Source of the DNA: Rhodocyclales bacterium
GTDB taxonomy: Bacteria > Pseudomonadota > Gammaproteobacteria > Burkholderiales > Rhodocyclaceae
Length of the DNA stretch: 64,000 nt
Direction of reading: 5' to 3'
Assembly (NCBI GenBank): GCA_016183655.1
Contig: JACPEH010000008.1
Location: 310,001-374,000 of the forward strand
The notes under the pieces are model-generated. The model searched no databases. It was not told where the DNA came from and saw only the letters and a program-made list of their open reading frames with translations. Below, in pieces: positions 1 through 64,000 of this stretch (within the stretch, counting starts at the first letter, position 1; each line of letters opens with the position of its first letter). The translations under genes were made by a program, and so were the position numbers.

Positions 1-1
1 C

Positions 2-151
2 CTCGCCGAGCCGCCGCTGACCCGGCCGGAATGGCTGAACGTCGACGTCGCCAAAGCCTCGGTCACCGTCACCCGCCTGCCGCAGGCCGACGAGGTGCCG
101 TTCCCGATCGAGGTGCAGCACGTCGTCGAGTATTACGCGGTGCGGCTGTAA
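2..151 (+). CDS. C-terminal end of a small-subunit ribosomal protein S4-like protein (partial)
   Basis: The frame is open from base 2 to a TAA at 149-151 and gives about 49 residues. The tail has PEWLNVDV, a valine-rich strand, and then PIEVQHVVEYYA. This resembles the end of ribosomal protein S4, where a 'xWLxVD' segment is followed by an 'INExLIVExYS' strand. It differs from the usual S4 ending (aromatic and basic residues replace the final YSK), so it may be a divergent S4 paralogue and not the operon-encoded rpsD. Only the last quarter is visible, so the RNA-binding S4 domain cannot be checked. It is convergent with selD. Confidence 0.5.
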   Translation, partial: LAEPPLTRPEWLNVDVAKASVTVTRLPQADEVPFPIEVQHVVEYYAVRL

Positions 152-295
152 ACCAAGGTCGATCGTCGCCGCGGCTGGTATCGGGCAGGCGCCGGCGGCG
201 CGCAGACGGGGCAGCGAACGCCGCTGGATGGCGGTCGCGCGGGCAGTCACCCGGTACGCATCCGGTGCGCGCCGGGCTGGAAAGGCCGACCGGCT

Positions 296-1360
296 TCAGC
301 CGACGACGACGCGCGGCAGGCCGTCGATGATCTCGCCGACCACCGTCGCGTGGTCGAAGCCCTGCTGCAGGAAAGTCGCCAGCACTTCGGTGGCCACCTC
401 CGGCGCGCAGGAAACGAGCAGGCCGCCGCTGGTCTGCGGGTCGGCGAGCAGCATCTTCTCCGCCTCGCCGAGGCGGTCGGCGAGGGTCAGCTGCGCGCCG
501 TAGCTCTGCAGGTTGCGCGTCGAGGCGCCGGTGACGTAACCGGCGCGGGCGTAGTCGAGCACGTTCGGCAACAGCGGCAGCGCGTCGAAGCGGAGGTTTG
601 CCGCGACCTGCGAGGCGCGGCAAATTTCGAGCAGATGGCCGGCGAGCCCGAAGCCGGTGACGTCGGTCATCGCATGCACGCCCGCCAGGCAGGCGAGCGC
701 CGGCCCCGGCGTGTTGAGCTGGGTGGTCGAGGCGATCATCGTCGCGTAGTCGTGCTCGTGCAGCGCGTCCTTCTTGAACGCGGCGGAATAGATGCCGACG
801 CCGAGCCCCTTGCCGAGGATCAGCTTGTCGCCCGGCTTGGCGCCGGCGTTGCGCTTGACCTGGTCGGGCCGCACCAGGCCGATCGCGACCAGGCCGTAGA
901 TCGGCTCCAGCGAATCGATGGTGTGGCCGCCGGCGATCGGGATGCGCGCCCGGGCGCAGACCGCTTCGCCGCCTTCGAGGATGCGCCGGATGGTCGCCGT
1001 GTCGAGCTTGTTCACCGGCATGCCGACGATCGCCAGCGCGAACAGCGGCGTGCCGCCCATCGCGTAGATGTCGGAGATGGCGTTGGTCGCGGCGATCTGG
1101 CCGAAATGGTAGGGGTCGTCGACCACCGGCATGAAGAAGTCGGTGGTGGCGACGATCGCCTGCGCGTCGTTGAGTTTCCAGACGGCGGCGTCGTCGGCGG
1201 TTTCGATGCCGACCAGCAACTGCGGCGGCATCAGCGCCGGCGCCGTCTTGGCGAGGATCTGTTCGAGTACGCCGGGAGCGATCTTGCAGCCGCAGCCGCC
1301 GCCGTGGGCAAGCTGCGTCAGGCGGACGGGGGAAGCGGGAGACGCCGTGGTGTCGGACAT
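296..1360 (-). CDS. selD: Selenide, water dikinase (selenophosphate synthase)
   Basis: SelD makes selenophosphate from selenide and ATP in the cytosol, for selenocysteine tRNA and 2-selenouridine synthesis. The product is 354 residues, close to the usual 347. The N-terminal motif HGGGCGCK places the catalytic cysteine at about residue 23 and the lysine at 26. The catalytic position is Cys, not an in-frame TGA for selenocysteine. Later motifs TTDFF, GGHT and DVTGFGLAGHL are typical ATP/metal-binding stretches. I chose the ATG at 1360 because the ORF-track start adds a shadow of low-complexity residues. It lies downstream of the copper chaperone-like gene with a 68-bp gap, so it may be co-transcribed. 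No selA, selB or formate dehydrogenase gene is in the window. Confidence 0.95.
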   Translation of the reverse strand: MSDTTASPASPVRLTQLAHGGGCGCKIAPGVLEQILAKTAPALMPPQLLVGIETADDAAVWKLNDAQAIVATTDFFMPVVDDPYHFGQIAATNAISDIYAMGGTPLFALAIVGMPVNKLDTATIRRILEGGEAVCARARIPIAGGHTIDSLEPIYGLVAIGLVRPDQVKRNAGAKPGDKLILGKGLGVGIYSAAFKKDALHEHDYATMIASTTQLNTPGPALACLAGVHAMTDVTGFGLAGHLLEICRASQVAANLRFDALPLLPNVLDYARAGYVTGASTRNLQSYGAQLTLADRLGEAEKMLLADPQTSGGLLVSCAPEVATEVLATFLQQGFDHATVVGEIIDGLPRVVVG

Positions 1361-1428
1361 GGTCAGGGGGCCAGGATGCAAAGGCGTGATGTTAGCAGAG
1401 CCCGGCTGAGCAGCCGGTCGGCGGCCGT

Positions 1429-1635
1429 TCAGCCGGCGTCGAAGCCGGCATCCTCGATCGCCGCCCGCAGCCGGGCGACGGAGACCTGCGCCGGATCGAA
1501 GCGCACGCGCGCCTCGCCGGCGCCCAGCGTCACCGCCACGTCGGCGACCCCGGGCAGCGCCTGCAAGGCACCGCCGACGCCCTTGACGCACCCCTGGCAG
1601 CTCATGCCGCCGACCTTGATGACGATCTCTTCCAT
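1429..1635 (-). CDS. Heavy-metal-associated (HMA) domain protein, copper chaperone-like
   Basis: This is a 68-residue single-domain protein with the metal-binding loop GGMSCQGC (Cys13 and Cys16) and the beta-alpha-beta-beta-alpha-beta pattern of CopZ/Atx1 chaperones. Such proteins carry Cu(I) to P-type ATPases in the cytosol. The copper ATPase gene lies upstream on the same strand, separated by the GGDEF/EAL gene and a repeat element, which supports a copper role. The ATG at 1635 directly follows the end of the 1637-1873 inverted-repeat element, so the TAGGAT at its end probably serves as the ribosome binding site. The longer ORF in the track reads into the repeat and is not likely to be real. 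Confidence 0.88.
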   Translation of the reverse strand: MEEIVIKVGGMSCQGCVKGVGGALQALPGVADVAVTLGAGEARVRFDPAQVSVARLRAAIEDAGFDAG

Positions 1636-1636
1636 G

Positions 1637-1873
1637 ATCCTAGAAACCGCAGTTGAACGCGCCCGCCGGTGCGCCCAGGCTGGTGTCTGGCACGAAGCGA
1701 CGACGCGGCAGGCTCCCGCCTGCAAGGAGGAGCGACAAAGCCAGGCGCCGGCCTGGGTGTGCCGGCGGGCGCGTAGCGGACTCACCCAGCGGGTGATCCT
1801 GGTCGAAGGCGGTAAACTCAATGTCCATGCGGCGTTCCCAATGCAATCAGCGGTCAACTGCGGTTTCTAGGAT
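1637..1873. repeat. Palindromic intergenic element with 20-bp terminal inverted repeats (MITE- or REP-like)
   Basis: The ends atcctagaaaccgcagttga (1637-1656) and its exact reverse complement (1854-1873) enclose about 200 bp. Inside, a second pair of arms (1657-1680 and 1751-1774) is complementary at 21 of 24 positions, so the element can fold into a long stem. It fills almost the whole gap between the GGDEF/EAL stop and the copper chaperone start. ORFs inside it are low-complexity and end in NCGF from the repeat itself. It looks like a non-autonomous mobile or dispersed repeat. I cannot test the copy number from one window. Confidence 0.75.
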
Positions 1874-1881
1874 GATGTTCC

Positions 1882-4800
1882 TCACTGCGTGACGACGAAT
1901 GGCTGGCGCGCCAGCAGCCCGGCGAAATCCGCGGCCGGCACCGGCTTGCTGAAATGATAGCCCTGCACCGCGTGGCACCCCTGGCGGCGCAGCATGTCGA
2001 GCTGCTCGGCGGTCTCCACGCCCTCGGCGATGACCTGCAGGCGCAGGCTCTGCCCCATCGAGATGACAGTGCTGGCGATCGCCCAGTCGTCGGCGTCGGT
2101 GACGATGTCGCGGACGAAGCTCTGGTCGATCTTCAGCTTGTCGATCGGGAAGCGCTTCAGGTAGGAGAGGCTGGAGTAGCCGGTGCCGAAATCGTCGATC
2201 GCCAACTGCACGCCCATCGCCGACAGCTGGCGCAGCGTCTGCACCGTCGCCTCGGCATCCTCCATGACGATGCTCTCGGTCAGCTCCAGCTCCAGATGCT
2301 CGGCCGGCAGCCCGGTCAGCTGCAGGATGCCGGCAATCGCCTCGTCGAAGCGCTTCTGGCGGAACTGCGCCGACGAGATGTTCACCGCGACGCTGATCGG
2401 CGGCAGGCCGCCGGCCCGCCATTCGGCGGCCTGCCGGCAGGCTTCCTTGAGCACCCAGGCGCCGATCGGCACGATCAGGCCGCTGGCCTCGGCGATCGGC
2501 ACGAAACGGGCGGGCGAGATCATCCCCAGCTGCGGGTGCTGCCAGCGGATCAGCGCCTCGGCGCCGATGATGCGGCCGCTGCCGAGGTCGATCTGCGGCT
2601 GGTAGTGCAGCACCAGCTCATGCCGTTCGAGGGCGACGCGTAGGCTGTTCTCCAGCATCAGCCGCTCCAGCGCCGCCTCGTTCATCTCGCGGGCGAAGAA
2701 CTGGTAGGCGTTGCGACCGCTTTCCTTGGCCCGGTACATCGCCGTGTCGGCGTGCTTCAGCAGCGTCTCGAAGTCCTCGCCGTCCTGCGGGAACAGGCTG
2801 ATGCCGATCGACGGCGTCACCGTCAGCAGGTGGCCGTCGGTCATGAACGACTGCGACACCGCCTTGAGGATCTTGCGCGCGACGCTGGCGGTGCCCTCGA
2901 TGCTGGTCTCGGCGCAGACGACGACGAACTCGTCGCCGCCCAGCCGCGCCAGCGTGTCGATCTTGCGCACGCAGCCGGTCATCCGCTGCGCCACCTCGCA
3001 CAGCAGCTGGTCGCCGGTGAAGTGGCCGAGCGAATCGTTGATCGTCTTGAAGTGGTCGAGGTCGATGAACAGCAGCGAGGCCAGCGTGCCTTCGCGCCGG
3101 GCCAGCGCCAGCACCTGGTCGACGCGGTCCTGCAGCAGCGTGCGGTTGGGCAGCCGGGTCAGCGGGTCGTAGTAGGCCAGCTGGCGGATGCGCGCCTCGG
3201 CGGCATGGCGCTCGGAGATGTCCGACGAGATGCCGATGTAGTTGATGATGCGGCCTTCGACATCGCGGTAGGCGCTGATCGTCAGCCAGGCGGGGAACAC
3301 CTCGCCGTTCTTGCGCCGGTTCCACAGCTCGCCCTGCCAGACGCCGTCGCGGTCGATCGCTTCCCACATCGCGGCGTAGAACTCTGGCGGCTGCCGCCCG
3401 GAGCTGAGGAAGTTCGGCTTCTGGCCGACCGCTTCCTCGCGGCTGAAGCCGGTGACGCGGGTGAACGCCGGGTTGACGGTGATGATGCGGCGCTCGGCGT
3501 CGGTGATCAGGATCACTTCCTCGCCGACGTCGAACACCCGCTGCGCCAGGCGCAGCCCCTCCTCCGCCCGCCGCCGCGCGGAGATGTCGCGGAAGATCGC
3601 CTGCAGCTGCTTGCGGCCGGCGTTCTCGATGACGCTGGTGCTGACCTCGACCGGCACGTCCTCGCCGTCGGCGTTGCGGATGCGCATCTCCTCGGGCGCG
3701 CCGCCGCCGCTGATGATGTGCCGGCGCAGCTCGGCCTCGTGCCGCGCGCGCCGGTCGGGCGGGAAGATGTCCACCGACGGCAGCCGCAACAGCTTCTCGC
3801 GCGGCCGCCGGAACAGTATTTCGGCGGCGATGTTGGCCTCGACGATGGTTCCCGTCTCGCCGTCGATGACGATGATCGCGTCCTGCGCCGACTCGAACAG
3901 CCCGCGGTAGCGGTTACGCGACTCGACGATCTGGTCCTCGACCAGGCGCTGCGCGGTCAGGTCGAAGACCGTGCCGACCGAGGCCGGCGCGCCGCTGAAG
4001 GTCGCCGGCATGCCCATGATGGCGATCGGGAACTGGCTGCCGTCCTTGCGCACGCCGGTCAGCTCGTAGGGAAAACCCGGTTCGCCGGCAGCCCGCCGCC
4101 GCATCTGCTCGCGCAGCCAGTCGTGCTGCTCGGGCGCGACGATATCGAGCGGCCCAATCGCCAGCAGCTCCTCCTCGCTGTAGCCGAAGTAGTTGGCCAG
4201 CCGCGGGTTCACATAGACGAAGCGCATGTCCTGCAGCATGAAGATGCCCACCTGCGCCGCCCGCATGATGCCGCTGTACTTCGCCTCGCTCTCGCGCAGC
4301 GCGCTTTCCTGCGCGATGCGTTGCGAGATGTCGCGCTGGATGCCGAAGATGCCGAGCACGCGCCCGGCTTCGTCGAGATCCGCCAGCAGCTGCATCTCGA
4401 CCGCGCAGACGACGCCGGGACACGGCACCAGCTCGATCGTGGCGAGGCTACTTTTCGCCAGCAGGCAGTCGGCGAGCGCCTGCCGCCAGGCTTCCGGCGC
4501 CCGCGCCGGCACGGCGTCGAGCGTGGCGCCGGAAAACGCCGCCGCCGTCCGCCCGCATTGCGCGGCGAACGCTTCGTTGACGCGCAGGAAGTGCAGGCTG
4601 TCGAGCCAGGCCGTGGCGCCGTCGCACGGCAGCGGCGCGGCGAAACGCAGCACGAAGCAGCCATCGAGCGACTGCGCGAAGAAGTCGCCGAGCAGGCGCG
4701 CACTTTCCTGCAGCGACTCCTCGGCCCGCCTGCGCTCGGTGATGTCGGTGGTGATACCGAAGACGGCGACCGGCCGGCCGTCGGCGTCGGCTTCGACGGT

Positions 4801-5151
4801 CACCGCGTTGCTGAACCAGGCCAGTTTCCCGTCCGCCAGGCGGAGCGGAAATTCGACGTGCGTCGGCGTCTGCCGCCCCGGCGCAGCCGCCGCGACGACG
4901 CGGAAGTGATCTATGCAGCGCGCATAGTCGTCGGCCGGCATGCGTTCGCGGAGCACCGCCAGGCCGCGCTGGCGCAGCTCGGCCAGCGGCGCGCCGAGCA
5001 GTTGCTCGGCGTTGGCGCTGACGTAGTCGTAGGCGTCGGTGAGCAGGTTGGCGCGATAGACGATGTGCTCGGCGCAGCCGAGGATTTCGCGCAGCATGTC
5101 GCCGCCGTCGGCCGACGGCGGGACCTCCTGTGCGCGACGAGCTTCGTTCAT
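1882..5151 (-). CDS. Multi-PAS sensor protein with GGDEF and EAL domains (c-di-GMP turnover)
   Basis: The product is 1089 residues and, with no clear membrane segment, is likely cytosolic. About five PAS/PAC modules fill residues 20-650. They are followed by a GGDEF domain with intact GGDEF at 738-742 and an EAL domain with intact EAL at about 865 and [10 protein letters not shown] near the C terminus. The inhibitory site RxxD (RKID) lies exactly five residues before GGDEF, so the cyclase half can probably be product-inhibited. Both catalytic motifs look active, so the net direction cannot be predicted. The ATG at 5151 overlaps the copA stop as ATGA, which excludes the 1463-aa ORF in the track and suggests translational coupling to the copper ATPase. 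Confidence 0.93.
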
Positions 5152-7613
5152 GACGCCCTTTCTCCGTGCGTTCCCTGCGGCTGCCAGCGTTTCAGCAGCA
5201 GCGAATTGGAGACCACCGATACCGAACTCAGCGCCATCGCCGCCCCGGCGACGACCGGGTTGAGCAGGCCGAGCGCCGCCAGCGGAATGCCAAGGACATT
5301 GTAGATGAAGGCGAAGAACAGGTTCTGCCGGATTTTGCCGAGCGTCGCCCGCGACAGCAGGATGGCGTCGGCGACGCCCTTCAGGTCGCTGCCGATCAGC
5401 GTCAGGTCGGCGGCCTCGATCGCCGCGTCGGAGCCGGCGCCGATGGCGAAGCCGACGTCGGCGGCGGCCAGCGCCGGCGCGTCGTTGATGCCGTCGCCGA
5501 CCATCGCCACGCAGCGGCCGGCGCCCTTCAGCGCGTTGACCTCGGCGGCCTTGTCGCCGGGCAGGATGCCGGCGCGGAAGTCGTCGATGCCGGCGGCGCG
5601 CGCCACCGCCGCGGCGGTGACCGCGTTGTCGCCGGTGAGCATGACGACCTGCAGGCCCATCGCCCGCAGCCGCGCCACCGCCGCCACCGACCCCGGCCGC
5701 AGCGGGTCGGCGATGGCCAGCAAGGCCAGCAGGCGGCCGCCCTCGGCCAGCGCGACGACGGTCTTGCCCTCGCCCTGCAGGCGCTGCAGCTCGTCGCGCC
5801 GCGTCACCGCGTCGGCGGCCCACGCCGCCGCGCCGAGACGCAGGCTGCGGCCGTCGACGACGCCTTCCACCCCCTTGCCGGGAATCGCCTGGAAACCGCT
5901 TACCGCGGGCAGGGTGATGCCGGCCGCGGCGGCCCGTTCGAGCACCGCACGCGCCAGCGGATGTTCGGAGCCCTGCTCCAGCGCCGCGGCCAGGCGCAGC
6001 GCGGTCGCCTCGTCGATGCCGTCGACGATCAGGTCGGTGACCTCCGGTTCGCCGCGCGTCAGCGTGCCGGTCTTGTCGACGGCGAGCACGCCGATCCGTT
6101 CGGCGCGTTCGAGGGCCTCGGCATTCTTCACCAGGATGCCGGCGGCGGCGCCGCGGCCGGTGCCGACCATGATCGCCGTCGGCGTCGCCAGCCCGAGCGC
6201 GCAGGGACAGGCGATGACGAGCACGGCGACGGCGTCGATCAGCGCCTCGGCGAGATCGCCGGCGAACAGCCACCAGCCGGCGAAGGTCAGGAGCGCGACG
6301 AAGCAGACGACGGGAACGAAGATCGCCGAGATGCGGTCGGCGAGCCGCTGCACCGGCGCCTTCGAACCCTGTGCCTCGGCCACCAGCCGGATGATGCCGG
6401 CCAGCAGCGTGTGCTCGCCGACGCCGGTGGCGCGGCAGCGCAGCTGGCCGAGCGCGTTCTGCGTCGCGGCGAAGACGCGGCTGCCGGCGGCCTTCGCCAC
6501 CGGCATGCTCTCGCCGGTAAGCATCGCCTCGTTGACGCTGGAAGCGCCGTCGAGGACCAGGCCGTCGACCGGCACGCTCTCGCCGGGGCGGACGATGAAG
6601 ACGTCGCCGGGCAGCAGCGAATCGGCCGCCACCTCGACCAGCTGGCCGTCGCGCTCGATGCGCGCGGTGCGCGGCTGCAGCCGGATCAGCGCCTCGATCG
6701 CCGCCGTGGTGCCGGCCTTGGCGCGCGCTTCGAGCAGCTTGCCCATCAGCACCAGCGTGATCACCGCCGCCGAGGCCTCGAAATAGACGTGGCGATGCTC
6801 GAAGCCGAGGACCGTGACCACCGCCGAAAAGGCCCAGGCCATGCTGGTGCCGAGCGCGACCAGCACGTCCATGTTGGCGCCGCTCCAGCCGCCGCCGCGC
6901 AGCGCCTTCCAGCCGCCCTCATAGAAACGCCAGCCGATCCAGAACTGCACCGGCGTCGCCAGCGCGAGCTGCAGCCAGCGCGGGATCGGGTCGGCCGCAT
7001 GGCCGCCGGCATCGCTGCCGAACATCCACAGCATCTGCAGCAGCAGCGGCAAGGTCAGTGCCGCCGCAACGTAGAAGCGGCGAAGCTCGGCGCGATAGGC
7101 GGCGATGCGGCGCGCCTTCTCCTCGGCACGCGAACGGTCGTCGGCGACGCGTGCCGAGAAGCCGGCTTTTTCCACGGCAGCGATCAGCTCGGCCGGCGCC
7201 GCCCGGCCGGGAACGTAGCGGATGCGCGCGCGCTCGGCGGCGAGGTTGACGCTGGCCTCGACGCCGTCGATCCGGCGCAGCACCTTCTCGATGCGCGCGG
7301 CGCAGGCGGCGCAGGTCATGCCGCCGATCGCCAGTTCGACGGTCTGCGGCGGCACGGAAAAGCCGGCGCGTTCGATCGCCGCGACCACCTGCGCCGGCGC
7401 GGTTGCATCGCCGGCGACGCGGACGCGCGCCCGTTCGGCCGCCAGATTGACGTCGGCCTCGACACCGGGCAGGCGCTTGAGCACCTTCTCGATGCGCGCC
7501 GCGCAGGCGGCACAGGTCATGCCGCCGATCGGCAGGTCGAGCTGGCGGGACAGCCCCGGGTTGGTCGGATCGTTCATGGATTGGGTGATGGGCTCGTGGA
7601 TCGACTCGCTCAT
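5148..7613 (-). CDS. copA: Copper-exporting P1B-type ATPase
   Basis: This inner-membrane pump expels Cu(I) at the cost of ATP. The product is 821 residues. Two N-terminal HMA domains carry GMTCAAC (Cys34/37 and Cys101/104). The family hallmarks follow in order: TGES in the actuator domain, the CPC metal site in the membrane (469-471), DKTGT with phosphorylated Asp513, SEHPLA in the nucleotide domain and GDGIND. Eight membrane helices are expected. The ATG at 7613 overlaps the stop of the upstream TauE/SafE-like gene as ATGA and was chosen for that reason; an internal ATG at 7577 is possible. A CcoI role in cytochrome cbb3 assembly is an alternative, but two HMA domains favour CopA. Confidence 0.93.
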
Positions 7614-8287
7614 GCGCCGCCGGCTCCGGCAGCGAGACGCCAGGCGCCAAGCAACCCCCACAGCCCGAAGCCGGCGACCACCGCGCCGGCGACGCCGCGC
7701 AGCCATGCCTGCCGGACGAAGCGGCGCAGGCGGGCGAGCAGCAGGCCGGCGAGCAGCAGGTTGGGTAGCGTCCCGGCGCCGAAGGCGAGCATCAGCAAGG
7801 CGCCCTGCACCGGCGAGCCGGCGGTCAGTGCGGTGGCCAGCGCGCTATAGACCAGGCCGCAGGGCAGCCAGCCCCAGAGCAGGCCGAGCGGAAAGGCGCG
7901 GGCCGCGGTGGTGGCCGGCAGGAAGCGGCGGGTCAGCGGCTGGATGCGCCGCCACAGGCGCTGGCCGAGGCGCTCGGTGAAGGCCAGCGCGCGCGTGACG
8001 CCGACCAGATAGAGACCGAGCGCGATCAACATCAGGCTGGCGACGACCTGCAGCGCGAGACGCAGCGGCAGCTGGCCGGAGAGCGCCAGCGCGCCGCCGA
8101 CAGCGCCGACCAGTGCGCCGGCCAGCCCGTAGGAAACGATCCGCCCGAGATTGTAGGCGAGGTGCAGCGACAGCCGCGGCGGACCGCCCATCGACAGCGC
8201 ACCGACGATGCCGCCGCACATGCCGACGCAGTGCGTGCCGCCGAGCAGACCGACGAGGAACAGCGCGAAATAACCGGAATCGGGCAT
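7610..8287 (-). CDS. TauE/SafE-like membrane protein of the copper/cytochrome maturation type
   Basis: The product has 225 residues and about six hydrophobic helices. The N-terminal motif [14 protein letters not shown] and the central [15 protein letters not shown] are typical of the COG2836 family. These proteins sit beside copper ATPases and cbb3 oxidase assembly genes and are thought to act in metal handling or cytochrome maturation. The conserved Cys/His of THCVGMC could bind copper. The ATG at 8287 is preferred; the track start is a TTG one codon earlier. It is the first gene of the apparent operon TauE-copA-GGDEF/EAL. The exact substrate is unknown. Confidence 0.82.
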
Positions 8288-8289
8288 CA

Positions 8290-8550
8290 AGAGGGGCTGG
8301 GGACTAGGGGCTAGAGACTAGAGAAACCATGCAGATTCTACCCTAGCCCCTAACCTCTAGCCCCTAGTAGCCAGTCATATTGGAACGGATGGATAGGTTC
8401 GTCATTCCGGCGAACGCCGGAATCCAGGAAAAACCCGCAAAAACTCGCCCCGCCAACGTACGAGCCTACCACCTGGATTCCGGGTCAAGCCCGGAATGAC
8501 GGGGGTCACATCAACCGGATTCGAGTTGACTGACTACTAGCCTCTAGCCC
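8290..8550. repeat. Repeat-rich spacer: CTAGCCCCTA-type repeats around a REP-like hairpin pair
   Basis: No gene is visible in this 261-bp spacer. Variants of ctagcccctag recur near 8300-8320, 8344-8370 and 8538-8553. An inverted pair, ctagtagccagtca (8364-8377) and tgactgactactag (8527-8540), encloses a second structure. That is gtcattccgg...ccggaatccag (8401-8427) facing ctggattccgg...cccggaatgac (8472-8501). The attcc/ggaat palindrome type is a common dispersed repeat in proteobacteria (compare the neisserial dRS3-type repeats). The last CTAG copy reaches into the TAG stop of hemN. Confidence 0.7.
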
Positions 8551-9945
8551 CTAAATCACTTTCGAGTAGCGCGTGCGCTGCCGGTCGGCGCGCAGGTAGC
8601 GGTCGAAGATCATCGAGATCGCGCGCACCAGCATGCGGCCGGCGGGGAGCACGGTGATCCACTTGTCGTCGACCTTGACCAGGCCGGCCGCCTGGAATTC
8701 CTTGAGATCCTCAAGCTCGGCGGCGAAGTACTTGCGGAAGTCGATCAGGTGGGCGATCTCGATCGATTCCAGCGACAGCTCGAAGTGGCACATCAGCGCC
8801 TGGATGATCGAGCGGCGCAGGATGTCGTCGGCCGACAGCTCGATGCCGCGATAGACCGGCAGGATGCCGGCGTCGAGGCGGTCGTAGTACTCGTCGAGCG
8901 TCTTCACGTTCTGTTCGTAGGTCGGTCCGACCTTGCCGATCGCCGAGATGCCGAAGGCCAGCAGGTCGCAGTCGGCATAGGTCGAATAGCCCTGGAAGTT
9001 GCGGTGCAGGCGCCCCTGGCGCTGGGCCACGGCGAGTTCGTCCTCGGGCTTGGCGAAGTGGTCCATGCCGATGTAGACGTAGCCGGCCTCGGTCAGCTTG
9101 CGGATCGCCAGCGACAGGATCTGCATGCGGGCGTCCGGCGTCGGCAGGTCGGCGTCGGCGATGCGCCGCTGCGGCTTGAACAGGCTCGGCAGGTGCGCGT
9201 AGTTGTAGATCGACAGGCGGTCCGGGTCCATCGCCAGCACGCGTTCGAGCGAGCGGTTGAAGCCCATCACCGTCTGGAACGGCAGGCCGTAGATGAGGTC
9301 GATCGACACCGACTTGAAACCGTTGGCACGTGCGGCCTTGATCACGGTTTCGGTCTCTTCCTCGGTCTGGATGCGGTTGACCGCCTGCTGCACGCGCTCG
9401 TCGAAGTCCTGGACGCCGACGCTCATGCGGTTGAAGCCGAGTTCGCCGAGCAGTTGCACGGTCGGCACATCGACCTTGCGCGGGTCGACCTCGATCGAAT
9501 ATTCGCCGCCGTCGAGCAGGCGGAAATGCTTCCGCGTCGCGCCCATCAGCTGCCGCATCTCGTCGTGCGAGAGGAAGGTCGGCGTGCCGCCGCCCCAGTG
9601 CAGCTGGATCACGTCGTGGTTGCCATCCAGGCACTGGCTCTGCAGATCGAGCTCTTTTGCCAGGTATTTCAGGTACTTGGCCGAGCGCCCGTGATCCTTG
9701 GTGATGATCTTGTTGCAGGCGCAGTAGTAGCAGATGGTGTTACAGAAGGGGATGTGAAAGTATAATGACAGCGGACGGCTGATGCCGCCGATGTTGCGCT
9801 TTCCCAGCCACAATTTGTAGGCTTCCGCGTCGAAGGCCTCGACGAAGCGGTCCGCCGTCGGATACGACGTGTAGCGAGGACCGTTGATGTCGAAGCGGCG
9901 AATGATCTGCGGATCAAAGACAAGGTTGGGCGCGGCGAAGTTCAT
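8551..9945 (-). CDS. hemN: Oxygen-independent coproporphyrinogen III dehydrogenase (radical SAM)
   Basis: HemN converts coproporphyrinogen III to protoporphyrinogen IX without oxygen, using SAM and a [4Fe-4S] cluster in the cytosol. The product is 464 residues (usual length about 457). The radical SAM motif is CNTICYYC, with Cys68, Cys72 and Cys75, and another Cys follows at 77. GGGTPTFL and the DVPTVQLLGELGFNRMSVGVQDFD region are typical of the family. The ATG at 9945 gives MNFAAPNLVFDPQIIRRFDINGPRYTSYPTA, the normal HemN start; the 727-aa track ORF reads through the divergent fnr. It is the target of an FNR-type promoter in the shared spacer. Confidence 0.97.
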   Translation of the reverse strand: MNFAAPNLVFDPQIIRRFDINGPRYTSYPTADRFVEAFDAEAYKLWLGKRNIGGISRPLSLYFHIPFCNTICYYCACNKIITKDHGRSAKYLKYLAKELDLQSQCLDGNHDVIQLHWGGGTPTFLSHDEMRQLMGATRKHFRLLDGGEYSIEVDPRKVDVPTVQLLGELGFNRMSVGVQDFDERVQQAVNRIQTEEETETVIKAARANGFKSVSIDLIYGLPFQTVMGFNRSLERVLAMDPDRLSIYNYAHLPSLFKPQRRIADADLPTPDARMQILSLAIRKLTEAGYVYIGMDHFAKPEDELAVAQRQGRLHRNFQGYSTYADCDLLAFGISAIGKVGPTYEQNVKTLDEYYDRLDAGILPVYRGIELSADDILRRSIIQALMCHFELSLESIEIAHLIDFRKYFAAELEDLKEFQAAGLVKVDDKWITVLPAGRMLVRAISMIFDRYLRADRQRTRYSKVI

Positions 9946-9972
9946 TGGTTTAAAGTGGTACGTGTGCTGCGG

Positions 9973-10014
9973 ATTATCGGTTGCCCCGTAAACACGCACG
10001 TTGACTTGGATCAA
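9973..10014 (-). promoter_or_regulatory. FNR box and class II promoter of hemN; also upstream of fnr
   Basis: The sequence ttgacttggatcaa (10001-10014) fits the FNR consensus TTGAT-N4-ATCAA with one change. Reading toward hemN, exactly 22 bases separate it from gataat (9973-9978), a -10 hexamer with one mismatch. This centres the box at -41.5, the classic position for activation, with a transcription start near 9966 and a leader of about 20 nt. For the divergent fnr the same geometry would put the start at the ATG, so there the box more likely mediates autorepression. Confidence 0.8.
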
Positions 10015-10047
10015 AGAGGCTTCAGACCTCTCAAAACCGGAGCGAGC

Positions 10048-10797
10048 ATGCCCAACAGAAAAGCCGCAACCCCCATTTCGCTGGTCGAAGTCAAGACCGC
10101 GTGTTCCAACTGCAACCTGCACGAACTCTGCCTGCCGATGGGACTCTCCCATGACGAGGTGGAGAAGCTCGACGAGCTGGTTGCCAACCGTCGACGACTG
10201 AAGCGCGGCGAGCACCTGTACCGCGCCGGCCAGCCGTTCGACGCCATTTTCGCGGTGCGCAGCGGTTTCTTCAAGACCGACGTGCTGCTCGAAGACGGCC
10301 GCGAGCAGGTCACCGGCTTCCAGATGACCGGCGAGCTGCTCGGCCTGGACGGGATCAGCACCGAGATCCACTCGTGCAACGCCGTCGCGCTGGAAGACAG
10401 CGAGGTGTGCACGATCCCCTTCTCGCACCTGGAGGGCCTCTCGCGCGAGATCCAGACGCTGCAACACCACTTCCACAAGGTGATGAGCCGCGAGATCGTC
10501 CGCGACCACGGCGTGATGATGCTGCTCGGCACGATGCGCGCCGAGGAGCGACTGGCCGCCTTCCTGCTCAACCTGTCGCAGCGCTTCACCGCGCGCGGCT
10601 ACTCGCCGGCCGAGTTCTACCTGCGCATGACGCGCGAGGAGATCGGCAGCTACCTCGGGCTGAAGCTGGAAACCGTCAGCCGCGCCTTCTCGCGCTTCCA
10701 GGAGGAAGGCCTGATCGCCGTGCAGCAGAAGCACGTGCGCATCCTCAACATCCCCGGCCTGAAGCAGCTAATGAACCACCAGCAGGGCCGCGGCTGA
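10048..10797 (+). CDS. fnr: FNR-type anaerobic transcriptional regulator
   Basis: This Crp/Fnr family protein of 249 residues senses O2 through a [4Fe-4S] cluster. The N-terminal cysteines C-x2-C-x5-C (Cys19, 22, 28) and the central Cys110 match the four cluster ligands of FNR. The C-terminal helix-turn-helix contains ETVSR, the E-S-R recognition residues that contact TTGAT half-sites. The ATG at 10048 is chosen because it gives the standard short N terminus; the longer track ORF starts inside the promoter. It is divergent from hemN and convergent with sirB2. It is the probable regulator of the four FNR boxes found in this window. Confidence 0.95.
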   Translation: MPNRKAATPISLVEVKTACSNCNLHELCLPMGLSHDEVEKLDELVANRRRLKRGEHLYRAGQPFDAIFAVRSGFFKTDVLLEDGREQVTGFQMTGELLGLDGISTEIHSCNAVALEDSEVCTIPFSHLEGLSREIQTLQHHFHKVMSREIVRDHGVMMLLGTMRAEERLAAFLLNLSQRFTARGYSPAEFYLRMTREEIGSYLGLKLETVSRAFSRFQEEGLIAVQQKHVRILNIPGLKQLMNHQQGRG

Positions 10798-10813
10798 CCC
10801 GCCGCCGGCTGCC

Positions 10814-11209
10814 CTACCCGGCGACGACCGCGAGCAGGCCGCGCGGATCGCGCGTCAGCGCCACCGAGACGATGTAGCCGAACGCCGCCAGCGCGGCGAC
10901 GAACCACGCCGCGCGCTGCGCCTTGGTGCGCCCGCGCTTCAGCGCCATCATGCCGAAGACTATATAGGCGAGCAGGCCGAAGAATTTTGCGGTCAACCAC
11001 GGCAGCACGAAGGGATACTGCGCGCTGATCACCGCCATCGCCAGCGCGCTGCCGAGCAGCACCGTGTCGACGACATGCGGCAACACCTTCAGCAGGCGCT
11101 TCCCGAGCAGCGGCGAATCGTTGAGCATGAGCAGGCCGCGCAGGAAGAAGCCGGTGCCCGACAGCAGCACGGCGGTGACGTGGATGTGCTTGAGGATCAG
11201 ATAGCTCAT
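10814..11209 (-). CDS. SirB2 family membrane protein
   Basis: The product has 131 residues and four hydrophobic helices. The start MSYLILKHIHVTAVLLSGTGFFLRG has the conserved H-x-H residues of the SirB family, followed by a conserved HVVDT segment. The function of SirB2 proteins is not established; members often lie near heme or respiratory genes. It is the last gene of the hemerythrin-NnrS operon, four bases after the nnrS stop. The ATG at 11209 is preferred to the upstream alternative start in the track. Confidence 0.82.
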   Translation of the reverse strand: MSYLILKHIHVTAVLLSGTGFFLRGLLMLNDSPLLGKRLLKVLPHVVDTVLLGSALAMAVISAQYPFVLPWLTAKFFGLLAYIVFGMMALKRGRTKAQRAAWFVAALAAFGYIVSVALTRDPRGLLAVVAG

Positions 11210-11213
11210 TGAC

Positions 11214-12422
11214 CTACCCCGGCCGCCCATCCGGGCGCGGCTTCAGGAACATCGACAGGTGCACGCGGCCCCACATGCCGAATACCGCCAGCCAGCCGAG
11301 CGCGCTCAGCCAGACCGGGCTGAAGGCGCCGAGTTCCGTGAACCACTCGCCGCCGAGGCGCAGCAGCACCACCCCCTGGAACAGCCAGAACAGACGCCAA
11401 GCCCAGACGTCGGAGGAAATCAGCCGCCCGGAATGGCCGAGCGTCACCCGCGTCGCCATGCCGATCAGGATCGAGCCGAAATAACCAACGGTCAGCGCGT
11501 GCAGCGGCGCGCGGCCGCCCCAGCCGTTTCCGCTCAGCAGGAACAGGCTCTGCACGGCGAACAGCAGCAGCGCGATGCCGAGCCAGACGCTGGCCAGGTG
11601 GTGCATCGCCAGCAGGTGCGAGACGAAGGCCTTGCGCAGCTGCCAGCGCCACGACAGCCAGAGCACGGTGGCGCCGCCAAGCAGGTCGGGCGGCCACAGC
11701 CAGGCACGCAGCTCGGCCACCGCCAGCGCGGCATGCGCGGCGCAGCAGCCGAGGACGATCCAGTACGTGGCGCGGCCACGGTATTCGTCGTAACCGCGGA
11801 TGACGCTGCCGGAGAAGAACGGCAGCATGCGGTAGGTGACGGTGAAGAACACCGGCACCAGGAACAGCCACAGCCCGGCCTCGATCGCCGCCGCGACCAG
11901 TCCCGGGTGCGTGAGGGCGATGCCAGCGGCGAAGGCGAGCAGGCCGACGATGCCGCACGCCAGTGCGACAAGGACGACCCAGGCGTGCGTCTTGTGCTCG
12001 CTGATCGAGCTGCGCACGGCGGCAAAGAGCGCGTACCAGCCGAGCCCCCAGCCGGCGGCGACGACGACCATGCCGAGCGGAATCAGCGGCGCCGCGAAGA
12101 GGCCGGCGTAGAAGAGCAGCCAGCCGGCGACGAGCAGGAAAAAGGCCGGCACGTATTGCCGCTGTTCGAGCGGCCCCTGCGCCACCCACTTCGGCAGCGC
12201 CGTCATCAGGAAGCCGAAGATGAAGAAGGTGAACAGCCCGTACAGCATCAGCGCCGCGTGCAGCCAGGTCGCCGGCACCGGCCACGATAGCGGCGTGTAC
12301 AGGCCGGCGTAGCGGGCGCCGAGATCGAACGCCCAGAAGGCCATGCCGAGCAGTGCCTGCAGCGCGCCGGCGAAGAACATCACGCGGTGCGGGGCGGCGA
12401 AGAAGACCGGGCGCAGGTTCAT
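11214..12422 (-). CDS. nnrS: NnrS family heme/copper-containing membrane protein
   Basis: The product has 402 residues and about twelve membrane helices. The start FFAAPHRVMFFAGALQALLGM and the later HALTVGYFGSILIGMATRVTLGHSGR are the characteristic NnrS motifs, with histidines suited to heme and copper binding. NnrS helps cells cope with nitric oxide and nitrosative stress in the inner membrane. The ATG at 12422 overlaps the preceding gene's stop as ATGA, which excludes the 590-aa track ORF. The operon begins with an FNR-type promoter and a hemerythrin gene, which fits a role under low oxygen or NO. Confidence 0.93.
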   Translation of the reverse strand: MNLRPVFFAAPHRVMFFAGALQALLGMAFWAFDLGARYAGLYTPLSWPVPATWLHAALMLYGLFTFFIFGFLMTALPKWVAQGPLEQRQYVPAFFLLVAGWLLFYAGLFAAPLIPLGMVVVAAGWGLGWYALFAAVRSSISEHKTHAWVVLVALACGIVGLLAFAAGIALTHPGLVAAAIEAGLWLFLVPVFFTVTYRMLPFFSGSVIRGYDEYRGRATYWIVLGCCAAHAALAVAELRAWLWPPDLLGGATVLWLSWRWQLRKAFVSHLLAMHHLASVWLGIALLLFAVQSLFLLSGNGWGGRAPLHALTVGYFGSILIGMATRVTLGHSGRLISSDVWAWRLFWLFQGVVLLRLGGEWFTELGAFSPVWLSALGWLAVFGMWGRVHLSMFLKPRPDGRPG

Positions 12423-13747
12423 GCCCGCCTCCCGACGCCGGCTTCTGCCAGCCCGAGCTCCGCCAGCCGGGCGTCGACCAGCGCCGCATGCCGGCGATAG
12501 ACGCCGAGCGCGGACAACAGGTTGATCGCCAGCAGTACCGCCGACGCGACCATCGCCAGCCCCGCCGGGCGGGCCAGCCCGGCGGGCCACAGCACGCCGC
12601 CGGCGAGCAGCGCGCAGGCGGCGAAATGCACCCGCATCTGGCGCTGCATCGGCGCTTCCGCCAGCACCGCCTTCATGTTCGGGGCCACCACCTTGCCCCG
12701 TCCGCGATTCTGCAGATGCAGCCAGACCAGGAAGGGCACGACCTTGTAGAGCATGCCGATGATCACCGACATGTAGCCGCCGGCCAGCACGAGCACGCCG
12801 AACAGCAGCGGCCATTCGTCGCGCTCGCCGAGCGCCGGCACCAGCGCCACCAGTGCCCACAGCGCGCAGGCCGCCAACCCGCTCTGCATCGCCCCGCGCC
12901 ACAGGCGCTGTGTCGTATCCGGCCGGGCGCGCTTGCTGCGCGCCTGCAGCCACAAGGTCATCGCGCAGAAGACGGCGGCGATCCACACCAGCAGCGCCTG
13001 CAGCAGGCCGGCGAGTACGTCATGGCCGAACAGCACCGCCGGCGTCGCCAGCACTGCCACGGCGAGCAGCGACCCGCCGAAAAAGCGGCTGAACCAGTGC
13101 GGATAGAGCGGCGTCAGCTGGAACATCGGCACGACGACGTAGGCCACCGCCGAGAGCAGGCCGAGCCCCCAGCCGGCAAGCCCCCAGCCGGCGTGCGCGT
13201 GGATCGTCTCGACCATCGGCAGCGACCAGCTGCCGCCCATGCCGCCGGCCAGTGCGATGCCCAGGGCGAGGACTGCGGCCAGCGACAGCAGCGCGACCTT
13301 CAGCCCGGTGATCGTGGCGCTGGTCGGCGGCACCCCGCGCAGCGACAGCGCCGCCATCAGGATGAAGCAACCGACGCCGGCGCCGAGCAAGGCGGCGGCC
13401 GGCACGAAGCCGGAGAACCAGCCGAGGAAGCTGCCGGCGAGGCACAGCACCCCGGCCAGCAGCAGCGCATGGACGATACGCGCGACCCACAGCGGATGGC
13501 TCAGGTTGGCGCCGGCAACCACCGGCAGGATCTGGATCATCGCGCCGAGCATCACCTGCAGCACGAAGCCGAGGGCCACCAGGTGGGTCAGCGCCAGGGC
13601 GCCCGGCGTCCAGCGCGAGAGCAGCGCCTCCGGCCCCGCCACCAGCAGCAGGAGACCGGCGAGCAGCGCGAACAGCGGTGCCGTGAGGAAGAAGCGAAAA
13701 GGCGCCGCCATCGGCGGCGCCTGCTCGAACGACAGGATGGCCTGCAT
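12419..13747 (-). CDS. Polytopic membrane protein of unknown function next to nnrS
   Basis: The product has 442 residues and about twelve predicted membrane helices. It contains conserved-looking histidines (THLVALGF, HPLWVARIVHALLL, VETIHAHAGWGL) and ends with a short basic tail. The ETIHAHAGWGLAGWGL segment followed by VVPMFQLTPLYP is reminiscent of heme-binding helices in oxidase- or NnrS-like proteins, but I cannot name a family. It lies between a DUF2249 gene (13-bp gap) and nnrS (ATGA overlap), so it is almost certainly made together with NnrS. A heme or NO-related membrane role is inference from context only. Confidence 0.78.
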   Translation of the reverse strand: MQAILSFEQAPPMAAPFRFFLTAPLFALLAGLLLLVAGPEALLSRWTPGALALTHLVALGFVLQVMLGAMIQILPVVAGANLSHPLWVARIVHALLLAGVLCLAGSFLGWFSGFVPAAALLGAGVGCFILMAALSLRGVPPTSATITGLKVALLSLAAVLALGIALAGGMGGSWSLPMVETIHAHAGWGLAGWGLGLLSAVAYVVVPMFQLTPLYPHWFSRFFGGSLLAVAVLATPAVLFGHDVLAGLLQALLVWIAAVFCAMTLWLQARSKRARPDTTQRLWRGAMQSGLAACALWALVALVPALGERDEWPLLFGVLVLAGGYMSVIIGMLYKVVPFLVWLHLQNRGRGKVVAPNMKAVLAEAPMQRQMRVHFAACALLAGGVLWPAGLARPAGLAMVASAVLLAINLLSALGVYRRHAALVDARLAELGLAEAGVGRRA

Positions 13748-13760
13748 GGGCGTTAACCCG

Positions 13761-13997
13761 TCACGCGTCGGCGTGCCAGATCAGGATCTCGACGGTCCCG
13801 TCAACCAGCTGCTCGGCCTCGTGCGCAAAGCCGTTGTTGGCCAGCGCCTTGTACAGCGGATACGGCTCGCGATAGAGCAGCAGCAGCAGCTTCTCGCCCT
13901 TGGGCAGGCGGTCGAGCGCATCCATCGTCAGCACGAACGGTTCCGGCGGCTCCAGTCCGCGCGCGTCGATCACCCGGTCGCTTTTCGGGTGCTTCAT
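13761..13997 (-). CDS. DUF2249 domain protein
   Basis: This small cytosolic protein of 78 residues has the signature VIDARGLEPPEPFVLTMDALDRLPKGEKLLLLLYREPYPLY, typical of DUF2249/TusA-like folds. These proteins commonly accompany hemerythrin and NnrS genes in denitrifying and NO-stress clusters; their biochemical role is unclear. The ATG at 13997 overlaps the stop of the hemerythrin gene as ATGA, so the longer track ORF is rejected. It lacks the CPxP motif of true TusA sulfur carriers. Confidence 0.85.
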   Translation of the reverse strand: MKHPKSDRVIDARGLEPPEPFVLTMDALDRLPKGEKLLLLLYREPYPLYKALANNGFAHEAEQLVDGTVEILIWHADA

Positions 13998-14446
13998 GCG
14001 CCGGCTCCGGGCATCTCGGCGCGCAGCTGCGGCACCAGGGTTTCCGCTTCGTAGGCCAGATGCTGGTCGCACATCGGATAGAGGATGTTCTCCTCCTTCA
14101 TGTTGTGCTGCTGCATCATGATCAGCAACGTCTCGGCGTTGCCGGCATAGTCGTCGGCATTCTTCGCCGCCAGCGCGTCGGCTGCGGCCTGCATCAGTTC
14201 GCGCATCTGCACGTGCTCGCTGCGCATCACCTGCGTCGGCCCCATGCTCATGCCGGTCTTGCGCTCGAAGGCGGGAAACAGCAGCGACTCCTCGGCCGCG
14301 AAATGCTGCAGGACGCTTTCGTGGAAACGGGTAAAGCAGGCGCCGGCGGCCGTCCAGTCGCCGTCGGCGACGGCCTGCTCGACCTCGGCGAAGACGTCAT
14401 CGCAGCGGCGATGGTCGTCGGTCATGAAATCTCTGATGGTGGTCAT
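13994..14446 (-). CDS. Hemerythrin-like (HHE) cation-binding protein
   Basis: The product has 150 residues forming a four-helix bundle with di-iron ligands. These are MTDDHRRCDD at the N terminus, a HESVLQHFAAEESLLFPAFE helix, HVQMRE, and MMQQHNMKEENILYPMCDQH. Bacterial hemerythrins bind O2 or NO and protect iron proteins. An ATG 30 bases further upstream (14476) has a Shine-Dalgarno-like aggggaa. However, it falls inside the -10 of the FNR promoter and before the predicted transcript start, so I chose 14446 (MTTIRDFM). It is the first gene of the five-gene operon ending with sirB2. Confidence 0.9.
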   Translation of the reverse strand: MTTIRDFMTDDHRRCDDVFAEVEQAVADGDWTAAGACFTRFHESVLQHFAAEESLLFPAFERKTGMSMGPTQVMRSEHVQMRELMQAAADALAAKNADDYAGNAETLLIMMQQHNMKEENILYPMCDQHLAYEAETLVPQLRAEMPGAGA

Positions 14447-14474
14447 CTCGGGGAGCCCTGTTGTTGGTCGGGCC

Positions 14475-14516
14475 ATTGTCAGATTCCCCTGCTCCGGGGG
14501 CATTGACTGAGATCAA
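14475..14516 (-). promoter_or_regulatory. FNR box and class II promoter of the hemerythrin-NnrS operon
   Basis: On the minus strand ttgatctcagtcaa (14503-14516) matches TTGAT-N4-RTCAA. Exactly 22 bases downstream is gacaat (14475-14480), a plausible -10, giving a box centre at -41.5 and a start near 14468. The leader to the ATG at 14446 is then about 22 nt. This geometry decides the start codon of the hemerythrin gene. Confidence 0.78.
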
Positions 14517-14545
14517 AAAGGGCCGCCGCCCCCTGGGGGGGCGCC
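14515..14545 (-). terminator. GC-rich hairpin and T-run after phaC
   Basis: Reading past the phaC stop on the minus strand, gccccc-cca-gggggc can form a short stem. It is followed after several G/C bases by TTTTT (14515-14519). The T-run overlaps the first bases of the FNR box of the next operon. The distance between stem and T-run is longer than ideal, so the terminator is probable but not certain. Confidence 0.45.
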
Positions 14546-16297
14546 TCACTTTTCGAGGACGTAGGTGCCGGGTGCCGCGCCGAGGTCGGGGTAGCCGCGC
14601 GCCGTCGGCGACAGCGGCGCGACCAAGGGCCCGCACTGCGGACGCAGCCAGGCGGCCCAGTCCTCCCACCACGACCCCGGCTTTTTCTCCGCCCGCTCGA
14701 ACCAGTGCTCGAAGTGCTCGTTGCGCTCGGGCGCGCCGACCCAGTAGCTGCGCTTGGGCGGATGCACCGGCGGATTGACGATGCCGAGGATGTGCCCCGA
14801 GGTGGACAGCACGAAGCGCACCGGCGCCTTGACGTTCACGTACTTGCGGACGCGGTAGCACTGACGCCACGGGGCGATGTGGTCGTCCTCGGCGGTCACC
14901 GCGTAGAGCGGCTGCGTGATGCGGTCGAGGTCGATCGGCTCGCCGGCCAGCGTCAGCGCATCGCGCTTCATCAGGTTGTTGTTGAGGTACATCTCGCGCA
15001 GGTAGAAGGAATGCATCGCCTGCGGCATGCGCGTCGTATCCATGTTCCAGAACAGCACGTCGAACGGCGGCAGCGGCTCGCCGTACAGGTAGCTGTTCAC
15101 GAAATAGTGCCAGATCAGGCTGTTCGAGCGCAGCATGCGGAAGCTGGAGGCCATCTCGCTGCCGTCGAGGTAGCCCTTCTTGGCCATCGACTGTTCGAGC
15201 CAGCGGACGCTGCCTTCGTCGATGAAGACCTCGATGTCGCCCGGCTTCGAGAAATCGGTCAGCGTCGTAAACAGCGTCCAGCAGGCGACCGGCACCTTGT
15301 CCTTGCCGTAGTGCCGGTTGGCCCAGGCCATGTAGGCGGCGACCAGCGTGCCGCCGATGCAATAGGCGGCCAGCGCCACCCGCGGCACCTTGTGCAGCTT
15401 GCAGACGAAGCGGACCACCTCGTCGGCGCCTTCGCGCAGATAATCGTCGAAGCTGACGTTGGCCATCTCCGGCGGCGGATTCTTCCAGCTGGTGATGAAG
15501 ACCGAGAAGCCCTGCGCGGTCAGCCAGCGGACCAGGCTCCTCTTCGGCGTCAGGTCAAGAATGTAGTACTTGTTGATCCACGGCGTGACGATCACCAGCG
15601 GCGTCTGGTGCACCTGCTCGGTGCTCGGCGCGTAGTGGATCAGTTCGAGCAGCCGATTGCGGAAGACCACGCGCCCCGGCGTCGTCGCCAGGTCGGTGCC
15701 GACCTTGAAGGCGTCCTCCTCGACCATGCGCACGTTCTTCGCCTGCACGTCGCGCATGAAGTACTTCAGCCCCTGGCGCAGGCTGTCGCCCTTGCTGTCG
15801 ACGAACTTCTTCATCGCCACCGGGTTGGTCCAGAAGAAATTGGTCGGCGCCATCGCGTTCAGCCACTTGCGGAACCAGAAGGCGGCGCGCCGGCGCTCCT
15901 TGTCGGACAGCCCCGGCGTCTCGTAGCACATGTCCTCGAGGCGGTGCGTGAAGGCCAGGTAGGATTCCTTGACGATGTCCCAGGTCGCCGATTCCTTCCA
16001 GACCGGGTCGGCGAAGCGCGTGTCGTCCTCGTTCGGCGACACCACGTCATCGCTCTCGAACCCCATCGCGCGCCGCATGACGTGCGTCTGCAGCGCGAGG
16101 ACATCCTCGGACAGCGAGGTCAGCGCCCGCGCCAGCTCCTGCGGGTGCATCAGCCAAGCCATCTGGGCATTGAGCATCGAGGTGGTGACACCGAAGGGAT
16201 CAACCTGCTTTTCGATCGCGTTGGTCACTTCCTCGACCGGGCAACTGTCGTTCAGATTCACCCCGCGACGGCTGCGCGAACCGTTTGCGTTACTCAT
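14546..16297 (-). CDS. phaC: Class I polyhydroxyalkanoate synthase
   Basis: PhaC polymerises hydroxyacyl-CoA into storage polyester on the granule surface. The product is 583 residues, normal for class I. The lipase-like box reads AYCIGGT with nucleophile Cys313. TAEDDHIAPW carries the catalytic Asp region, and TSGHILGIVNPP carries the catalytic His. The family-typical NPVAMKKFVDSKGDSL and WKNPPPEM segments are present. The ATG at 16297 gives MSNANGSRSRRG. It lies 35 bp after the MBL-fold gene on the same strand, so the two probably form an operon. No phaA, phaB or phasin gene is in the window, so it may be a second phaC copy serving low-oxygen metabolism. Confidence 0.96.
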   Translation of the reverse strand: MSNANGSRSRRGVNLNDSCPVEEVTNAIEKQVDPFGVTTSMLNAQMAWLMHPQELARALTSLSEDVLALQTHVMRRAMGFESDDVVSPNEDDTRFADPVWKESATWDIVKESYLAFTHRLEDMCYETPGLSDKERRRAAFWFRKWLNAMAPTNFFWTNPVAMKKFVDSKGDSLRQGLKYFMRDVQAKNVRMVEEDAFKVGTDLATTPGRVVFRNRLLELIHYAPSTEQVHQTPLVIVTPWINKYYILDLTPKRSLVRWLTAQGFSVFITSWKNPPPEMANVSFDDYLREGADEVVRFVCKLHKVPRVALAAYCIGGTLVAAYMAWANRHYGKDKVPVACWTLFTTLTDFSKPGDIEVFIDEGSVRWLEQSMAKKGYLDGSEMASSFRMLRSNSLIWHYFVNSYLYGEPLPPFDVLFWNMDTTRMPQAMHSFYLREMYLNNNLMKRDALTLAGEPIDLDRITQPLYAVTAEDDHIAPWRQCYRVRKYVNVKAPVRFVLSTSGHILGIVNPPVHPPKRSYWVGAPERNEHFEHWFERAEKKPGSWWEDWAAWLRPQCGPLVAPLSPTARGYPDLGAAPGTYVLEK

Positions 16298-16332
16298 CAC
16301 ACACCTTTGGGATCATTGTCGTTGGCGCTTCA

Positions 16333-17727
16333 TCATAGGACTGTTTCCGACCGGTAGCCGGGAATTTCGACGTGCTGCCAGCCCAGCCGGGAACGGATCA
16401 TCTCGGCGAAAGCCTCGGCGGCCGAAGGTTCGCCATGGACCACGAAGGTGCGTTGCGGCGGCTGCCGGAAATTCCGCAGCCAGCCCAGCAGCGCCGCCTG
16501 GTCGGCGTGTGCGGACAGGCCGCCGATGGTATGGACCGCCGCCCGCACCGGCACCTGCTGGCCGAAGATGCGCACCGTCTTCGCGCCATCGACGAGGCGG
16601 CGCCCGAGCGTTCCGGCCGCCTGGAAGCCGGTGATCAACACCGCGCACTCCGCGCGCGGCAGGTTGTTGAGCAGGTGGTACTTGACCCGGCCGGCCTCGC
16701 ACATGCCGCTCGCCGAGAGGATCACCGCCCCTTCGCGGACGTCGTTCAACGCCATCGATTCGAGCACGTCGGCGACAAAGTGCACGTCGAGCTGGTGCAC
16801 GTGGCGACGCTGCCAGTCGATCAGCTCCCGCGTTTCCGCATCGAGCAGCGCCGCGTGATGCAGCGTGATCTGCGTCGCCGCCTTGGCCATCGGCGAGTCG
16901 ACGTAGAGGCGCATCGGCGCCAGCCGGCCGGCCCGGATCAGCCCGGCGAGGACATAGATCAGTTCCTGCGTGCGGCCGACGGCAAAGGCCGGGATGATGA
17001 TGTTGCCGCGCCTCTCCTTCAGCGTACGCCCGAGGACCTCGACCAGCTCGTTCTCGGTCTCCTGCAGCGAGCGGTGCAGGCGATTGCCGTAGGTCGATTC
17101 GACCACCAGCACGTCTGCTTCGCGCAGCGGCGTCGGGTCGTTGATCACCGGCCGCCCGGGCTGGCCGATGTCGCCGGAGAACACCAGCTTGCGGCCGCCG
17201 ACGCGGATTTCGATCATCGCCGAACCGAGAATGTGGCCAGCGTCGAAGAAGCGCACCTGCACGTCAGGGTGCGGGAAAAACGCCTCCTGGTAAGCCACCG
17301 GGCGCAGGTGCTTGAGCGCATCCATCGCCTGCGTCACCGAGTACAGCGGCTGCGGCGTACCGCGCAAGGACGCGTTGCGCCGATGGCGATGGCGCAGCTC
17401 CCACTCCGCTTCCTTTTCCTGGATATGGGCGCTGTCGAGCAGCATCACCTTGAGCAGGTCGATGGTCGCCGCCGTCGTGTATACCGGCCCCTTGTAGCCG
17501 AGCATCGTCAGCCGCGGCAGCAAGCCGGAGTGGTCGATGTGGGCATGCGTCAGCAGCACGAAATCGAGCTGGCGCACGTCGAAGGGCAGCGCATGCAGGT
17601 TCTTCTGGCGGGCATCGGCGCCGCCCTGGAACATGCCGCAGTCGACGAGAAAGCGAAGCCCCGGCCCGCTGACCAGGTAGCAGGAACCGGTCACCTCGCC
17701 GGCGGCACCGAAGAACTGGATATTCAT
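16333..17727 (-). CDS. MBL-fold beta-CASP ribonuclease-like protein
   Basis: The product has 464 residues. The metallo-beta-lactamase motif THAHIDHSG (His61, His63, Asp65, His66), the downstream DAGHILGSAMIEI and FSGDIGQPGRPVINDP, and the beta-CASP motifs ending in GLSAHADQ and VHGEPSAAEAF place it with the YSH1/CPSF-like RNA exonucleases found in bacteria. It should bind two zinc ions and act on RNA in the cytosol; the true substrate is unknown. It precedes phaC in an apparent operon and is divergent from uspA, with an FNR box between. The ATG at 17727 is the only sensible start. Confidence 0.92.
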   Translation of the reverse strand: MNIQFFGAAGEVTGSCYLVSGPGLRFLVDCGMFQGGADARQKNLHALPFDVRQLDFVLLTHAHIDHSGLLPRLTMLGYKGPVYTTAATIDLLKVMLLDSAHIQEKEAEWELRHRHRRNASLRGTPQPLYSVTQAMDALKHLRPVAYQEAFFPHPDVQVRFFDAGHILGSAMIEIRVGGRKLVFSGDIGQPGRPVINDPTPLREADVLVVESTYGNRLHRSLQETENELVEVLGRTLKERRGNIIIPAFAVGRTQELIYVLAGLIRAGRLAPMRLYVDSPMAKAATQITLHHAALLDAETRELIDWQRRHVHQLDVHFVADVLESMALNDVREGAVILSASGMCEAGRVKYHLLNNLPRAECAVLITGFQAAGTLGRRLVDGAKTVRIFGQQVPVRAAVHTIGGLSAHADQAALLGWLRNFRQPPQRTFVVHGEPSAAEAFAEMIRSRLGWQHVEIPGYRSETVL

Positions 17728-17763
17728 GGTGCACAGATTGTTGCACCAAACGCCGGCGCCTGT

Positions 17764-17777
17764 TTGATTTCAGTCAA
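17764..17777. promoter_or_regulatory. FNR box between the MBL-fold/phaC operon and uspA
   Basis: The sequence ttgatttcagtcaa fits TTGAT-N4-RTCAA. Toward uspA a weak -10 candidate tgtagt lies 21 bases away, giving a start near 17811 and a leader of about 34 nt with a good ribosome site (gagggag). Toward the MBL-fold gene, aacaat lies at the same spacing but would leave only a 3-nt leader. The uspA direction is therefore more likely; both are possible. Confidence 0.65.
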
Positions 17778-17844
17778 TTCCGGGCTACGATGCAGGCATG
17801 TAGTGCAATCTGCAGAATTCAGGAAATCCCGAGGGAGAAACGCG

Positions 17845-18288
17845 ATGTTCAAGCATATTCTGGTACCGACCGACGGCTCCGAACTGTCGCAGGAAACGGC
17901 CCGCCGTGCCGTCGCCTTCGCCAAGGAAGCCGGGGCGCGCGTCACCGCCTTCTACGCCAAGCCGGAGTATCCGGTGACCTATTACGGGGAAGGCGCGCTG
18001 ATCGACCCGACCACGCCGGAAAAATTCGCCGAACTGGCCGAGCAACAGGCGCAGCAGGTGCTCGGCTTCGTCGAGCAGGCCTGCGCCGACGCCGGCGTCG
18101 CCTGCAGCAAGCTGGCGCTGACCAGCGACATTCCCTACGAGGCGATCATCCAGGCCGCCGACCAGTCGGGTTGCGACCTGATCTTCATGGCGTCGCACGG
18201 TCGCCGCGGCTTCAGCGGACTGTTGCTCGGCAGCGAGACCAACAAGGTGCTGACACACTCGAAGATCCCGGTCCTCGTCTACCGCTGA
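17845..18288 (+). CDS. Universal stress protein UspA family
   Basis: The single Usp domain has 147 residues, beginning MFKHILVPTDGSELSQETARRAV and ending with ASHGRRGFSGLLLGSETNKVLTHSKIPVLVYR. The GRRG...LLLGS loop is the nucleotide-binding segment found in many proteobacterial Usps. Such proteins help survival under anoxia or starvation. The start at 17845 is preceded by gagggag. An FNR box lies 68 bp upstream, and the neighbours are PHA synthase and hydrogenase genes. Its last 10 bases overlap the end of the convergent periplasmic gene. Confidence 0.92.
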   Translation: MFKHILVPTDGSELSQETARRAVAFAKEAGARVTAFYAKPEYPVTYYGEGALIDPTTPEKFAELAEQQAQQVLGFVEQACADAGVACSKLALTSDIPYEAIIQAADQSGCDLIFMASHGRRGFSGLLLGSETNKVLTHSKIPVLVYR

Positions 18289-19013
18289 GACGCCCCCGCC
18301 GGCACGATCCGGGCGAGTTCCCGGGCGCTGCCGGCGTCGCAAACGACCAGCGCCTCCAGCTGCCCGATCAGGTAGTACTTCTTCAGCAGGAAATCGACCG
18401 GGCGGGCGTGCGTCGCCTTCCAGAACGTCGAGCTCTCGGCATGCGCCGGCGCCGCCAGCCGGGCGATCGCCACCAGGCGCAGCGCCGTATCGCCGGCCGC
18501 CGGCACGGCCGGGCGGACGACGAACTCCGGCGTGTCGCGCCGATAAAACGCCTGCGGGTTGTCGAAGGCGAGGAAATAGTCGTGGCGCCGTTCGACGCGC
18601 GTACGCTGCGGCACGCCGATCTTCTCTTCCTGCACGTAGGCTGCGCCCTCCTCGCTGAACGACTGCAGCGGCAGGAACTTCCACCGGTAGTAGTCCTCGG
18701 CCTCGGGGCGGGCCTGCGGCTGCCAGCTCCAGCCTTCGGCGATATCGTTGAAGGCCATGCCGTAGCGCAGGCTGCCGTCGGCCTCGCGGGAAAATTCGGC
18801 GCTGGCGGCCAGGTCGACCTCGACCGCGACACGCTGCCCGGCATGCAGCGCCGGCGACGGCGCGCGCAAGCGGGCGTACCACTCCGCCGCCGCCGGCAGC
18901 GGCGCGCACGGTGCGTCCACGGGCTCGGCCGCGCCCGCAGGCGCGACAGGGAGCAGCGACAAAAAAAGAACGGCGACCGAAGTCGCCGAAAACGAATGAA
19001 GAAGGAGACGCAT
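18279..19013 (-). CDS. Unrecognised secreted (periplasmic) protein
   Basis: I do not recognise this family. The product has 244 residues with a clear signal peptide: a basic start MRLLL, a hydrophobic core, and a likely cut after APAGA. The mature part is rich in aromatic and charged residues (WYARLRAP, FNDIAEGWSWQPQ, DYYRWKFLP, DYFLAFDNPQAFYRRDTPEF, FLLKKYYLIGQLE). It has two cysteines, no heme-binding CxxCH, and no lipobox. An FNR box with a taggat -10 lies just upstream, so expression under low oxygen is predicted. The 10-bp overlap with the convergent uspA stop is unusual. The ATG at 19013 is preferred to a TTG two codons earlier. Confidence 0.75.
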   Translation of the reverse strand: MRLLLHSFSATSVAVLFLSLLPVAPAGAAEPVDAPCAPLPAAAEWYARLRAPSPALHAGQRVAVEVDLAASAEFSREADGSLRYGMAFNDIAEGWSWQPQARPEAEDYYRWKFLPLQSFSEEGAAYVQEEKIGVPQRTRVERRHDYFLAFDNPQAFYRRDTPEFVVRPAVPAAGDTALRLVAIARLAAPAHAESSTFWKATHARPVDFLLKKYYLIGQLEALVVCDAGSARELARIVPAGASQR

Positions 19014-19051
19014 CGCCAAATGACGTCAACACCGCACATGCGGCAAGACAC

Positions 19052-19093
19052 ATCCTAGGCGACCGGGGGCGGCACCAATATGATCTGGATCAA
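19052..19093 (-). promoter_or_regulatory. FNR box and class II promoter of the periplasmic orphan gene
   Basis: On the minus strand ttgatccagatcat (19080-19093) matches the FNR consensus except for the last base. Twenty-two bases downstream is taggat (19052-19057) as the -10, again centring the box at -41.5 with a start near 19045. The box overlaps the TGA stop of the upstream hydrogenase protease gene. Confidence 0.7.
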
Positions 19094-19578
19094 CGTTTTT
19101 CGCTTGCCGCCGGGGATTGCAGCAGCTCGTGACAAAACTCCTGCAGTTTTTCCCAGGCCGCTTCCAGATTGGCGCCGGCGGCGGCGCTGAGCGCCTCGCC
19201 CAGTTCGAAATGCTCGCCGCGCACGCACAACACGTGCGCCGGTGGCGCCTCCTCGCCGACGACGCGGCGGTAGACGGCAAGCACCGCCACCGGGGTAATC
19301 GCGTGCGTGCTGTGCCCCGGCGTATCGTCGGCGGCCAGCGGCAGCAGCGTGTACGGCCCCGGCGTCTCCGTTCCGGCATCGATGAACAACGCGGCGCGGC
19401 GCCCCTGCAGGTCGAGCGCGTGTTCGACCTGGAACTGGAAATCCTCGATCAGCTCGAAGCGCTCGGCCAGCCCCTCCGCCGCCAGCCAGGCGTCGAGCCG
19501 GGCCAGCAGCAGCGGCCCGAGCGCGTCGTCGCCGCGGCTCGGATTGCCGCAGGCCAGGATGACGAACGGCGCCGTCAC
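19090..19578 (-). CDS. hoxW: [NiFe]-hydrogenase maturation endopeptidase, HoxW-like
   Basis: This 162-residue protease removes the C-terminal peptide of the hydrogenase large subunit after nickel insertion. The start VTAPFVILACGNPSRGDDALGPLLLARL has the GNPxxGDD signature with nickel-sensing acidic residues, and HAITP corresponds to the conserved histidine region. It begins with GTG at 19578 and overlaps the hoxH stop as GTGA, so translation is coupled to its substrate. The 577-aa track ORF is a shadow of hoxH upstream of this point. It is the last gene of the hox operon. Confidence 0.88.
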   Translation of the reverse strand: MTAPFVILACGNPSRGDDALGPLLLARLDAWLAAEGLAERFELIEDFQFQVEHALDLQGRRAALFIDAGTETPGPYTLLPLAADDTPGHSTHAITPVAVLAVYRRVVGEEAPPAHVLCVRGEHFELGEALSAAAGANLEAAWEKLQEFCHELLQSPAASEKR

Positions 19579-21041
19579 GCGTTGCGGCTCAGCTGGTGCA
19601 CCAGCTCGCCCCCGGCATCGCGCAGCTCGACGACGAGCGGCATCTTGCCGAGCGCGTGCGTGGCGCAGGACAGGCACGGGTCGAAGGCGCGGATCGCCAC
19701 CTCGATGTGGTTCAAGAGCCCTTCGGTGATTTCGCGGCCGTGCAGGTAGCGCCGCGCGACGTGGCGGATCGCCTCGTTCATCGCCTGGTTGTTGTGCGTC
19801 GTCGACACGATCAGGTTGCACATGCTGACCAGGTCGTTCTCGTCGACGCGGTAGTGGTGGATCAGCGTGCCGCGCGGCGCCTCGATCATGCCGAAGCCCT
19901 CGAAGCCGCGCTCGCCGCTCGCCATCAGCTCGCTGCCGAGGAGGTCGGGGTCGTGCAGCAGGTCCTTGATCGTTTCCGCCGCATGCAGCATCTCGATCAT
20001 GCGCGCCCAGTGGTAGCCGAGCGCGGCGTGCATCGGCGAGCCGCCGGCGTAGTCGATGAACTCGCGGCGCTCGGCGTCGGCCAGCGGCGTTGGCATCGAA
20101 TCGCAGTTCTGCACCCGCGCCAGTGGCCCGACCTTGTACCAGCCATGCTCGTTGCCGAGCGTCCGGAAATACGGGAACTTCATGTAGCTCCAGGGCTTCA
20201 CTTCCTCCTGGATGTACTTCTCGTAGTCGGACTGCGCGACGTCGTCGAAGTAGATCGCCCCCTGGTCGTCGCGCGCGCGCAGCTTGCCGTCGTAGAGGTC
20301 GAGCGCGCCGTTGGCGCCGATCAGCGACATGAAGTGCGAGCGGAAGATGCCGAAGCTGTTGTACAGCGCTGGATCGGTTTCGTGCAGTTCGCGCGCCAGG
20401 CGCACCGCGTCGCGGCACCAGGCGACGATCTGGTAGGCATCCTTGAGCAGGAAATCGCGCTCCTCGACCGATAGCGACTTGTTCACGCCGCCGGGAATCG
20501 CTCCGGTGCCATGGATGCGCTTGCCGGCGGTGATGCGGATCGCCTCCTGGCCGAACTTGCGGATCAGCACGCCGCGCCGCGCCGTTTCCGGATGCCTGGC
20601 GGCGACACCGACGATGTTGCGCTGGCCGACGTCGCTGCCGAAGCCGAACAGCAGGTCCGGCGAACAGAGGTGGAAGAAGTGCAGCGCATGCGACTGCAGG
20701 ATCTGACCGTAATGCATCAGCCGGCGGACCTTCTCGGCGGTCGGCGTCAGCCGCTTGGCGCCGACGATCGCGTCCATCGCCTTCGCCGCGGCCAGATGGT
20801 GCGACACCGGACAGATGCCGCACAGGCGCTGCACCATCACCGGCACCTCCCAGTACGGGCGGCCCTGGATGAATTTCTCGAAGCCGCGGAACTCGACGAT
20901 GTGCAGGCGCACCTGCTGCACCTTGTTGGCCTCGTCGAGCAGCAGCGTGACCTTGCCGTGGCCTTCGACGCGCGACACCGGGTCGATCGCGACGCGGCGC
21001 AGTGTTTCCGGATGTTCGGCGGTTTCCAGGTGGTAGCTCAT
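19575..21041 (-). CDS. hoxH: NAD-linked [NiFe]-hydrogenase large subunit
   Basis: The product has 488 residues and carries the Ni-Fe active site of a cytosolic, bidirectional (group 3d type) hydrogenase. The first ligand motif is RLCGICPVSHH (Cys74, Cys77). The second is DPCLSCATH (Cys456, Cys459), followed by a 26-residue tail ALGKMPL... that the HoxW protease should remove after His462. VSRVEGHGKV and EFRGFEKFIQGRPYWEVP are typical of HoxH. The ATG at 21041 gives MSYHLETAEH. It lies 8 bp after hoxY. Confidence 0.95.
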   Translation of the reverse strand: MSYHLETAEHPETLRRVAIDPVSRVEGHGKVTLLLDEANKVQQVRLHIVEFRGFEKFIQGRPYWEVPVMVQRLCGICPVSHHLAAAKAMDAIVGAKRLTPTAEKVRRLMHYGQILQSHALHFFHLCSPDLLFGFGSDVGQRNIVGVAARHPETARRGVLIRKFGQEAIRITAGKRIHGTGAIPGGVNKSLSVEERDFLLKDAYQIVAWCRDAVRLARELHETDPALYNSFGIFRSHFMSLIGANGALDLYDGKLRARDDQGAIYFDDVAQSDYEKYIQEEVKPWSYMKFPYFRTLGNEHGWYKVGPLARVQNCDSMPTPLADAERREFIDYAGGSPMHAALGYHWARMIEMLHAAETIKDLLHDPDLLGSELMASGERGFEGFGMIEAPRGTLIHHYRVDENDLVSMCNLIVSTTHNNQAMNEAIRHVARRYLHGREITEGLLNHIEVAIRAFDPCLSCATHALGKMPLVVELRDAGGELVHQLSRNA

Positions 21042-21048
21042 AGTGTTC

Positions 21049-21600
21049 TCAGTCGTAGTGCAGCAGGCCAAAGCCCAGTTCGGGGTCGCGGCCGGCGACG
21101 ATGTCGGTCAGCGCCTTCCAGATGGCGTCGCCGGAGGGCGGGCAGCCGGGGATGAACCAGTCGATCTTCACCACCTCGTGCAGCGGGTGCACCTTGTTCA
21201 GCGGCAGCGGCAGCTCGGGGTCGTTGGGGATCAGGCCCTGCGCGATGCCCGGGCTCGTGTGGTAGACCTCTTCGAGGATCTCGGCGAGCTTGAGGTGGTT
21301 GCGCTGCGCCGGCAGCCCGCCGTTGACCGCGCAGGCGCCGATCGCCACCAGTTTTTTGCAGCGGGCGCGGAACTCGCGCAGGATGTGCACGTTCTCGGCG
21401 TTGCACAGCCCGCCCTCGATGATGCCCAGGTCGCACTCACCGACCTCCTTGATATCGGTCAGCGGCGAGCGGTCGAACTCGATCAGCTCGACCAGATCGA
21501 ACAGGCGCTCGTCGATGTCGAGGAAGGACATGTGGCAGCCGAAGCAGCCGGCCAGCGAGGTGGTCGCGACGCGCAGCTTTTTCTTCGCAGGTGCACTCAT
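21049..21600 (-). CDS. hoxY: NAD-linked [NiFe]-hydrogenase small subunit
   Basis: The product has 183 residues. AGCFGCHMSFLDIDERL, GACAVNGGLPA and FIPGCPPSGDAIW carry the cysteines of the proximal [4Fe-4S] cluster, and the short length is typical of HoxY (no C-terminal medial/distal cluster domain). Two starts are possible. The ATG at 21615 overlaps the hoxU stop as ATGA, but the ATG at 21600 has a strong ribosome site, gaggaag, six bases upstream, so I chose 21600. HoxY hands electrons from HoxH to the diaphorase HoxFU. Confidence 0.93.
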   Translation of the reverse strand: MSAPAKKKLRVATTSLAGCFGCHMSFLDIDERLFDLVELIEFDRSPLTDIKEVGECDLGIIEGGLCNAENVHILREFRARCKKLVAIGACAVNGGLPAQRNHLKLAEILEEVYHTSPGIAQGLIPNDPELPLPLNKVHPLHEVVKIDWFIPGCPPSGDAIWKALTDIVAGRDPELGFGLLHYD

Positions 21601-21611
21601 CCCATTCTTCC

Positions 21612-22304
21612 TCATTCCTTCACTTCCGAGATCGGCGCCTGGTCGTAGGTGCGCTCGCCGATCGGCACCGCAAAGCCGCGGCGCTTCTTCAGGATGACGC
21701 CGACCGGACAAACGGAGAGCGCCTTGTCGTCCATCGCCACGTCGGTATCGACCAGCCGGCCGGAGGCGGCATTGACCACCAGCCGGGTGCCGATGCCGCG
21801 CCCCGACAGCGCGAACACGCACTTGCCGTCGACGTCGCGGCTGGCGCGCACGCACAACGAGCAGAGGATGCAGCGGTTGAAGTCGAGCAACACCTCGGGG
21901 TGCGAGGCATCGACCGGCCGGCTCGGATAGAAGTGGTCGAAGTGCGGCGTCATCATGCCCAGCTCGTAAGCGGTGGCCTGCAGCTTGCAGTCGCCGCTCT
22001 TCTCGCACGACGGGCAGAAATGGTTGCCTTCGACGAAGAGCATCTGCAACAAGGTGCGCCGCTCGCCGTTGAGCGCTTCCGTATTGCTCTCGACCACCTG
22101 CCCGGCCGCCGCCTGCGTCGTGCACGACGCCATGTGCCGGCCATTGACCGTCACCGTGCATAGCTTGCACGAGCCGTGCGGCTTGAACTCGGGGTGGTAA
22201 CACAGATGCGGAATCCAGGCACCGGCGTCCTGCGCCGCCTGGATGATGGTCTGCCCGGCGCGGAAAAGGATTTCCTGGCCGTCCAGTGTGAATTTTTCGC
22301 TCAT
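21612..22304 (-). CDS. hoxU: Hydrogenase diaphorase subunit HoxU (NuoG-like ferredoxin domain)
   Basis: The product has 230 residues. An N-terminal [2Fe-2S] ferredoxin fold carries HLCYHPEFKPHGSCKLCTV, followed by FCPSCEKSGDCKLQ and a 4Fe-4S segment CILCSLCVRASRDVDGK with a last cysteine in VCPVG. This matches the first part of complex I NuoG and HoxU of the soluble hydrogenase. It links the flavin of HoxF to HoxY. The ATG at 22304 overlaps the hoxF stop as ATGA; the longer track ORF is a shadow. Confidence 0.94.
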   Translation of the reverse strand: MSEKFTLDGQEILFRAGQTIIQAAQDAGAWIPHLCYHPEFKPHGSCKLCTVTVNGRHMASCTTQAAAGQVVESNTEALNGERRTLLQMLFVEGNHFCPSCEKSGDCKLQATAYELGMMTPHFDHFYPSRPVDASHPEVLLDFNRCILCSLCVRASRDVDGKCVFALSGRGIGTRLVVNAASGRLVDTDVAMDDKALSVCPVGVILKKRRGFAVPIGERTYDQAPISEVKE

Positions 22305-24145
22305 TGGTCTTCCTCGCAATGAATCGACAGGTGGGCGCCTTCGTCGTCGCGGCCGGTCATCTGGCGTGCCGGCGCCAGCGCCCGGTCGAGATCGAAGGCC
22401 GGCTCGAAGGACTGGTTCGACAGCCGCCGCTCGTAGGCCGGGCGGAAGCGGGCGATGGTGTCGAGCACCGGGTTGCAGGCGGAATGGCCGAGGCCGCAGT
22501 GGCTCATCTGTCGCAGGAGGTGGTTCATGTTCTCGATCTCGGCGAAGTCGTACGGCGAGCCGTGGCCGTTGGCCAGCTTGTCCATCAGGTTCTTCAGCAG
22601 CGGCGTGCCGACCCGGCACGGCGTGCAGAAGCCGCAGCTCTCGTGGGCGAAGAAGTGGGTGAAGTTGCGCGCCACCTCAAACATGTCGCGGCGCGAATCG
22701 AAGACCATGAAGGCGCCGGCCGAGGGCACATCCTCGAAGGCGATGCGGCGGCCGAACTCGGCGACGCCGAGGCAGGTGCCGGACGGCCCGCCGACCTGCA
22801 CCGCCTGCGTATCGACCGCACCGCAAGCAGCCAGCACCTCGCCGACGGTGACACCGAACGGAAACTCGTAGATGCCGGGGCGGGCGACGTCCCCGGAGAT
22901 CGACAAGAGCTTCGTGCCGGTGGACTCGGCGGTGCCGATGCCGGCGAAGCACTCGCCGCCGTGCTGCGCGATCAGCGCGGCGCAGGCGAAGGTCTCGACG
23001 TTGTCGACCACCGTCGGCTGGTCGAGGTAGCCGTTGGTCACCGGGAACGGCGGCCGGTTGCGCGGCGTGCCGCGCTTGCCTTCGAGCGATTCGATCAGCG
23101 CCGATTCCTCGCCGCAGACGTAGGCGCCGGCACCGAGGTGGATCTCGATGTCGAAGTCGGCGCCGGCGACGCCGAGGATGGCCCGGCCGAGCAGTCCGGC
23201 CGCGCGGCGGCGGTCAAGCACCGCCTGCAGCGGTTCGAGCAGGTAGCGGTATTCGCCGCGCAGGTAGAGGAAGCCGCGTTTCGCGCCGAGCGCGTGCGCG
23301 GCAACGGTCATGCCCTCGAAAACGAGGTCGGCCTGCGTATTGAGCAGCACGCGGTCCTTGAAGGTGCCGGGCTCGCCCTCGTCGGCATTGCAGACGACGA
23401 TGCGCTCCTTGCCGGCGGCGAGTGGCGCGTTGCGGCACGACTCCCATTTCAGCGCGGTCGGATAGCCGGCGCCGCCGCGCCCGCGCAGCCTGGCCTGGCG
23501 CAGCGCCTCGACCAGCGCGTTCGGTCCGCTGCCCGCCCCGCCCCAGGCGCAGCGGGCCTGCGCCGCACGCAGGGCGTCGCCCGGCGCCAGCGCATGATCG
23601 AGCAGGAGGCCGCGCTGGTGGATGTTGTCGTCGACGGCGAACAGTTCGGCCGGCCAGGCGGCGAGCGGAACCTTGCCGCGGATCAGCTCGCACAACTGGT
23701 CGATGCGCGCTTCGGTCAGCTTTGGCACGGCCAGGTTGTTCACCAGCAGCGCCGGCCCCTGGTCGCCCATGCCGATGCACGAGGTGGTATCGACGCTGAG
23801 CAGCCCGTCTTCCGAGACCTTGCCCTTTTCCACCCAGAGGTTGCGGCACATGCGCTCGATCAGCGCCGCGCTGCCGGCCATGCGCTCGACGATGTTGTCG
23901 GCGAAGAGGACGCGGTAGTGGCCGCGCGGCCGGGTGTAGAAGAAGCTGTAGAAGCCGGCGACGCCTTCGATCTTGGAATAAGGCAGCTTCAGCGCCCGGG
24001 TCAGCGCATCGATCACCGGGGGCGAGATCCAGTCCAGCGACTCCTGCACTTCCCGCAGTATCTGCACCAGGGCGCTCGGATCGTTCCGCCAGCGTTTCAG
24101 GATCGGCGACAGCACCTCGACAGGCACGGCATTTTTCTCACTCAT
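22301..24145 (-). CDS. hoxF: Hydrogenase diaphorase subunit HoxF (NuoE-NuoF fusion)
   Basis: The product has 614 residues. An N-terminal NuoE-like domain (about residues 5-150) is followed by the NuoF-like NADH/FMN domain. FMN and NADH motifs RGRGGAGYPTALKW and GAGAYVCGEESALIESLEGKRG are clear, and ESCGFCTPCRVGT carries the [4Fe-4S] ligands. The NuoE-like part has only scattered cysteines and lacks the full four-cysteine [2Fe-2S] signature. The ATG at 24145 has ggag at a fair distance; the in-frame ATG at 24175 has no ribosome site. It is the first gene of hoxFUYHW, with overlapping or near-overlapping junctions. No separate hoxE or hyp genes are nearby. Confidence 0.94.
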   Translation of the reverse strand: MSEKNAVPVEVLSPILKRWRNDPSALVQILREVQESLDWISPPVIDALTRALKLPYSKIEGVAGFYSFFYTRPRGHYRVLFADNIVERMAGSAALIERMCRNLWVEKGKVSEDGLLSVDTTSCIGMGDQGPALLVNNLAVPKLTEARIDQLCELIRGKVPLAAWPAELFAVDDNIHQRGLLLDHALAPGDALRAAQARCAWGGAGSGPNALVEALRQARLRGRGGAGYPTALKWESCRNAPLAAGKERIVVCNADEGEPGTFKDRVLLNTQADLVFEGMTVAAHALGAKRGFLYLRGEYRYLLEPLQAVLDRRRAAGLLGRAILGVAGADFDIEIHLGAGAYVCGEESALIESLEGKRGTPRNRPPFPVTNGYLDQPTVVDNVETFACAALIAQHGGECFAGIGTAESTGTKLLSISGDVARPGIYEFPFGVTVGEVLAACGAVDTQAVQVGGPSGTCLGVAEFGRRIAFEDVPSAGAFMVFDSRRDMFEVARNFTHFFAHESCGFCTPCRVGTPLLKNLMDKLANGHGSPYDFAEIENMNHLLRQMSHCGLGHSACNPVLDTIARFRPAYERRLSNQSFEPAFDLDRALAPARQMTGRDDEGAHLSIHCEEDQ

Positions 24146-24271
24146 GAGAGGCTCCGGCAAGAATTTCTTGTCCATTGGAATCACTGTCCGATTTCGATAC
24201 TACCCGCATGCCGGGAACGATGCCCGTTTCATGTGCATCCGCATCATTCTCACCGACTGGCAGCAAAATTG

Positions 24272-24320
24272 CTTGCCACGGCAAGAGCAAGTTGTATGCC
24301 GCACCGCAGCAACCTATACT
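24272..24320 (+). promoter_or_regulatory. Sigma70-type promoter and palindromic site upstream of pta
   Basis: ttgtat (24292-24297) and tatact (24315-24320) are separated by 17 bases, a good sigma70 promoter reading toward pta. Just upstream is the perfect palindrome cttgccacggcaag (24272-24285), overlapping the expected activator position. It lies between the divergent hox and pta-ackA operons and could be an operator for either. The binding protein is unknown. Confidence 0.6.
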
Positions 24321-24357
24321 CGTCGAATCCAAAAATCCACAGACTACGGAGTCCCGC

Positions 24358-25782
24358 ATGTCCAGCGCCCTCAGCGCCCCGCACGGCGAACAGTATTTGG
24401 AAAACCGCATCTTCAGCGAAATCAAGGTCGGCGACAGCGCGTCGCTGATCCGCACGCTGCGCCCGGAGGACATCCAGCTGTTCGCGGTGATGACCGGCGA
24501 CATCAACCCGGCCGTCGTCGACCAGGAATTCGCCAACAACGGCATCTTCCGCGAGGTCATCGCGCACGGCATGTGGTCGGCCTCATTGATCTCGACGGTG
24601 CTCGGCACGCAGTATCCCGGCGCCGGCACCATCCTCGTCGACCAGTCGCTGCATTTCATGCGGCCGGTGACGATCGGCGACACCATCACCATCACCATCA
24701 CCGTCAAGCAGAAGTTCGAACACAACCGCCATGTGCTGTTCGACTGCAATTGCACCAACCAGGAAGGGGTGCCGGTCATCCAGGGATCGGTCGAGGCGCT
24801 GGCGCCGCAGGAGAAGATCAAGCGCCAGAAAATCACCCTGCCCGACGTGCTGATCTCCGACAAGCACGGCCGCTACCAGCAGCTGCTGGCCAAGGTGCAC
24901 GGCCTGCCGCCGATCGACATGGCGGTCGCCCATCCCTGCGACTTCGAATCGCTGAAGGGGCCGCTGGTCGCCGCCGAGGCCGGGCTGATCGAGCCGATCC
25001 TGGTCGGCCCGGAGAGCAAGATCCGCGCAGTCGCCGAAGAACACGGCTTTGACATCCGCCCGTTCCGCATCGTCAACGTCAAGCACAGCCACGAAGCGGC
25101 GGCGATGGCGGTGACGCTGGTCAGGAACGGCGACGCCGAAGCGCTGATGAAGGGCAGCCTGCATACCGACGAACTGATGGGCGAGATCGTCTCGCGCGCC
25201 GCCGGCCTGCGCACCGGCCGCCGCCTGAGCCACGTCTTCGTGATGGACGTGCCGACCTACCCGAAGCCGCTGCTGATCACCGACGCCGCGATCAACATCG
25301 CGCCGACGCTGGAGGAGAAGGTCGACATCATCCAGAACGCGATCGACCTCGCGCACATCCTCGGCTGTCCGGAACCGAAGGTGGCGATCCTCTCGGCCGT
25401 GGAAACGGTCAACCCGAAGATCCAGTCCACGCTCGACGCCGCGGCGCTGTGCAAGATGGCCGATCGCGGGCAGATCAAGGGCGGCATCCTCGACGGCCCG
25501 CTCGCCTTCGACAACGCCGTGTCGATCATCGCCGCCAAGACCAAGGGCATCAAGTCGGCGGTCGCCGGCCACGCCGACATCCTGGTCGTGCCCGACCTCG
25601 AATCCGGCAACATGCTGGCCAAGCAGCTCGAATACCTGGCCAACGCGCTGACCGCCGGCGTCGTCCTCGGCGCCAAGGTGCCGATCGTGCTCACCAGCCG
25701 CGCCGATACCGCCGAAACGCGTACCGCCTCGTGCGCCGTCGCCGCGCTGATCGCCCACGCCAAGCGCAAGGCGGGTGCATGA
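24358..25782 (+). CDS. pta: MaoC-like hydratase domain fused to phosphate acetyltransferase
   Basis: The product has 474 residues. The first 150 form a MaoC hot-dog domain (FAVMTGDINPAVVD, HGMWSASLISTVLG, GDTITITITV). From about residue 165 a phosphotransacetylase/phosphotransbutyrylase domain follows (LISDKHGRYQQLL, ETVNPKIQSTLDAAAL, GGILDGPLAFDNAVS, ILVVPDLESGNMLAKQLEYLA). The enzyme interconverts acetyl-CoA and acetyl phosphate. The MaoC part suggests a link to (R)-hydroxyacyl-CoA or short-chain acyl-CoA. The ATG at 24358 is the natural start. The stop overlaps ackA as ATGA. Confidence 0.93.
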   Translation: MSSALSAPHGEQYLENRIFSEIKVGDSASLIRTLRPEDIQLFAVMTGDINPAVVDQEFANNGIFREVIAHGMWSASLISTVLGTQYPGAGTILVDQSLHFMRPVTIGDTITITITVKQKFEHNRHVLFDCNCTNQEGVPVIQGSVEALAPQEKIKRQKITLPDVLISDKHGRYQQLLAKVHGLPPIDMAVAHPCDFESLKGPLVAAEAGLIEPILVGPESKIRAVAEEHGFDIRPFRIVNVKHSHEAAAMAVTLVRNGDAEALMKGSLHTDELMGEIVSRAAGLRTGRRLSHVFVMDVPTYPKPLLITDAAINIAPTLEEKVDIIQNAIDLAHILGCPEPKVAILSAVETVNPKIQSTLDAAALCKMADRGQIKGGILDGPLAFDNAVSIIAAKTKGIKSAVAGHADILVVPDLESGNMLAKQLEYLANALTAGVVLGAKVPIVLTSRADTAETRTASCAVAALIAHAKRKAGA

Positions 25783-26951
25783 GCCGCGCCATCCTGACGA
25801 TCAACGCCGGCTCGTCGTCGATCAAGTTCGCGCTCTATGCGCTGAACGGCGAGCTGGCCCGCCATCCCTACCTGAGCGGCCAGATCGACGGCATCGGCGC
25901 CGAGGCGTGCCTGCTGGCGAAGAACGCCGACGGCGAACGCATCGCCAACGAGGCGCTGCCGCCGGGCGTCCGGCACCACGAGGCGTTCGCAGCGCTGCTC
26001 GCCTGGCTGGGTTCGCACCAGCAAAACTCGCGGCACATCGTCGCCGTCGGCCACCGCGTCGTGCACGGCGGCGAGCTGCTCTCGCAGCCGCTGCGGCTCG
26101 ACGACGTCGCCGTGCAGACGCTGGAGCGCTTCGTGACGCTGGCGCCGCTGCACCAGCCGCACAACCTGAACGGGATCAAGGCTCTGTCGGCCAGCCTCCC
26201 CGGCGTGCCGCAGATCGCCTGCTTCGACACCGCCTTCCACCGCACGCAGCCGCCGCTGGCGCAGCTCTTCGCCATCCCGCGCGCGCTCACCGCCGAAGGC
26301 GTGCGCCGCTACGGCTTCCACGGCCTCTCCTACGAGTACATCGCCCGCGTGCTGCCGGAGCACAGCAGCCGCGCCGGCGGCCGCGTGATCGTCGCCCACC
26401 TCGGCAACGGCGCCAGCATGTGCGCGATGGTGGACCGGCGCAGCCAAGCCACTTCGATGGGCTTCACCGCGATCGACGGGCTGATGATGGGCACCCGCAC
26501 CGGCGCGCTCGATCCGGGCGTCATCCTCTACCTGCTGCAGGTCAAGGGAATGGATGCCAAGGCGGTGGAAAAGCTGCTCTACAAGGAATCCGGCCTGCTC
26601 GGCGTCTCCGGCCTGTCGCAGGACATGCGCACGCTGCTCGCCAGCGACGACGTGCGCGCCGCCGAGGCCGTCGACCTCTTCTGCTACCGCATCGTGCGCG
26701 AGATCGGCGCCCTCGCCGCCTGCATCGGCGGCATCGACGCGCTGGTATTTACCGGCGGCATCGGCGAACACGCCGCCGAAGTGCGCCACCGGGTCTGCGC
26801 GGCGCTCGGCTGGATGGGCATCGACCTCGACCCGGCGGCCAACGCCGCCGGCCAGACGCGCATCAGCACCCCTGGCAGCCGCAGCGAAGCCCTGGTCATC
26901 CCGACCGACGAGGAATGGATGATCGCGCAGCACACGCGCGACCTCCTTTAG
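25779..26951 (+). CDS. ackA: Acetate kinase
   Basis: AckA makes ATP and acetate from acetyl phosphate in fermentation or anoxic survival. The product has 390 residues. INAGSSSIKF at the N terminus, GHRVVHGG, HLGNGASM, GTRTGALDPG and FTGGIGEHAAEVR are the acetate/sugar kinase ATPase-superfamily motifs. Its ATG overlaps the pta stop. The gene ends in TAG at 26949-26951. The G is the first base of a foldback element, and removing the element with one TA would leave TAA, so the insertion kept the reading frame end intact. Confidence 0.96.
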   Translation: MSRAILTINAGSSSIKFALYALNGELARHPYLSGQIDGIGAEACLLAKNADGERIANEALPPGVRHHEAFAALLAWLGSHQQNSRHIVAVGHRVVHGGELLSQPLRLDDVAVQTLERFVTLAPLHQPHNLNGIKALSASLPGVPQIACFDTAFHRTQPPLAQLFAIPRALTAEGVRRYGFHGLSYEYIARVLPEHSSRAGGRVIVAHLGNGASMCAMVDRRSQATSMGFTAIDGLMMGTRTGALDPGVILYLLQVKGMDAKAVEKLLYKESGLLGVSGLSQDMRTLLASDDVRAAEAVDLFCYRIVREIGALAACIGGIDALVFTGGIGEHAAEVRHRVCAALGWMGIDLDPAANAAGQTRISTPGSRSEALVIPTDEEWMIAQHTRDLL

Positions 26952-27244
26952 GGCGTGTTCACAGTAGATTCATGGGCGCGACGATGTCTGCGTGGGATGT
27001 CCCCCAAGGGGATTTCCTGCGGGGCACAGCGCAAGGCGCGGTGGCGCCGCTTGGCTGGTGCCAGGCAAGCCGCCGCAACGCCGCGATGCGCCCACGCAGA
27101 CATCGTCCCGGAGGGTTGCTGGGCAAAGGCGGCGTCTGCTTCGTTGCACGGCTTGCCCGCACATCAGTGCGGGCGGTGCCGCGCGCCTCGCATCCACCGC
27201 CTTTGCGCAGCAACGCGCTCCACGAATCTGCTGTGAACACGCCC
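26951..27244. mobile_element. MITE-like foldback element with 21-bp terminal inverted repeats and TA duplication
   Basis: Terminal repeats start gggcgtgttcacag (26951-26971) and end with the reverse complement (27224-27244), with one mismatch in 21. The dinucleotide TA flanks both sides (26949-26950 and 27245-27246), as expected for Tc1/mariner/IS630-type transposition. Inside are two more inverted pairs: gacgatgtctgcgtggg with a perfect 17-bp partner (26980-26996 and 27091-27107), and 27115-27132 with 27197-27214 (17 of 18). The small ORFs inside come in overlapping sets on both strands and do not resemble transposase. It is therefore a non-autonomous element of 294 bp. Confidence 0.8.
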
Positions 27245-27246
27245 TA

Positions 27247-27464
27247 AGCACAAACCGCTACGGCCACCCGGAGACGTCCGGGCGGCATTCCCGACACCCG
27301 CCGATTAGCTCACGGCGGGATGCAAAATGCGCCCGGCCGATGCCGAGCCGGCACCGGCGAAGTTCGTTTGTGCGCCGCACAAAAATCCGTCGAAAATCGA
27401 CCGGCAACTTCGCTAAGCCAGCGATTTCAAAGCTTTTGCAGCGCCACTCCGGCCGCAATACACA
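27247..27464. other. Intergenic stretch upstream of nrdJ with one small hairpin, no gene seen
   Basis: The part of the ackA-nrdJ spacer after the mobile element holds a short perfect hairpin, cccgga-gacg-tccggg (27267-27282), without a following T-run. I saw no ORF with coding character. I looked for a cobalamin riboswitch, as nrdJ needs B12, but found no B12-box-like core. The rest of the spacer carries the two NrdR boxes and the nrdJ leader. Confidence 0.5.
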
Positions 27465-27511
27465 AAACTATATATAGTCAAGTTCTTGCCTTCACCTACT
27501 AGATATAGTAG
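27465..27511 (+). promoter_or_regulatory. Tandem NrdR boxes upstream of nrdJ
   Basis: actatatatagt (27467-27478) and actagatatagt (27498-27509) match the core of the NrdR box consensus acaCwAtATaTwGtgt. Their starts are 31 bp apart, three helical turns, which is the spacing NrdR needs to bind both sites. They lie about 90-130 bp upstream of the nrdJ ATG. NrdR represses ribonucleotide reductase genes when dATP is plentiful. nrdR itself is not in the window. Confidence 0.88.
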
Positions 27512-27598
27512 TTTTCAGGTCATCCGCTCCGCCGCACACAACAAGTTATTACCTTTTGCATACCCCACAGTTTTCAATAATTCGAACAGGATGAGACC

Positions 27599-30490
27599 AT
27601 GACTACTGCCGCCAAACAGCTATCGCTGTCGAACGTCCCAGACGCGCCGGAAATCGGACCGCTGCCGGAACAGGAAATCTCCGTTGAAGTGCTCGTCGAG
27701 AAGTACGCCAAGGGCAAGGAAACGAATGTCCACGACGTGCGCCGTCGCGTCGCCGCCGCCCTCGCCGCCAATGAAGAGGAAAAGAACCGCGCGCACTGGG
27801 AAGCGAAATTCCTGTGGGCGCAGGAAAACGGTTTCGTCCCGGCCGGCCGCATCAACTCCGCCGCCGGCACCGACCTCGCGGCGACGCTGATCAACTGCTT
27901 CGTGCAGCCGGTCGGCGACTCGATCGTCGAAACCGTCGACGGCAAGCCCGGCATCTACACGGCGCTGGCGCAAGCGGCCGAGACGATGCGTCGCGGCGGC
28001 GGCGTCGGCTACGACTTCTCGTCGATCCGCCCGGTCGGCGCGCTGGTCAAGGGCACGCACTCGCGCGCCTCCGGCCCGGTGTCGTACATGCGCGTTTTCG
28101 ACCGCTCGTGCGAGACCGTCGAATCCGCCGGCGCCCGCCGCGGCGCGCAGATGGGCGTGCTGCGCTGCGACCATCCGGACATCGAGGACTTCATCCACGC
28201 CAAGGATCACGGCGACCTGACCAACTTCAACATCTCGATCGGCGTCAGCGATGCCTTCATGCAGGCCGTCGAGGCCGATGCCGACGTCGAGCTGACGCAC
28301 CGCGCCGAACCGAACGTCGACATGAAGTCCGCCGGCGCCTACCAGCGCGAGGACGGCCTGTGGGTCTACCGCAAGGTGCGCGCGCGCGACCTGTGGGATC
28401 AGGTGATGAAGTCCACCTACGACCATGCCGAGCCGGGGATCCTGTTCCTCGACCGCATGAACAAGGACAACAACCTCAACTACTGCGAGCTGATCGAGGC
28501 CACCAACCCCTGCGCCGAGCAGCCGCTGCCGCCCTACGGCTGCTGCTGCCTCGGTTCGATCAACCTGACGCTGTTCGTCAAGCACGCCTTCACCGACCTC
28601 GCCGAGTTCGACTTCGACGCCTTCGGCGAAGTGGTCAAGGTCTCGGTGCGCATGCTCGACAACGTGCTCGACGTCACCGCCTGGCCGCTTGAGCGGCAGA
28701 AGGAAGAAGCCGCCAACAAGCGCCGCGTCGGCCTCGGTTTCACCGGTCTCGGCGACGCGCTGGCGATGCTGCGCCTGCGCTACGACCGTACCGAAGCGCG
28801 CGCGATGGCCGCACGCATCTCCGAGTACATGCGCGACATCGCCTACCTGGCGTCGGTCGACCTGGCCAAGGAGCGCGGCGCCTTCCCGCTGTTCAACGCC
28901 GAGCTGTATCTCTCCGGCGGCAACTTCGCCTCGCGCCTGCCGGCCGACGTCAAGAACGACATCCGCAAGCACGGCCTCAGGAACTCGCACCTGCTGTCGA
29001 TCGCCCCCACCGGCACGATCTCGCTGGCCTTCGCCGACAACGCCTCGAACGGCATCGAACCGCCCTTCTCGTGGACCTACAACCGCAAGAAGCGCATGCA
29101 GGACGGCACGCTCAAGGAGTACTCGGTCGAGGACTACGCGTGGCGCCTGTACAAGCACCTCGGCGGCGACGTCGAGAAGCTGCCCGACTACTTCGTCACC
29201 GCGCTGGAGATCTCGGCGCAGGCGCACGAGGAGATGGTCGCTGCGGTCGCCCCGTACATCGACACCTCGATCTCGAAGACGGTGAACGTTCCCGCCGACT
29301 ACCCCTACGAGGACTTCCAGGACCTCTACATGGCCGCGTGGAAATCCGGCCTCAAGGGGCTCGCCACCTACCGCCCGAACAGCGTGCTCGGCGCCGTGCT
29401 CTCGGTCGAGCCGGCCAAGACCGAACAGGCGGACGTCAAGGCGCCGCAGGACTTCGTCACCGGCGACGCCAACCGCCGCCTGACGATCAAGAACCTGCCG
29501 GCGCCGGTGCTCTCGTCGCTGCGCTGGCCGGGCCGCCCGAACCTGCCGGAAGGCAACCTGGCGTGGACCTACATGATCGACCACCCGCAGGGCAAGTTCG
29601 CGCTGTTCGTCGGCCACGTCGAGCAGGAAGGCGCCAACTGGCCGTTCGAGGTCTGGGTCAACGGCCCGGCGCAACCGCGCGGGCTGGGCGCCGTCGCCAA
29701 GACGCTGTCGATGGACATGCGCGCCAACGACCGTGCCTGGCTCGAACTGAAGCTCGAATCGCTGGCCAAGACGCCCGAGGGCGAGGGTTTCATCATGCCC
29801 TTCCCGCCGCATGGCGAGCACAAGCAGATGCCGGGCGCCGTCGCCGCCATGGCGCAGCTGATCCACTACCGCGTCGAGCAGATCGGCGGCTTCAAGCAGG
29901 AAGGCCCGACGCCGGTGCTCGATGCGCTGTTCAGCCTGAAGGAGCCGAAGACCGGCACCGACGGCACGCTGTCGTGGACCGTCGACGTCTTCAACCCGGC
30001 CACCGGCGAAGACTTCGTGCTCGGCCTGAAGGAGATCATGCTGCCGGACGGCGTCACCCGCCCCTACTCGGTATGGCTGTCGGGCAACTACCCGCGCGCG
30101 CTGGACGGCCTGACCAAGCTGCTGTCGCTCGACATGCGCGTCGTCGACCCGGCCTGGATCGGCATGAAGCTCCGGAAGCTGCTCGACTACCCGGAGCCGC
30201 TCGGTGACTTCATGGCCTTCGTGCCGGGCACGCGCAAGCAGGCCAACTACCCGTCGACGGTGGCCTACCTGGCGCACCTGATCATCCACCGCTACGCGAT
30301 GCTCGGCCTGCTCGACGAGAACGGCTTCCCGGTGCAGCAGATGGGCATCCTGCAGACGCCCGAGGAACCGTCGAACAGCGTCCGCCCGACCCAGGGCAAG
30401 CTGTGCAGCGAATGCGGCAACACCACCGTGATCCGCAAGGACGGCTGCGATTTCTGCACCGCCTGCGGCGCCGTCGGCACCTGCGGCTAA
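27599..30490 (+). CDS. nrdJ: Class II (adenosylcobalamin-dependent) ribonucleoside-diphosphate reductase
   Basis: NrdJ reduces ribonucleotides to deoxyribonucleotides with coenzyme B12, so it works with or without oxygen. The product has 963 residues. [13 protein letters not shown] holds the first redox cysteine, and [14 protein letters not shown] is the N-C-E active-site loop. Residues from about 630 to 900 contain two related copies of a TSCPD-like domain ([15 protein letters not shown] and [15 protein letters not shown], each followed by SLDMR/SMDMR-type helices). The C terminus has a zinc-ribbon-like C-x2-C...C-x2-C tail (CSECG and CTACG), probably the swinging redox cysteines. The start has agga nearby. 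Two NrdR boxes lie upstream and a terminator downstream. Confidence 0.95.
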
Positions 30491-30517
30491 TCCATAGACA
30501 TAATAGGGTTATACTGG

Positions 30518-30548
30518 CGGGGTACCCGGAAGGGTGCCCCGTTTTCCT
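30518..30548 (+). terminator. Intrinsic terminator after nrdJ
   Basis: cggggtaccc-ggaa-gggtgccccg forms a 10-bp stem with one G-T pair and a GGAA tetraloop, followed by TTTTCCTTT. It lies 28 bp after the nrdJ stop and before the diguanylate cyclase gene. Confidence 0.85.
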
Positions 30549-30617
30549 TTGCAGGTTCGGCGCCTGACGGAAACGCGGCCAACAACAAGAAACGACATCA
30601 CCCAGGGGAGGTTTCCG

Positions 30618-31799
30618 ATGAGCCATCTTGCCCATATCGTCTGGACACGGCTGACGGGCCTGATGCCCGGCGAGCTGAATCGCTCCGAACTGGTCTGGCT
30701 GCTCTCGCCGCACGCCCATTTTTCGCTGCTGGCCCGGCGCCGGGCAACGATGATCGTCAACCGGGTGCGCCTGTTCGCCTTCCTGTTCGCGGTGCTGACG
30801 CCGCTGTGGGCGCTCATCGACTACTTCGTCTTTCCCTACCCGCTGTGGTTTTCGCTGGCAGCGCTGCGCATCGCCGCCAGCTTCGCCTTCGCGCTGGTCG
30901 TCGTCGGCTATCGCCCTTCGGGCAGCCTGCCCGACGCCTACCGGGCGATGGCCCTGCTCTTCGCCATCCCGACGGTGTTCTACGTCGCCTCGCACCAGTT
31001 GCTCGCCGGGCACCACCTCGCCGGCCTGTCGGCGGCGATCGCCACCGGCTATGCCTTCCTGCCGTTCGTGCTGCTCGCCGGACTGGCGATCTTCCCGCTG
31101 ACCTTTCTCGAAAACGTGCTGGTCGCCAGCCCGATCCTCTTCGCGCAAGCGCTGTCCGGCTACATGCGCTGGTCGACGCTGGACTGGCCGTCGTTCGCCG
31201 GCGCCTTCTGGCTGCTGACGCTGATCACCGGCGTCTCCAACCTCGCCGGCATGAGCCAGCTGGCGTTCATGATCGCGCTGGTGCGGCAGGCCATCCGCGA
31301 CCCGCTGACCGGCTGCTTCTCGCGGCGCAGCGGCGAGGAGACCATGGAAATGCAGTTCACGCTGGCCCGGCGCAGCAACACGCCGCTGGCGGTCGCCTTC
31401 ATCGACCTCGACCATTTCAAGAGCATTAATGACGGATTCGGCCACGAGGCGGGCGACCGCGTGCTGACAGAAGCGGCGACGCGGATCGGCAACAACCTGC
31501 GCCGCGGCGACATGCTGGTGCGCTGGGGCGGCGAGGAGTTCGTGCTGGTGCTGCCGAACACCGACCTGCACCGGGCACGCGACGTCCTCGCCCGCCTGCG
31601 CCACCGCGGGTTCGGCAAGCGACCGGACGGCAACCCGGTCACCGCCAGCATCGGCATCGCCGAACGCCGTCAGGAAGGTGCAGAGGACTGGCAACAGCTG
31701 GTGGAGACGGCCGACAAGCGCATGTACTACGCAAAGACCGGCGGCCGCGACCGGATCGTCCATTGCTGCCCCGACGAGGGCTGCGCCGAAGCTGCCTGA
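30618..31799 (+). CDS. Membrane-bound diguanylate cyclase (GGDEF)
   Basis: The product has 393 residues. About six membrane helices fill residues 45-215, with no recognisable sensor domain. A GGDEF domain follows, with [30 protein letters not shown] and the active motif GGEEF. The inhibitory RxxD (RRGD) lies five residues before GGEEF, so it should make c-di-GMP and be product-inhibited. The ATG at 30618 is preceded by a strong aggggagg. The track ORF starts inside the nrdJ terminator and is too long. It is convergent with the NUDIX gene. Confidence 0.9.
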   Translation: MSHLAHIVWTRLTGLMPGELNRSELVWLLSPHAHFSLLARRRATMIVNRVRLFAFLFAVLTPLWALIDYFVFPYPLWFSLAALRIAASFAFALVVVGYRPSGSLPDAYRAMALLFAIPTVFYVASHQLLAGHHLAGLSAAIATGYAFLPFVLLAGLAIFPLTFLENVLVASPILFAQALSGYMRWSTLDWPSFAGAFWLLTLITGVSNLAGMSQLAFMIALVRQAIRDPLTGCFSRRSGEETMEMQFTLARRSNTPLAVAFIDLDHFKSINDGFGHEAGDRVLTEAATRIGNNLRRGDMLVRWGGEEFVLVLPNTDLHRARDVLARLRHRGFGKRPDGNPVTASIGIAERRQEGAEDWQQLVETADKRMYYAKTGGRDRIVHCCPDEGCAEAA

Positions 31800-31818
31800 G
31801 CCCCGGCGGCCGCACCGA

Positions 31819-32370
31819 TCAGGACCAGTCGCCCGAAATCAGCTTCTCTGCCCAGAACAGCGCGGTAATCGTCTTGGCGTCGGTGATGCGGCCGTCGCGG
31901 ACCGCCGCGGTGGCATCAGCCAGCGACAGCGTGAGGACGTCGAGGAACTCGTTGTGGTCGAGTGCCGGCTCGGCGACCTTGCGCAGGCCGCGCGCCAGGA
32001 AGATCTCGATGCGCTCGTCGGAATAGCCGATGCACGGATGCATGACGCCGAGGTGGCGCCACTCGGCGGCCTCGTAGCCGGTTTCCTCGAGCAGCTCGCG
32101 GCGCGCCGTCGCCAGGATTTCCTCGTCGGCATCGATCTTCCCTGCCGGCAATTCCAGGAAATCCCGTTGCAGCGGATAGCGGAACTGGTTCTCGAACAGC
32201 AGGCTGCCGTCGTCGAGGACGCCGATGACGACGACGGCGCCTGGATGGACGATGTATTCGCGCACGCTTTCGCCGCCGTTCGGCAGGCGCACGCGGTCCT
32301 TGCGGACATCAAGAAGGACGCCGTCGAAGACCTGCGTGCTCTCGATCTTCTCTTCATGCAGATGCGACAT
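31819..32370 (-). CDS. nudF: ADP-ribose pyrophosphatase-type NUDIX hydrolase
   Basis: The product has 183 residues. The NUDIX box GKIDADEEILATARRELLEETGYEA is complete, and the upstream ENQFRYPLQRDFLELPAGKID is typical of ADP-ribose/ADP-sugar pyrophosphatases that clear ADP-ribose in the cytosol. The ATG at 32370 has aggag in front. It follows nuoN on the same strand but is separated from it by a strong terminator. Confidence 0.9.
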   Translation of the reverse strand: MSHLHEEKIESTQVFDGVLLDVRKDRVRLPNGGESVREYIVHPGAVVVIGVLDDGSLLFENQFRYPLQRDFLELPAGKIDADEEILATARRELLEETGYEAAEWRHLGVMHPCIGYSDERIEIFLARGLRKVAEPALDHNEFLDVLTLSLADATAAVRDGRITDAKTITALFWAEKLISGDWS

Positions 32371-32387
32371 CGGGGCAGCTCCTGAAA

Positions 32388-32415
32388 CAAAGAGGCCCGC
32401 ATAATGCGGGCCTCG
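32388..32415 (-). terminator. Intrinsic terminator of the nuo operon
   Basis: On the minus strand gaggcccgc-attat-gcgggcctc forms a perfect 9-bp stem with a 5-nt loop, followed by TTTGTTTC. It lies 28 bp after the nuoN stop and just before the NUDIX ribosome site. Confidence 0.88.
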
Positions 32416-32442
32416 GCTACTGCGAAAAACGCTCTCCTGCGC

Positions 32443-33930
32443 TTACAGCGAGCGCAGCAGCGTGTAGGCGCACAGCGACATCAGCGCCTGCGGGAAGATG
32501 CCGAGGACGGCGACCGCCAGGCCGTTGGCGGACATCAGCACCTTGACGTCGAACGCCGCCTCGATCGGCGACGGATCGCTCGGCTGGTCGAAATACATCA
32601 GCTTGACGACGCGCAGGTAGTAGAAGGCGCCGATCAGCGAGAAGATCACGGCGACGATGGCCAGCCAGATCTGGCCGGAGGCGACCACCGCCTGCAGCAC
32701 CGAGAACTTGGCGAAGAAGCCGACGAAGAAGGGAACGCCCGCCATCGAGAACATCAGCATCATCATGATGCCGGCGAACCACGGGCTGCGCTTGTTCAGG
32801 CCCTTGAAGTCGTCGAGCTGGTCGGCTTCGAAGCCGGAGCGCGCCATCAGCAGGATCATGCCGAAGGTGCCGGCGCTGGTGAGCACGTAGGTGACCACGT
32901 AGAACATCGACGAGCTGTAGGCATTCAGCGCGTAGCGGGCATCGCCGCCGACGACGCCGGTGACCAGGCCGAGGAGCATGAAGCCCATGTGCGAGATCGT
33001 CGAATAGGCCAGCATGCGCTTGAGGTTGGTCTGCGCGATCGCCGCCAGGTTGCCGATACCCATCGACAGCACCGAGAGCAGGATCAGCATCTGCTGCCAG
33101 TCCTGTGCCAGCACGATCAGGCCGTTGACCAGCATGCGAATGACGATGGCGAAGGCAGCGAGCTTCGGCGCCGAGCCGATGAACAGCGTGACCGCCGTCG
33201 GCGCGCCGTGGTAGACGTCCGGGATCCACATGTGGAACGGCACGACGCCGAGCTTGAAGGCGATGCCGGCGACCAGGAAGACAAGGCCGAGCGAGAGCAC
33301 GGTCTTGTTCGCGGCGCCCAGCTGCAGGCGCTCGGCGACGCCGGTGATCTCCAGCGTGCCGGTGGCACCGTAGATCATCGACATGCCGTAGAGCAGCAGG
33401 CCCGAGGCCAGGGCGCCGAGGACGAAGTACTTCATCGCCGCCTCGGTCGCCTGCACCGAGTCGCGGTTGAGCGCGACCATCGCGTAGAGCGACAGCGACA
33501 GCAGTTCGAGGCCGAGATAGACGGTCAGGAAGTGGTTCGCCGAGATCATCACCATCATGCCCAGCGTCGCGAACAGCGTCAGCGTGTAGAACTCGCCCTT
33601 GGCCTGCGGCGCGCGCTCCAGCATGTAGCCGCGGGCATACATGATGACGACGAAGACGGTCGCGTAAAGCAGCAGCTTCAGGAAATCGCCCATCAGGTCG
33701 TCCACGAACATGTTGCTGAACGTGTAGGTGATCTCTGCCGAGCTGCCGACGAAGGTGATGAAGAAGGAGCCGGCCAGCGTCAGCATCGTCAGCACGAAGG
33801 TGACGGTGCGCCGCGCGTCCTTGAGGAAGACATCGAGGACGAGGATGGCGCAGGCCATCGTCAGCAGGAAGATCTCCGCGGCCGCCGGCGCCAGGTCCGG
33901 CAGTGCGAAATTCATTTCGGAAAGCGTCAT
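32443..33930 (-). CDS. nuoN: NADH-quinone oxidoreductase subunit N
   Basis: This antiporter-like membrane subunit of complex I has 495 residues and about fourteen helices. [19 protein letters not shown] and [14 protein letters not shown] carry the conserved lysines and histidines of the proton channel. It is the last of fourteen nuo genes in the usual order A to N. It starts 13 bp after nuoM. Confidence 0.97.
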
Positions 33931-33943
33931 GTCGATATCCGGA

Positions 33944-35425
33944 TTATTGAATCTTGGTCACCGCCACGTGGCGCAGCAGTTCGTTGACCGAGGCGTGCAT
34001 CACCTCGGAGAAGGGCAGCGGGTGGACACCCATGTACAGCGTGCCGGCGGCGAGCAGCGCGAGGATCAGGAACTCGCGGGAGTTGATGTCCTCCATCTCC
34101 TCCACATGATGGTTGCTGATCTTGCCGAAGATCACGCGCTTGTACATCCACAGCGTGTAGGCGGCGCCGACGACCATCGTCGAGGCGGCGAAGAAGGCCA
34201 CCCAGAAGTTGTACTTGACGGCGCCGAGGATGACCATGAATTCGCCGACGAAGCCGGAAGTCGCCGGCAGGCCGGCGTTGGCCATGGCGAACAGCATGAA
34301 GAAGGCGGCGAACTTCGGCATCTTGTCCACGACGCCGCCGTAGTCGGCGATCTGGCGCGAATGGACGCGGTCGTACATGACGCCGATGCAGAAGAACATG
34401 GCGCCCGAGACGAAGCCGTGCGAGATCATCTGCACCAGCGCGCCCTCGACGCCCATGGCGTTGAACATGAAGAAGCCGAGCGTGACGAAGCCCATGTGCG
34501 CCACCGACGAGTAGGCGACCAGCTTCTTCATGTCGGTCTGGACCAGCGCGACGAAGCCGATATAGACGACGGCGATCAGCGACAGCGCGATGACCAGGCC
34601 GGCCAGCTGGTGCGAGGCGTCCGGGGTGATCGGCAGCGAGAAGCGGAGGAAACCGTAGGCACCGAGCTTCAGCGCGATGGCGGCCAGCACGATCGAGCCG
34701 CCGGTCGGCGCCTCGACGTGGGCGTCCGGCAACCAGGTATGCACCGGCCACATCGGCACCTTGACCGCGAAGGCGACCAGGAAGGCGAGGAAGATCCAGA
34801 TCTGCGCACCCATCGGAATCGGCAGCTGGTGCCAGTCGAGGATGGCGAAGCTGCCGCCGGAATTGATGAACAGGTAAAGCTGGGCGATCAGGAACAGCAG
34901 CGAGCCGGCCAGCGTGTAGAGGAAGAACTTGAACGCCGCATAGACGCGGTTGGGACCGCCCCAGATGCCGATGATCAGGTACAGCGGAATCAGCGAGGCT
35001 TCGAAGAAGACGTAGAACAGCATGCCGTCGAGCGAGGTGAAGATGCCGTTCATCAGGCCCGACATGATCAGGAAGCCGGCGTTGTACTGCGCCACCTTCT
35101 GCTCGATCACCTGCCAGCCGGCGAGCACGACGACGACGGTGATGAACGCGTTCAGGATCACGAACAGCATCGAGATGCCGTCAACGCCGAGGTGGTAGTT
35201 GATGTTGAAGCGCGGAATCCACGGCTTCAGCTCGACGAACTGCATGGCGCTGGTGGCGTAGTCGAAGCCGGTCCACAGCGGTATCGTCACCAGCAGGCCG
35301 AGCACGGCGCCGGCCAGCGAGAGCATGCGCGCCAGCGGAGCGTTGCGGTCCGAGCCGGTCGCCAGGACGATCAGGCCGGCAAGGATCGGGATCCAGATCG
35401 CGAGGGAAAGAAGGTAGCCAGACAT
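33944..35425 (-). CDS. nuoM: NADH-quinone oxidoreductase subunit M
   Basis: This antiporter-like subunit has 493 residues and about fourteen helices. [26 protein letters not shown] and [15 protein letters not shown] are the family hallmarks of the membrane proton-pumping arm. The N terminus [17 protein letters not shown] fits the family. It starts 22 bp after nuoL ends. Confidence 0.97.
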
Positions 35426-35447
35426 AGTGTTCCCAGATTCGTTCTTG

Positions 35448-37511
35448 TTAGGCGCGGACGACCCAGAAGGTCAGCAGCATGACCAGGCCGATGATCATGG
35501 TGAAGGCGTAGCTGTAGATGTGGCCGGTCTGGAAGAAGCGGACGATGGAAGCGATCCAGCCAACCATCTTTGCCGAACCATTCACCATCACACCGTCGAT
35601 CACGGCGACATCGCCTCCCTTCCACAGGCCGGTACCGAGCTTGCGCGCGCCGCCGGCGAAGAAGGCTTCGTTGAACTTGTCGAAGTAATACTTGTTGTCG
35701 AGCACCGTGTACAGCCACTCGAAGCGCGCCTTGATCGCCGCCGGGATGTCCGGGCGCTTCATGTAGAAGAACCAGGACAGCGCGACGCCGGCAAAGGCCA
35801 GCCAGAACGGCGCGGTCGACAGGGCATGCACGGCCATCGCAGTGGCGCCGTGGAAGTGCTCGGCCAGCGTCGCCATTGCCGGATGCGCCTCGGCATTGAC
35901 GGCGATCACGCCCTTGAAATAGTCGCCGAAGAGCATCGGGCCGATGCCGATGAAACCAACGATCACCGACGGAATCGCCAGCATGACCAGCGGCAGGGTC
36001 ACCACCCAAGGCGACTCGTGCGGTTTCTGGCCCGGCGCGAGACCATGGTGGTGGTCGGGCGAGACCTCTTCGTCGTCATGATCGCCTTCGTGGGCATCCG
36101 CACCATGATCGTCGTGCGCACCATGGCCATGGCCGTCATGCGCCTTGCCGAAGCGCTCCTCGCCGTGGAAAACCAGGAAATACATGCGGAACGAGTAGAA
36201 GGCGGTGACGAAGACACCGGCGAGCACGGCGGCGTAGGCGAAGCCGGAACCCGGGATGTTCGAGAACTTGACCGCCTCGATGATCGAATCCTTCGAGTAG
36301 AAGCCGGCGAAGAACGGCGTGCCGATCAGCGCGAGCGAACCGACCAGCGACGTGATCCAGGTGATCGGCATGTACTTGCGCAGGCCGCCCATGTTGCGGA
36401 TGTCCTGGTCGTGGTGCATGCCGATGATCACCGAGCCGGCGCCGAGGAACAGCAGCGCCTTGAAGAAGGCGTGCGTCATCAGGTGGAAGATGGCGACGCC
36501 GTAGGCCGAGGCGCCGAGCGCAACGGTCATGTAGCCGAGCTGGGACAGGGTCGAGTAGGCGACGACGCGCTTGATGTCGTTCTGGATGATGCCGAGGAAG
36601 CCCATGAACAGCGCGGTGATCGCGCCGATGACGATGACGAAGGAGAGCGCCGTGTCGGACAGCTCGAACAGCGGCGACATGCGGGCGACCATGAAGATGC
36701 CGGCGGTCACCATCGTCGCCGCGTGGATCAGCGCCGAGATCGGGGTCGGGCCTTCCATCGAGTCGGGCAGCCACACGTGCAGCGGCACCTGCGCCGACTT
36801 GCCCATGGCGCCGATGAACAGCAGGATGCAGGTGACGGTCATCAGCGACCACTCGGCGGCGCCCCAGAGGTTGACCGTGGTCTTGGCGAATTCCGGCGCA
36901 TGCTCGAAAACGGTCTTGTAGTCGAGGGTGCCGAAGTAGGCCAGGATGAAGCCGATGCCGAGGATGAAGCCGAAGTCGCCGACGCGGTTGACCAGGAAGG
37001 CCTTCATGTTGGCGAAGATCGCCGTCGGCCGCGTGTACCAGAAGCCGATCAGCAGGTAGGAGACGAGGCCGACCGCTTCCCAGCCGAAGAACAGCTGCAT
37101 GAAGTTGTTGCTCATCACCAGCATCAGCATCGAGAAGGTGAACAGCGAGATGTAGCTGAAGAAGCGGTTGTAGCCCGGGTCTTCCTGCATGTAGCCGATG
37201 GTATAGACGTGCACCATCAGCGACACCGAGGTGACGACGATCATCATCGTCGCCGTTAGTGCGTCGATCAGGAAGCCGACTTCGAACTTGTAGTCGCCGG
37301 AGGTCAGCCACTGGTAAACCGGACCGTTGAAGGTGTTGCCGGCCAGCACGTCCTTGAAGATGATGCAGGAGGCGACGAAGGCGATGGCGACGCCGGCGAT
37401 GGTCGCCGTATGTGCCACCCAGCGCGGGATGATGCGGCAGAACAGACCGGCGATGATCGCGCCGACGAGGGGCGCCAGCGGCACCAGCAGATAGAGGCTC
37501 TTCATTTCCAT
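35448..37511 (-). CDS. nuoL: NADH-quinone oxidoreductase subunit L
   Basis: This is the most distal pump subunit, with 687 residues. VPLHVWLPDSMEGPTPISALIHAATMVTAG and KRVVAYSTLSQLGYM are conserved. A His/Asp-rich cytosolic loop (HDGHGHGAHDDHGADAHEGDHDDEE) lies before the C-terminal helices; it could bind metal, but it is common in this lineage. The amphipathic lateral helix and last membrane helix follow. The first of two close ATGs (37511, MEMKSL) has aaggg upstream; the second is two codons later. Confidence 0.96.
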   Translation of the reverse strand: MEMKSLYLLVPLAPLVGAIIAGLFCRIIPRWVAHTATIAGVAIAFVASCIIFKDVLAGNTFNGPVYQWLTSGDYKFEVGFLIDALTATMMIVVTSVSLMVHVYTIGYMQEDPGYNRFFSYISLFTFSMLMLVMSNNFMQLFFGWEAVGLVSYLLIGFWYTRPTAIFANMKAFLVNRVGDFGFILGIGFILAYFGTLDYKTVFEHAPEFAKTTVNLWGAAEWSLMTVTCILLFIGAMGKSAQVPLHVWLPDSMEGPTPISALIHAATMVTAGIFMVARMSPLFELSDTALSFVIVIGAITALFMGFLGIIQNDIKRVVAYSTLSQLGYMTVALGASAYGVAIFHLMTHAFFKALLFLGAGSVIIGMHHDQDIRNMGGLRKYMPITWITSLVGSLALIGTPFFAGFYSKDSIIEAVKFSNIPGSGFAYAAVLAGVFVTAFYSFRMYFLVFHGEERFGKAHDGHGHGAHDDHGADAHEGDHDDEEVSPDHHHGLAPGQKPHESPWVVTLPLVMLAIPSVIVGFIGIGPMLFGDYFKGVIAVNAEAHPAMATLAEHFHGATAMAVHALSTAPFWLAFAGVALSWFFYMKRPDIPAAIKARFEWLYTVLDNKYYFDKFNEAFFAGGARKLGTGLWKGGDVAVIDGVMVNGSAKMVGWIASIVRFFQTGHIYSYAFTMIIGLVMLLTFWVVRA

Positions 37512-37513
37512 GC

Positions 37514-37819
37514 TTAACCCTTCAGGCTGTCCAGATCATCCACGTGGATCGTCTGCAGGTTGCGGAACAGGACGACCAGGATGGCGAGGCCGATCGCCGA
37601 TTCGGCGGCGGCCACGGTGAGGATGAAGAAGACGAATACCTGACCGGCGAGGTCGCCGAGGTAATGCGAGAAGGCGACGAAGTTCATGTTCACCGCCAGC
37701 AGCATCAGCTCGATCGCCATCATCAGGACAATCAGGTTCTTCCGGTTGAGGAAGATGCCCACGACGCCGATCGAAAACAGGATCGCGCCTAGGGTCAGGA
37801 AATGCGAGAGTGTCAGCAA
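37514..37819 (-). CDS. nuoK: NADH-quinone oxidoreductase subunit K
   Basis: The product has 101 residues and three helices, with the conserved glutamates in [17 protein letters not shown] and [11 protein letters not shown]. No ATG is available at the right place. The TTG at 37819 yields [23 protein letters not shown], the normal family start, and is preceded by a near-perfect gggagg five bases away. The track start is a TTG four codons further upstream, inside that ribosome site, so it is not used. Confidence 0.95.
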
Positions 37820-37898
37820 GTTGCCTCCCAATGTTCGTCGTTCAGGGCCGCGCGCCGCTCAGGCGTCACGACCCGGCTCGGATTCTTGTCTATCGAAT

Positions 37899-38501
37899 TC
37901 AGTCTTGTTTTTCGGACGGCATCTGCAGCACGCGCACCCGATCCTTGGCCTGGACGCGGATCTGCTTCGCCGGGTCGGTACTCTTCGTCGGCTTCCGGCC
38001 GCGATAGGTGATCGCGATGGCGGCGACGATCGCCACCAGCAGCACCACCGAGGCGAGCTCGAACGGATAGACGAAATCGGTGTAGATCAGGCGGCCGAGG
38101 GCCTTGGTGTTGGAGACGCCGGCCGGCACCTGCGGCGCATCCGACTCCATCACGCCCAGGTAGTTGGCGCTGAGCACGGCGCCGAGCTCGAAGAGCATCA
38201 CCAGGCCGACGATCAGGCCGAGCGGCAGGTAGCTCCAGAACTTCTCGCGCAGGCGGTCGATGTTGATGTCGAGCATCATCACCACGAACAGGAACAGCAC
38301 CATCACCGCGCCGACGTAGATGAGGACGATGCCGATCGCCAGGAACTCGGCCTGCAGCAGCGCCCAGACGCCGCCGGCGGAGAAGAAGGCGAGGATCAGG
38401 TGCAGCACCGCGACGACGGCATTGCGTGCGGTGATCACGCGCAGGCTGGCGAAGACCAGGATCGCGGAGAGGAAGTAGAAAACGGCTGTCTTGAATTCCA
38501 T
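37899..38501 (-). CDS. nuoJ: NADH-quinone oxidoreductase subunit J
   Basis: The product has 200 residues and five helices, with the NuoJ features RNAVVAVLHLILAFFSAGGVWALL and IYVGAVMVLFLFVVMML. The last 35 residues are a charged cytosolic tail. The gap to nuoK is about 80 bp, longer than the other nuo junctions, and shows nothing else of note. Confidence 0.96.
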   Translation of the reverse strand: MEFKTAVFYFLSAILVFASLRVITARNAVVAVLHLILAFFSAGGVWALLQAEFLAIGIVLIYVGAVMVLFLFVVMMLDINIDRLREKFWSYLPLGLIVGLVMLFELGAVLSANYLGVMESDAPQVPAGVSNTKALGRLIYTDFVYPFELASVVLLVAIVAAIAITYRGRKPTKSTDPAKQIRVQAKDRVRVLQMPSEKQD

Positions 38502-38513
38502 CGTTCTTTCCCG

Positions 38514-39014
38514 TTAGCGATATTTCGCGTCGGCTTCGCGGTCGGCGGCAATCTGCGCCTCGTAGCGGTCGCCGTTGGCGAGCAGCATCGCCTTGGTGTA
38601 GTAGAGGTCGCCGCGCTTCTCGCCGTGGTACTCGAAGATGCGCGTCTCGACGATCGCGTCGACCGGACAGGCTTCCTCGCAGAAACCGCAGAAGATGCAC
38701 TTGGTCAGGTCGATGTCGTAGCGCGTCGTGCGGCGCGATTTCTGCCCGTTCGCATCCTCGCGCTCTTCCGATTCGATGGTGATCGCCAGCGCCGGGCAGA
38801 CGGCTTCGCACAGCTTGCACGCGATGCAGCGCTCTTCGCCGTTCGGATAGCGGCGCAGTGCGTGCAGGCCGCGGAAGCGGAAGCTCTGCGGGGTCTTTTC
38901 TTCCGGATAGAAGACGGTGATCTTGCGGGCAAACATGTAACGCCCGGTCACCGACATGCCCTTGAGGAGCTCCTTGAGGAGCAGGCTGTTGAATACTTCC
39001 TTGATCGCACCCAT
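38514..39014 (-). CDS. nuoI: NADH-quinone oxidoreductase subunit I
   Basis: This peripheral-arm subunit has 166 residues and carries two [4Fe-4S] clusters through [12 protein letters not shown] and [15 protein letters not shown]. The N-terminal helix sits on the membrane surface. It passes electrons from NuoG to the quinone site at NuoB/D. It lies 10 bp after nuoH. Confidence 0.97.
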
Positions 39015-39024
39015 TATTACGCCC

Positions 39025-40074
39025 TTACTTCCAGATGTTCCACGGCGACATCATCCACACGCCAATCAGCGTCAGCCAGACGAGGCAGACCGGGATGAAG
39101 ACCTTCCAGCCCAGACGCATCAGCTGGTCGTAGCGATAGCGCGGGAACGTGGCGCGGAACCAGAGGAACAGCAGCAGGATGAACGACATCTTGGCGAACA
39201 GCCAGAGCGTGCAATCCGGCAGGAAACCGACGGGCGAAGCCCAGCCGCCGAGGAACATGATCGAAACCAGGGCCGAGATCAGGATCATGTTGGCGTATTC
39301 GGCGAGGAAGAACAGCGCGAAGGCCATGCCCGAGTATTCGGCGTGGAAGCCGGCGACGATTTCCGATTCGCCTTCGGCGAGGTCGAACGGCGCGCGGTTG
39401 GTTTCGGCAACGCCCGAGATCAGATAGACGACGAACATCGGCAGCAGCGGCAGCCAGTTCCACGACAGGAAACCGAGGCCGGCGTCGGCGAAGACGCCCT
39501 TCTGCTGCGCATGCACGATATCGACGAAGTTCAGGCTGTTCGACACCATCAGCACGGTGATCAGCGCGAAGCCCATCGAGATTTCGTACGACACCATCTG
39601 TGCCGAGGCGCGCAGGCCGCCGAGGAAGGCATACTTGGAGTTCGAAGCCCAGCCCGACAGGATGATGCCGTAGACGCCCATCGACGTGATCGCCATCACA
39701 TAGAGCAGGCTGGCGTCGATGTTGGCGAGCACCAGGTTGTCGTTGAACGGGATCACCGCCCAGGCTGCCAGCGCGGGTGCAATCGCCAGTCCCGGCGCCA
39801 TCAGGAAGATCCAGGTATTGGACTTCGTCGGGATGATGATTTCCTTGAGCAGCAGCTTGACGCCGTCGGCGATCGGCTGCAGCAGGCCCCACGGACCGAC
39901 GCGGTTCGGACCGATACGGACCTGCATCCAGCCGATGACCTTGCGCTCCCAGAACGTCAGGTAGGCGACGGCGAGCATCAGCGGCGCGACGATGGCGACG
40001 ATCTTGGCCAGCGACCAGACCAGCGGCCAGGCCGAACCGAACATGCCCGAGAAGTATTGCAGCAGCGCATCCAT
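39025..40074 (-). CDS. nuoH: NADH-quinone oxidoreductase subunit H
   Basis: The product has 349 residues and eight to nine helices. [37 protein letters not shown] and [30 protein letters not shown] form the quinone-entry E-channel. The start abuts the nuoG stop with no gap. Confidence 0.97.
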
Positions 40075-42411
40075 TTACGCACGCTCCACGGTAATCGCAC
40101 CGAACAGGTCGCCCAGCCCGGCAGTCGTTGCATGGGCCGCAGCGACGCGCACGCAGCCCGTCGGGACCGTCTCGTCGGCCTTCGCGACCAGCGTTGCCAC
40201 AGCCGCCCCCTGCCTGGCCACGACGCCGGTACCGCAAGTCAGGCCGAGACTGGACAGCGTCGCGGCGTTCATCCGCACGCTCGGCGCCGCGGCGTCGCGC
40301 GTCTGTTGCAGCGCCGGCGCGCGGCGCGCCAGCATGTCGGCGAAATGGATCGGCACGTCGCCGATGCGCTGCAGGCCGGTTGTGCCTTCGCCGGCGACCA
40401 GCGCGACATCCTTGATGCCGTTGTCGAGGCCGGAGACGAACTCGGCGCTGGCGGAAACGACCGTGTCACGCACCGCTTCGCTGGAGGTGAAGTCGAAGCC
40501 GGAGAGGCCGAGCACGTTGCCGAGCACGCGCAGCACCTTCCAGCCCGGGCGTGCTTCGCCCTGCGGCTGGACGACGCCGTTGAAGCGCTGGACGCGGCCT
40601 TCGGTGTTGATGAAGGTGCCCGAGGTCTCGGTGAAGGGGGTGATCGGCAGCAGCGCGTCGGCGTAGTCGGCGACGGCGCCGTCCTTGAACGGCGTCAGCA
40701 CGACGGTCAGCGCCGCCTGCTTGAGTGCCGCCGCCGCCAGTTGCGCATTGTGCGCATCGCGGTCAAGCTCGGCACCGAGAACGACGTAGGCCTGGCGCGG
40801 CTGCGCCAGCATTTCGTAGGCGTTGAGGCCACCGGCGCCCGGCAGCGCGCCGGCGACGTAGCCGCCGACGCTGTTGGCCGCTTCGCCGAGGAAGCCGAAG
40901 CTGGCACCGGTCAGTTTCGCCAGCTCCTGCGCCAGCGCCTGCAACAGGGCTGCCTGCGGGTGCTGTTCGGCGACGTTGCCGAGGAAGATGGCGCACTTCT
41001 CGCCGTCGATCAGGCTGGCGGCAATCGCCTTGCTCCGGTCGCACGGTTCGATCGTCTCGATGCCGGCGGGGACCGCGACGCCCTTGGCCTGGGCGGCCGC
41101 CTTGACGATGGCGCCGACGAAGAGGACCAGGTCGGCCGGAGAAACGACGACGTTCTGCTGCAGCTTGATCAGCTGGTCGTCGCCACCGACGGTGACCAGG
41201 CTGACCTTGGTGTGCTTCTTCGCCGCCTGGCGCAGACGTTGCGCGATCAGCGGCTGTTCCTTGCGCAGGAAGCTGCCGATCACCAGCGCCGCGTCGAGAT
41301 TCTTGATCTCGGCGAGCTTCATGCCCAGCCAGGGCCGGCCGGCGAGCTTGCCGTCGACCGAGAAGTCGCGGCGGCGCAGGCGGAAGTCGATGTTCTTCGA
41401 GCCGAGGCCGGCGACGACCTTCTTCAGCAGCGCCAGCTCTTCCAGCGTCGAATGCGGCGAAGCCAGCGCGCCGAGGGCGGACGGGCCATGTTGCTTGACG
41501 ATGTCGTTGAGGCCGTGCGCGACGTAGTCGAGGGCGACGTTCCATTCGACTTCGCGCAGCTGGCCGTCGACGCGGATCATCGGCTTCTGCAGGCGGGCGT
41601 CGCTGTTCAGGGCTTCGTACGAGAAGCGGTCCTTGTCGGAGATCCAGCACTCGTTGACCTCGTCGTTCTCGCGCGGCAGTACGCGCATGACGCGGTTGTT
41701 CTTGATCTGGACGATCAGGTTGGCGCCGACGCCGTCGTGCGGGCTGACCGACTTGCGGCGCTGCAGCTCCCACGAGCGGGCCGAATAGCGGAACGGCTTC
41801 GAGGTCAGCGCGCCGACCGGGCACAGGTCGATCATGTTGCCCGACAGCTCGGAGTCGACCGAGCGGCCGACGAAGGTCTGGATCTCGGCGTGCATGTTGC
41901 GGTTGGCCATGCCGAGTTCCATGATGCCGGCGATTTCCTGGCCGAAGCGGACGCAGCGCGTGCAGTGGATGCAGCGGCTCATCTCTTCCATCGAGATCAG
42001 CGGGCCGACGTTCTTGTGGAAGACGACGCGCTTCTCTTCCTGGTAGCGCGAACCGCCGGCGCCGTAGCCGACCGCCAGATCCTGCAGCTGGCATTCGCCG
42101 CCCTGGTCGCAGATCGGGCAGTCGAGCGGGTGATTGATCAGCAGGAACTCCATCACGCCCTTCTGCGCCTTGACGGCGAGCTCGGAGTGCGTGAACACCT
42201 TCATGCCGTTGGTCACCGGCGTCGCGCAGGCGGGCAGCGGCTTCGGCGCCTTCTCGACCTGCACCAGGCACATGCGGCAGTTGGCGGCGATCGAGAGTTT
42301 CTTGTGGTAGCAGAAGTGCGGGATGTAGGCCCCGACCTGCTGGGCGGCGTCCATGACGGTGCTGCCGTCCGGAACCTGTACCTGCTTGCCGTCGATTTCG
42401 ATTTCCAGCAT
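40075..42411 (-). CDS. nuoG: NADH-quinone oxidoreductase subunit G
   Basis: The product has 778 residues. An N-terminal [2Fe-2S] ferredoxin domain (HFCYHKKLSIAANCRMCLVQ), a His-ligated segment (CPICDQGGECQLQDLAVGYG), a 4Fe-4S site (CIHCTRCVRFG) and a long C-terminal molybdopterin-oxidoreductase-like domain without catalytic function follow in order. It forms the electron wire after NuoF. The start at 42411 lies 9 bp after nuoF. Confidence 0.97.
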   Translation of the reverse strand: MLEIEIDGKQVQVPDGSTVMDAAQQVGAYIPHFCYHKKLSIAANCRMCLVQVEKAPKPLPACATPVTNGMKVFTHSELAVKAQKGVMEFLLINHPLDCPICDQGGECQLQDLAVGYGAGGSRYQEEKRVVFHKNVGPLISMEEMSRCIHCTRCVRFGQEIAGIMELGMANRNMHAEIQTFVGRSVDSELSGNMIDLCPVGALTSKPFRYSARSWELQRRKSVSPHDGVGANLIVQIKNNRVMRVLPRENDEVNECWISDKDRFSYEALNSDARLQKPMIRVDGQLREVEWNVALDYVAHGLNDIVKQHGPSALGALASPHSTLEELALLKKVVAGLGSKNIDFRLRRRDFSVDGKLAGRPWLGMKLAEIKNLDAALVIGSFLRKEQPLIAQRLRQAAKKHTKVSLVTVGGDDQLIKLQQNVVVSPADLVLFVGAIVKAAAQAKGVAVPAGIETIEPCDRSKAIAASLIDGEKCAIFLGNVAEQHPQAALLQALAQELAKLTGASFGFLGEAANSVGGYVAGALPGAGGLNAYEMLAQPRQAYVVLGAELDRDAHNAQLAAAALKQAALTVVLTPFKDGAVADYADALLPITPFTETSGTFINTEGRVQRFNGVVQPQGEARPGWKVLRVLGNVLGLSGFDFTSSEAVRDTVVSASAEFVSGLDNGIKDVALVAGEGTTGLQRIGDVPIHFADMLARRAPALQQTRDAAAPSVRMNAATLSSLGLTCGTGVVARQGAAVATLVAKADETVPTGCVRVAAAHATTAGLGDLFGAITVERA

Positions 42412-42420
42412 GTCTCTACC

Positions 42421-43749
42421 TTAAGCCTTAGCCGTGAAGAAGCCACTGCCGGCGCGCTGGACGTCGACAGGAACGAGGCACTTCTTGTGTTCGATGTGGT
42501 ATTCGAATTCGCTGCCGAAGTGCTTGGTGAAGCTCTGCACCGGCAGCGAGGCGGCATCGCCGAGCGCGCAGATGGTGCGGCCCATGATGTTGTTGAGCAC
42601 GCCGTTCAGCATGTCCAGGTCTTCCGGACGGCCCTTGCCGTTCTCGATGCGATGCACGATCTTGTACAGCCACGAGGTACCCTCGCGGCAGGGCGTGCAC
42701 TGGCCGCAGGACTCTTCGTAGTAGAAGAAGGACAGACGCTCCAGCGCCTTCACCATGCAGGTCGTCTCGTCCATGACGATCACCGCGCCGGAGCCGAGCA
42801 TCGAGCCGGCCTTGCTGATGGAGTCATAGTCCATCGTGGTGTCCATCATGATGTCGCCCGGAATCACCGGTGCCGACGAACCGCCGGGGATGCAGCCCTT
42901 GAGCTTGCGGCCGCCGCGCATGCCGCCGGCCATTTCCAGCAGCGTCGCGAACGGCGTGCCGAGCGGGATTTCGTAGTTGCCGGGGCGATTGACGTGGCCC
43001 GAGATCGAGAACAGCTTGGTGCCGCCGTTGTTCGGCTTGCCGGCTTCGAGGAAGGCCTGGCCGCCCATGTTCAGGATGAACGGGATGGCGCCGAAGGTCT
43101 CGGTGTTGTTGATCGTCGTCGGCTTGCCGTAGAGGCCGAACGAGGCCGGGAACGGCGGCTTGAAGCGCGGCTGGCCCTTCTTGCCTTCGATCGATTCGAG
43201 CAGCGCGGTCTCTTCGCCGCAAATGTAGGCGCCGTAGCCGTGGTGCGCGAACAGCTCGAAGTTGAAGCCGGAACCGAGCAGGTTCTGGCCGATGAAACCG
43301 GCGGCACGGGCTTCGTCGAGCGCTTCCTCGAAGCGCTTGTAGATTTCCCAGACTTCGCCGTGGATGTAGTTGTAGCCGCGGTTGGCGCCCATCGCGTAGG
43401 CGGCGATGGCCATGCCCTCGATCACCGAGTGCGGGTTGTAGCGCAGGATGTCGCGGTCCTTGAAGGTGCCGGGCTCGCCTTCGTCCGAGTTGCAGACGAC
43501 ATACTTGTCGCCGGGGAACGAACGCGGCATGAACGACCACTTGAGGCCGGTCGGGAAGCCGGCGCCGCCGCGGCCGCGCAGCACCGAGGCCTTCACTTCG
43601 GCGATGACCTGTTCCTGCGGGATCTTTTCTTCGAGGATGCGCTTCAGCGCCTTGTAGCCGCCGCGCTTGACGTAATCGGCCAGATGCCAGGCGTTGTCGC
43701 CGTCGAGGCCGGCGGTCAGGACCGGATTGATTGCACCGAGGATCGCCAT
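42421..43749 (-). CDS. nuoF: NADH-quinone oxidoreductase subunit F
   Basis: This 442-residue subunit binds NADH and [22 protein letters not shown] and [21 protein letters not shown]-type motifs (here [21 protein letters not shown]) and [15 protein letters not shown] for the [4Fe-4S] cluster are present. The ATG at 43749 overlaps the nuoE TAA by one base (TAATG); the longer track ORF is a shadow. It is a paralogue of hoxF in the same window. Confidence 0.97.
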
Positions 43750-44222
43750 TATTCGAGCTCCGCCAGCAATTTGTCGATCTGCTCCGGATTCATCCAGCTG
43801 CACATCTTGCGGTTGTTGACGATCATCACCGGCGCGTCGCCGCAGGCGCCCATGCACTCGCCCTGCTTCAGCGTGAACTTGCCGTCCGGCGTCGTCTCGT
43901 CGTACCCGATGCCGAGCTTCTTCTGCAGGTACTCGCCGGCATCGACGCCACCGGTCAGCATGCACGGCAGGTTGGTGCACACGGTCAGCTTGTACTTGCC
44001 GACCGGCTTCAGGTCGTACATGTTGTAGAAGGAGGCCACTTCATAGGCGGCGATCGGCTCGATGCCGATGTAACGGGCCACGTATTCGATGGTTTCCGGC
44101 GCCAGCCAGCCCTTTTCTTCCTGGGCAATCTGCAGGCCGGCCATGATCGCCGACTGGAACTGCTCGGCCGGATACTTGGCCAGTTCGCGGTCGATCTTCT
44201 TGAGGGATTCGGGCGTCAGCAT
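43749..44222 (-). CDS. nuoE: NADH-quinone oxidoreductase subunit E
   Basis: The product has 157 residues with a thioredoxin-like fold and a [2Fe-2S] cluster. Cysteines in [12 protein letters not shown] and [16 protein letters not shown] give the full four-ligand pattern, unlike the degenerate NuoE-like part of HoxF. Both ends overlap neighbours by one base (nuoD TGATG and nuoF TAATG). Confidence 0.96.
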
Positions 44223-45475
44223 CAGCGGTCGATCTCACCAAAAACAATATCCTGCGAACCGATGATCGTGACGACGTCAGCGATCATGTGGCCACGCGCC
44301 ATTTCGTCCATGGCCGACAGGTGAACGTAGCCAGGAGCGCGAATCTTCATGCGGTACGGCTTGTTGGCGCCGTCGGAGATGAAGTAGATGCCGAACTCGC
44401 CCTTCGGGTGCTCGATTGCGGCGTAGGCCTCGCCTTCCGGTACGTGAATGCCTTCGCTGAAGAGCTTGAAGTGGTGGATCAGCTCTTCCATGTTCGACTT
44501 CATGCTCTCGCGCGGCGGCGGCGCGACCTTGTAGTTGTCGGAGATGACCGGGCCGGGGTTCTCGCGCAGCCAGGCGATGCACTGCTTGATGATGCGGTTC
44601 GACTGGCGCATCTCTTCCATGCGCACCAGATAGCGGTCGTAGGAGTCGCCGGTGACACCGACCGGAATGTCGAAATCGAGGCGGTCATAGACCTCGTACG
44701 GCTGCTTCTTGCGCAGGTCCCAGGCGATCCCCGAACCGCGCAGCATGGCGCCCGAGAAACCGAGTTGCAGCGCGCGCTCCGGCGTGACGATGCCGACGTC
44801 GACCAGGCGCTGCTTCCAGATGCGGTTGTCGGTGAGCAGCGTTTCGTACTCGTCGACCAGCTTCGGGAAGCGGTTGGTAAAGTCTTCGAGGAAGTCGAGC
44901 AACGAACCGGAACGGGCCTCGTTCAGCACTTTCAGGTCGGTCGGCTTCTTCCACTTGTTTTCGGTGTATTGCGGCATGCTGTCCGGCAGGTCGCGGTAGA
45001 CACCGCCCGGCCGGTAGTAGGCCGCGTGCATGCGTGCGCCGGACACCGCCTCGTAGGCGTCGACCAGATCCTCGCGCTCACGGAAGGCGTACAGCACCAT
45101 GGTCATCGCGCCGACGTCGAGCGCGTGGCAGCCAACCCACAGCAGGTGGTTCAGGATGCGCGTGATCTCGTCGAACATGACGCGGATGTACTGCGCACGC
45201 ACCGGCACTTCGAGTTGCAGCAGCTTCTCGACGGCCATGCAGTAGGCGTGCTCGTTGCACATCATCGACACGTAGTCGAGGCGGTCCATGTACGGCACCG
45301 ACTGGATCCAGGTGCGCGTCTCGGCCAGCTTTTCGGTCGCGCGATGCAGCAGGCCGATGTGCGGGTCGGCACGCTGGACGACCTCGCCGTCGAGTTCCAG
45401 CACCAGGCGCAGAACGCCGTGCGCGGCCGGGTGCTGCGGGCCGAAGTTCAGGGTGTAGTTGCGGATCTCGGCCAT
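44222..45475 (-). CDS. nuoD: NADH-quinone oxidoreductase subunit D
   Basis: This 417-residue subunit lines the quinone site and is evolutionarily related to hydrogenase large subunits, but it lacks their nickel cysteines. [34 protein letters not shown] and the C-terminal [12 protein letters not shown] are canonical. It starts 1 bp after nuoC ends. Confidence 0.97.
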
Positions 45476-45476
45476 C

Positions 45477-46073
45477 TCAGAGATCTCCGTAGGTTTCTTC
45501 GCGCACGATGCGCGGGGTGTTCTCGCGGGGCTCGATCGTCACCGGCTGGTAGATGACGCGGCGCTGGTCCGGGTCGTAACGCATCTCGACGTAGCCCGAG
45601 ACCGGGAAGTCCTTGCGGAACGGATAACCGATGAAGCCGTAATCGGTGAGGATGCGGCGCAGGTCGTTGTGCCCCGGGAAGACGATGCCGTAGAGGTCGA
45701 AGGCTTCGCGCTCGAACCAGTTGGCACTGGCCCACAGCCCGGTGATCGACGGCACCGACGGGAAATCGTCGTTGTCGGCGAAGACGCGCACGCGCACACG
45801 CTGGTTGTTGGCCACCGACAGCAGGTGAACGACGACGGCGAAGCGCGGCCCCTGCCGCGCACCGTTGCCGTAGGCCGAGTAGTCGACGCCACAGAGGTCG
45901 GCGATTTCGTCGAAGCGCAGCTCGGCCTCGTCGCGCAGCGTCTGCATGACGCCGAGGTAGTCGTCGACCGAGACCTCGATGGTGATTTCACCCAGGGCGA
46001 GCTTCTTCGACTTGATGCGCTCGCCGAGATGTTTTTCCAGATTCTGGCTAAGCGTTTCCAGCTTCGCGGACAT
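45477..46073 (-). CDS. nuoC: NADH-quinone oxidoreductase subunit C
   Basis: The product has 198 residues. The conserved segment [39 protein letters not shown] and the C-terminal [18 protein letters not shown] identify it. It is a peripheral-arm scaffold subunit with no cofactor. NuoC and NuoD are separate here, not fused as in E. coli. Confidence 0.97.
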
Positions 46074-46091
46074 GAGGCACTCTCGGTGAAA

Positions 46092-46568
46092 TTAGCGGGC
46101 GATGGTGTTGGTACGGCGGATCTTGTTCTGCAGCTGGATCAGGCCGTAAAGCAGTGCCTCGGCCGTCGGCGGACAGCCGGGAACATAGATATCGACGGGA
46201 ACGATGCGGTCGCAGCCGCGCACCACCGAATAGGAGTAGTGATAGTAGCCGCCGCCGTTGGCGCAGGACCCCATCGAGATCACCCAACGGGGCTCGGCCA
46301 TCTGGTCATAGACCTTGCGCAGCGCGGGGGCCATCTTGTTGGTCAGCGTGCCGGCAACGATCATCACGTCGGACTGGCGCGGGCTCGGGCGGAAGACGAT
46401 GCCGAAACGGTCAAGGTCGTAGCGCGAGCAGCCGGCGTGGATCATCTCGACCGCACAGCAAGCGAGGCCGAAGGTCATCGGCCACAGCGAACCGGTACGG
46501 ACGTAGTTGATCAGCTTGTCGGCCGTGGTGGTGATGAAACCTTCCTGCAGAACACCTTCGATACTCAT
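46092..46568 (-). CDS. nuoB: NADH-quinone oxidoreductase subunit B
   Basis: This 158-residue subunit carries the terminal N2 [4Fe-4S] cluster. GLACCAVEM provides the tandem cysteines, and [10 protein letters not shown] and [14 protein letters not shown] give the others. It is homologous to hydrogenase small subunits such as HoxY in this window. Confidence 0.97.
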
Positions 46569-46578
46569 CGCCTACCCC

Positions 46579-46953
46579 TTATTCCCACTCCAGGGCGCCC
46601 TTGGCCCAGGCATACACGTAACCGACGACGAGAATGGCGATGAAGACCATCATCTCGACAAAACCGAAAAGCTTGATTGCCGGCGTTTCGACGATTTCCT
46701 TGAAGATCGTCGCCCACGGGAAGAGGAAGGCGATTTCAAGATCGAACAGGATGAAGATGATCGCGATCAGGTAGTAGCGAACATCGAATTTCATGCGGGC
46801 GTCTTCGAAAGCCTCGAAGCCGCACTCGTAAGGGGAAAGCTTTTCGCTGTCAGGACGGTTGGGAGCAACCAGCCAACCAAGAAGAATGGGAAGAACACCA
46901 ATGGCGACACCCACGAGGATGAACACCAAGATCGGGAAGTAGTTTTCCAGCAT
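46579..46953 (-). CDS. nuoA: NADH-quinone oxidoreductase subunit A
   Basis: The product has 124 residues and three helices, with [40 protein letters not shown] as the conserved core. It is the first gene of the nuo operon. The spacer to the tRNA gene is about 76 bp, so the operon may partly be read through from tpiA-secG-tRNA. Confidence 0.96.
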
Positions 46954-47029
46954 GATCCGCCGCGCTATCGCTGCATTTCAATTCGGAGTCATACACATAC
47001 CTCATACTCCCGCATGACCCCCCGCTTCA

Positions 47030-47114
47030 TGGTGCCGACGATGAGACTCGAACTCATACGGCTTGCGCCACTACCCCCTCAAGATAGCGTGTCTACCAAT
47101 TTCACCACGTCGGC
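47030..47114 (-). tRNA. tRNA-Leu (anticodon GAG)
   Basis: The minus strand starts GCCGACGTGGTGAAATTGGT and ends CGTCGGCACCA. Acceptor arms pair perfectly over seven bases and CCA is encoded. The anticodon stem CTATC/GGTAG surrounds TTGAGGG, giving anticodon GAG for CUC/CUU leucine codons. A variable arm TGGCGCAAGCCG is typical of type II tRNAs. The length is 85 nt. Confidence 0.97.
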
Positions 47115-47178
47115 ACTACTTTTTCAGACCGCGAAGCCATTCGAGGAATGCTGCCAACCTCGCGTTCTGCAACCCCTG

Positions 47179-47562
47179 TTACTTGGGAATATCTTTCGCC
47201 TTCGAATCCTTGGAATCGGGCGTCGCGGCCTTGTTTTCTGCCGCTTTATCCTCTTTCGAAACCGGCGCCGAAAGAGATTGCGATTGTACCGCGTTTTCGA
47301 TCAGACTGCCAGACGTTTTTGGCTTGTTCGACGCGATGTAGGCGAGCGCCAGACTGGTCACGAAGAAGACAGCAGCGAGCACCGCCGTCGTGCGGCTGAG
47401 GAAGTTGGCCGATCCGGTCGCGCCGAACAGGCTGCCGGAGGCACCGCTGCCGAAAGCCGCTCCCATGTCGGCGCCCTTGCCATGCTGCATCAGGACCAGC
47501 CCGCAAACGGAGACACCCACCAGGATGTGCACCACCAGAATCACCGAGAACATTGCATCCAT
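47179..47562 (-). CDS. secG: Protein translocase subunit SecG
   Basis: The product has 127 residues and two membrane helices (FSVILVVHILVGVSVCGLVLMQ and FLSRTTAVLAAVFFVTSLALAYI). They are joined by the conserved loop GKGADMGAAFGSGASGSLFGATGSANFL. It completes the SecYEG channel. The last 45 residues are a Lys/Ala/Ser-rich tail, longer than in E. coli but common in betaproteobacteria. It lies between tpiA and tRNA-Leu. Confidence 0.95.
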   Translation of the reverse strand: MDAMFSVILVVHILVGVSVCGLVLMQHGKGADMGAAFGSGASGSLFGATGSANFLSRTTAVLAAVFFVTSLALAYIASNKPKTSGSLIENAVQSQSLSAPVSKEDKAAENKAATPDSKDSKAKDIPK

Positions 47563-47571
47563 TTTTCAACC

Positions 47572-48327
47572 TCAACGATTTGCCGCCTGGCAAATCGCCA
47601 GAAATTCATCCGCCACCAAAGAAGCACCACCGACCAGACCGCCATCGATGTCCGCCTGCGCGAAAATCTCGCCGGCATTTTGCGCCTTGACACTACCGCC
47701 ATACAGCAGCTGCATACCGGCAGCCACCCAGGCATCGCGATCCGCAATCCGCACGCGGATCGCCGCATGCACCTCCTGCGCCTGCACCGGTGACGCCGTG
47801 CGCCCGGTACCGATCGCCCAGACCGGCTCGTAGGCAACCACGGCGCCAGCGAACGCCGCGACACCGGCAAGATCAAGCACCGCATCGAGCTGCCCGGCCA
47901 CGACCCGGGCCGTATCCCCCGACTCGCGCTGCGCCAGCGTCTCGCCGACACAGAGGATGGGCACCAATCCCGCCGCCTTCGCCGCAACGAACTTCGCCGC
48001 GACTAGCCGATCGGTCTCGCCGTACAGCGCGCGACGCTCGGAATGCCCGACGATCACGTAGCGACACCCGAAGTCACCGAGCATTGCCGCCGACACCTCG
48101 CCGGTATAGGCACCCTGCGCATGCTCGCTCAGGTTCTGCGCCCCCCAGGCCACCGGCGTCGCCGCCAGGAGGGACTGCACCTGGGCGAGATAGGGAAACG
48201 GCACGCAGACCGCCACCGACACGTCACCGACACTCGGATAACCGGCAACCAGGGACTGCAGCAACTGCCGGTTGTCGGCAGCGTTGCCATGCATCTTCCA
48301 GTTGCCAACCACCAGTTTCTGTCGCAT
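47572..48327 (-). CDS. tpiA: Triosephosphate isomerase
   Basis: TpiA interconverts glyceraldehyde 3-phosphate and dihydroxyacetone phosphate. The product has 251 residues. NWKMHG holds the catalytic lysine, VIVGHSERR the histidine, AYEPVWAIGTG the glutamate and flexible loop, and LYGGSVKAQN the phosphate site. Two ATGs are available. The one at 48342 would have a leader of only about 5 nt from the predicted transcript start, so I chose 48327 (MRQKLVVGNWKMHG), which matches the family. Confidence 0.95.
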   Translation of the reverse strand: MRQKLVVGNWKMHGNAADNRQLLQSLVAGYPSVGDVSVAVCVPFPYLAQVQSLLAATPVAWGAQNLSEHAQGAYTGEVSAAMLGDFGCRYVIVGHSERRALYGETDRLVAAKFVAAKAAGLVPILCVGETLAQRESGDTARVVAGQLDAVLDLAGVAAFAGAVVAYEPVWAIGTGRTASPVQAQEVHAAIRVRIADRDAWVAAGMQLLYGGSVKAQNAGEIFAQADIDGGLVGGASLVADEFLAICQAANR

Positions 48328-48353
48328 CAGGGCCGCCCGCATAAAACCTTTGG

Positions 48354-48384
48354 ATTATAGCGGCCGGCAGCAAGCCCGGTCAAT
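48354..48384 (-). promoter_or_regulatory. Sigma70-type promoter of tpiA
   Basis: On the minus strand ttgacc (48379-48384) and a perfect tataat (48354-48359) are separated by 19 bases, slightly long. The transcription start would be near 48347. It lies in the short gap after glmM. Confidence 0.6.
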
Positions 48385-48400
48385 GCGAGGCAGCGCCGGA

Positions 48401-49756
48401 TCAGCCGGCACAGGCGTTGCGCACCGCCCCCGCGAGCAACTCAGCCGCCGCGGTGACCCGCTCGCCGTCACGCCCTTCGACCATCACCCGCAGCAGAGGC
48501 TCGGTACCCGACGCGCGCAACAGCACCCGCCCCTGGCCGGCCAGCATGCGCTCGACCTCGGCTTCGGCGGAGACGATGGCGGCGTGCCCTTTCCAGGCGA
48601 AGCCCTTGCTCATCGGCACGTTGATCAGGCGCTGCGGATACAGCGCGAGGCCCGCCAGCAGCGACTTGAGGTCGCCTCCCGACTCGCGCAGCGCCGACAG
48701 AACCTGCAGCGCCGAGACGATGCCGTCGCCGGTGCTGTGCCGGTCGAGGCAAAGGATATGCCCCGAGTTCTCGCCGCCGAACAGCCAGCCGTTCTCCTTC
48801 AGCTTCTCCATGACGTAGCGGTCGCCGACCGCGGCGCGCGCGAAGGGCACGCCCAGCGCCGCCAGCGCATGCTCCAGGGCGAGATTGGTCATCAGCGTGC
48901 CGACGACTCCGGCCACCGGCCCCTGCCGCAGACGGCTGCGGACGATCGCATAGAGCAGCTGGTCGCCGTCGTAGACGGTGCCTTCGGCATCCACCATGAT
49001 CAGGCGGTCGCCATCGCCATCGAGCGCGATGCCGAGATCGGCCTTGTGGGCAACGACTTCGCGGGACAAGGCTTTCGGTGCAGTCGCCCCGACTTCGGCA
49101 TTGATGTTCAGGCCGTCGGGCGCAGCACCGATCGCCACCACCTCGGCGCCGAGCTCGTGCAGCACGTGCGGCGCGATGTGGTAGGCGGCGCCATGGGCGC
49201 AATCGACGACGATGCGCAGGCCGCGCAGGTCGCTGTCGTTGGGGAAGGTGCTCTTGCAGAACTCGACGTAGCGTCCGGCCGCATCGGCGATGCGGCGGGC
49301 GCGACCGAGCTCGGCCGACGGCACACAATGGATCGGCGCGTCGATGCCGGCCTCGATCTCGCTTTCGACGGCGTCGGGCAGCTTGGTGCCGTGCGCCGAG
49401 AAGAACTTGATCCCGTTGTCGTAATACGGATTATGCGAGGCGGAAATGACGATCCCGGCCTGCAGGCGCAGCGCGCGGGTGAGGTAGGCGATCGCCGGCG
49501 TCGGCAGCGGCCCGGTCAGGCAGACATCGACGCCGGCCGCCGAAAAGCCGGCCTCCAGCGCCGCTTCCAGCATGTAGCCGGAAATTCGCGTGTCCTTGCC
49601 GATCAGCACCGCCGGACGCTCGCCGCCGGGCAGGTGCTCGCGCGCGACCAGCACGCGCCCGGCCGCATAGCCAAGATGCATCACGAAATCAGGCGTGATC
49701 GGCATTTCGCCGACCTTGCCGCGCACACCGTCGGTGCCGAAATACTTTCTGCTCAT
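48401..49756 (-). CDS. glmM: Phosphoglucosamine mutase
   Basis: GlmM converts glucosamine 6-phosphate to the 1-phosphate for peptidoglycan and LPS precursors. The product has 451 residues. The start [17 protein letters not shown], the phosphoserine loop [17 protein letters not shown], the metal loop [16 protein letters not shown] and the C-terminal [15 protein letters not shown] are all present. It is separated from folP by about 200 bp containing an IS200/IS605-like remnant. Confidence 0.97.
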
Positions 49757-49839
49757 TGCTTACCCCTGCTACGCGCGGAAAGACCCCGCGCAAGGAATGG
49801 AATTCTACTTGCTTCCCCGAACGACGAGCGACCACCCGT

Positions 49840-49950
49840 CGCAGGTGAAGCTCCCCGACCTGAAGGTCCGGGGCCTCCCACGATACAGAGCGGGCGCGCG
49901 CCCCGGTTGTGTCTTCGTCTCGCTCACCCCGGCGTCAATGCCGGGGCTTG
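49840..49950. mobile_element. Possible decayed IS200/IS605-type (TnpB) element end
   Basis: Between glmM and folP, gaag-ctccccgacc-tgaa-ggtc(c)gggg (49847-49873) forms a hairpin with one bulged base. A second, ccccggc-gtcaat-gccgggg (49927-49946), follows. A GAAG leader before a GC-rich hairpin with a TGAA-type loop resembles the right end and guide-RNA scaffold of IS200/IS605/TnpB elements. No transposase or TnpB ORF is present, so if the match is right it is only a remnant. Confidence 0.4.
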
Positions 49951-49964
49951 CGCTCGACGCGTGG

Positions 49965-50792
49965 TCACGGCAATCCGCGCACCGCCGACCATACCGCGAC
50001 GGCATCACGCGTCGCCGCGACGTCGTGCACGCGCAGGATGCGCGCGCCGGCCTCCAGCGCCAGCAGCGCCGCCGCCAGGCTCGCCGGCAAACGGTCGGCC
50101 ACCTCGCGCCCGGTGATCTGCCCGAGCATCGATTTTCGCGACAGGCCGGCCAGGATCGGCAGCTCGCCGGCAATCGCCGCCGGCAGGTGTCGCAACAGCG
50201 CGAGGTTGTGTTCAAGCGACTTGCCGAAGCCGAAGCCGGGATCGAGCACGATGCGCTGGCGCGCCACTCCGGCCGCCTCGACGGCCTCGACACGCGCGGC
50301 GAGGAAATGCCGGACTTCGCCGAGCAGGTCGCTGTATTCCGGGTTTTGCTGCATGGTCAGCGGCTCGCCCTGCATGTGCATCAGGCAGACCGCGCAGTCG
50401 GACGCGGCAACGGCGTCGAGCGCGCCCGGCATGCGCAGCGCGTAGATGTCGTTGATCATCGCCGCCCCGGCGCCGAGCGCGGCGCGCATCACCTCGGGCT
50501 TGTACGTATCGACCGAGATCGGCACTCCGCAGCCGTCGAGCGCCGCCAGCACCGGCAGCAGGCGATGCAGCTCGTCGTCGAGCGAAGTCGGAATCGCCCC
50601 TGGCCGCGACGATTCGGCGCCGAGATCGATGATGTCGGCGCCGGCGGCGATCTGTGCGCGGGCATGGTCGACCGCGCGTGCCGTGCTATCGGCCAGCCCG
50701 TCCCCCGAAAACGAATCCGGCGTCAGATTGACGATCCCCATCACCAGCGGGCGGGTAAGGGACAGCGCGAATTTTCCGCAACGCAGCGTCAT
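49965..50792 (-). CDS. folP: Dihydropteroate synthase
   Basis: FolP condenses p-aminobenzoate with dihydropterin pyrophosphate in folate synthesis and is the sulfonamide target. The product has 275 residues. VMGIVNLTPDSFSGDG, DLGAESSRPGA, SVDTYKPEV, DPGFGFGKSLEHNLALLR and GLSRKSMLG are the pterin-binding motifs. The ATG at 50792 gives the normal 16 residues before VMGI. However, it has no Shine-Dalgarno sequence, because the ftsH terminator and its U-tract end at the start codon. Confidence 0.95.
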   Translation of the reverse strand: MTLRCGKFALSLTRPLVMGIVNLTPDSFSGDGLADSTARAVDHARAQIAAGADIIDLGAESSRPGAIPTSLDDELHRLLPVLAALDGCGVPISVDTYKPEVMRAALGAGAAMINDIYALRMPGALDAVAASDCAVCLMHMQGEPLTMQQNPEYSDLLGEVRHFLAARVEAVEAAGVARQRIVLDPGFGFGKSLEHNLALLRHLPAAIAGELPILAGLSRKSMLGQITGREVADRLPASLAAALLALEAGARILRVHDVAATRDAVAVWSAVRGLP

Positions 50793-50825
50793 GAAAGAAA
50801 AACGGGAGAGCAGCGCTCTCCCGTC
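50793..50825 (-). terminator. Strong intrinsic terminator after ftsH, ending at the folP start
   Basis: On the minus strand acgggagagc-gct-gctctcccgt is a perfect 10-bp stem with a 3-nt loop, followed by TTTTCTTTC that runs directly into the folP ATG. It lies 19 bp after the ftsH stop. Confidence 0.88.
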
Positions 50826-50843
50826 CTCGTGAAAGTGGAAGAA

Positions 50844-52727
<1,884 letters not shown>

Positions 52728-52790
52728 TTCACGTACCTCACTGCCCCGAACGGGGCTTGAACTAGCGATTCTAACCGATTTGCCGCCGAC

Positions 52791-53408
52791 TCAGCGCAGG
52801 CCGCGCCCGAGCAGATAGAGCTCCGCACTGCGATCCCGCGACGCTCCCGGCTTGCGTGTCGCGACGGTCTTGAAGACCTGCTTCATCTGCGCCACGAATT
52901 CGTCATAACCATACCCTTGGAACACTTTGACCAGAAAGGCGCCGTCGGGTTTCAGCCAGTCCCGCGAGAATTCGAGCCCGAGCTCCGCCAGATGCATCAT
53001 CCGCGCCTGATCGGACACGGAGATACCCGATATATTGGGGGCCATGTCGGAAAGGACAAGCCCGACGCGCTCGCCGGCGAGCTTTTCTTCGAGTTGCTGC
53101 AGGATGGCCTCGTCGCGGAAGTCCCCCTGAAAGAAATCGACGCCGGGAATCGCCGCCATCTCCAGCAGATCGAGGGCGATCACCCGCCCCTTCCCCTTCA
53201 TGCGCTCGGCGGCGACCTGCGACCAGCCGCCCGGCGCCGCGCCGAGATCGACGACGACGTCCCCGGGCCGGATCAGCTTGTCGCGATCGTCGATCTCCAT
53301 CAGCTTGAACGAGGCGCGCGAGCGCCAGCCTTCGGCTTTCGCCTTCTGCACGTAGGGATCGTTCACATGCTCGTGCAGCCATGCCTTGCTGGTCTTGGTA
53401 CGGGCCAT
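52791..53408 (-). CDS. rlmE: 23S rRNA 2'-O-ribose U2552 methyltransferase
   Basis: The product has 205 residues (RrmJ/FtsJ). [19 protein letters not shown] is the SAM site. The K-D-K-E tetrad lies in [29 protein letters not shown] and the C-terminal [13 protein letters not shown]. It acts on the A-loop of the 50S subunit. It is upstream of ftsH in the conserved rlmE-ftsH-folP-glmM order and divergent from yhbY. Confidence 0.96.
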
Positions 53409-53454
53409 TGCGGTTACGGGATGATAGAATTCGCGTTTTGATGAAAGTTTTCAG

Positions 53455-53826
53455 ATGCTGCAACTGACCGCCGACGAGCGCCGCGCACTGCGTGCCCGCG
53501 CCCATGGCCTCAACCCCGTCGTCTCGATCAGCCAGAACGGACTCTCCGAAGCCGTGCTGAAGGAAATCGACGCGTCGCTGAAAAGCCACGAGCTGATCAA
53601 GATCCGCGTCTACGGCGACGATCGCGACGCCCGTGAAGCCTACCTGACCGAAATCTGCGAAAAGCTCGAAGCCAGCGCCGTACAGCATATCGGCAAACTG
53701 CTCGTCGTCTACCGCCCGTCCGCCGAACTCGCCGCGAAGAAAGCCGCCGCCGCCCGGCCGATGCGCGCCAAGGCTGCCCCGCGCCGCACCAAGCGCAGCT
53801 TCCAGGGCAGCAACCGCAAGGGCTGA
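53455..53826 (+). CDS. yhbY: YhbY/CRS1-type RNA-binding protein
   Basis: The product has 123 residues. The CRM domain is seen in LTADERRALRARAHGLNPVVSISQNGLSEAVLKEID and HELIKIRVYGDDRDAR, with the HIGKLLVVYRPS strand. It binds pre-50S particles. A basic tail of about 30 residues (Lys/Arg/Ala) extends the usual 97-residue form. It is divergent from rlmE and convergent with the DUF4149 gene. Confidence 0.92.
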   Translation: MLQLTADERRALRARAHGLNPVVSISQNGLSEAVLKEIDASLKSHELIKIRVYGDDRDAREAYLTEICEKLEASAVQHIGKLLVVYRPSAELAAKKAAAARPMRAKAAPRRTKRSFQGSNRKG

Positions 53827-53833
53827 CGCGCCG

Positions 53834-54298
53834 CTACTTCTGCCCGCGCGCGGCGCCCAGCGCCGCGAACACCCCGAGCAGGCTCTGCACCAGATAGAGC
53901 ACGCTCGCCACCCCATGCCAGGTAGCGAAACGGCTCTTCGTCGCCGCCTCGGCCAGCTCGCGCGGCACGCTCTCGCTGCGCAGTTGGGCAATCAGCGGCT
54001 GCAAGCCGAACAGCTGCGCCGCCGCCAGCAGCAGCATGAAGAGGACGAGCCAGAAGATCAGCCGCTTCAGCGCCGTACTCCCCAGCCGCAGCAGCATGAA
54101 GAGCAGCAGGTAGGCGCCGCAGCCGAGGCCGAGCCAGCCGACCACCGCAAACATCCGGCCGGCCAGGGTGCCGGCCAGCACGCGGTCGTCAAGGGCGGAA
54201 AACAGCAGCGGCGCCGCGATGTAGCCGATCGCCCAGAGCGCGCCGACCCACAGCGTCAGCGCGAGGGTGTAGGAAGCGTCGGCGAGGCGCCGCATCAT
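53834..54298 (-). CDS. DUF4149 domain membrane protein
   Basis: The product has 154 residues and four helices, with LTLWVGALWAIGYIAAPLLFSALDDRVLAGTLAGRMF and a C-terminal SRFATWHGVASVLYLVQSLLGVFAAL typical of DUF4149. The function is unknown. The start ATG overlaps the greA stop as TGATG, so it is probably translated with greA. The track start is a GTG one codon upstream. Confidence 0.85.
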   Translation of the reverse strand: MMRRLADASYTLALTLWVGALWAIGYIAAPLLFSALDDRVLAGTLAGRMFAVVGWLGLGCGAYLLLFMLLRLGSTALKRLIFWLVLFMLLLAAAQLFGLQPLIAQLRSESVPRELAEAATKSRFATWHGVASVLYLVQSLLGVFAALGAARGQK

Positions 54299-54774
54299 CA
54301 CTCGTAGCGGACGTCGAGAATCTCGAACTCGCGCAGGCCGCCCGGCGCCTGCACCTGGGCGATGTCGCCGGCGAACTTGCCGATCAGCGCACGCGCCATC
54401 GGCGAGGCGAAGGACAGCTTGCCGAGCTTGATGTCGGCCTCATCCTCGCCGACGATCTGGTAAGTCACCGGATCGCCCGAATCCTGGTCCTCAAGATCGA
54501 CGGTCGCGCCGAATACCACCCGCCCGTCGGCGTCGAGCGCCTTCGGGTCGATGATCTGGGCGTTCGACAGCTTGCCTTCGACTTCCTGGATGCGCCCCTC
54601 GATAAAGCCCTGACGTTCCTTGGCCGCATCGTACTCGGCGTTTTCCGACAGGTCGCCGTGCGAGCGCGCTTCGGCGATCGCAGCGACGACGTTCGGACGA
54701 TCGACCGTCTTCAGGCGATGCAGTTCGACACGCAATTTTTCGGCACCGTTCAGGGTCAGCGGAATCTTGCTCAT
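54298..54774 (-). CDS. greA: Transcription elongation factor GreA
   Basis: The product has 158 residues, the standard length. GreA rescues backtracked RNA polymerase by stimulating transcript cleavage. The coiled-coil tip [13 protein letters not shown] contains the catalytic acidic pair, and [18 protein letters not shown] is the C-terminal domain core. The ATG at 54774 is preferred to the upstream start in the track. Confidence 0.97.
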
Positions 54775-54787
54775 TTCGCCCTCTAGC

Positions 54788-54840
54788 AAAGCAAAACCGC
54801 CGGACCCCGAAGCATGGTGTTTCCTGGGGCTTCCCGGCGG
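54788..54840 (-). terminator. Terminator between carB and greA
   Basis: On the minus strand ccgccgg plus gcccc pair with ggggt plus ccggcgg across an 18-nt loop (outer arms 54797-54803 and 54834-54840), followed by TTTTGCTTT. It should end the carAB transcript and lies just before the greA ribosome site. Confidence 0.75.
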
Positions 54841-54856
54841 CTAAAAAAAGAATCGA

Positions 54857-58063
<3,207 letters not shown>

Positions 58064-58066
58064 GTC

Positions 58067-59224
58067 TTACTTTCCGTCGGCCTGCTTGTCTTGCATCGCC
58101 TTGATGAATCGGTCGAACAGGTAGGCCACGTCGTGCGGGCCGGGGCTCGCTTCCGGGTGTCCCTGGAAGGAGAAGGCCGGCACGTCGGTGCGGGCGACGC
58201 CCTGCAGCGAACCGTCGAATAGCGAGACGTGGGTCACGCGTAGGTTGGCCGGCAGCGAGTCGGGATCGACCGCAAAGCCGTGGTTCTGGCTGGTGATCAG
58301 CACCTGATTGGTATCGAGGTCCTTGACCGGGTGGTTGGCGCCGTGGTGGCCGAACTTCATCTTCAACGTCTTCGCGCCGGAGGCGAGCGCCAGCAGCTGG
58401 TGGCCGAGGCAGATGCCGTAGGTCGGCACGCCACGATCGAGAAACTCGCGGATCGCGGCGATGGCATAGTCGCAGGGCTCAGGGTCGCCCGGGCCGTTCG
58501 ACAGAAAGATGCCGTCCGGCTGTAGCGCCAGCGCCTCGGCGGCCGGCGTCTGCGCCGGCACGACGGTGACGCGGCAGCCGCGCTGGGCGAGCATGCGCAG
58601 GATGTTGCGCTTGATGCCGAAATCGTAGGCGATGACGTGGAATTTCGGCTCCGGCGACGGCTGGAAACCCTTCAGCGTCCATTCGCCGTCCTTCCACGCA
58701 TACGGCGAATCGATCGAGACGACCTTCGCCAGATCCATGCCGGAGAGGCCCGGGAAGGCCCTGGCCTCGGCAATCGCCTTTGCCTCATCAACCGTACCGG
58801 CCATGATGCAACCGGCCTGGGCCCCCTTTTCGCGCAACACGCGCGTCAGCTTGCGGGTATCGATGCCGGCAATGGCGACGATGCCGTTCTGCTTCAGGTA
58901 TTCGGGCAGCGTCTGCTGCAGGCGCCAGTTGGAGGCGCGGATCGGCAGGTCGCGGATGACCAGGCCGGCGGCGAAGTTGGCGCGCGACTCCCAGTCTTCG
59001 GCATTGCAGCCGGTATTGCCGATATGCGGGTAGGTCAGCGTGACGATCTGGCGGCAATACGACGGATCGGTCAGGATTTCCTGATAGCCGGTCATGGCGG
59101 TGTTGAACACCACCTCACCGCTGGTGCTCCCTTCGGCGCCGATGGCAAAGCCGCGGAACACGGTACCGTCGGCTAGCGCGAGCAGGGCGGGCAGGAACGG
59201 CGGCAGCAACGCGGATAGCGACAC
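58067..59224 (-). CDS. carA: Carbamoyl-phosphate synthase small subunit
   Basis: The product has 385 residues. The N-terminal domain begins [42 protein letters not shown]. The C-terminal class I glutaminase has [14 protein letters not shown] with the catalytic Cys and the matching His in [13 protein letters not shown]. The start is GTG at 59224, with aggag six bases upstream; there is no ATG in a suitable place. A leader hairpin separates it from its likely promoter. Confidence 0.97.
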
Positions 59225-59285
59225 GAAAAACTCCTGTGATGTGGTCGCGCCGAATCCGTGAGGAAATTCAGCGCTTTAGATGCGC

Positions 59286-59315
59286 AAAAGCGGAAGGGCT
59301 CGTGACCCTTCCGCT
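59286..59315 (-). terminator. Terminator-like hairpin in the carA leader (possible attenuator)
   Basis: On the minus strand agcggaaggg-tcacgag-cccttccgct is a perfect 10-bp stem, followed by TTTGCGC (four T in a row counting the stem end). It lies between a probable promoter and carA, about 60 bp before the carA start. It could end transcripts from the upstream kinase gene or act as a pyrimidine-type attenuator. Confidence 0.6.
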
Positions 59316-59336
59316 CGTTTGGTATTTAACCGCATC

Positions 59337-59365
59337 ATTATACAGGACGCCCCATTTCAGGGCAA
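59337..59365 (-). promoter_or_regulatory. Sigma70-type promoter of carAB
   Basis: On the minus strand ttgccc (59360-59365) and a perfect tataat (59337-59342) are 17 bases apart. The start would be near 59330, leaving a leader of about 105 nt that contains the hairpin at 59286-59315. Confidence 0.65.
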
Positions 59366-59447
59366 ATCGACGAGGTGCCGCCGGACAGCCCGGCAGCGCT
59401 CAGGCGCCCCCCAGGAGGACTTGTTCGCGATGCGCAGCGCGCATCGC

Positions 59448-61994
59448 TCAGGCGCCGACGAACGCCGCCAGTTCGGGCTTGACCCGCGCCAGCTCGACGT
59501 GGAGCCCGGCGACGGCGGCCCTGACACCCTCCCACGCGGCATCGTCGTTGCTTTGTGCAACCTCCTTGGCGGCCTGTTCGACCGCCATCGCCGCCCGACG
59601 CGCGGCGACGGCGTGAAACATGGCGAGCAAGCCTTTCAGCGTATGCGCAGCCCGATTCAGCAGCGCCGCATCCCTGGCGACAATCGCCTTCTCGATCGCG
59701 GCGACGTCCGCATCCCACTGCACCAGCAGCATGCGCGCCATTTCCCGAAGCAGGTCGACATCGCCCAGATCCCGCGTGGCGGCATCGATGTCGATCGCGC
59801 CGCCGCACGTCTCCAGCGGAAGTACCGGCGTTGCCATGCCGCCGGCGAGCCCCCCGTCGTCCCGCCCCGCCGCGCGCGCCAGCGCCTGGTACAGCTCGTT
59901 CTGCCGGATCGGCTTCGCCAGGTAGTCGTTCATCCCCGCCTGCAGGCAGCGCTCGCGATCGCCGGCCATGACGTTGGCCGTCATCGCGATGATCGGCGTC
60001 AGCCGGATATCCGGGCCGGAAGCGACCCAGCTGCGTCGCAGCTCGCGCGCACGGATCGCCTCGGTAGCCTCGATCCCGCCCATCACCGGCATTTGCATGT
60101 CCATCAGGATCACGTCGAAATGCTGCGCCTCGAACTTCTCGACCGCCTCCTGGCCGTTGGCCGCAGTCGTCACGCGATGCCCGCCGCGTTCGAGCAGGCG
60201 CAGCGCCAGCTCCTGGTTAACCGGATTGTCCTCGACCAGCAACACACTCAGACCGCTGCCAGCAGCCTCGACCGCCTGCAGCGACGAATCGACATGGAAA
60301 TCGTCGAGCTGCAAGCCGGCGTCGCCGCCAACGACCAGCGCCACCGCATCGAGCATGTCGTCGGCCGCCACCGGCTTCACGACGTAGGCGGAGAGGCCGA
60401 GTGCCTTCAGTCGCGGCAACTGGTCGCGCTGACCGGCGATGGTCAGCAGCACGATGAACGGTTCGGCGCCGGCCGCCAGCCACCCGGAAATGCCTTGACC
60501 GTCGTCGCCCAGCGCGATCGCCGCATCGCAAACCACCAGCGCAAAGGGGAAGCCCGCGCTTCGCCATTTTTCGGCGGCGGCACGCGCCTCGGCCAGCGTC
60601 GCCACCTGCGCCGGCTGCATGCCCCAGCGCGAGAAATCGGCTTCCAGCAGCTGCAAGGTCGCGGAGGGCTCGCCGACCAGCAAGACCCGCTGCCCGGACA
60701 GGCTCGCCGGCAGGCGACGGGGGTTGGCCGGCTGGCTGACGCCGAAGCTCAGCGCGAAACTGAAGACGCTGCCCTGCTCCGGCTGGCTGCGCACCGACAA
60801 CCGGCCGCCCATCAACTCGACGAGGCGCGCCGAAATGGCGAGGCCGAGGCCGGTGCCGCCGAAGCGCCGGGTCGTCGACACATCGGCCTGCGAGAATGCC
60901 TGGAAGATTTGCTGCTGTTTGTCGGGAGCGATGCCGATGCCGGTATCGCGTACCGACAGCTGCACCGCCACCCGGTCCGGGGCCGCCTGCAGCTGACGCA
61001 GCTCGACGCCGATCTCGCCGGCCTGGGTAAACTTGATCGCATTCCCGACCAGGTTGGTCAGCACCTGGCGCAGCCGGACCGGATCGCCCCAGACGCGAAC
61101 CGGCAACTCCGGAGCGATGTCGACGGTGACATCCAGCCCTTTCTGCTGGGCGCCGATCGCCAGCGAGCGCACCGCCTCGAAGATCACCTCCTGCAGCGAG
61201 AACTCGACCCGCTCGACCTCCAGCTTGCCGGCCTCGATCTTCGAGAAGTCGAGGATGTCGTTGACGATCGTGAGCAAGGCCTCGCACGACGAACGCACGG
61301 TCGCCAGGTAGTGCCGCTGCTCGGCGTCGAGATCGGTGTCGAGCGCCAGCTCGGTCATGCCGAGGATGCCGTTCATCGGCGTCCGTATCTCGTGGCTCAT
61401 GTTGGCGAGGAAGGCGCTGCGCGCACGCCCCGCCGCTTCCGCGGCGTCGCGCGCCGACTGCAGGGAATCCTCCAGCCGGCGCTCGGCGTCGATGTCCTCC
61501 TGCACGACGACCAGGCGCAGCGGCTCGCCGTCGTCGTCGCGCGCCACGACCTTGCCGCTGACCCGGAGCCAGCGCCAGCTCCCATCGCGCATACGGCCAC
61601 GGCACTGGGCGGAAAACTTCGCCGACCCTTCCTGCACATGCGTGCCGATCTCGGCCATCAGACCGGCCAGGTCTTCGGGATGGGTCAAGGAGCGCCAGGC
61701 CGCGAGGGTGTCCGGGACATCGCCGGCGGCATAGCCGAGCAGGCTCTTCCAGGCCTTGCCGGATTCGATCCGGCCGCGCTTCATGTCCCATTCCGAGACG
61801 ACCACGCCGCCGACCTCGGCCGATACCTGCTGCAGCGTCCCGAAGCGGGTGTAGGCCGCGTCGACCTGCTGCATCAGCCTATCCAGCGAATGATCGCTGG
61901 CCGCCAGCTGTTGCAACCGGGCGACGGCCGCTTCCGGCGCGGCTTCGCCGAAAGCCTCCTGGATCTGGTAGCGGAGCAGTGCGGAGCGAATCAT
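59448..61994 (-). CDS. Hybrid sensor histidine kinase with PAS, two receiver domains and Hpt
   Basis: The product has 848 residues with no membrane helix. A helical N terminus is followed by a PAS/PAC domain (about 55-175). HisKA has [15 protein letters not shown] (His201), and HATPase_c has [32 protein letters not shown] and [11 protein letters not shown] first receiver-like domain (about 425-560) begins VLLVGEPSA instead of the usual acidic pair and looks partly degenerate. The second has [11 protein letters not shown] and [10 protein letters not shown] (Asp632). The C-terminal Hpt domain has AHTLKG (His784). It is a cytosolic phosphorelay protein similar to BarA/ArcB types. The signal and output partner are unknown. 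It lies between dapB and carA. Confidence 0.92.
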
Positions 61995-62019
61995 GGCAGC
62001 GTCTCCCTGAGTCTCATCC

Positions 62020-62050
62020 GGAAGCGCCGCCGGGACATCGGAGGCGCTTC

Positions 62051-62051
<1 letters not shown>
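62020..62051 (-). other. Hairpin between dapB and the histidine kinase
   Basis: On the minus strand ggaagcgcc (62051-62043) and ggcgcttcc (62028-62020) can pair across a 14-nt loop directly after the dapB stop. No T-run follows, so it is not a standard terminator. It may protect the dapB transcript end. Confidence 0.4.
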
Positions 62052-62866
<815 letters not shown>

Positions 62867-62951
62867 TCACCTCAGAAGAAAACGAAGGGCCGCCCGGAGT
62901 TTTCTCGACTTTCTCAGCCGGCGGAAACGGTGCCGCCGCCTCCCGGCGCCC

Positions 62952-63428
62952 TTAATATCCGACTTTTTCCATCATCCGGCCGAAGAAGCCCTTTTCCTCC
63001 GGCGGCGGAATCGGCGTGTCGGCGGAGATCGAACCGAGATCGATGACCCGCGACTTCTCTTCGGGAACGGCCTCGCTCCCGGCGTTCTGGTCGGCGACGA
63101 CGTCGCCGGCCACCCGGTAGAGCTTGCCGTCGGCGTCGAAGAACACGGTGAAGCGGCGCCGCTCGATTTCTTTGGTACGCCCCTTCTGCAGGCTGTACAC
63201 GTAGTCCCAGCGATCGGCATGGAACATGTCGACGAGGAGCGGCGTACCGAGGACGAAGCGGACCTGGTCGCGCGTCAGCCCGGGCCGCAGCTGCGACACC
63301 ATGTCCTGGGTCAGCACGTTGCCCTGCTGCACGTCGATGCGGTACTCGGTGACGATGCGCGGAACGTTCGAACAGGCACCGAGCAGCAGCATGGCCAGGA
63401 CGGCGACGGAAAATCTCGATGAAATCAT
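62952..63428 (-). CDS. bamE: Outer membrane protein assembly factor BamE (lipoprotein)
   Basis: The product has 158 residues. A lipoprotein signal ends in LLLGACSN, with the lipid-bearing Cys near residue 19. The SmpA/OmlA domain has LRPGLTRDQVRFVLGTPLLVDMFHADRWDYVYSLQKG. It is part of the BAM complex at the outer membrane. The ATG at 63428 was chosen because it gives a normal signal peptide; the track start adds extra residues. Divergent fur next to bamE is a common arrangement in betaproteobacteria. Confidence 0.94.
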   Translation of the reverse strand: MISSRFSVAVLAMLLLGACSNVPRIVTEYRIDVQQGNVLTQDMVSQLRPGLTRDQVRFVLGTPLLVDMFHADRWDYVYSLQKGRTKEIERRRFTVFFDADGKLYRVAGDVVADQNAGSEAVPEEKSRVIDLGSISADTPIPPPEEKGFFGRMMEKVGY

Positions 63429-63599
63429 GCGTAACGATGCAATCAAAAGGATCAGGGAGAGCACCGGCTGAAAGGGCTACGTCCGGCCTCACCGCCGCCC
63501 GCATCCGCCGTCCACAACGGGCGCTCATTTTTCGCAAAGCCCCGCCAAGCGGTATATCATAACCGAAAACCACCAGCGCTCTGCCGAGCCGAACAAGCG

Positions 63600-64000
63600 A
63601 TGAGCAATCCCGACAGTCTGAAGAGCATCGGCCTCAAGGCCACCTTTCCCCGCCTGAAGATTCTCGAACTGTTCGAGAATACCGACGTACGCCACCTGAC
63701 GGCGGAAGACGTCTACCGCATGCTGATCGCCGAAGGCATGGACATCGGGCTGGCCACCGTCTATCGCGTCCTCACCCAGTTCGAACAGGCCGGCCTGCTT
63801 GAACGCCACCATTTCGAATCGGGCAAGGCCGTCTTCGAGCTGAACGTCGGCCACCATCACGACCATCTGGTCTGTATCAACTGCGGCAAGGTGGAGGAGT
63901 TCTACGATCCGGAGATCGAGCGCCGCCAGGCCAAGATCGCCAAGGAACGCGGCTTCGCGATTCACGAACACGCGCTCTACCTCTACGCCGAATGCACCAA
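63600..64000 (+). CDS. fur: Ferric uptake regulator Fur (3' end outside the window)
   Basis: The visible 133 residues start [25 protein letters not shown]. They include the winged-helix segment [35 protein letters not shown], the metal-binding [14 protein letters not shown] (Cys92 and Cys95), and [18 protein letters not shown]. This is the standard Fur repressor that binds Fe(II). The gene was not in the ORF track because it runs off the window. About 170 bp separate it from bamE, with a tatcat-type -10 candidate near 63555. Confidence 0.95.

Follow-up and report, generated by a model that had tools for sequence, protein, structure and literature searches.

A hemerythrin-DUF2249-membrane protein core with a predicted HCO-type fold and FNR-type control in a Rhodocyclales bacterium

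Results

The window, a stretch of 64,000 nucleotides from a Rhodocyclales bacterium, carries a five-gene operon. Its conserved core is a hemerythrin, a DUF2249 protein and a membrane protein (12TM), while NnrS and SirB2 are lineage-specific additions. By its predicted fold and its homology to NnrS, 12TM is a protein of the heme-copper oxidase (HCO) superfamily. Our favoured, though tentative, explanation is that the operon is a module switched by FNR/Dnr that helps a denitrifier tolerate its own NO by protecting or repairing iron centres.

Operon and promoter

The five genes are all encoded on the minus strand. A hemerythrin with a single HHE domain (13994-14446; Pfam PF01814 Hemerythrin, 1.9e-23) is followed by a DUF2249 protein of the TusA-like fold family (13761-13997; PF10006, 4.4e-19) and by 12TM (12419-13747; 442 aa), which has no Pfam family and to which AlphaFold, Foldseek and hhalign give a predicted HCO-superfamily fold. 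Next come an NnrS-family protein of a divergent branch (11214-12422; PF05940, 1.9e-62) and a SirB2-family 4TM protein (10814-11209; PF04247 (SirB), 6e-43). Two ATGA overlaps are present in the sequence, one between hemerythrin and DUF2249 (13994-13997) and one between 12TM and NnrS (12419-12422). A convergent gene for an Fnr regulator (10000-10797, plus strand; NCBIfam NF008365, above cut-off) borders the operon on its 3' side. The initial annotation had proposed five genes on one strand with these two overlaps, and the gene order we found agrees with it.

Upstream of the hemerythrin ATG at 14446 we found an FNR/Dnr box, TTGATCTCAGTCAA (14503-14516, minus strand), with one mismatch to TTGAT-N4-ATCAA, and a -10-like hexamer, GACAAT (14475-14480, minus strand). 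The distance between the box centre and the hexamer's last base is 34.5 nt. This is class-II FNR spacing, and it places the box at about -41.5 relative to the predicted transcription start. A box at this position together with a -10 element points to a class-II FNR promoter. Of 101 related loci, 93 had a box with at most two mismatches 5' of the hemerythrin, against 6.3 expected from shuffles; in the coding control two of the 101 loci reached two mismatches and none had fewer. With this geometry and this conservation, the FNR-type promoter that had been proposed earlier is confirmed. We also looked for an NnrR-type box (TTGCG-N4-CGCAA) 5' of the distant DUF2249-12TM-DUF59 clusters described below, and only one locus (L284) came close. 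FNR control would fit a low-oxygen role unrelated to NO equally well.

Fold and homology of 12TM

Neither Pfam nor NCBIfam gave a family for the 12TM protein at E<=1, so that there was no Pfam match to PF00115 (the HCO/NOR catalytic subunit); a PDB sequence search with its profile gave nothing at E<=10. The AlphaFold (AF2) model has a pLDDT of 96.1 and a pTM of 0.94 and contains 12 TM helices, which is the topology assigned to the protein from the start. With this model, Foldseek placed the cbb3 subunit CcoN at the top (E 3.5e-7, TM-score 0.71) together with cNOR, followed by other HCOs at a probability near 1. Aligning the 12TM profile with its own duplicated profile in hhalign revealed a threefold internal repeat at a +132-residue register (probability 95, E 2e-8), so the 12 helices form three homologous four-helix units, as is characteristic of the HCO superfamily. 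Direct comparisons of the profile with NorB, CcoN, CtaD and qNOR were not significant and stayed near the level of the reversed control. The link to HCOs comes from the predicted fold and from homology to NnrS.

That homology appeared in hhalign at a probability of 84-90 and E values of 1e-6 to 8e-6, collinear over residues 11-387, while the reversed-profile control was not significant. One of 52 members of the 12TM family matched PF05940 (at 5e-6); the window protein itself is below the Pfam cut-off. Judged from these profiles, 12TM and NnrS are remotely homologous over their full length. We considered a circular permutation between the two and rejected it, as the collinear register scores best. 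The NnrS of the window shares only 20-25% identity with the other NnrS copy of its genome and with most members of the family, and AF2 with Foldseek gives it an HCO fold as well.

Candidate heme site

Across homologues from beta/gamma, distant Pseudomonadota (alphaproteobacterial-type) and Campylobacterota lineages, only two histidines of 12TM are invariant, H55 in TM2 and H185 in TM6; H344 is not. These give 12TM the conserved histidines expected of heme ligands in the HCO superfamily. The full HCO/NOR set has six histidines (TM2, TM6, a TM7 pair and a TM10 pair), of which only those in TM2 and TM6 are kept, and position 318 in TM10 is V, W, I, F or Y. Because the CuB and TM10 ligands are lacking, 12TM is neither an oxidase nor an NO reductase. 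On its residue pattern it cannot carry the HCO catalytic centre and is best described as a catalytically stripped member of the superfamily. The initial annotation had suggested a profile search and structure prediction for heme or copper sites; these yielded the HCO fold and two invariant histidines, but the ligands for CuB are absent. A further conserved patch (Q72, P75, V76, M208, F209, R273, K335 and F339) putatively faces the cytoplasm.

Conserved partners

Of the 151 Rhodocyclaceae genomes sampled, 106 have 12TM, as do about 13% of the class sample; one scan of genome contigs for relatives returned only close ones. The hemerythrin-DUF2249-12TM core is kept in 96 of 130 loci, with hemerythrin upstream of 12TM in 99 of 130 and DUF2249 upstream in 104 of 132. 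In one genome DUF2249 and 12TM are naturally fused (fusion P0002). Distant lineages have the arrangement DUF2249-12TM-DUF59, also found on an Aliarcobacter plasmid, where a DUF59/SufT-type Fe-S assembly factor stands in for hemerythrin. SirB2 is a variable member, found within 4.5 kb in 49 of 127 loci. We tried SirB2 as a single-unit HCO homologue and saw no detectable relation to HCO units.

The place of NnrS is different from what its ATGA overlap with 12TM in the window had suggested. On the strength of that overlap the two had been proposed as specific partners, and one could go further and regard them as a single heterodimeric functional unit, given that their folds are homologous and that NnrS occurs somewhere in 40 of the 42 genomes with 12TM (OR 26, p 3e-11; some genomes, such as G429 and G430, have no PF05940 match). 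However, NnrS directly adjoins 12TM in only 7 of 129 loci, mainly in the genus that the window comes from and its near relatives, and is no more than 2.5 kb away in 20 of 127, and the NnrS at this locus is of a divergent branch. We believe that a heterodimer is very unlikely. Co-occurrence with nnrS thus holds at the level of genomes but not of adjacency, and the absence of 12TM next to nnrS in relatives, which the initial annotation had named as an observation that would tell against its proposal, is what we see. The claim of a specific pair therefore fails.

The hemerythrin has the diiron ligands H12, H48, E52, H78, H114 and E118, judged by conservation in 146 sequences, and C15 is 96% conserved in the same set. 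The ligands follow the RIC-type pattern H/HxxxE/H/HxxxE, and the best PDB sequence match is YtfE. The protein is below the NCBIfam RIC equivalog cut-off (best 41.8 bits vs 254) and has no N-terminal domain. Hemerythrins are able to bind O2. Hemerythrin and DUF2249 might therefore handle O2, with 12TM as electron donor for the reduction of traces of O2 during the oxic-anoxic transition, which would make the operon a microaerobic protection system rather than one against NO; FNR-type control and the microaerobic genes close by would suit this. We find it quite improbable, since both the ligands and the best match point to RIC/YtfE and not to a bacteriohemerythrin, and since the cluster is associated with NO-producing pathways.

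Denitrification context

Neighbours of the cluster include norCB, nirS, nosZ and regulators of Dnr and NarXL type. On pHG1 of Cupriavidus necator H16 (H16_RS32790/32785), hemerythrin, 12TM and Dnr have nar/nnrS on one side and nos genes on the other. Cytochrome-cd1 proteins and qNOR-like HCOs are encoded in the genome from which the window comes. Occurrence of 12TM correlates with that of cNorB (OR 5.6, p 1e-6); 19 of the 42 12TM-bearing genomes of the class sample have no cNorB match at 1e-40, a threshold that qNOR can escape. The neighbours, together with the co-occurrence of 12TM with cNorB and with NnrS, bear out the link to NO and denitrification. Of the initial reading as an NO/O2 protection module, the operon, promoter, topology and NO link stand, and NnrS as the specific partner of 12TM does not.

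Regulators are frequent around the cluster. Fnr is a neighbour in about 32 of 133 loci, a Dnr/Crp-type regulator adjoins the cluster in 41 of 133 and NarL-type regulators in 16. The DUF2249 proteins DrpA and DrpB of T. thermophilus are proposed nitrate sensors (PMC6282519, via PMC11218638), and DrpA is tied to nitrate respiration in Thermus. A heme protein with hemerythrin and DUF2249 could likewise sense NO, O2 or nitrate and pass the signal on to the Dnr/Crp or NarL-type regulators next to the cluster. We think this unlikely because there is no signalling output domain, the regulators are variable and often absent, and Dnr is mostly encoded on the other strand and not co-transcribed.

In Rhodocyclaceae loci, HemN, a CcoS/DsbD2-type protein, a Cu P-type ATPase and CcoG are also frequent neighbours. 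As proteins with an HCO-like fold could associate with HCO subunits, 12TM and its partners might instead be an accessory or assembly module for heme-copper enzymes such as cbb3 oxidase or NO reductase, acting for example in heme/metal insertion or stability. These neighbours, however, belong to a syntenic Fnr-HemN-cco region of Rhodocyclaceae; outside this family the cluster lies by nor, nir, nos or nar, with hemerythrin and DUF2249 constant, and we give an assembly role little probability. Alternatively, the presence of SirB2, HemN, Fnr and cco-type genes nearby could hint at cytochrome biogenesis.

Discussion

Given an HCO-like fold and the company of hemerythrin and DUF2249 under an FNR switch, we conclude that 12TM is probably part of the NO protection of iron proteins. 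In the mechanism that we favour, 12TM would most likely hold one b-type heme through H55 and H185 and would handle NO or electrons at the membrane. It may exchange these with DUF2249, which would dock to it on the cytoplasmic, N-terminal side, and via DUF2249 with the RIC-like diiron hemerythrin; in distant lineages the DUF59/SufT factor would take the place of hemerythrin in this exchange.

A bolder version, which we rate as rather doubtful, puts the single heme at the interface of units 1 and 2, between H55 of TM2 and H185 of TM6, a site of which oxidases, NO reductases and NnrS make no use. 12TM would then be a membrane conduit that passes electrons or NO on to a soluble Fe-S repair partner made up of DUF2249 and the diiron protein (or DUF59), forming a membrane-anchored Fe-S/NO repair complex common to denitrifiers of at least two phyla.

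A protein absent from Pfam and NCBIfam is thus placed in the HCO superfamily and tied to hemerythrin, DUF2249 and FNR/Dnr control. The partners worth testing are hemerythrin and DUF2249, not NnrS, and there are two histidines to mutate. The module may help explain how Fe-S enzymes survive in denitrifiers during NO production, and 12TM may also shed light on the role of NnrS-like proteins.

Comparison with known systems

CcoN and NorB (PF00115) are the best structural matches of 12TM, and its motif spacing H-x4-G-[FW] matches the TM10 heme-ligand motif of CcoN. 12TM differs from both: the TM7 His pair and the TM10 HxH are missing, and the sequence score is not significant. With NnrS (PF05940) it shares 12 TM helices, the predicted HCO fold, collinear remote homology, the invariant TM2 histidine, NO-responsive control of FNR/Dnr/NsrR type and a distribution in denitrifiers. 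Unlike NnrS, it is without the hallmark residues W30, R198, H308, H330 and others, and its second invariant histidine is in TM6 and not in TM10.

The window hemerythrin has the same diiron ligand set as the Fe-S repair proteins RIC/YtfE/DnrN, but it is a single domain and has the conserved C15. The DUF2249 protein has a DUF2249/TusA-like domain in common with TusA and DrpA, and although TusA was matched, the sulfur-carrier cysteine of its catalytic CPxP motif was not found in the window protein, which has EPPEP in its place.

Another parallel is with the HCO-homology (HCOH) families of Pei, Li, Kinch and Grishin (2014, Protein Sci 23:1220; cited in PMC11218638), which reportedly have three four-helix units, two conserved histidines, a denitrification context and an association with DUF2249. 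All four features recur in the 12TM family, which probably belongs to, or sits beside, one of the HCOH families. The FNR box, the exchange of hemerythrin for DUF59 as partner and the DUF2249-12TM fusion are documented here by computation.

Operon layout and promoter

The five genes all lie on the - strand of the window, in the order hemerythrin (13994-14446), DUF2249 (13761-13997), a 442-aa membrane protein (the 12TM protein, 12419-13747), NnrS (11214-12422) and SirB2 (10814-11209). These coordinates bear out the operon described in the initial annotation, including ATGA overlaps at the hemerythrin/DUF2249 and 12TM/NnrS junctions. The window is on contig C12 of a 3.9 Mb genome, with phaC about 100 nt before the operon start and, facing its far end, a convergent fnr that passes the NCBIfam Fnr cut-off. 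A heavy-metal P-type ATPase with two HMA domains (5151-7706, -) is probably the copper ATPase that accompanies cbb3 in the fnr-hemN region.

An FNR-type promoter had been claimed, and we found its box to be conserved. In the window, TTGATCTCAGTCAA (14503-14516, -) is at class-II distance from GACAAT (14475-14480, -), and because of this spacing we favour ATG 14446 as the hemerythrin start. We scanned about 220 nt before the hemerythrin gene in 101 relatives where it precedes 12TM in the same orientation, and the best match to TTGAT-N4-ATCAA had at most 2 mismatches in 93, versus about 6 expected from shuffled sequence. The coding control gave 2 loci at 2 mismatches and 0 with fewer. Where hemerythrin is divergent from 12TM (loci L271-L276 and L287-L290), a perfect or near-perfect box lies close to the 12TM start in most of those examined (L271-L275, L287, L288).

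Fold and homology of the 12TM protein

The 12TM protein has no family match in Pfam or NCBIfam, and it is present in 106/151 genomes of the window's family; in the samples taken at class and phylum level it occurs in 43/323 and 42/249 genomes, respectively. The structure prediction that had been proposed alongside the profile search gave a heme-copper oxidase (HCO)-like fold. The AlphaFold model, built from an alignment of 52 divergent relatives, has 12 helices and a pLDDT of 96.1. Its top Foldseek match in the PDB is the cbb3 subunit CcoN (E 3.5e-7, TM 0.71), followed by cNOR and then the remaining HCO superfamily catalytic subunits; of the 50 matches listed, the first from outside the HCOs comes at rank 49 (probability 0.09). 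NnrS, modelled likewise, also matches CcoN.

Profile comparison of 12TM with NnrS gave a full-length match (E about 1e-6 to 8e-6) with a non-significant reversed control, and one 12TM relative matches the NnrS Pfam model directly. Against its own duplicated profile, 12TM matches when offset by about 132 residues (E 2e-8); this is the HCO three-fold repeat. Four loci (L231-L234) encode possible divergent oxidase-family members, proteins of about 470 aa that score weakly against PF00115; another HCO gene lies close to one of them (G008:C26).

The residues that stay fixed in distant homologues, the Campylobacterota plasmid copy among them, are H55, G60, G68, Q72, P75, V76, H185, M208, F209, R273, G323, K335 and F339. 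H344 is conserved in betaproteobacteria and is E in other homologues. The oxidase TM7 His pair and TM10 HxH are missing from the 12TM protein in the distant homologues compared. Its fixed histidines, H55 in TM2 and H185 in TM6, point to a single putative heme.

The HCO-homologous set of Pei et al. reportedly includes NnrS along with further families that have three units and two histidines. The 12TM protein most likely belongs to this set. PMC11218638 credits novel HCO-homologous families, and a link between DUF2249 and the HCO superfamily, to Pei et al. 2014. What we add is the partner set, the promoter conservation, a DUF2249-12TM fusion and a hemerythrin/DUF59 partner swap.

Conserved partners

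We counted partners over 135 loci from many genomes, with denominators restricted to loci with enough sequence. DUF2249 is immediately upstream of 12TM in 104/132 loci and hemerythrin is upstream in 99/130, the two together in 96. The initial annotation had suggested from their tight coupling that 12TM and NnrS work as partners, and the counts do not support this: NnrS is directly downstream in 7/129 loci and within 2.5 kb in 20/127. One genome carries a natural in-frame fusion in which about 30 residues link DUF2249 to 12TM, giving a single 535-aa protein (L122:1489-3093, -; the gene is also that of L249). Distant lineages have the order DUF2249-12TM-DUF2249(x2)-DUF59/SufT, and an Aliarcobacter plasmid has DUF2249-12TM-metal-sulfur cluster assembly factor (L299:3932-5805), flanked by transposases. 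From the upstream counts, the fusion and these gene orders, we conclude that the constant pair is DUF2249 and 12TM.

The third partner is an iron-centre protein, either a hemerythrin like the Fe-S repair protein RIC or a DUF59 assembly factor. Hemerythrin is missing, with a DUF59/SufT-type Fe-S assembly factor 3' of 12TM, in L279-L286, L268, L102 and L299. Where present, the hemerythrin conserves the full diiron ligand set and has YtfE as its best PDB match. These hemerythrins also share a 96% conserved cysteine, C15, adjoining the first of the iron-ligand histidines (HRRCD). In L033, L034, L047, L061 and L104 the hemerythrin is preceded by a gene for a flavodiiron-like, ODP-type metallo-beta-lactamase, often accompanied by a small MCP-like gene.

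The window's genome encodes two NnrS that are about 20% identical, at C19:153238-154362 and in the operon, and the operon-linked branch diverges from most NnrS of the window's family.

Denitrification context and proposed role

Neighbours of 12TM loci include NorB, NorQ, NorE, NorD-like VWA, NirS, NirD/L-type proteins and NosZ, as well as Dnr-type Crp and NarL-type regulators, HemN and Usp. On Cupriavidus necator pHG1, NnrS, a two-component system, hemerythrin, 12TM (a hypothetical protein) and a Crp/Fnr regulator lie in this order near nar and nos genes. The window's genome encodes several cytochrome-cd1-domain proteins and qNOR-length HCOs. The co-occurrence with nnrS looked for on the initial annotation's suggestion is present: in the class sample, 40/42 genomes with 12TM carry NnrS (OR 26, p 3e-11) and 23/42 carry cNorB (OR 5.6, p 1e-6), with p values that ignore shared ancestry.

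The most economical reading is that the operon is an FNR/Dnr-controlled module shielding iron centres in denitrification, in which the 12TM protein would be the membrane component with a putative heme. According to PMC9246220, Vibrio cholerae NnrS does not remove NO and instead shields the iron pool against dinitrosyl iron complexes, and by analogy this role is a plausible model for 12TM as an HCO-fold relative of NnrS. DUF2249 proteins of Haloferax are induced under denitrification (PMC11218638), and those of Thermus are tied to nitrate respiration (PMC6282519).
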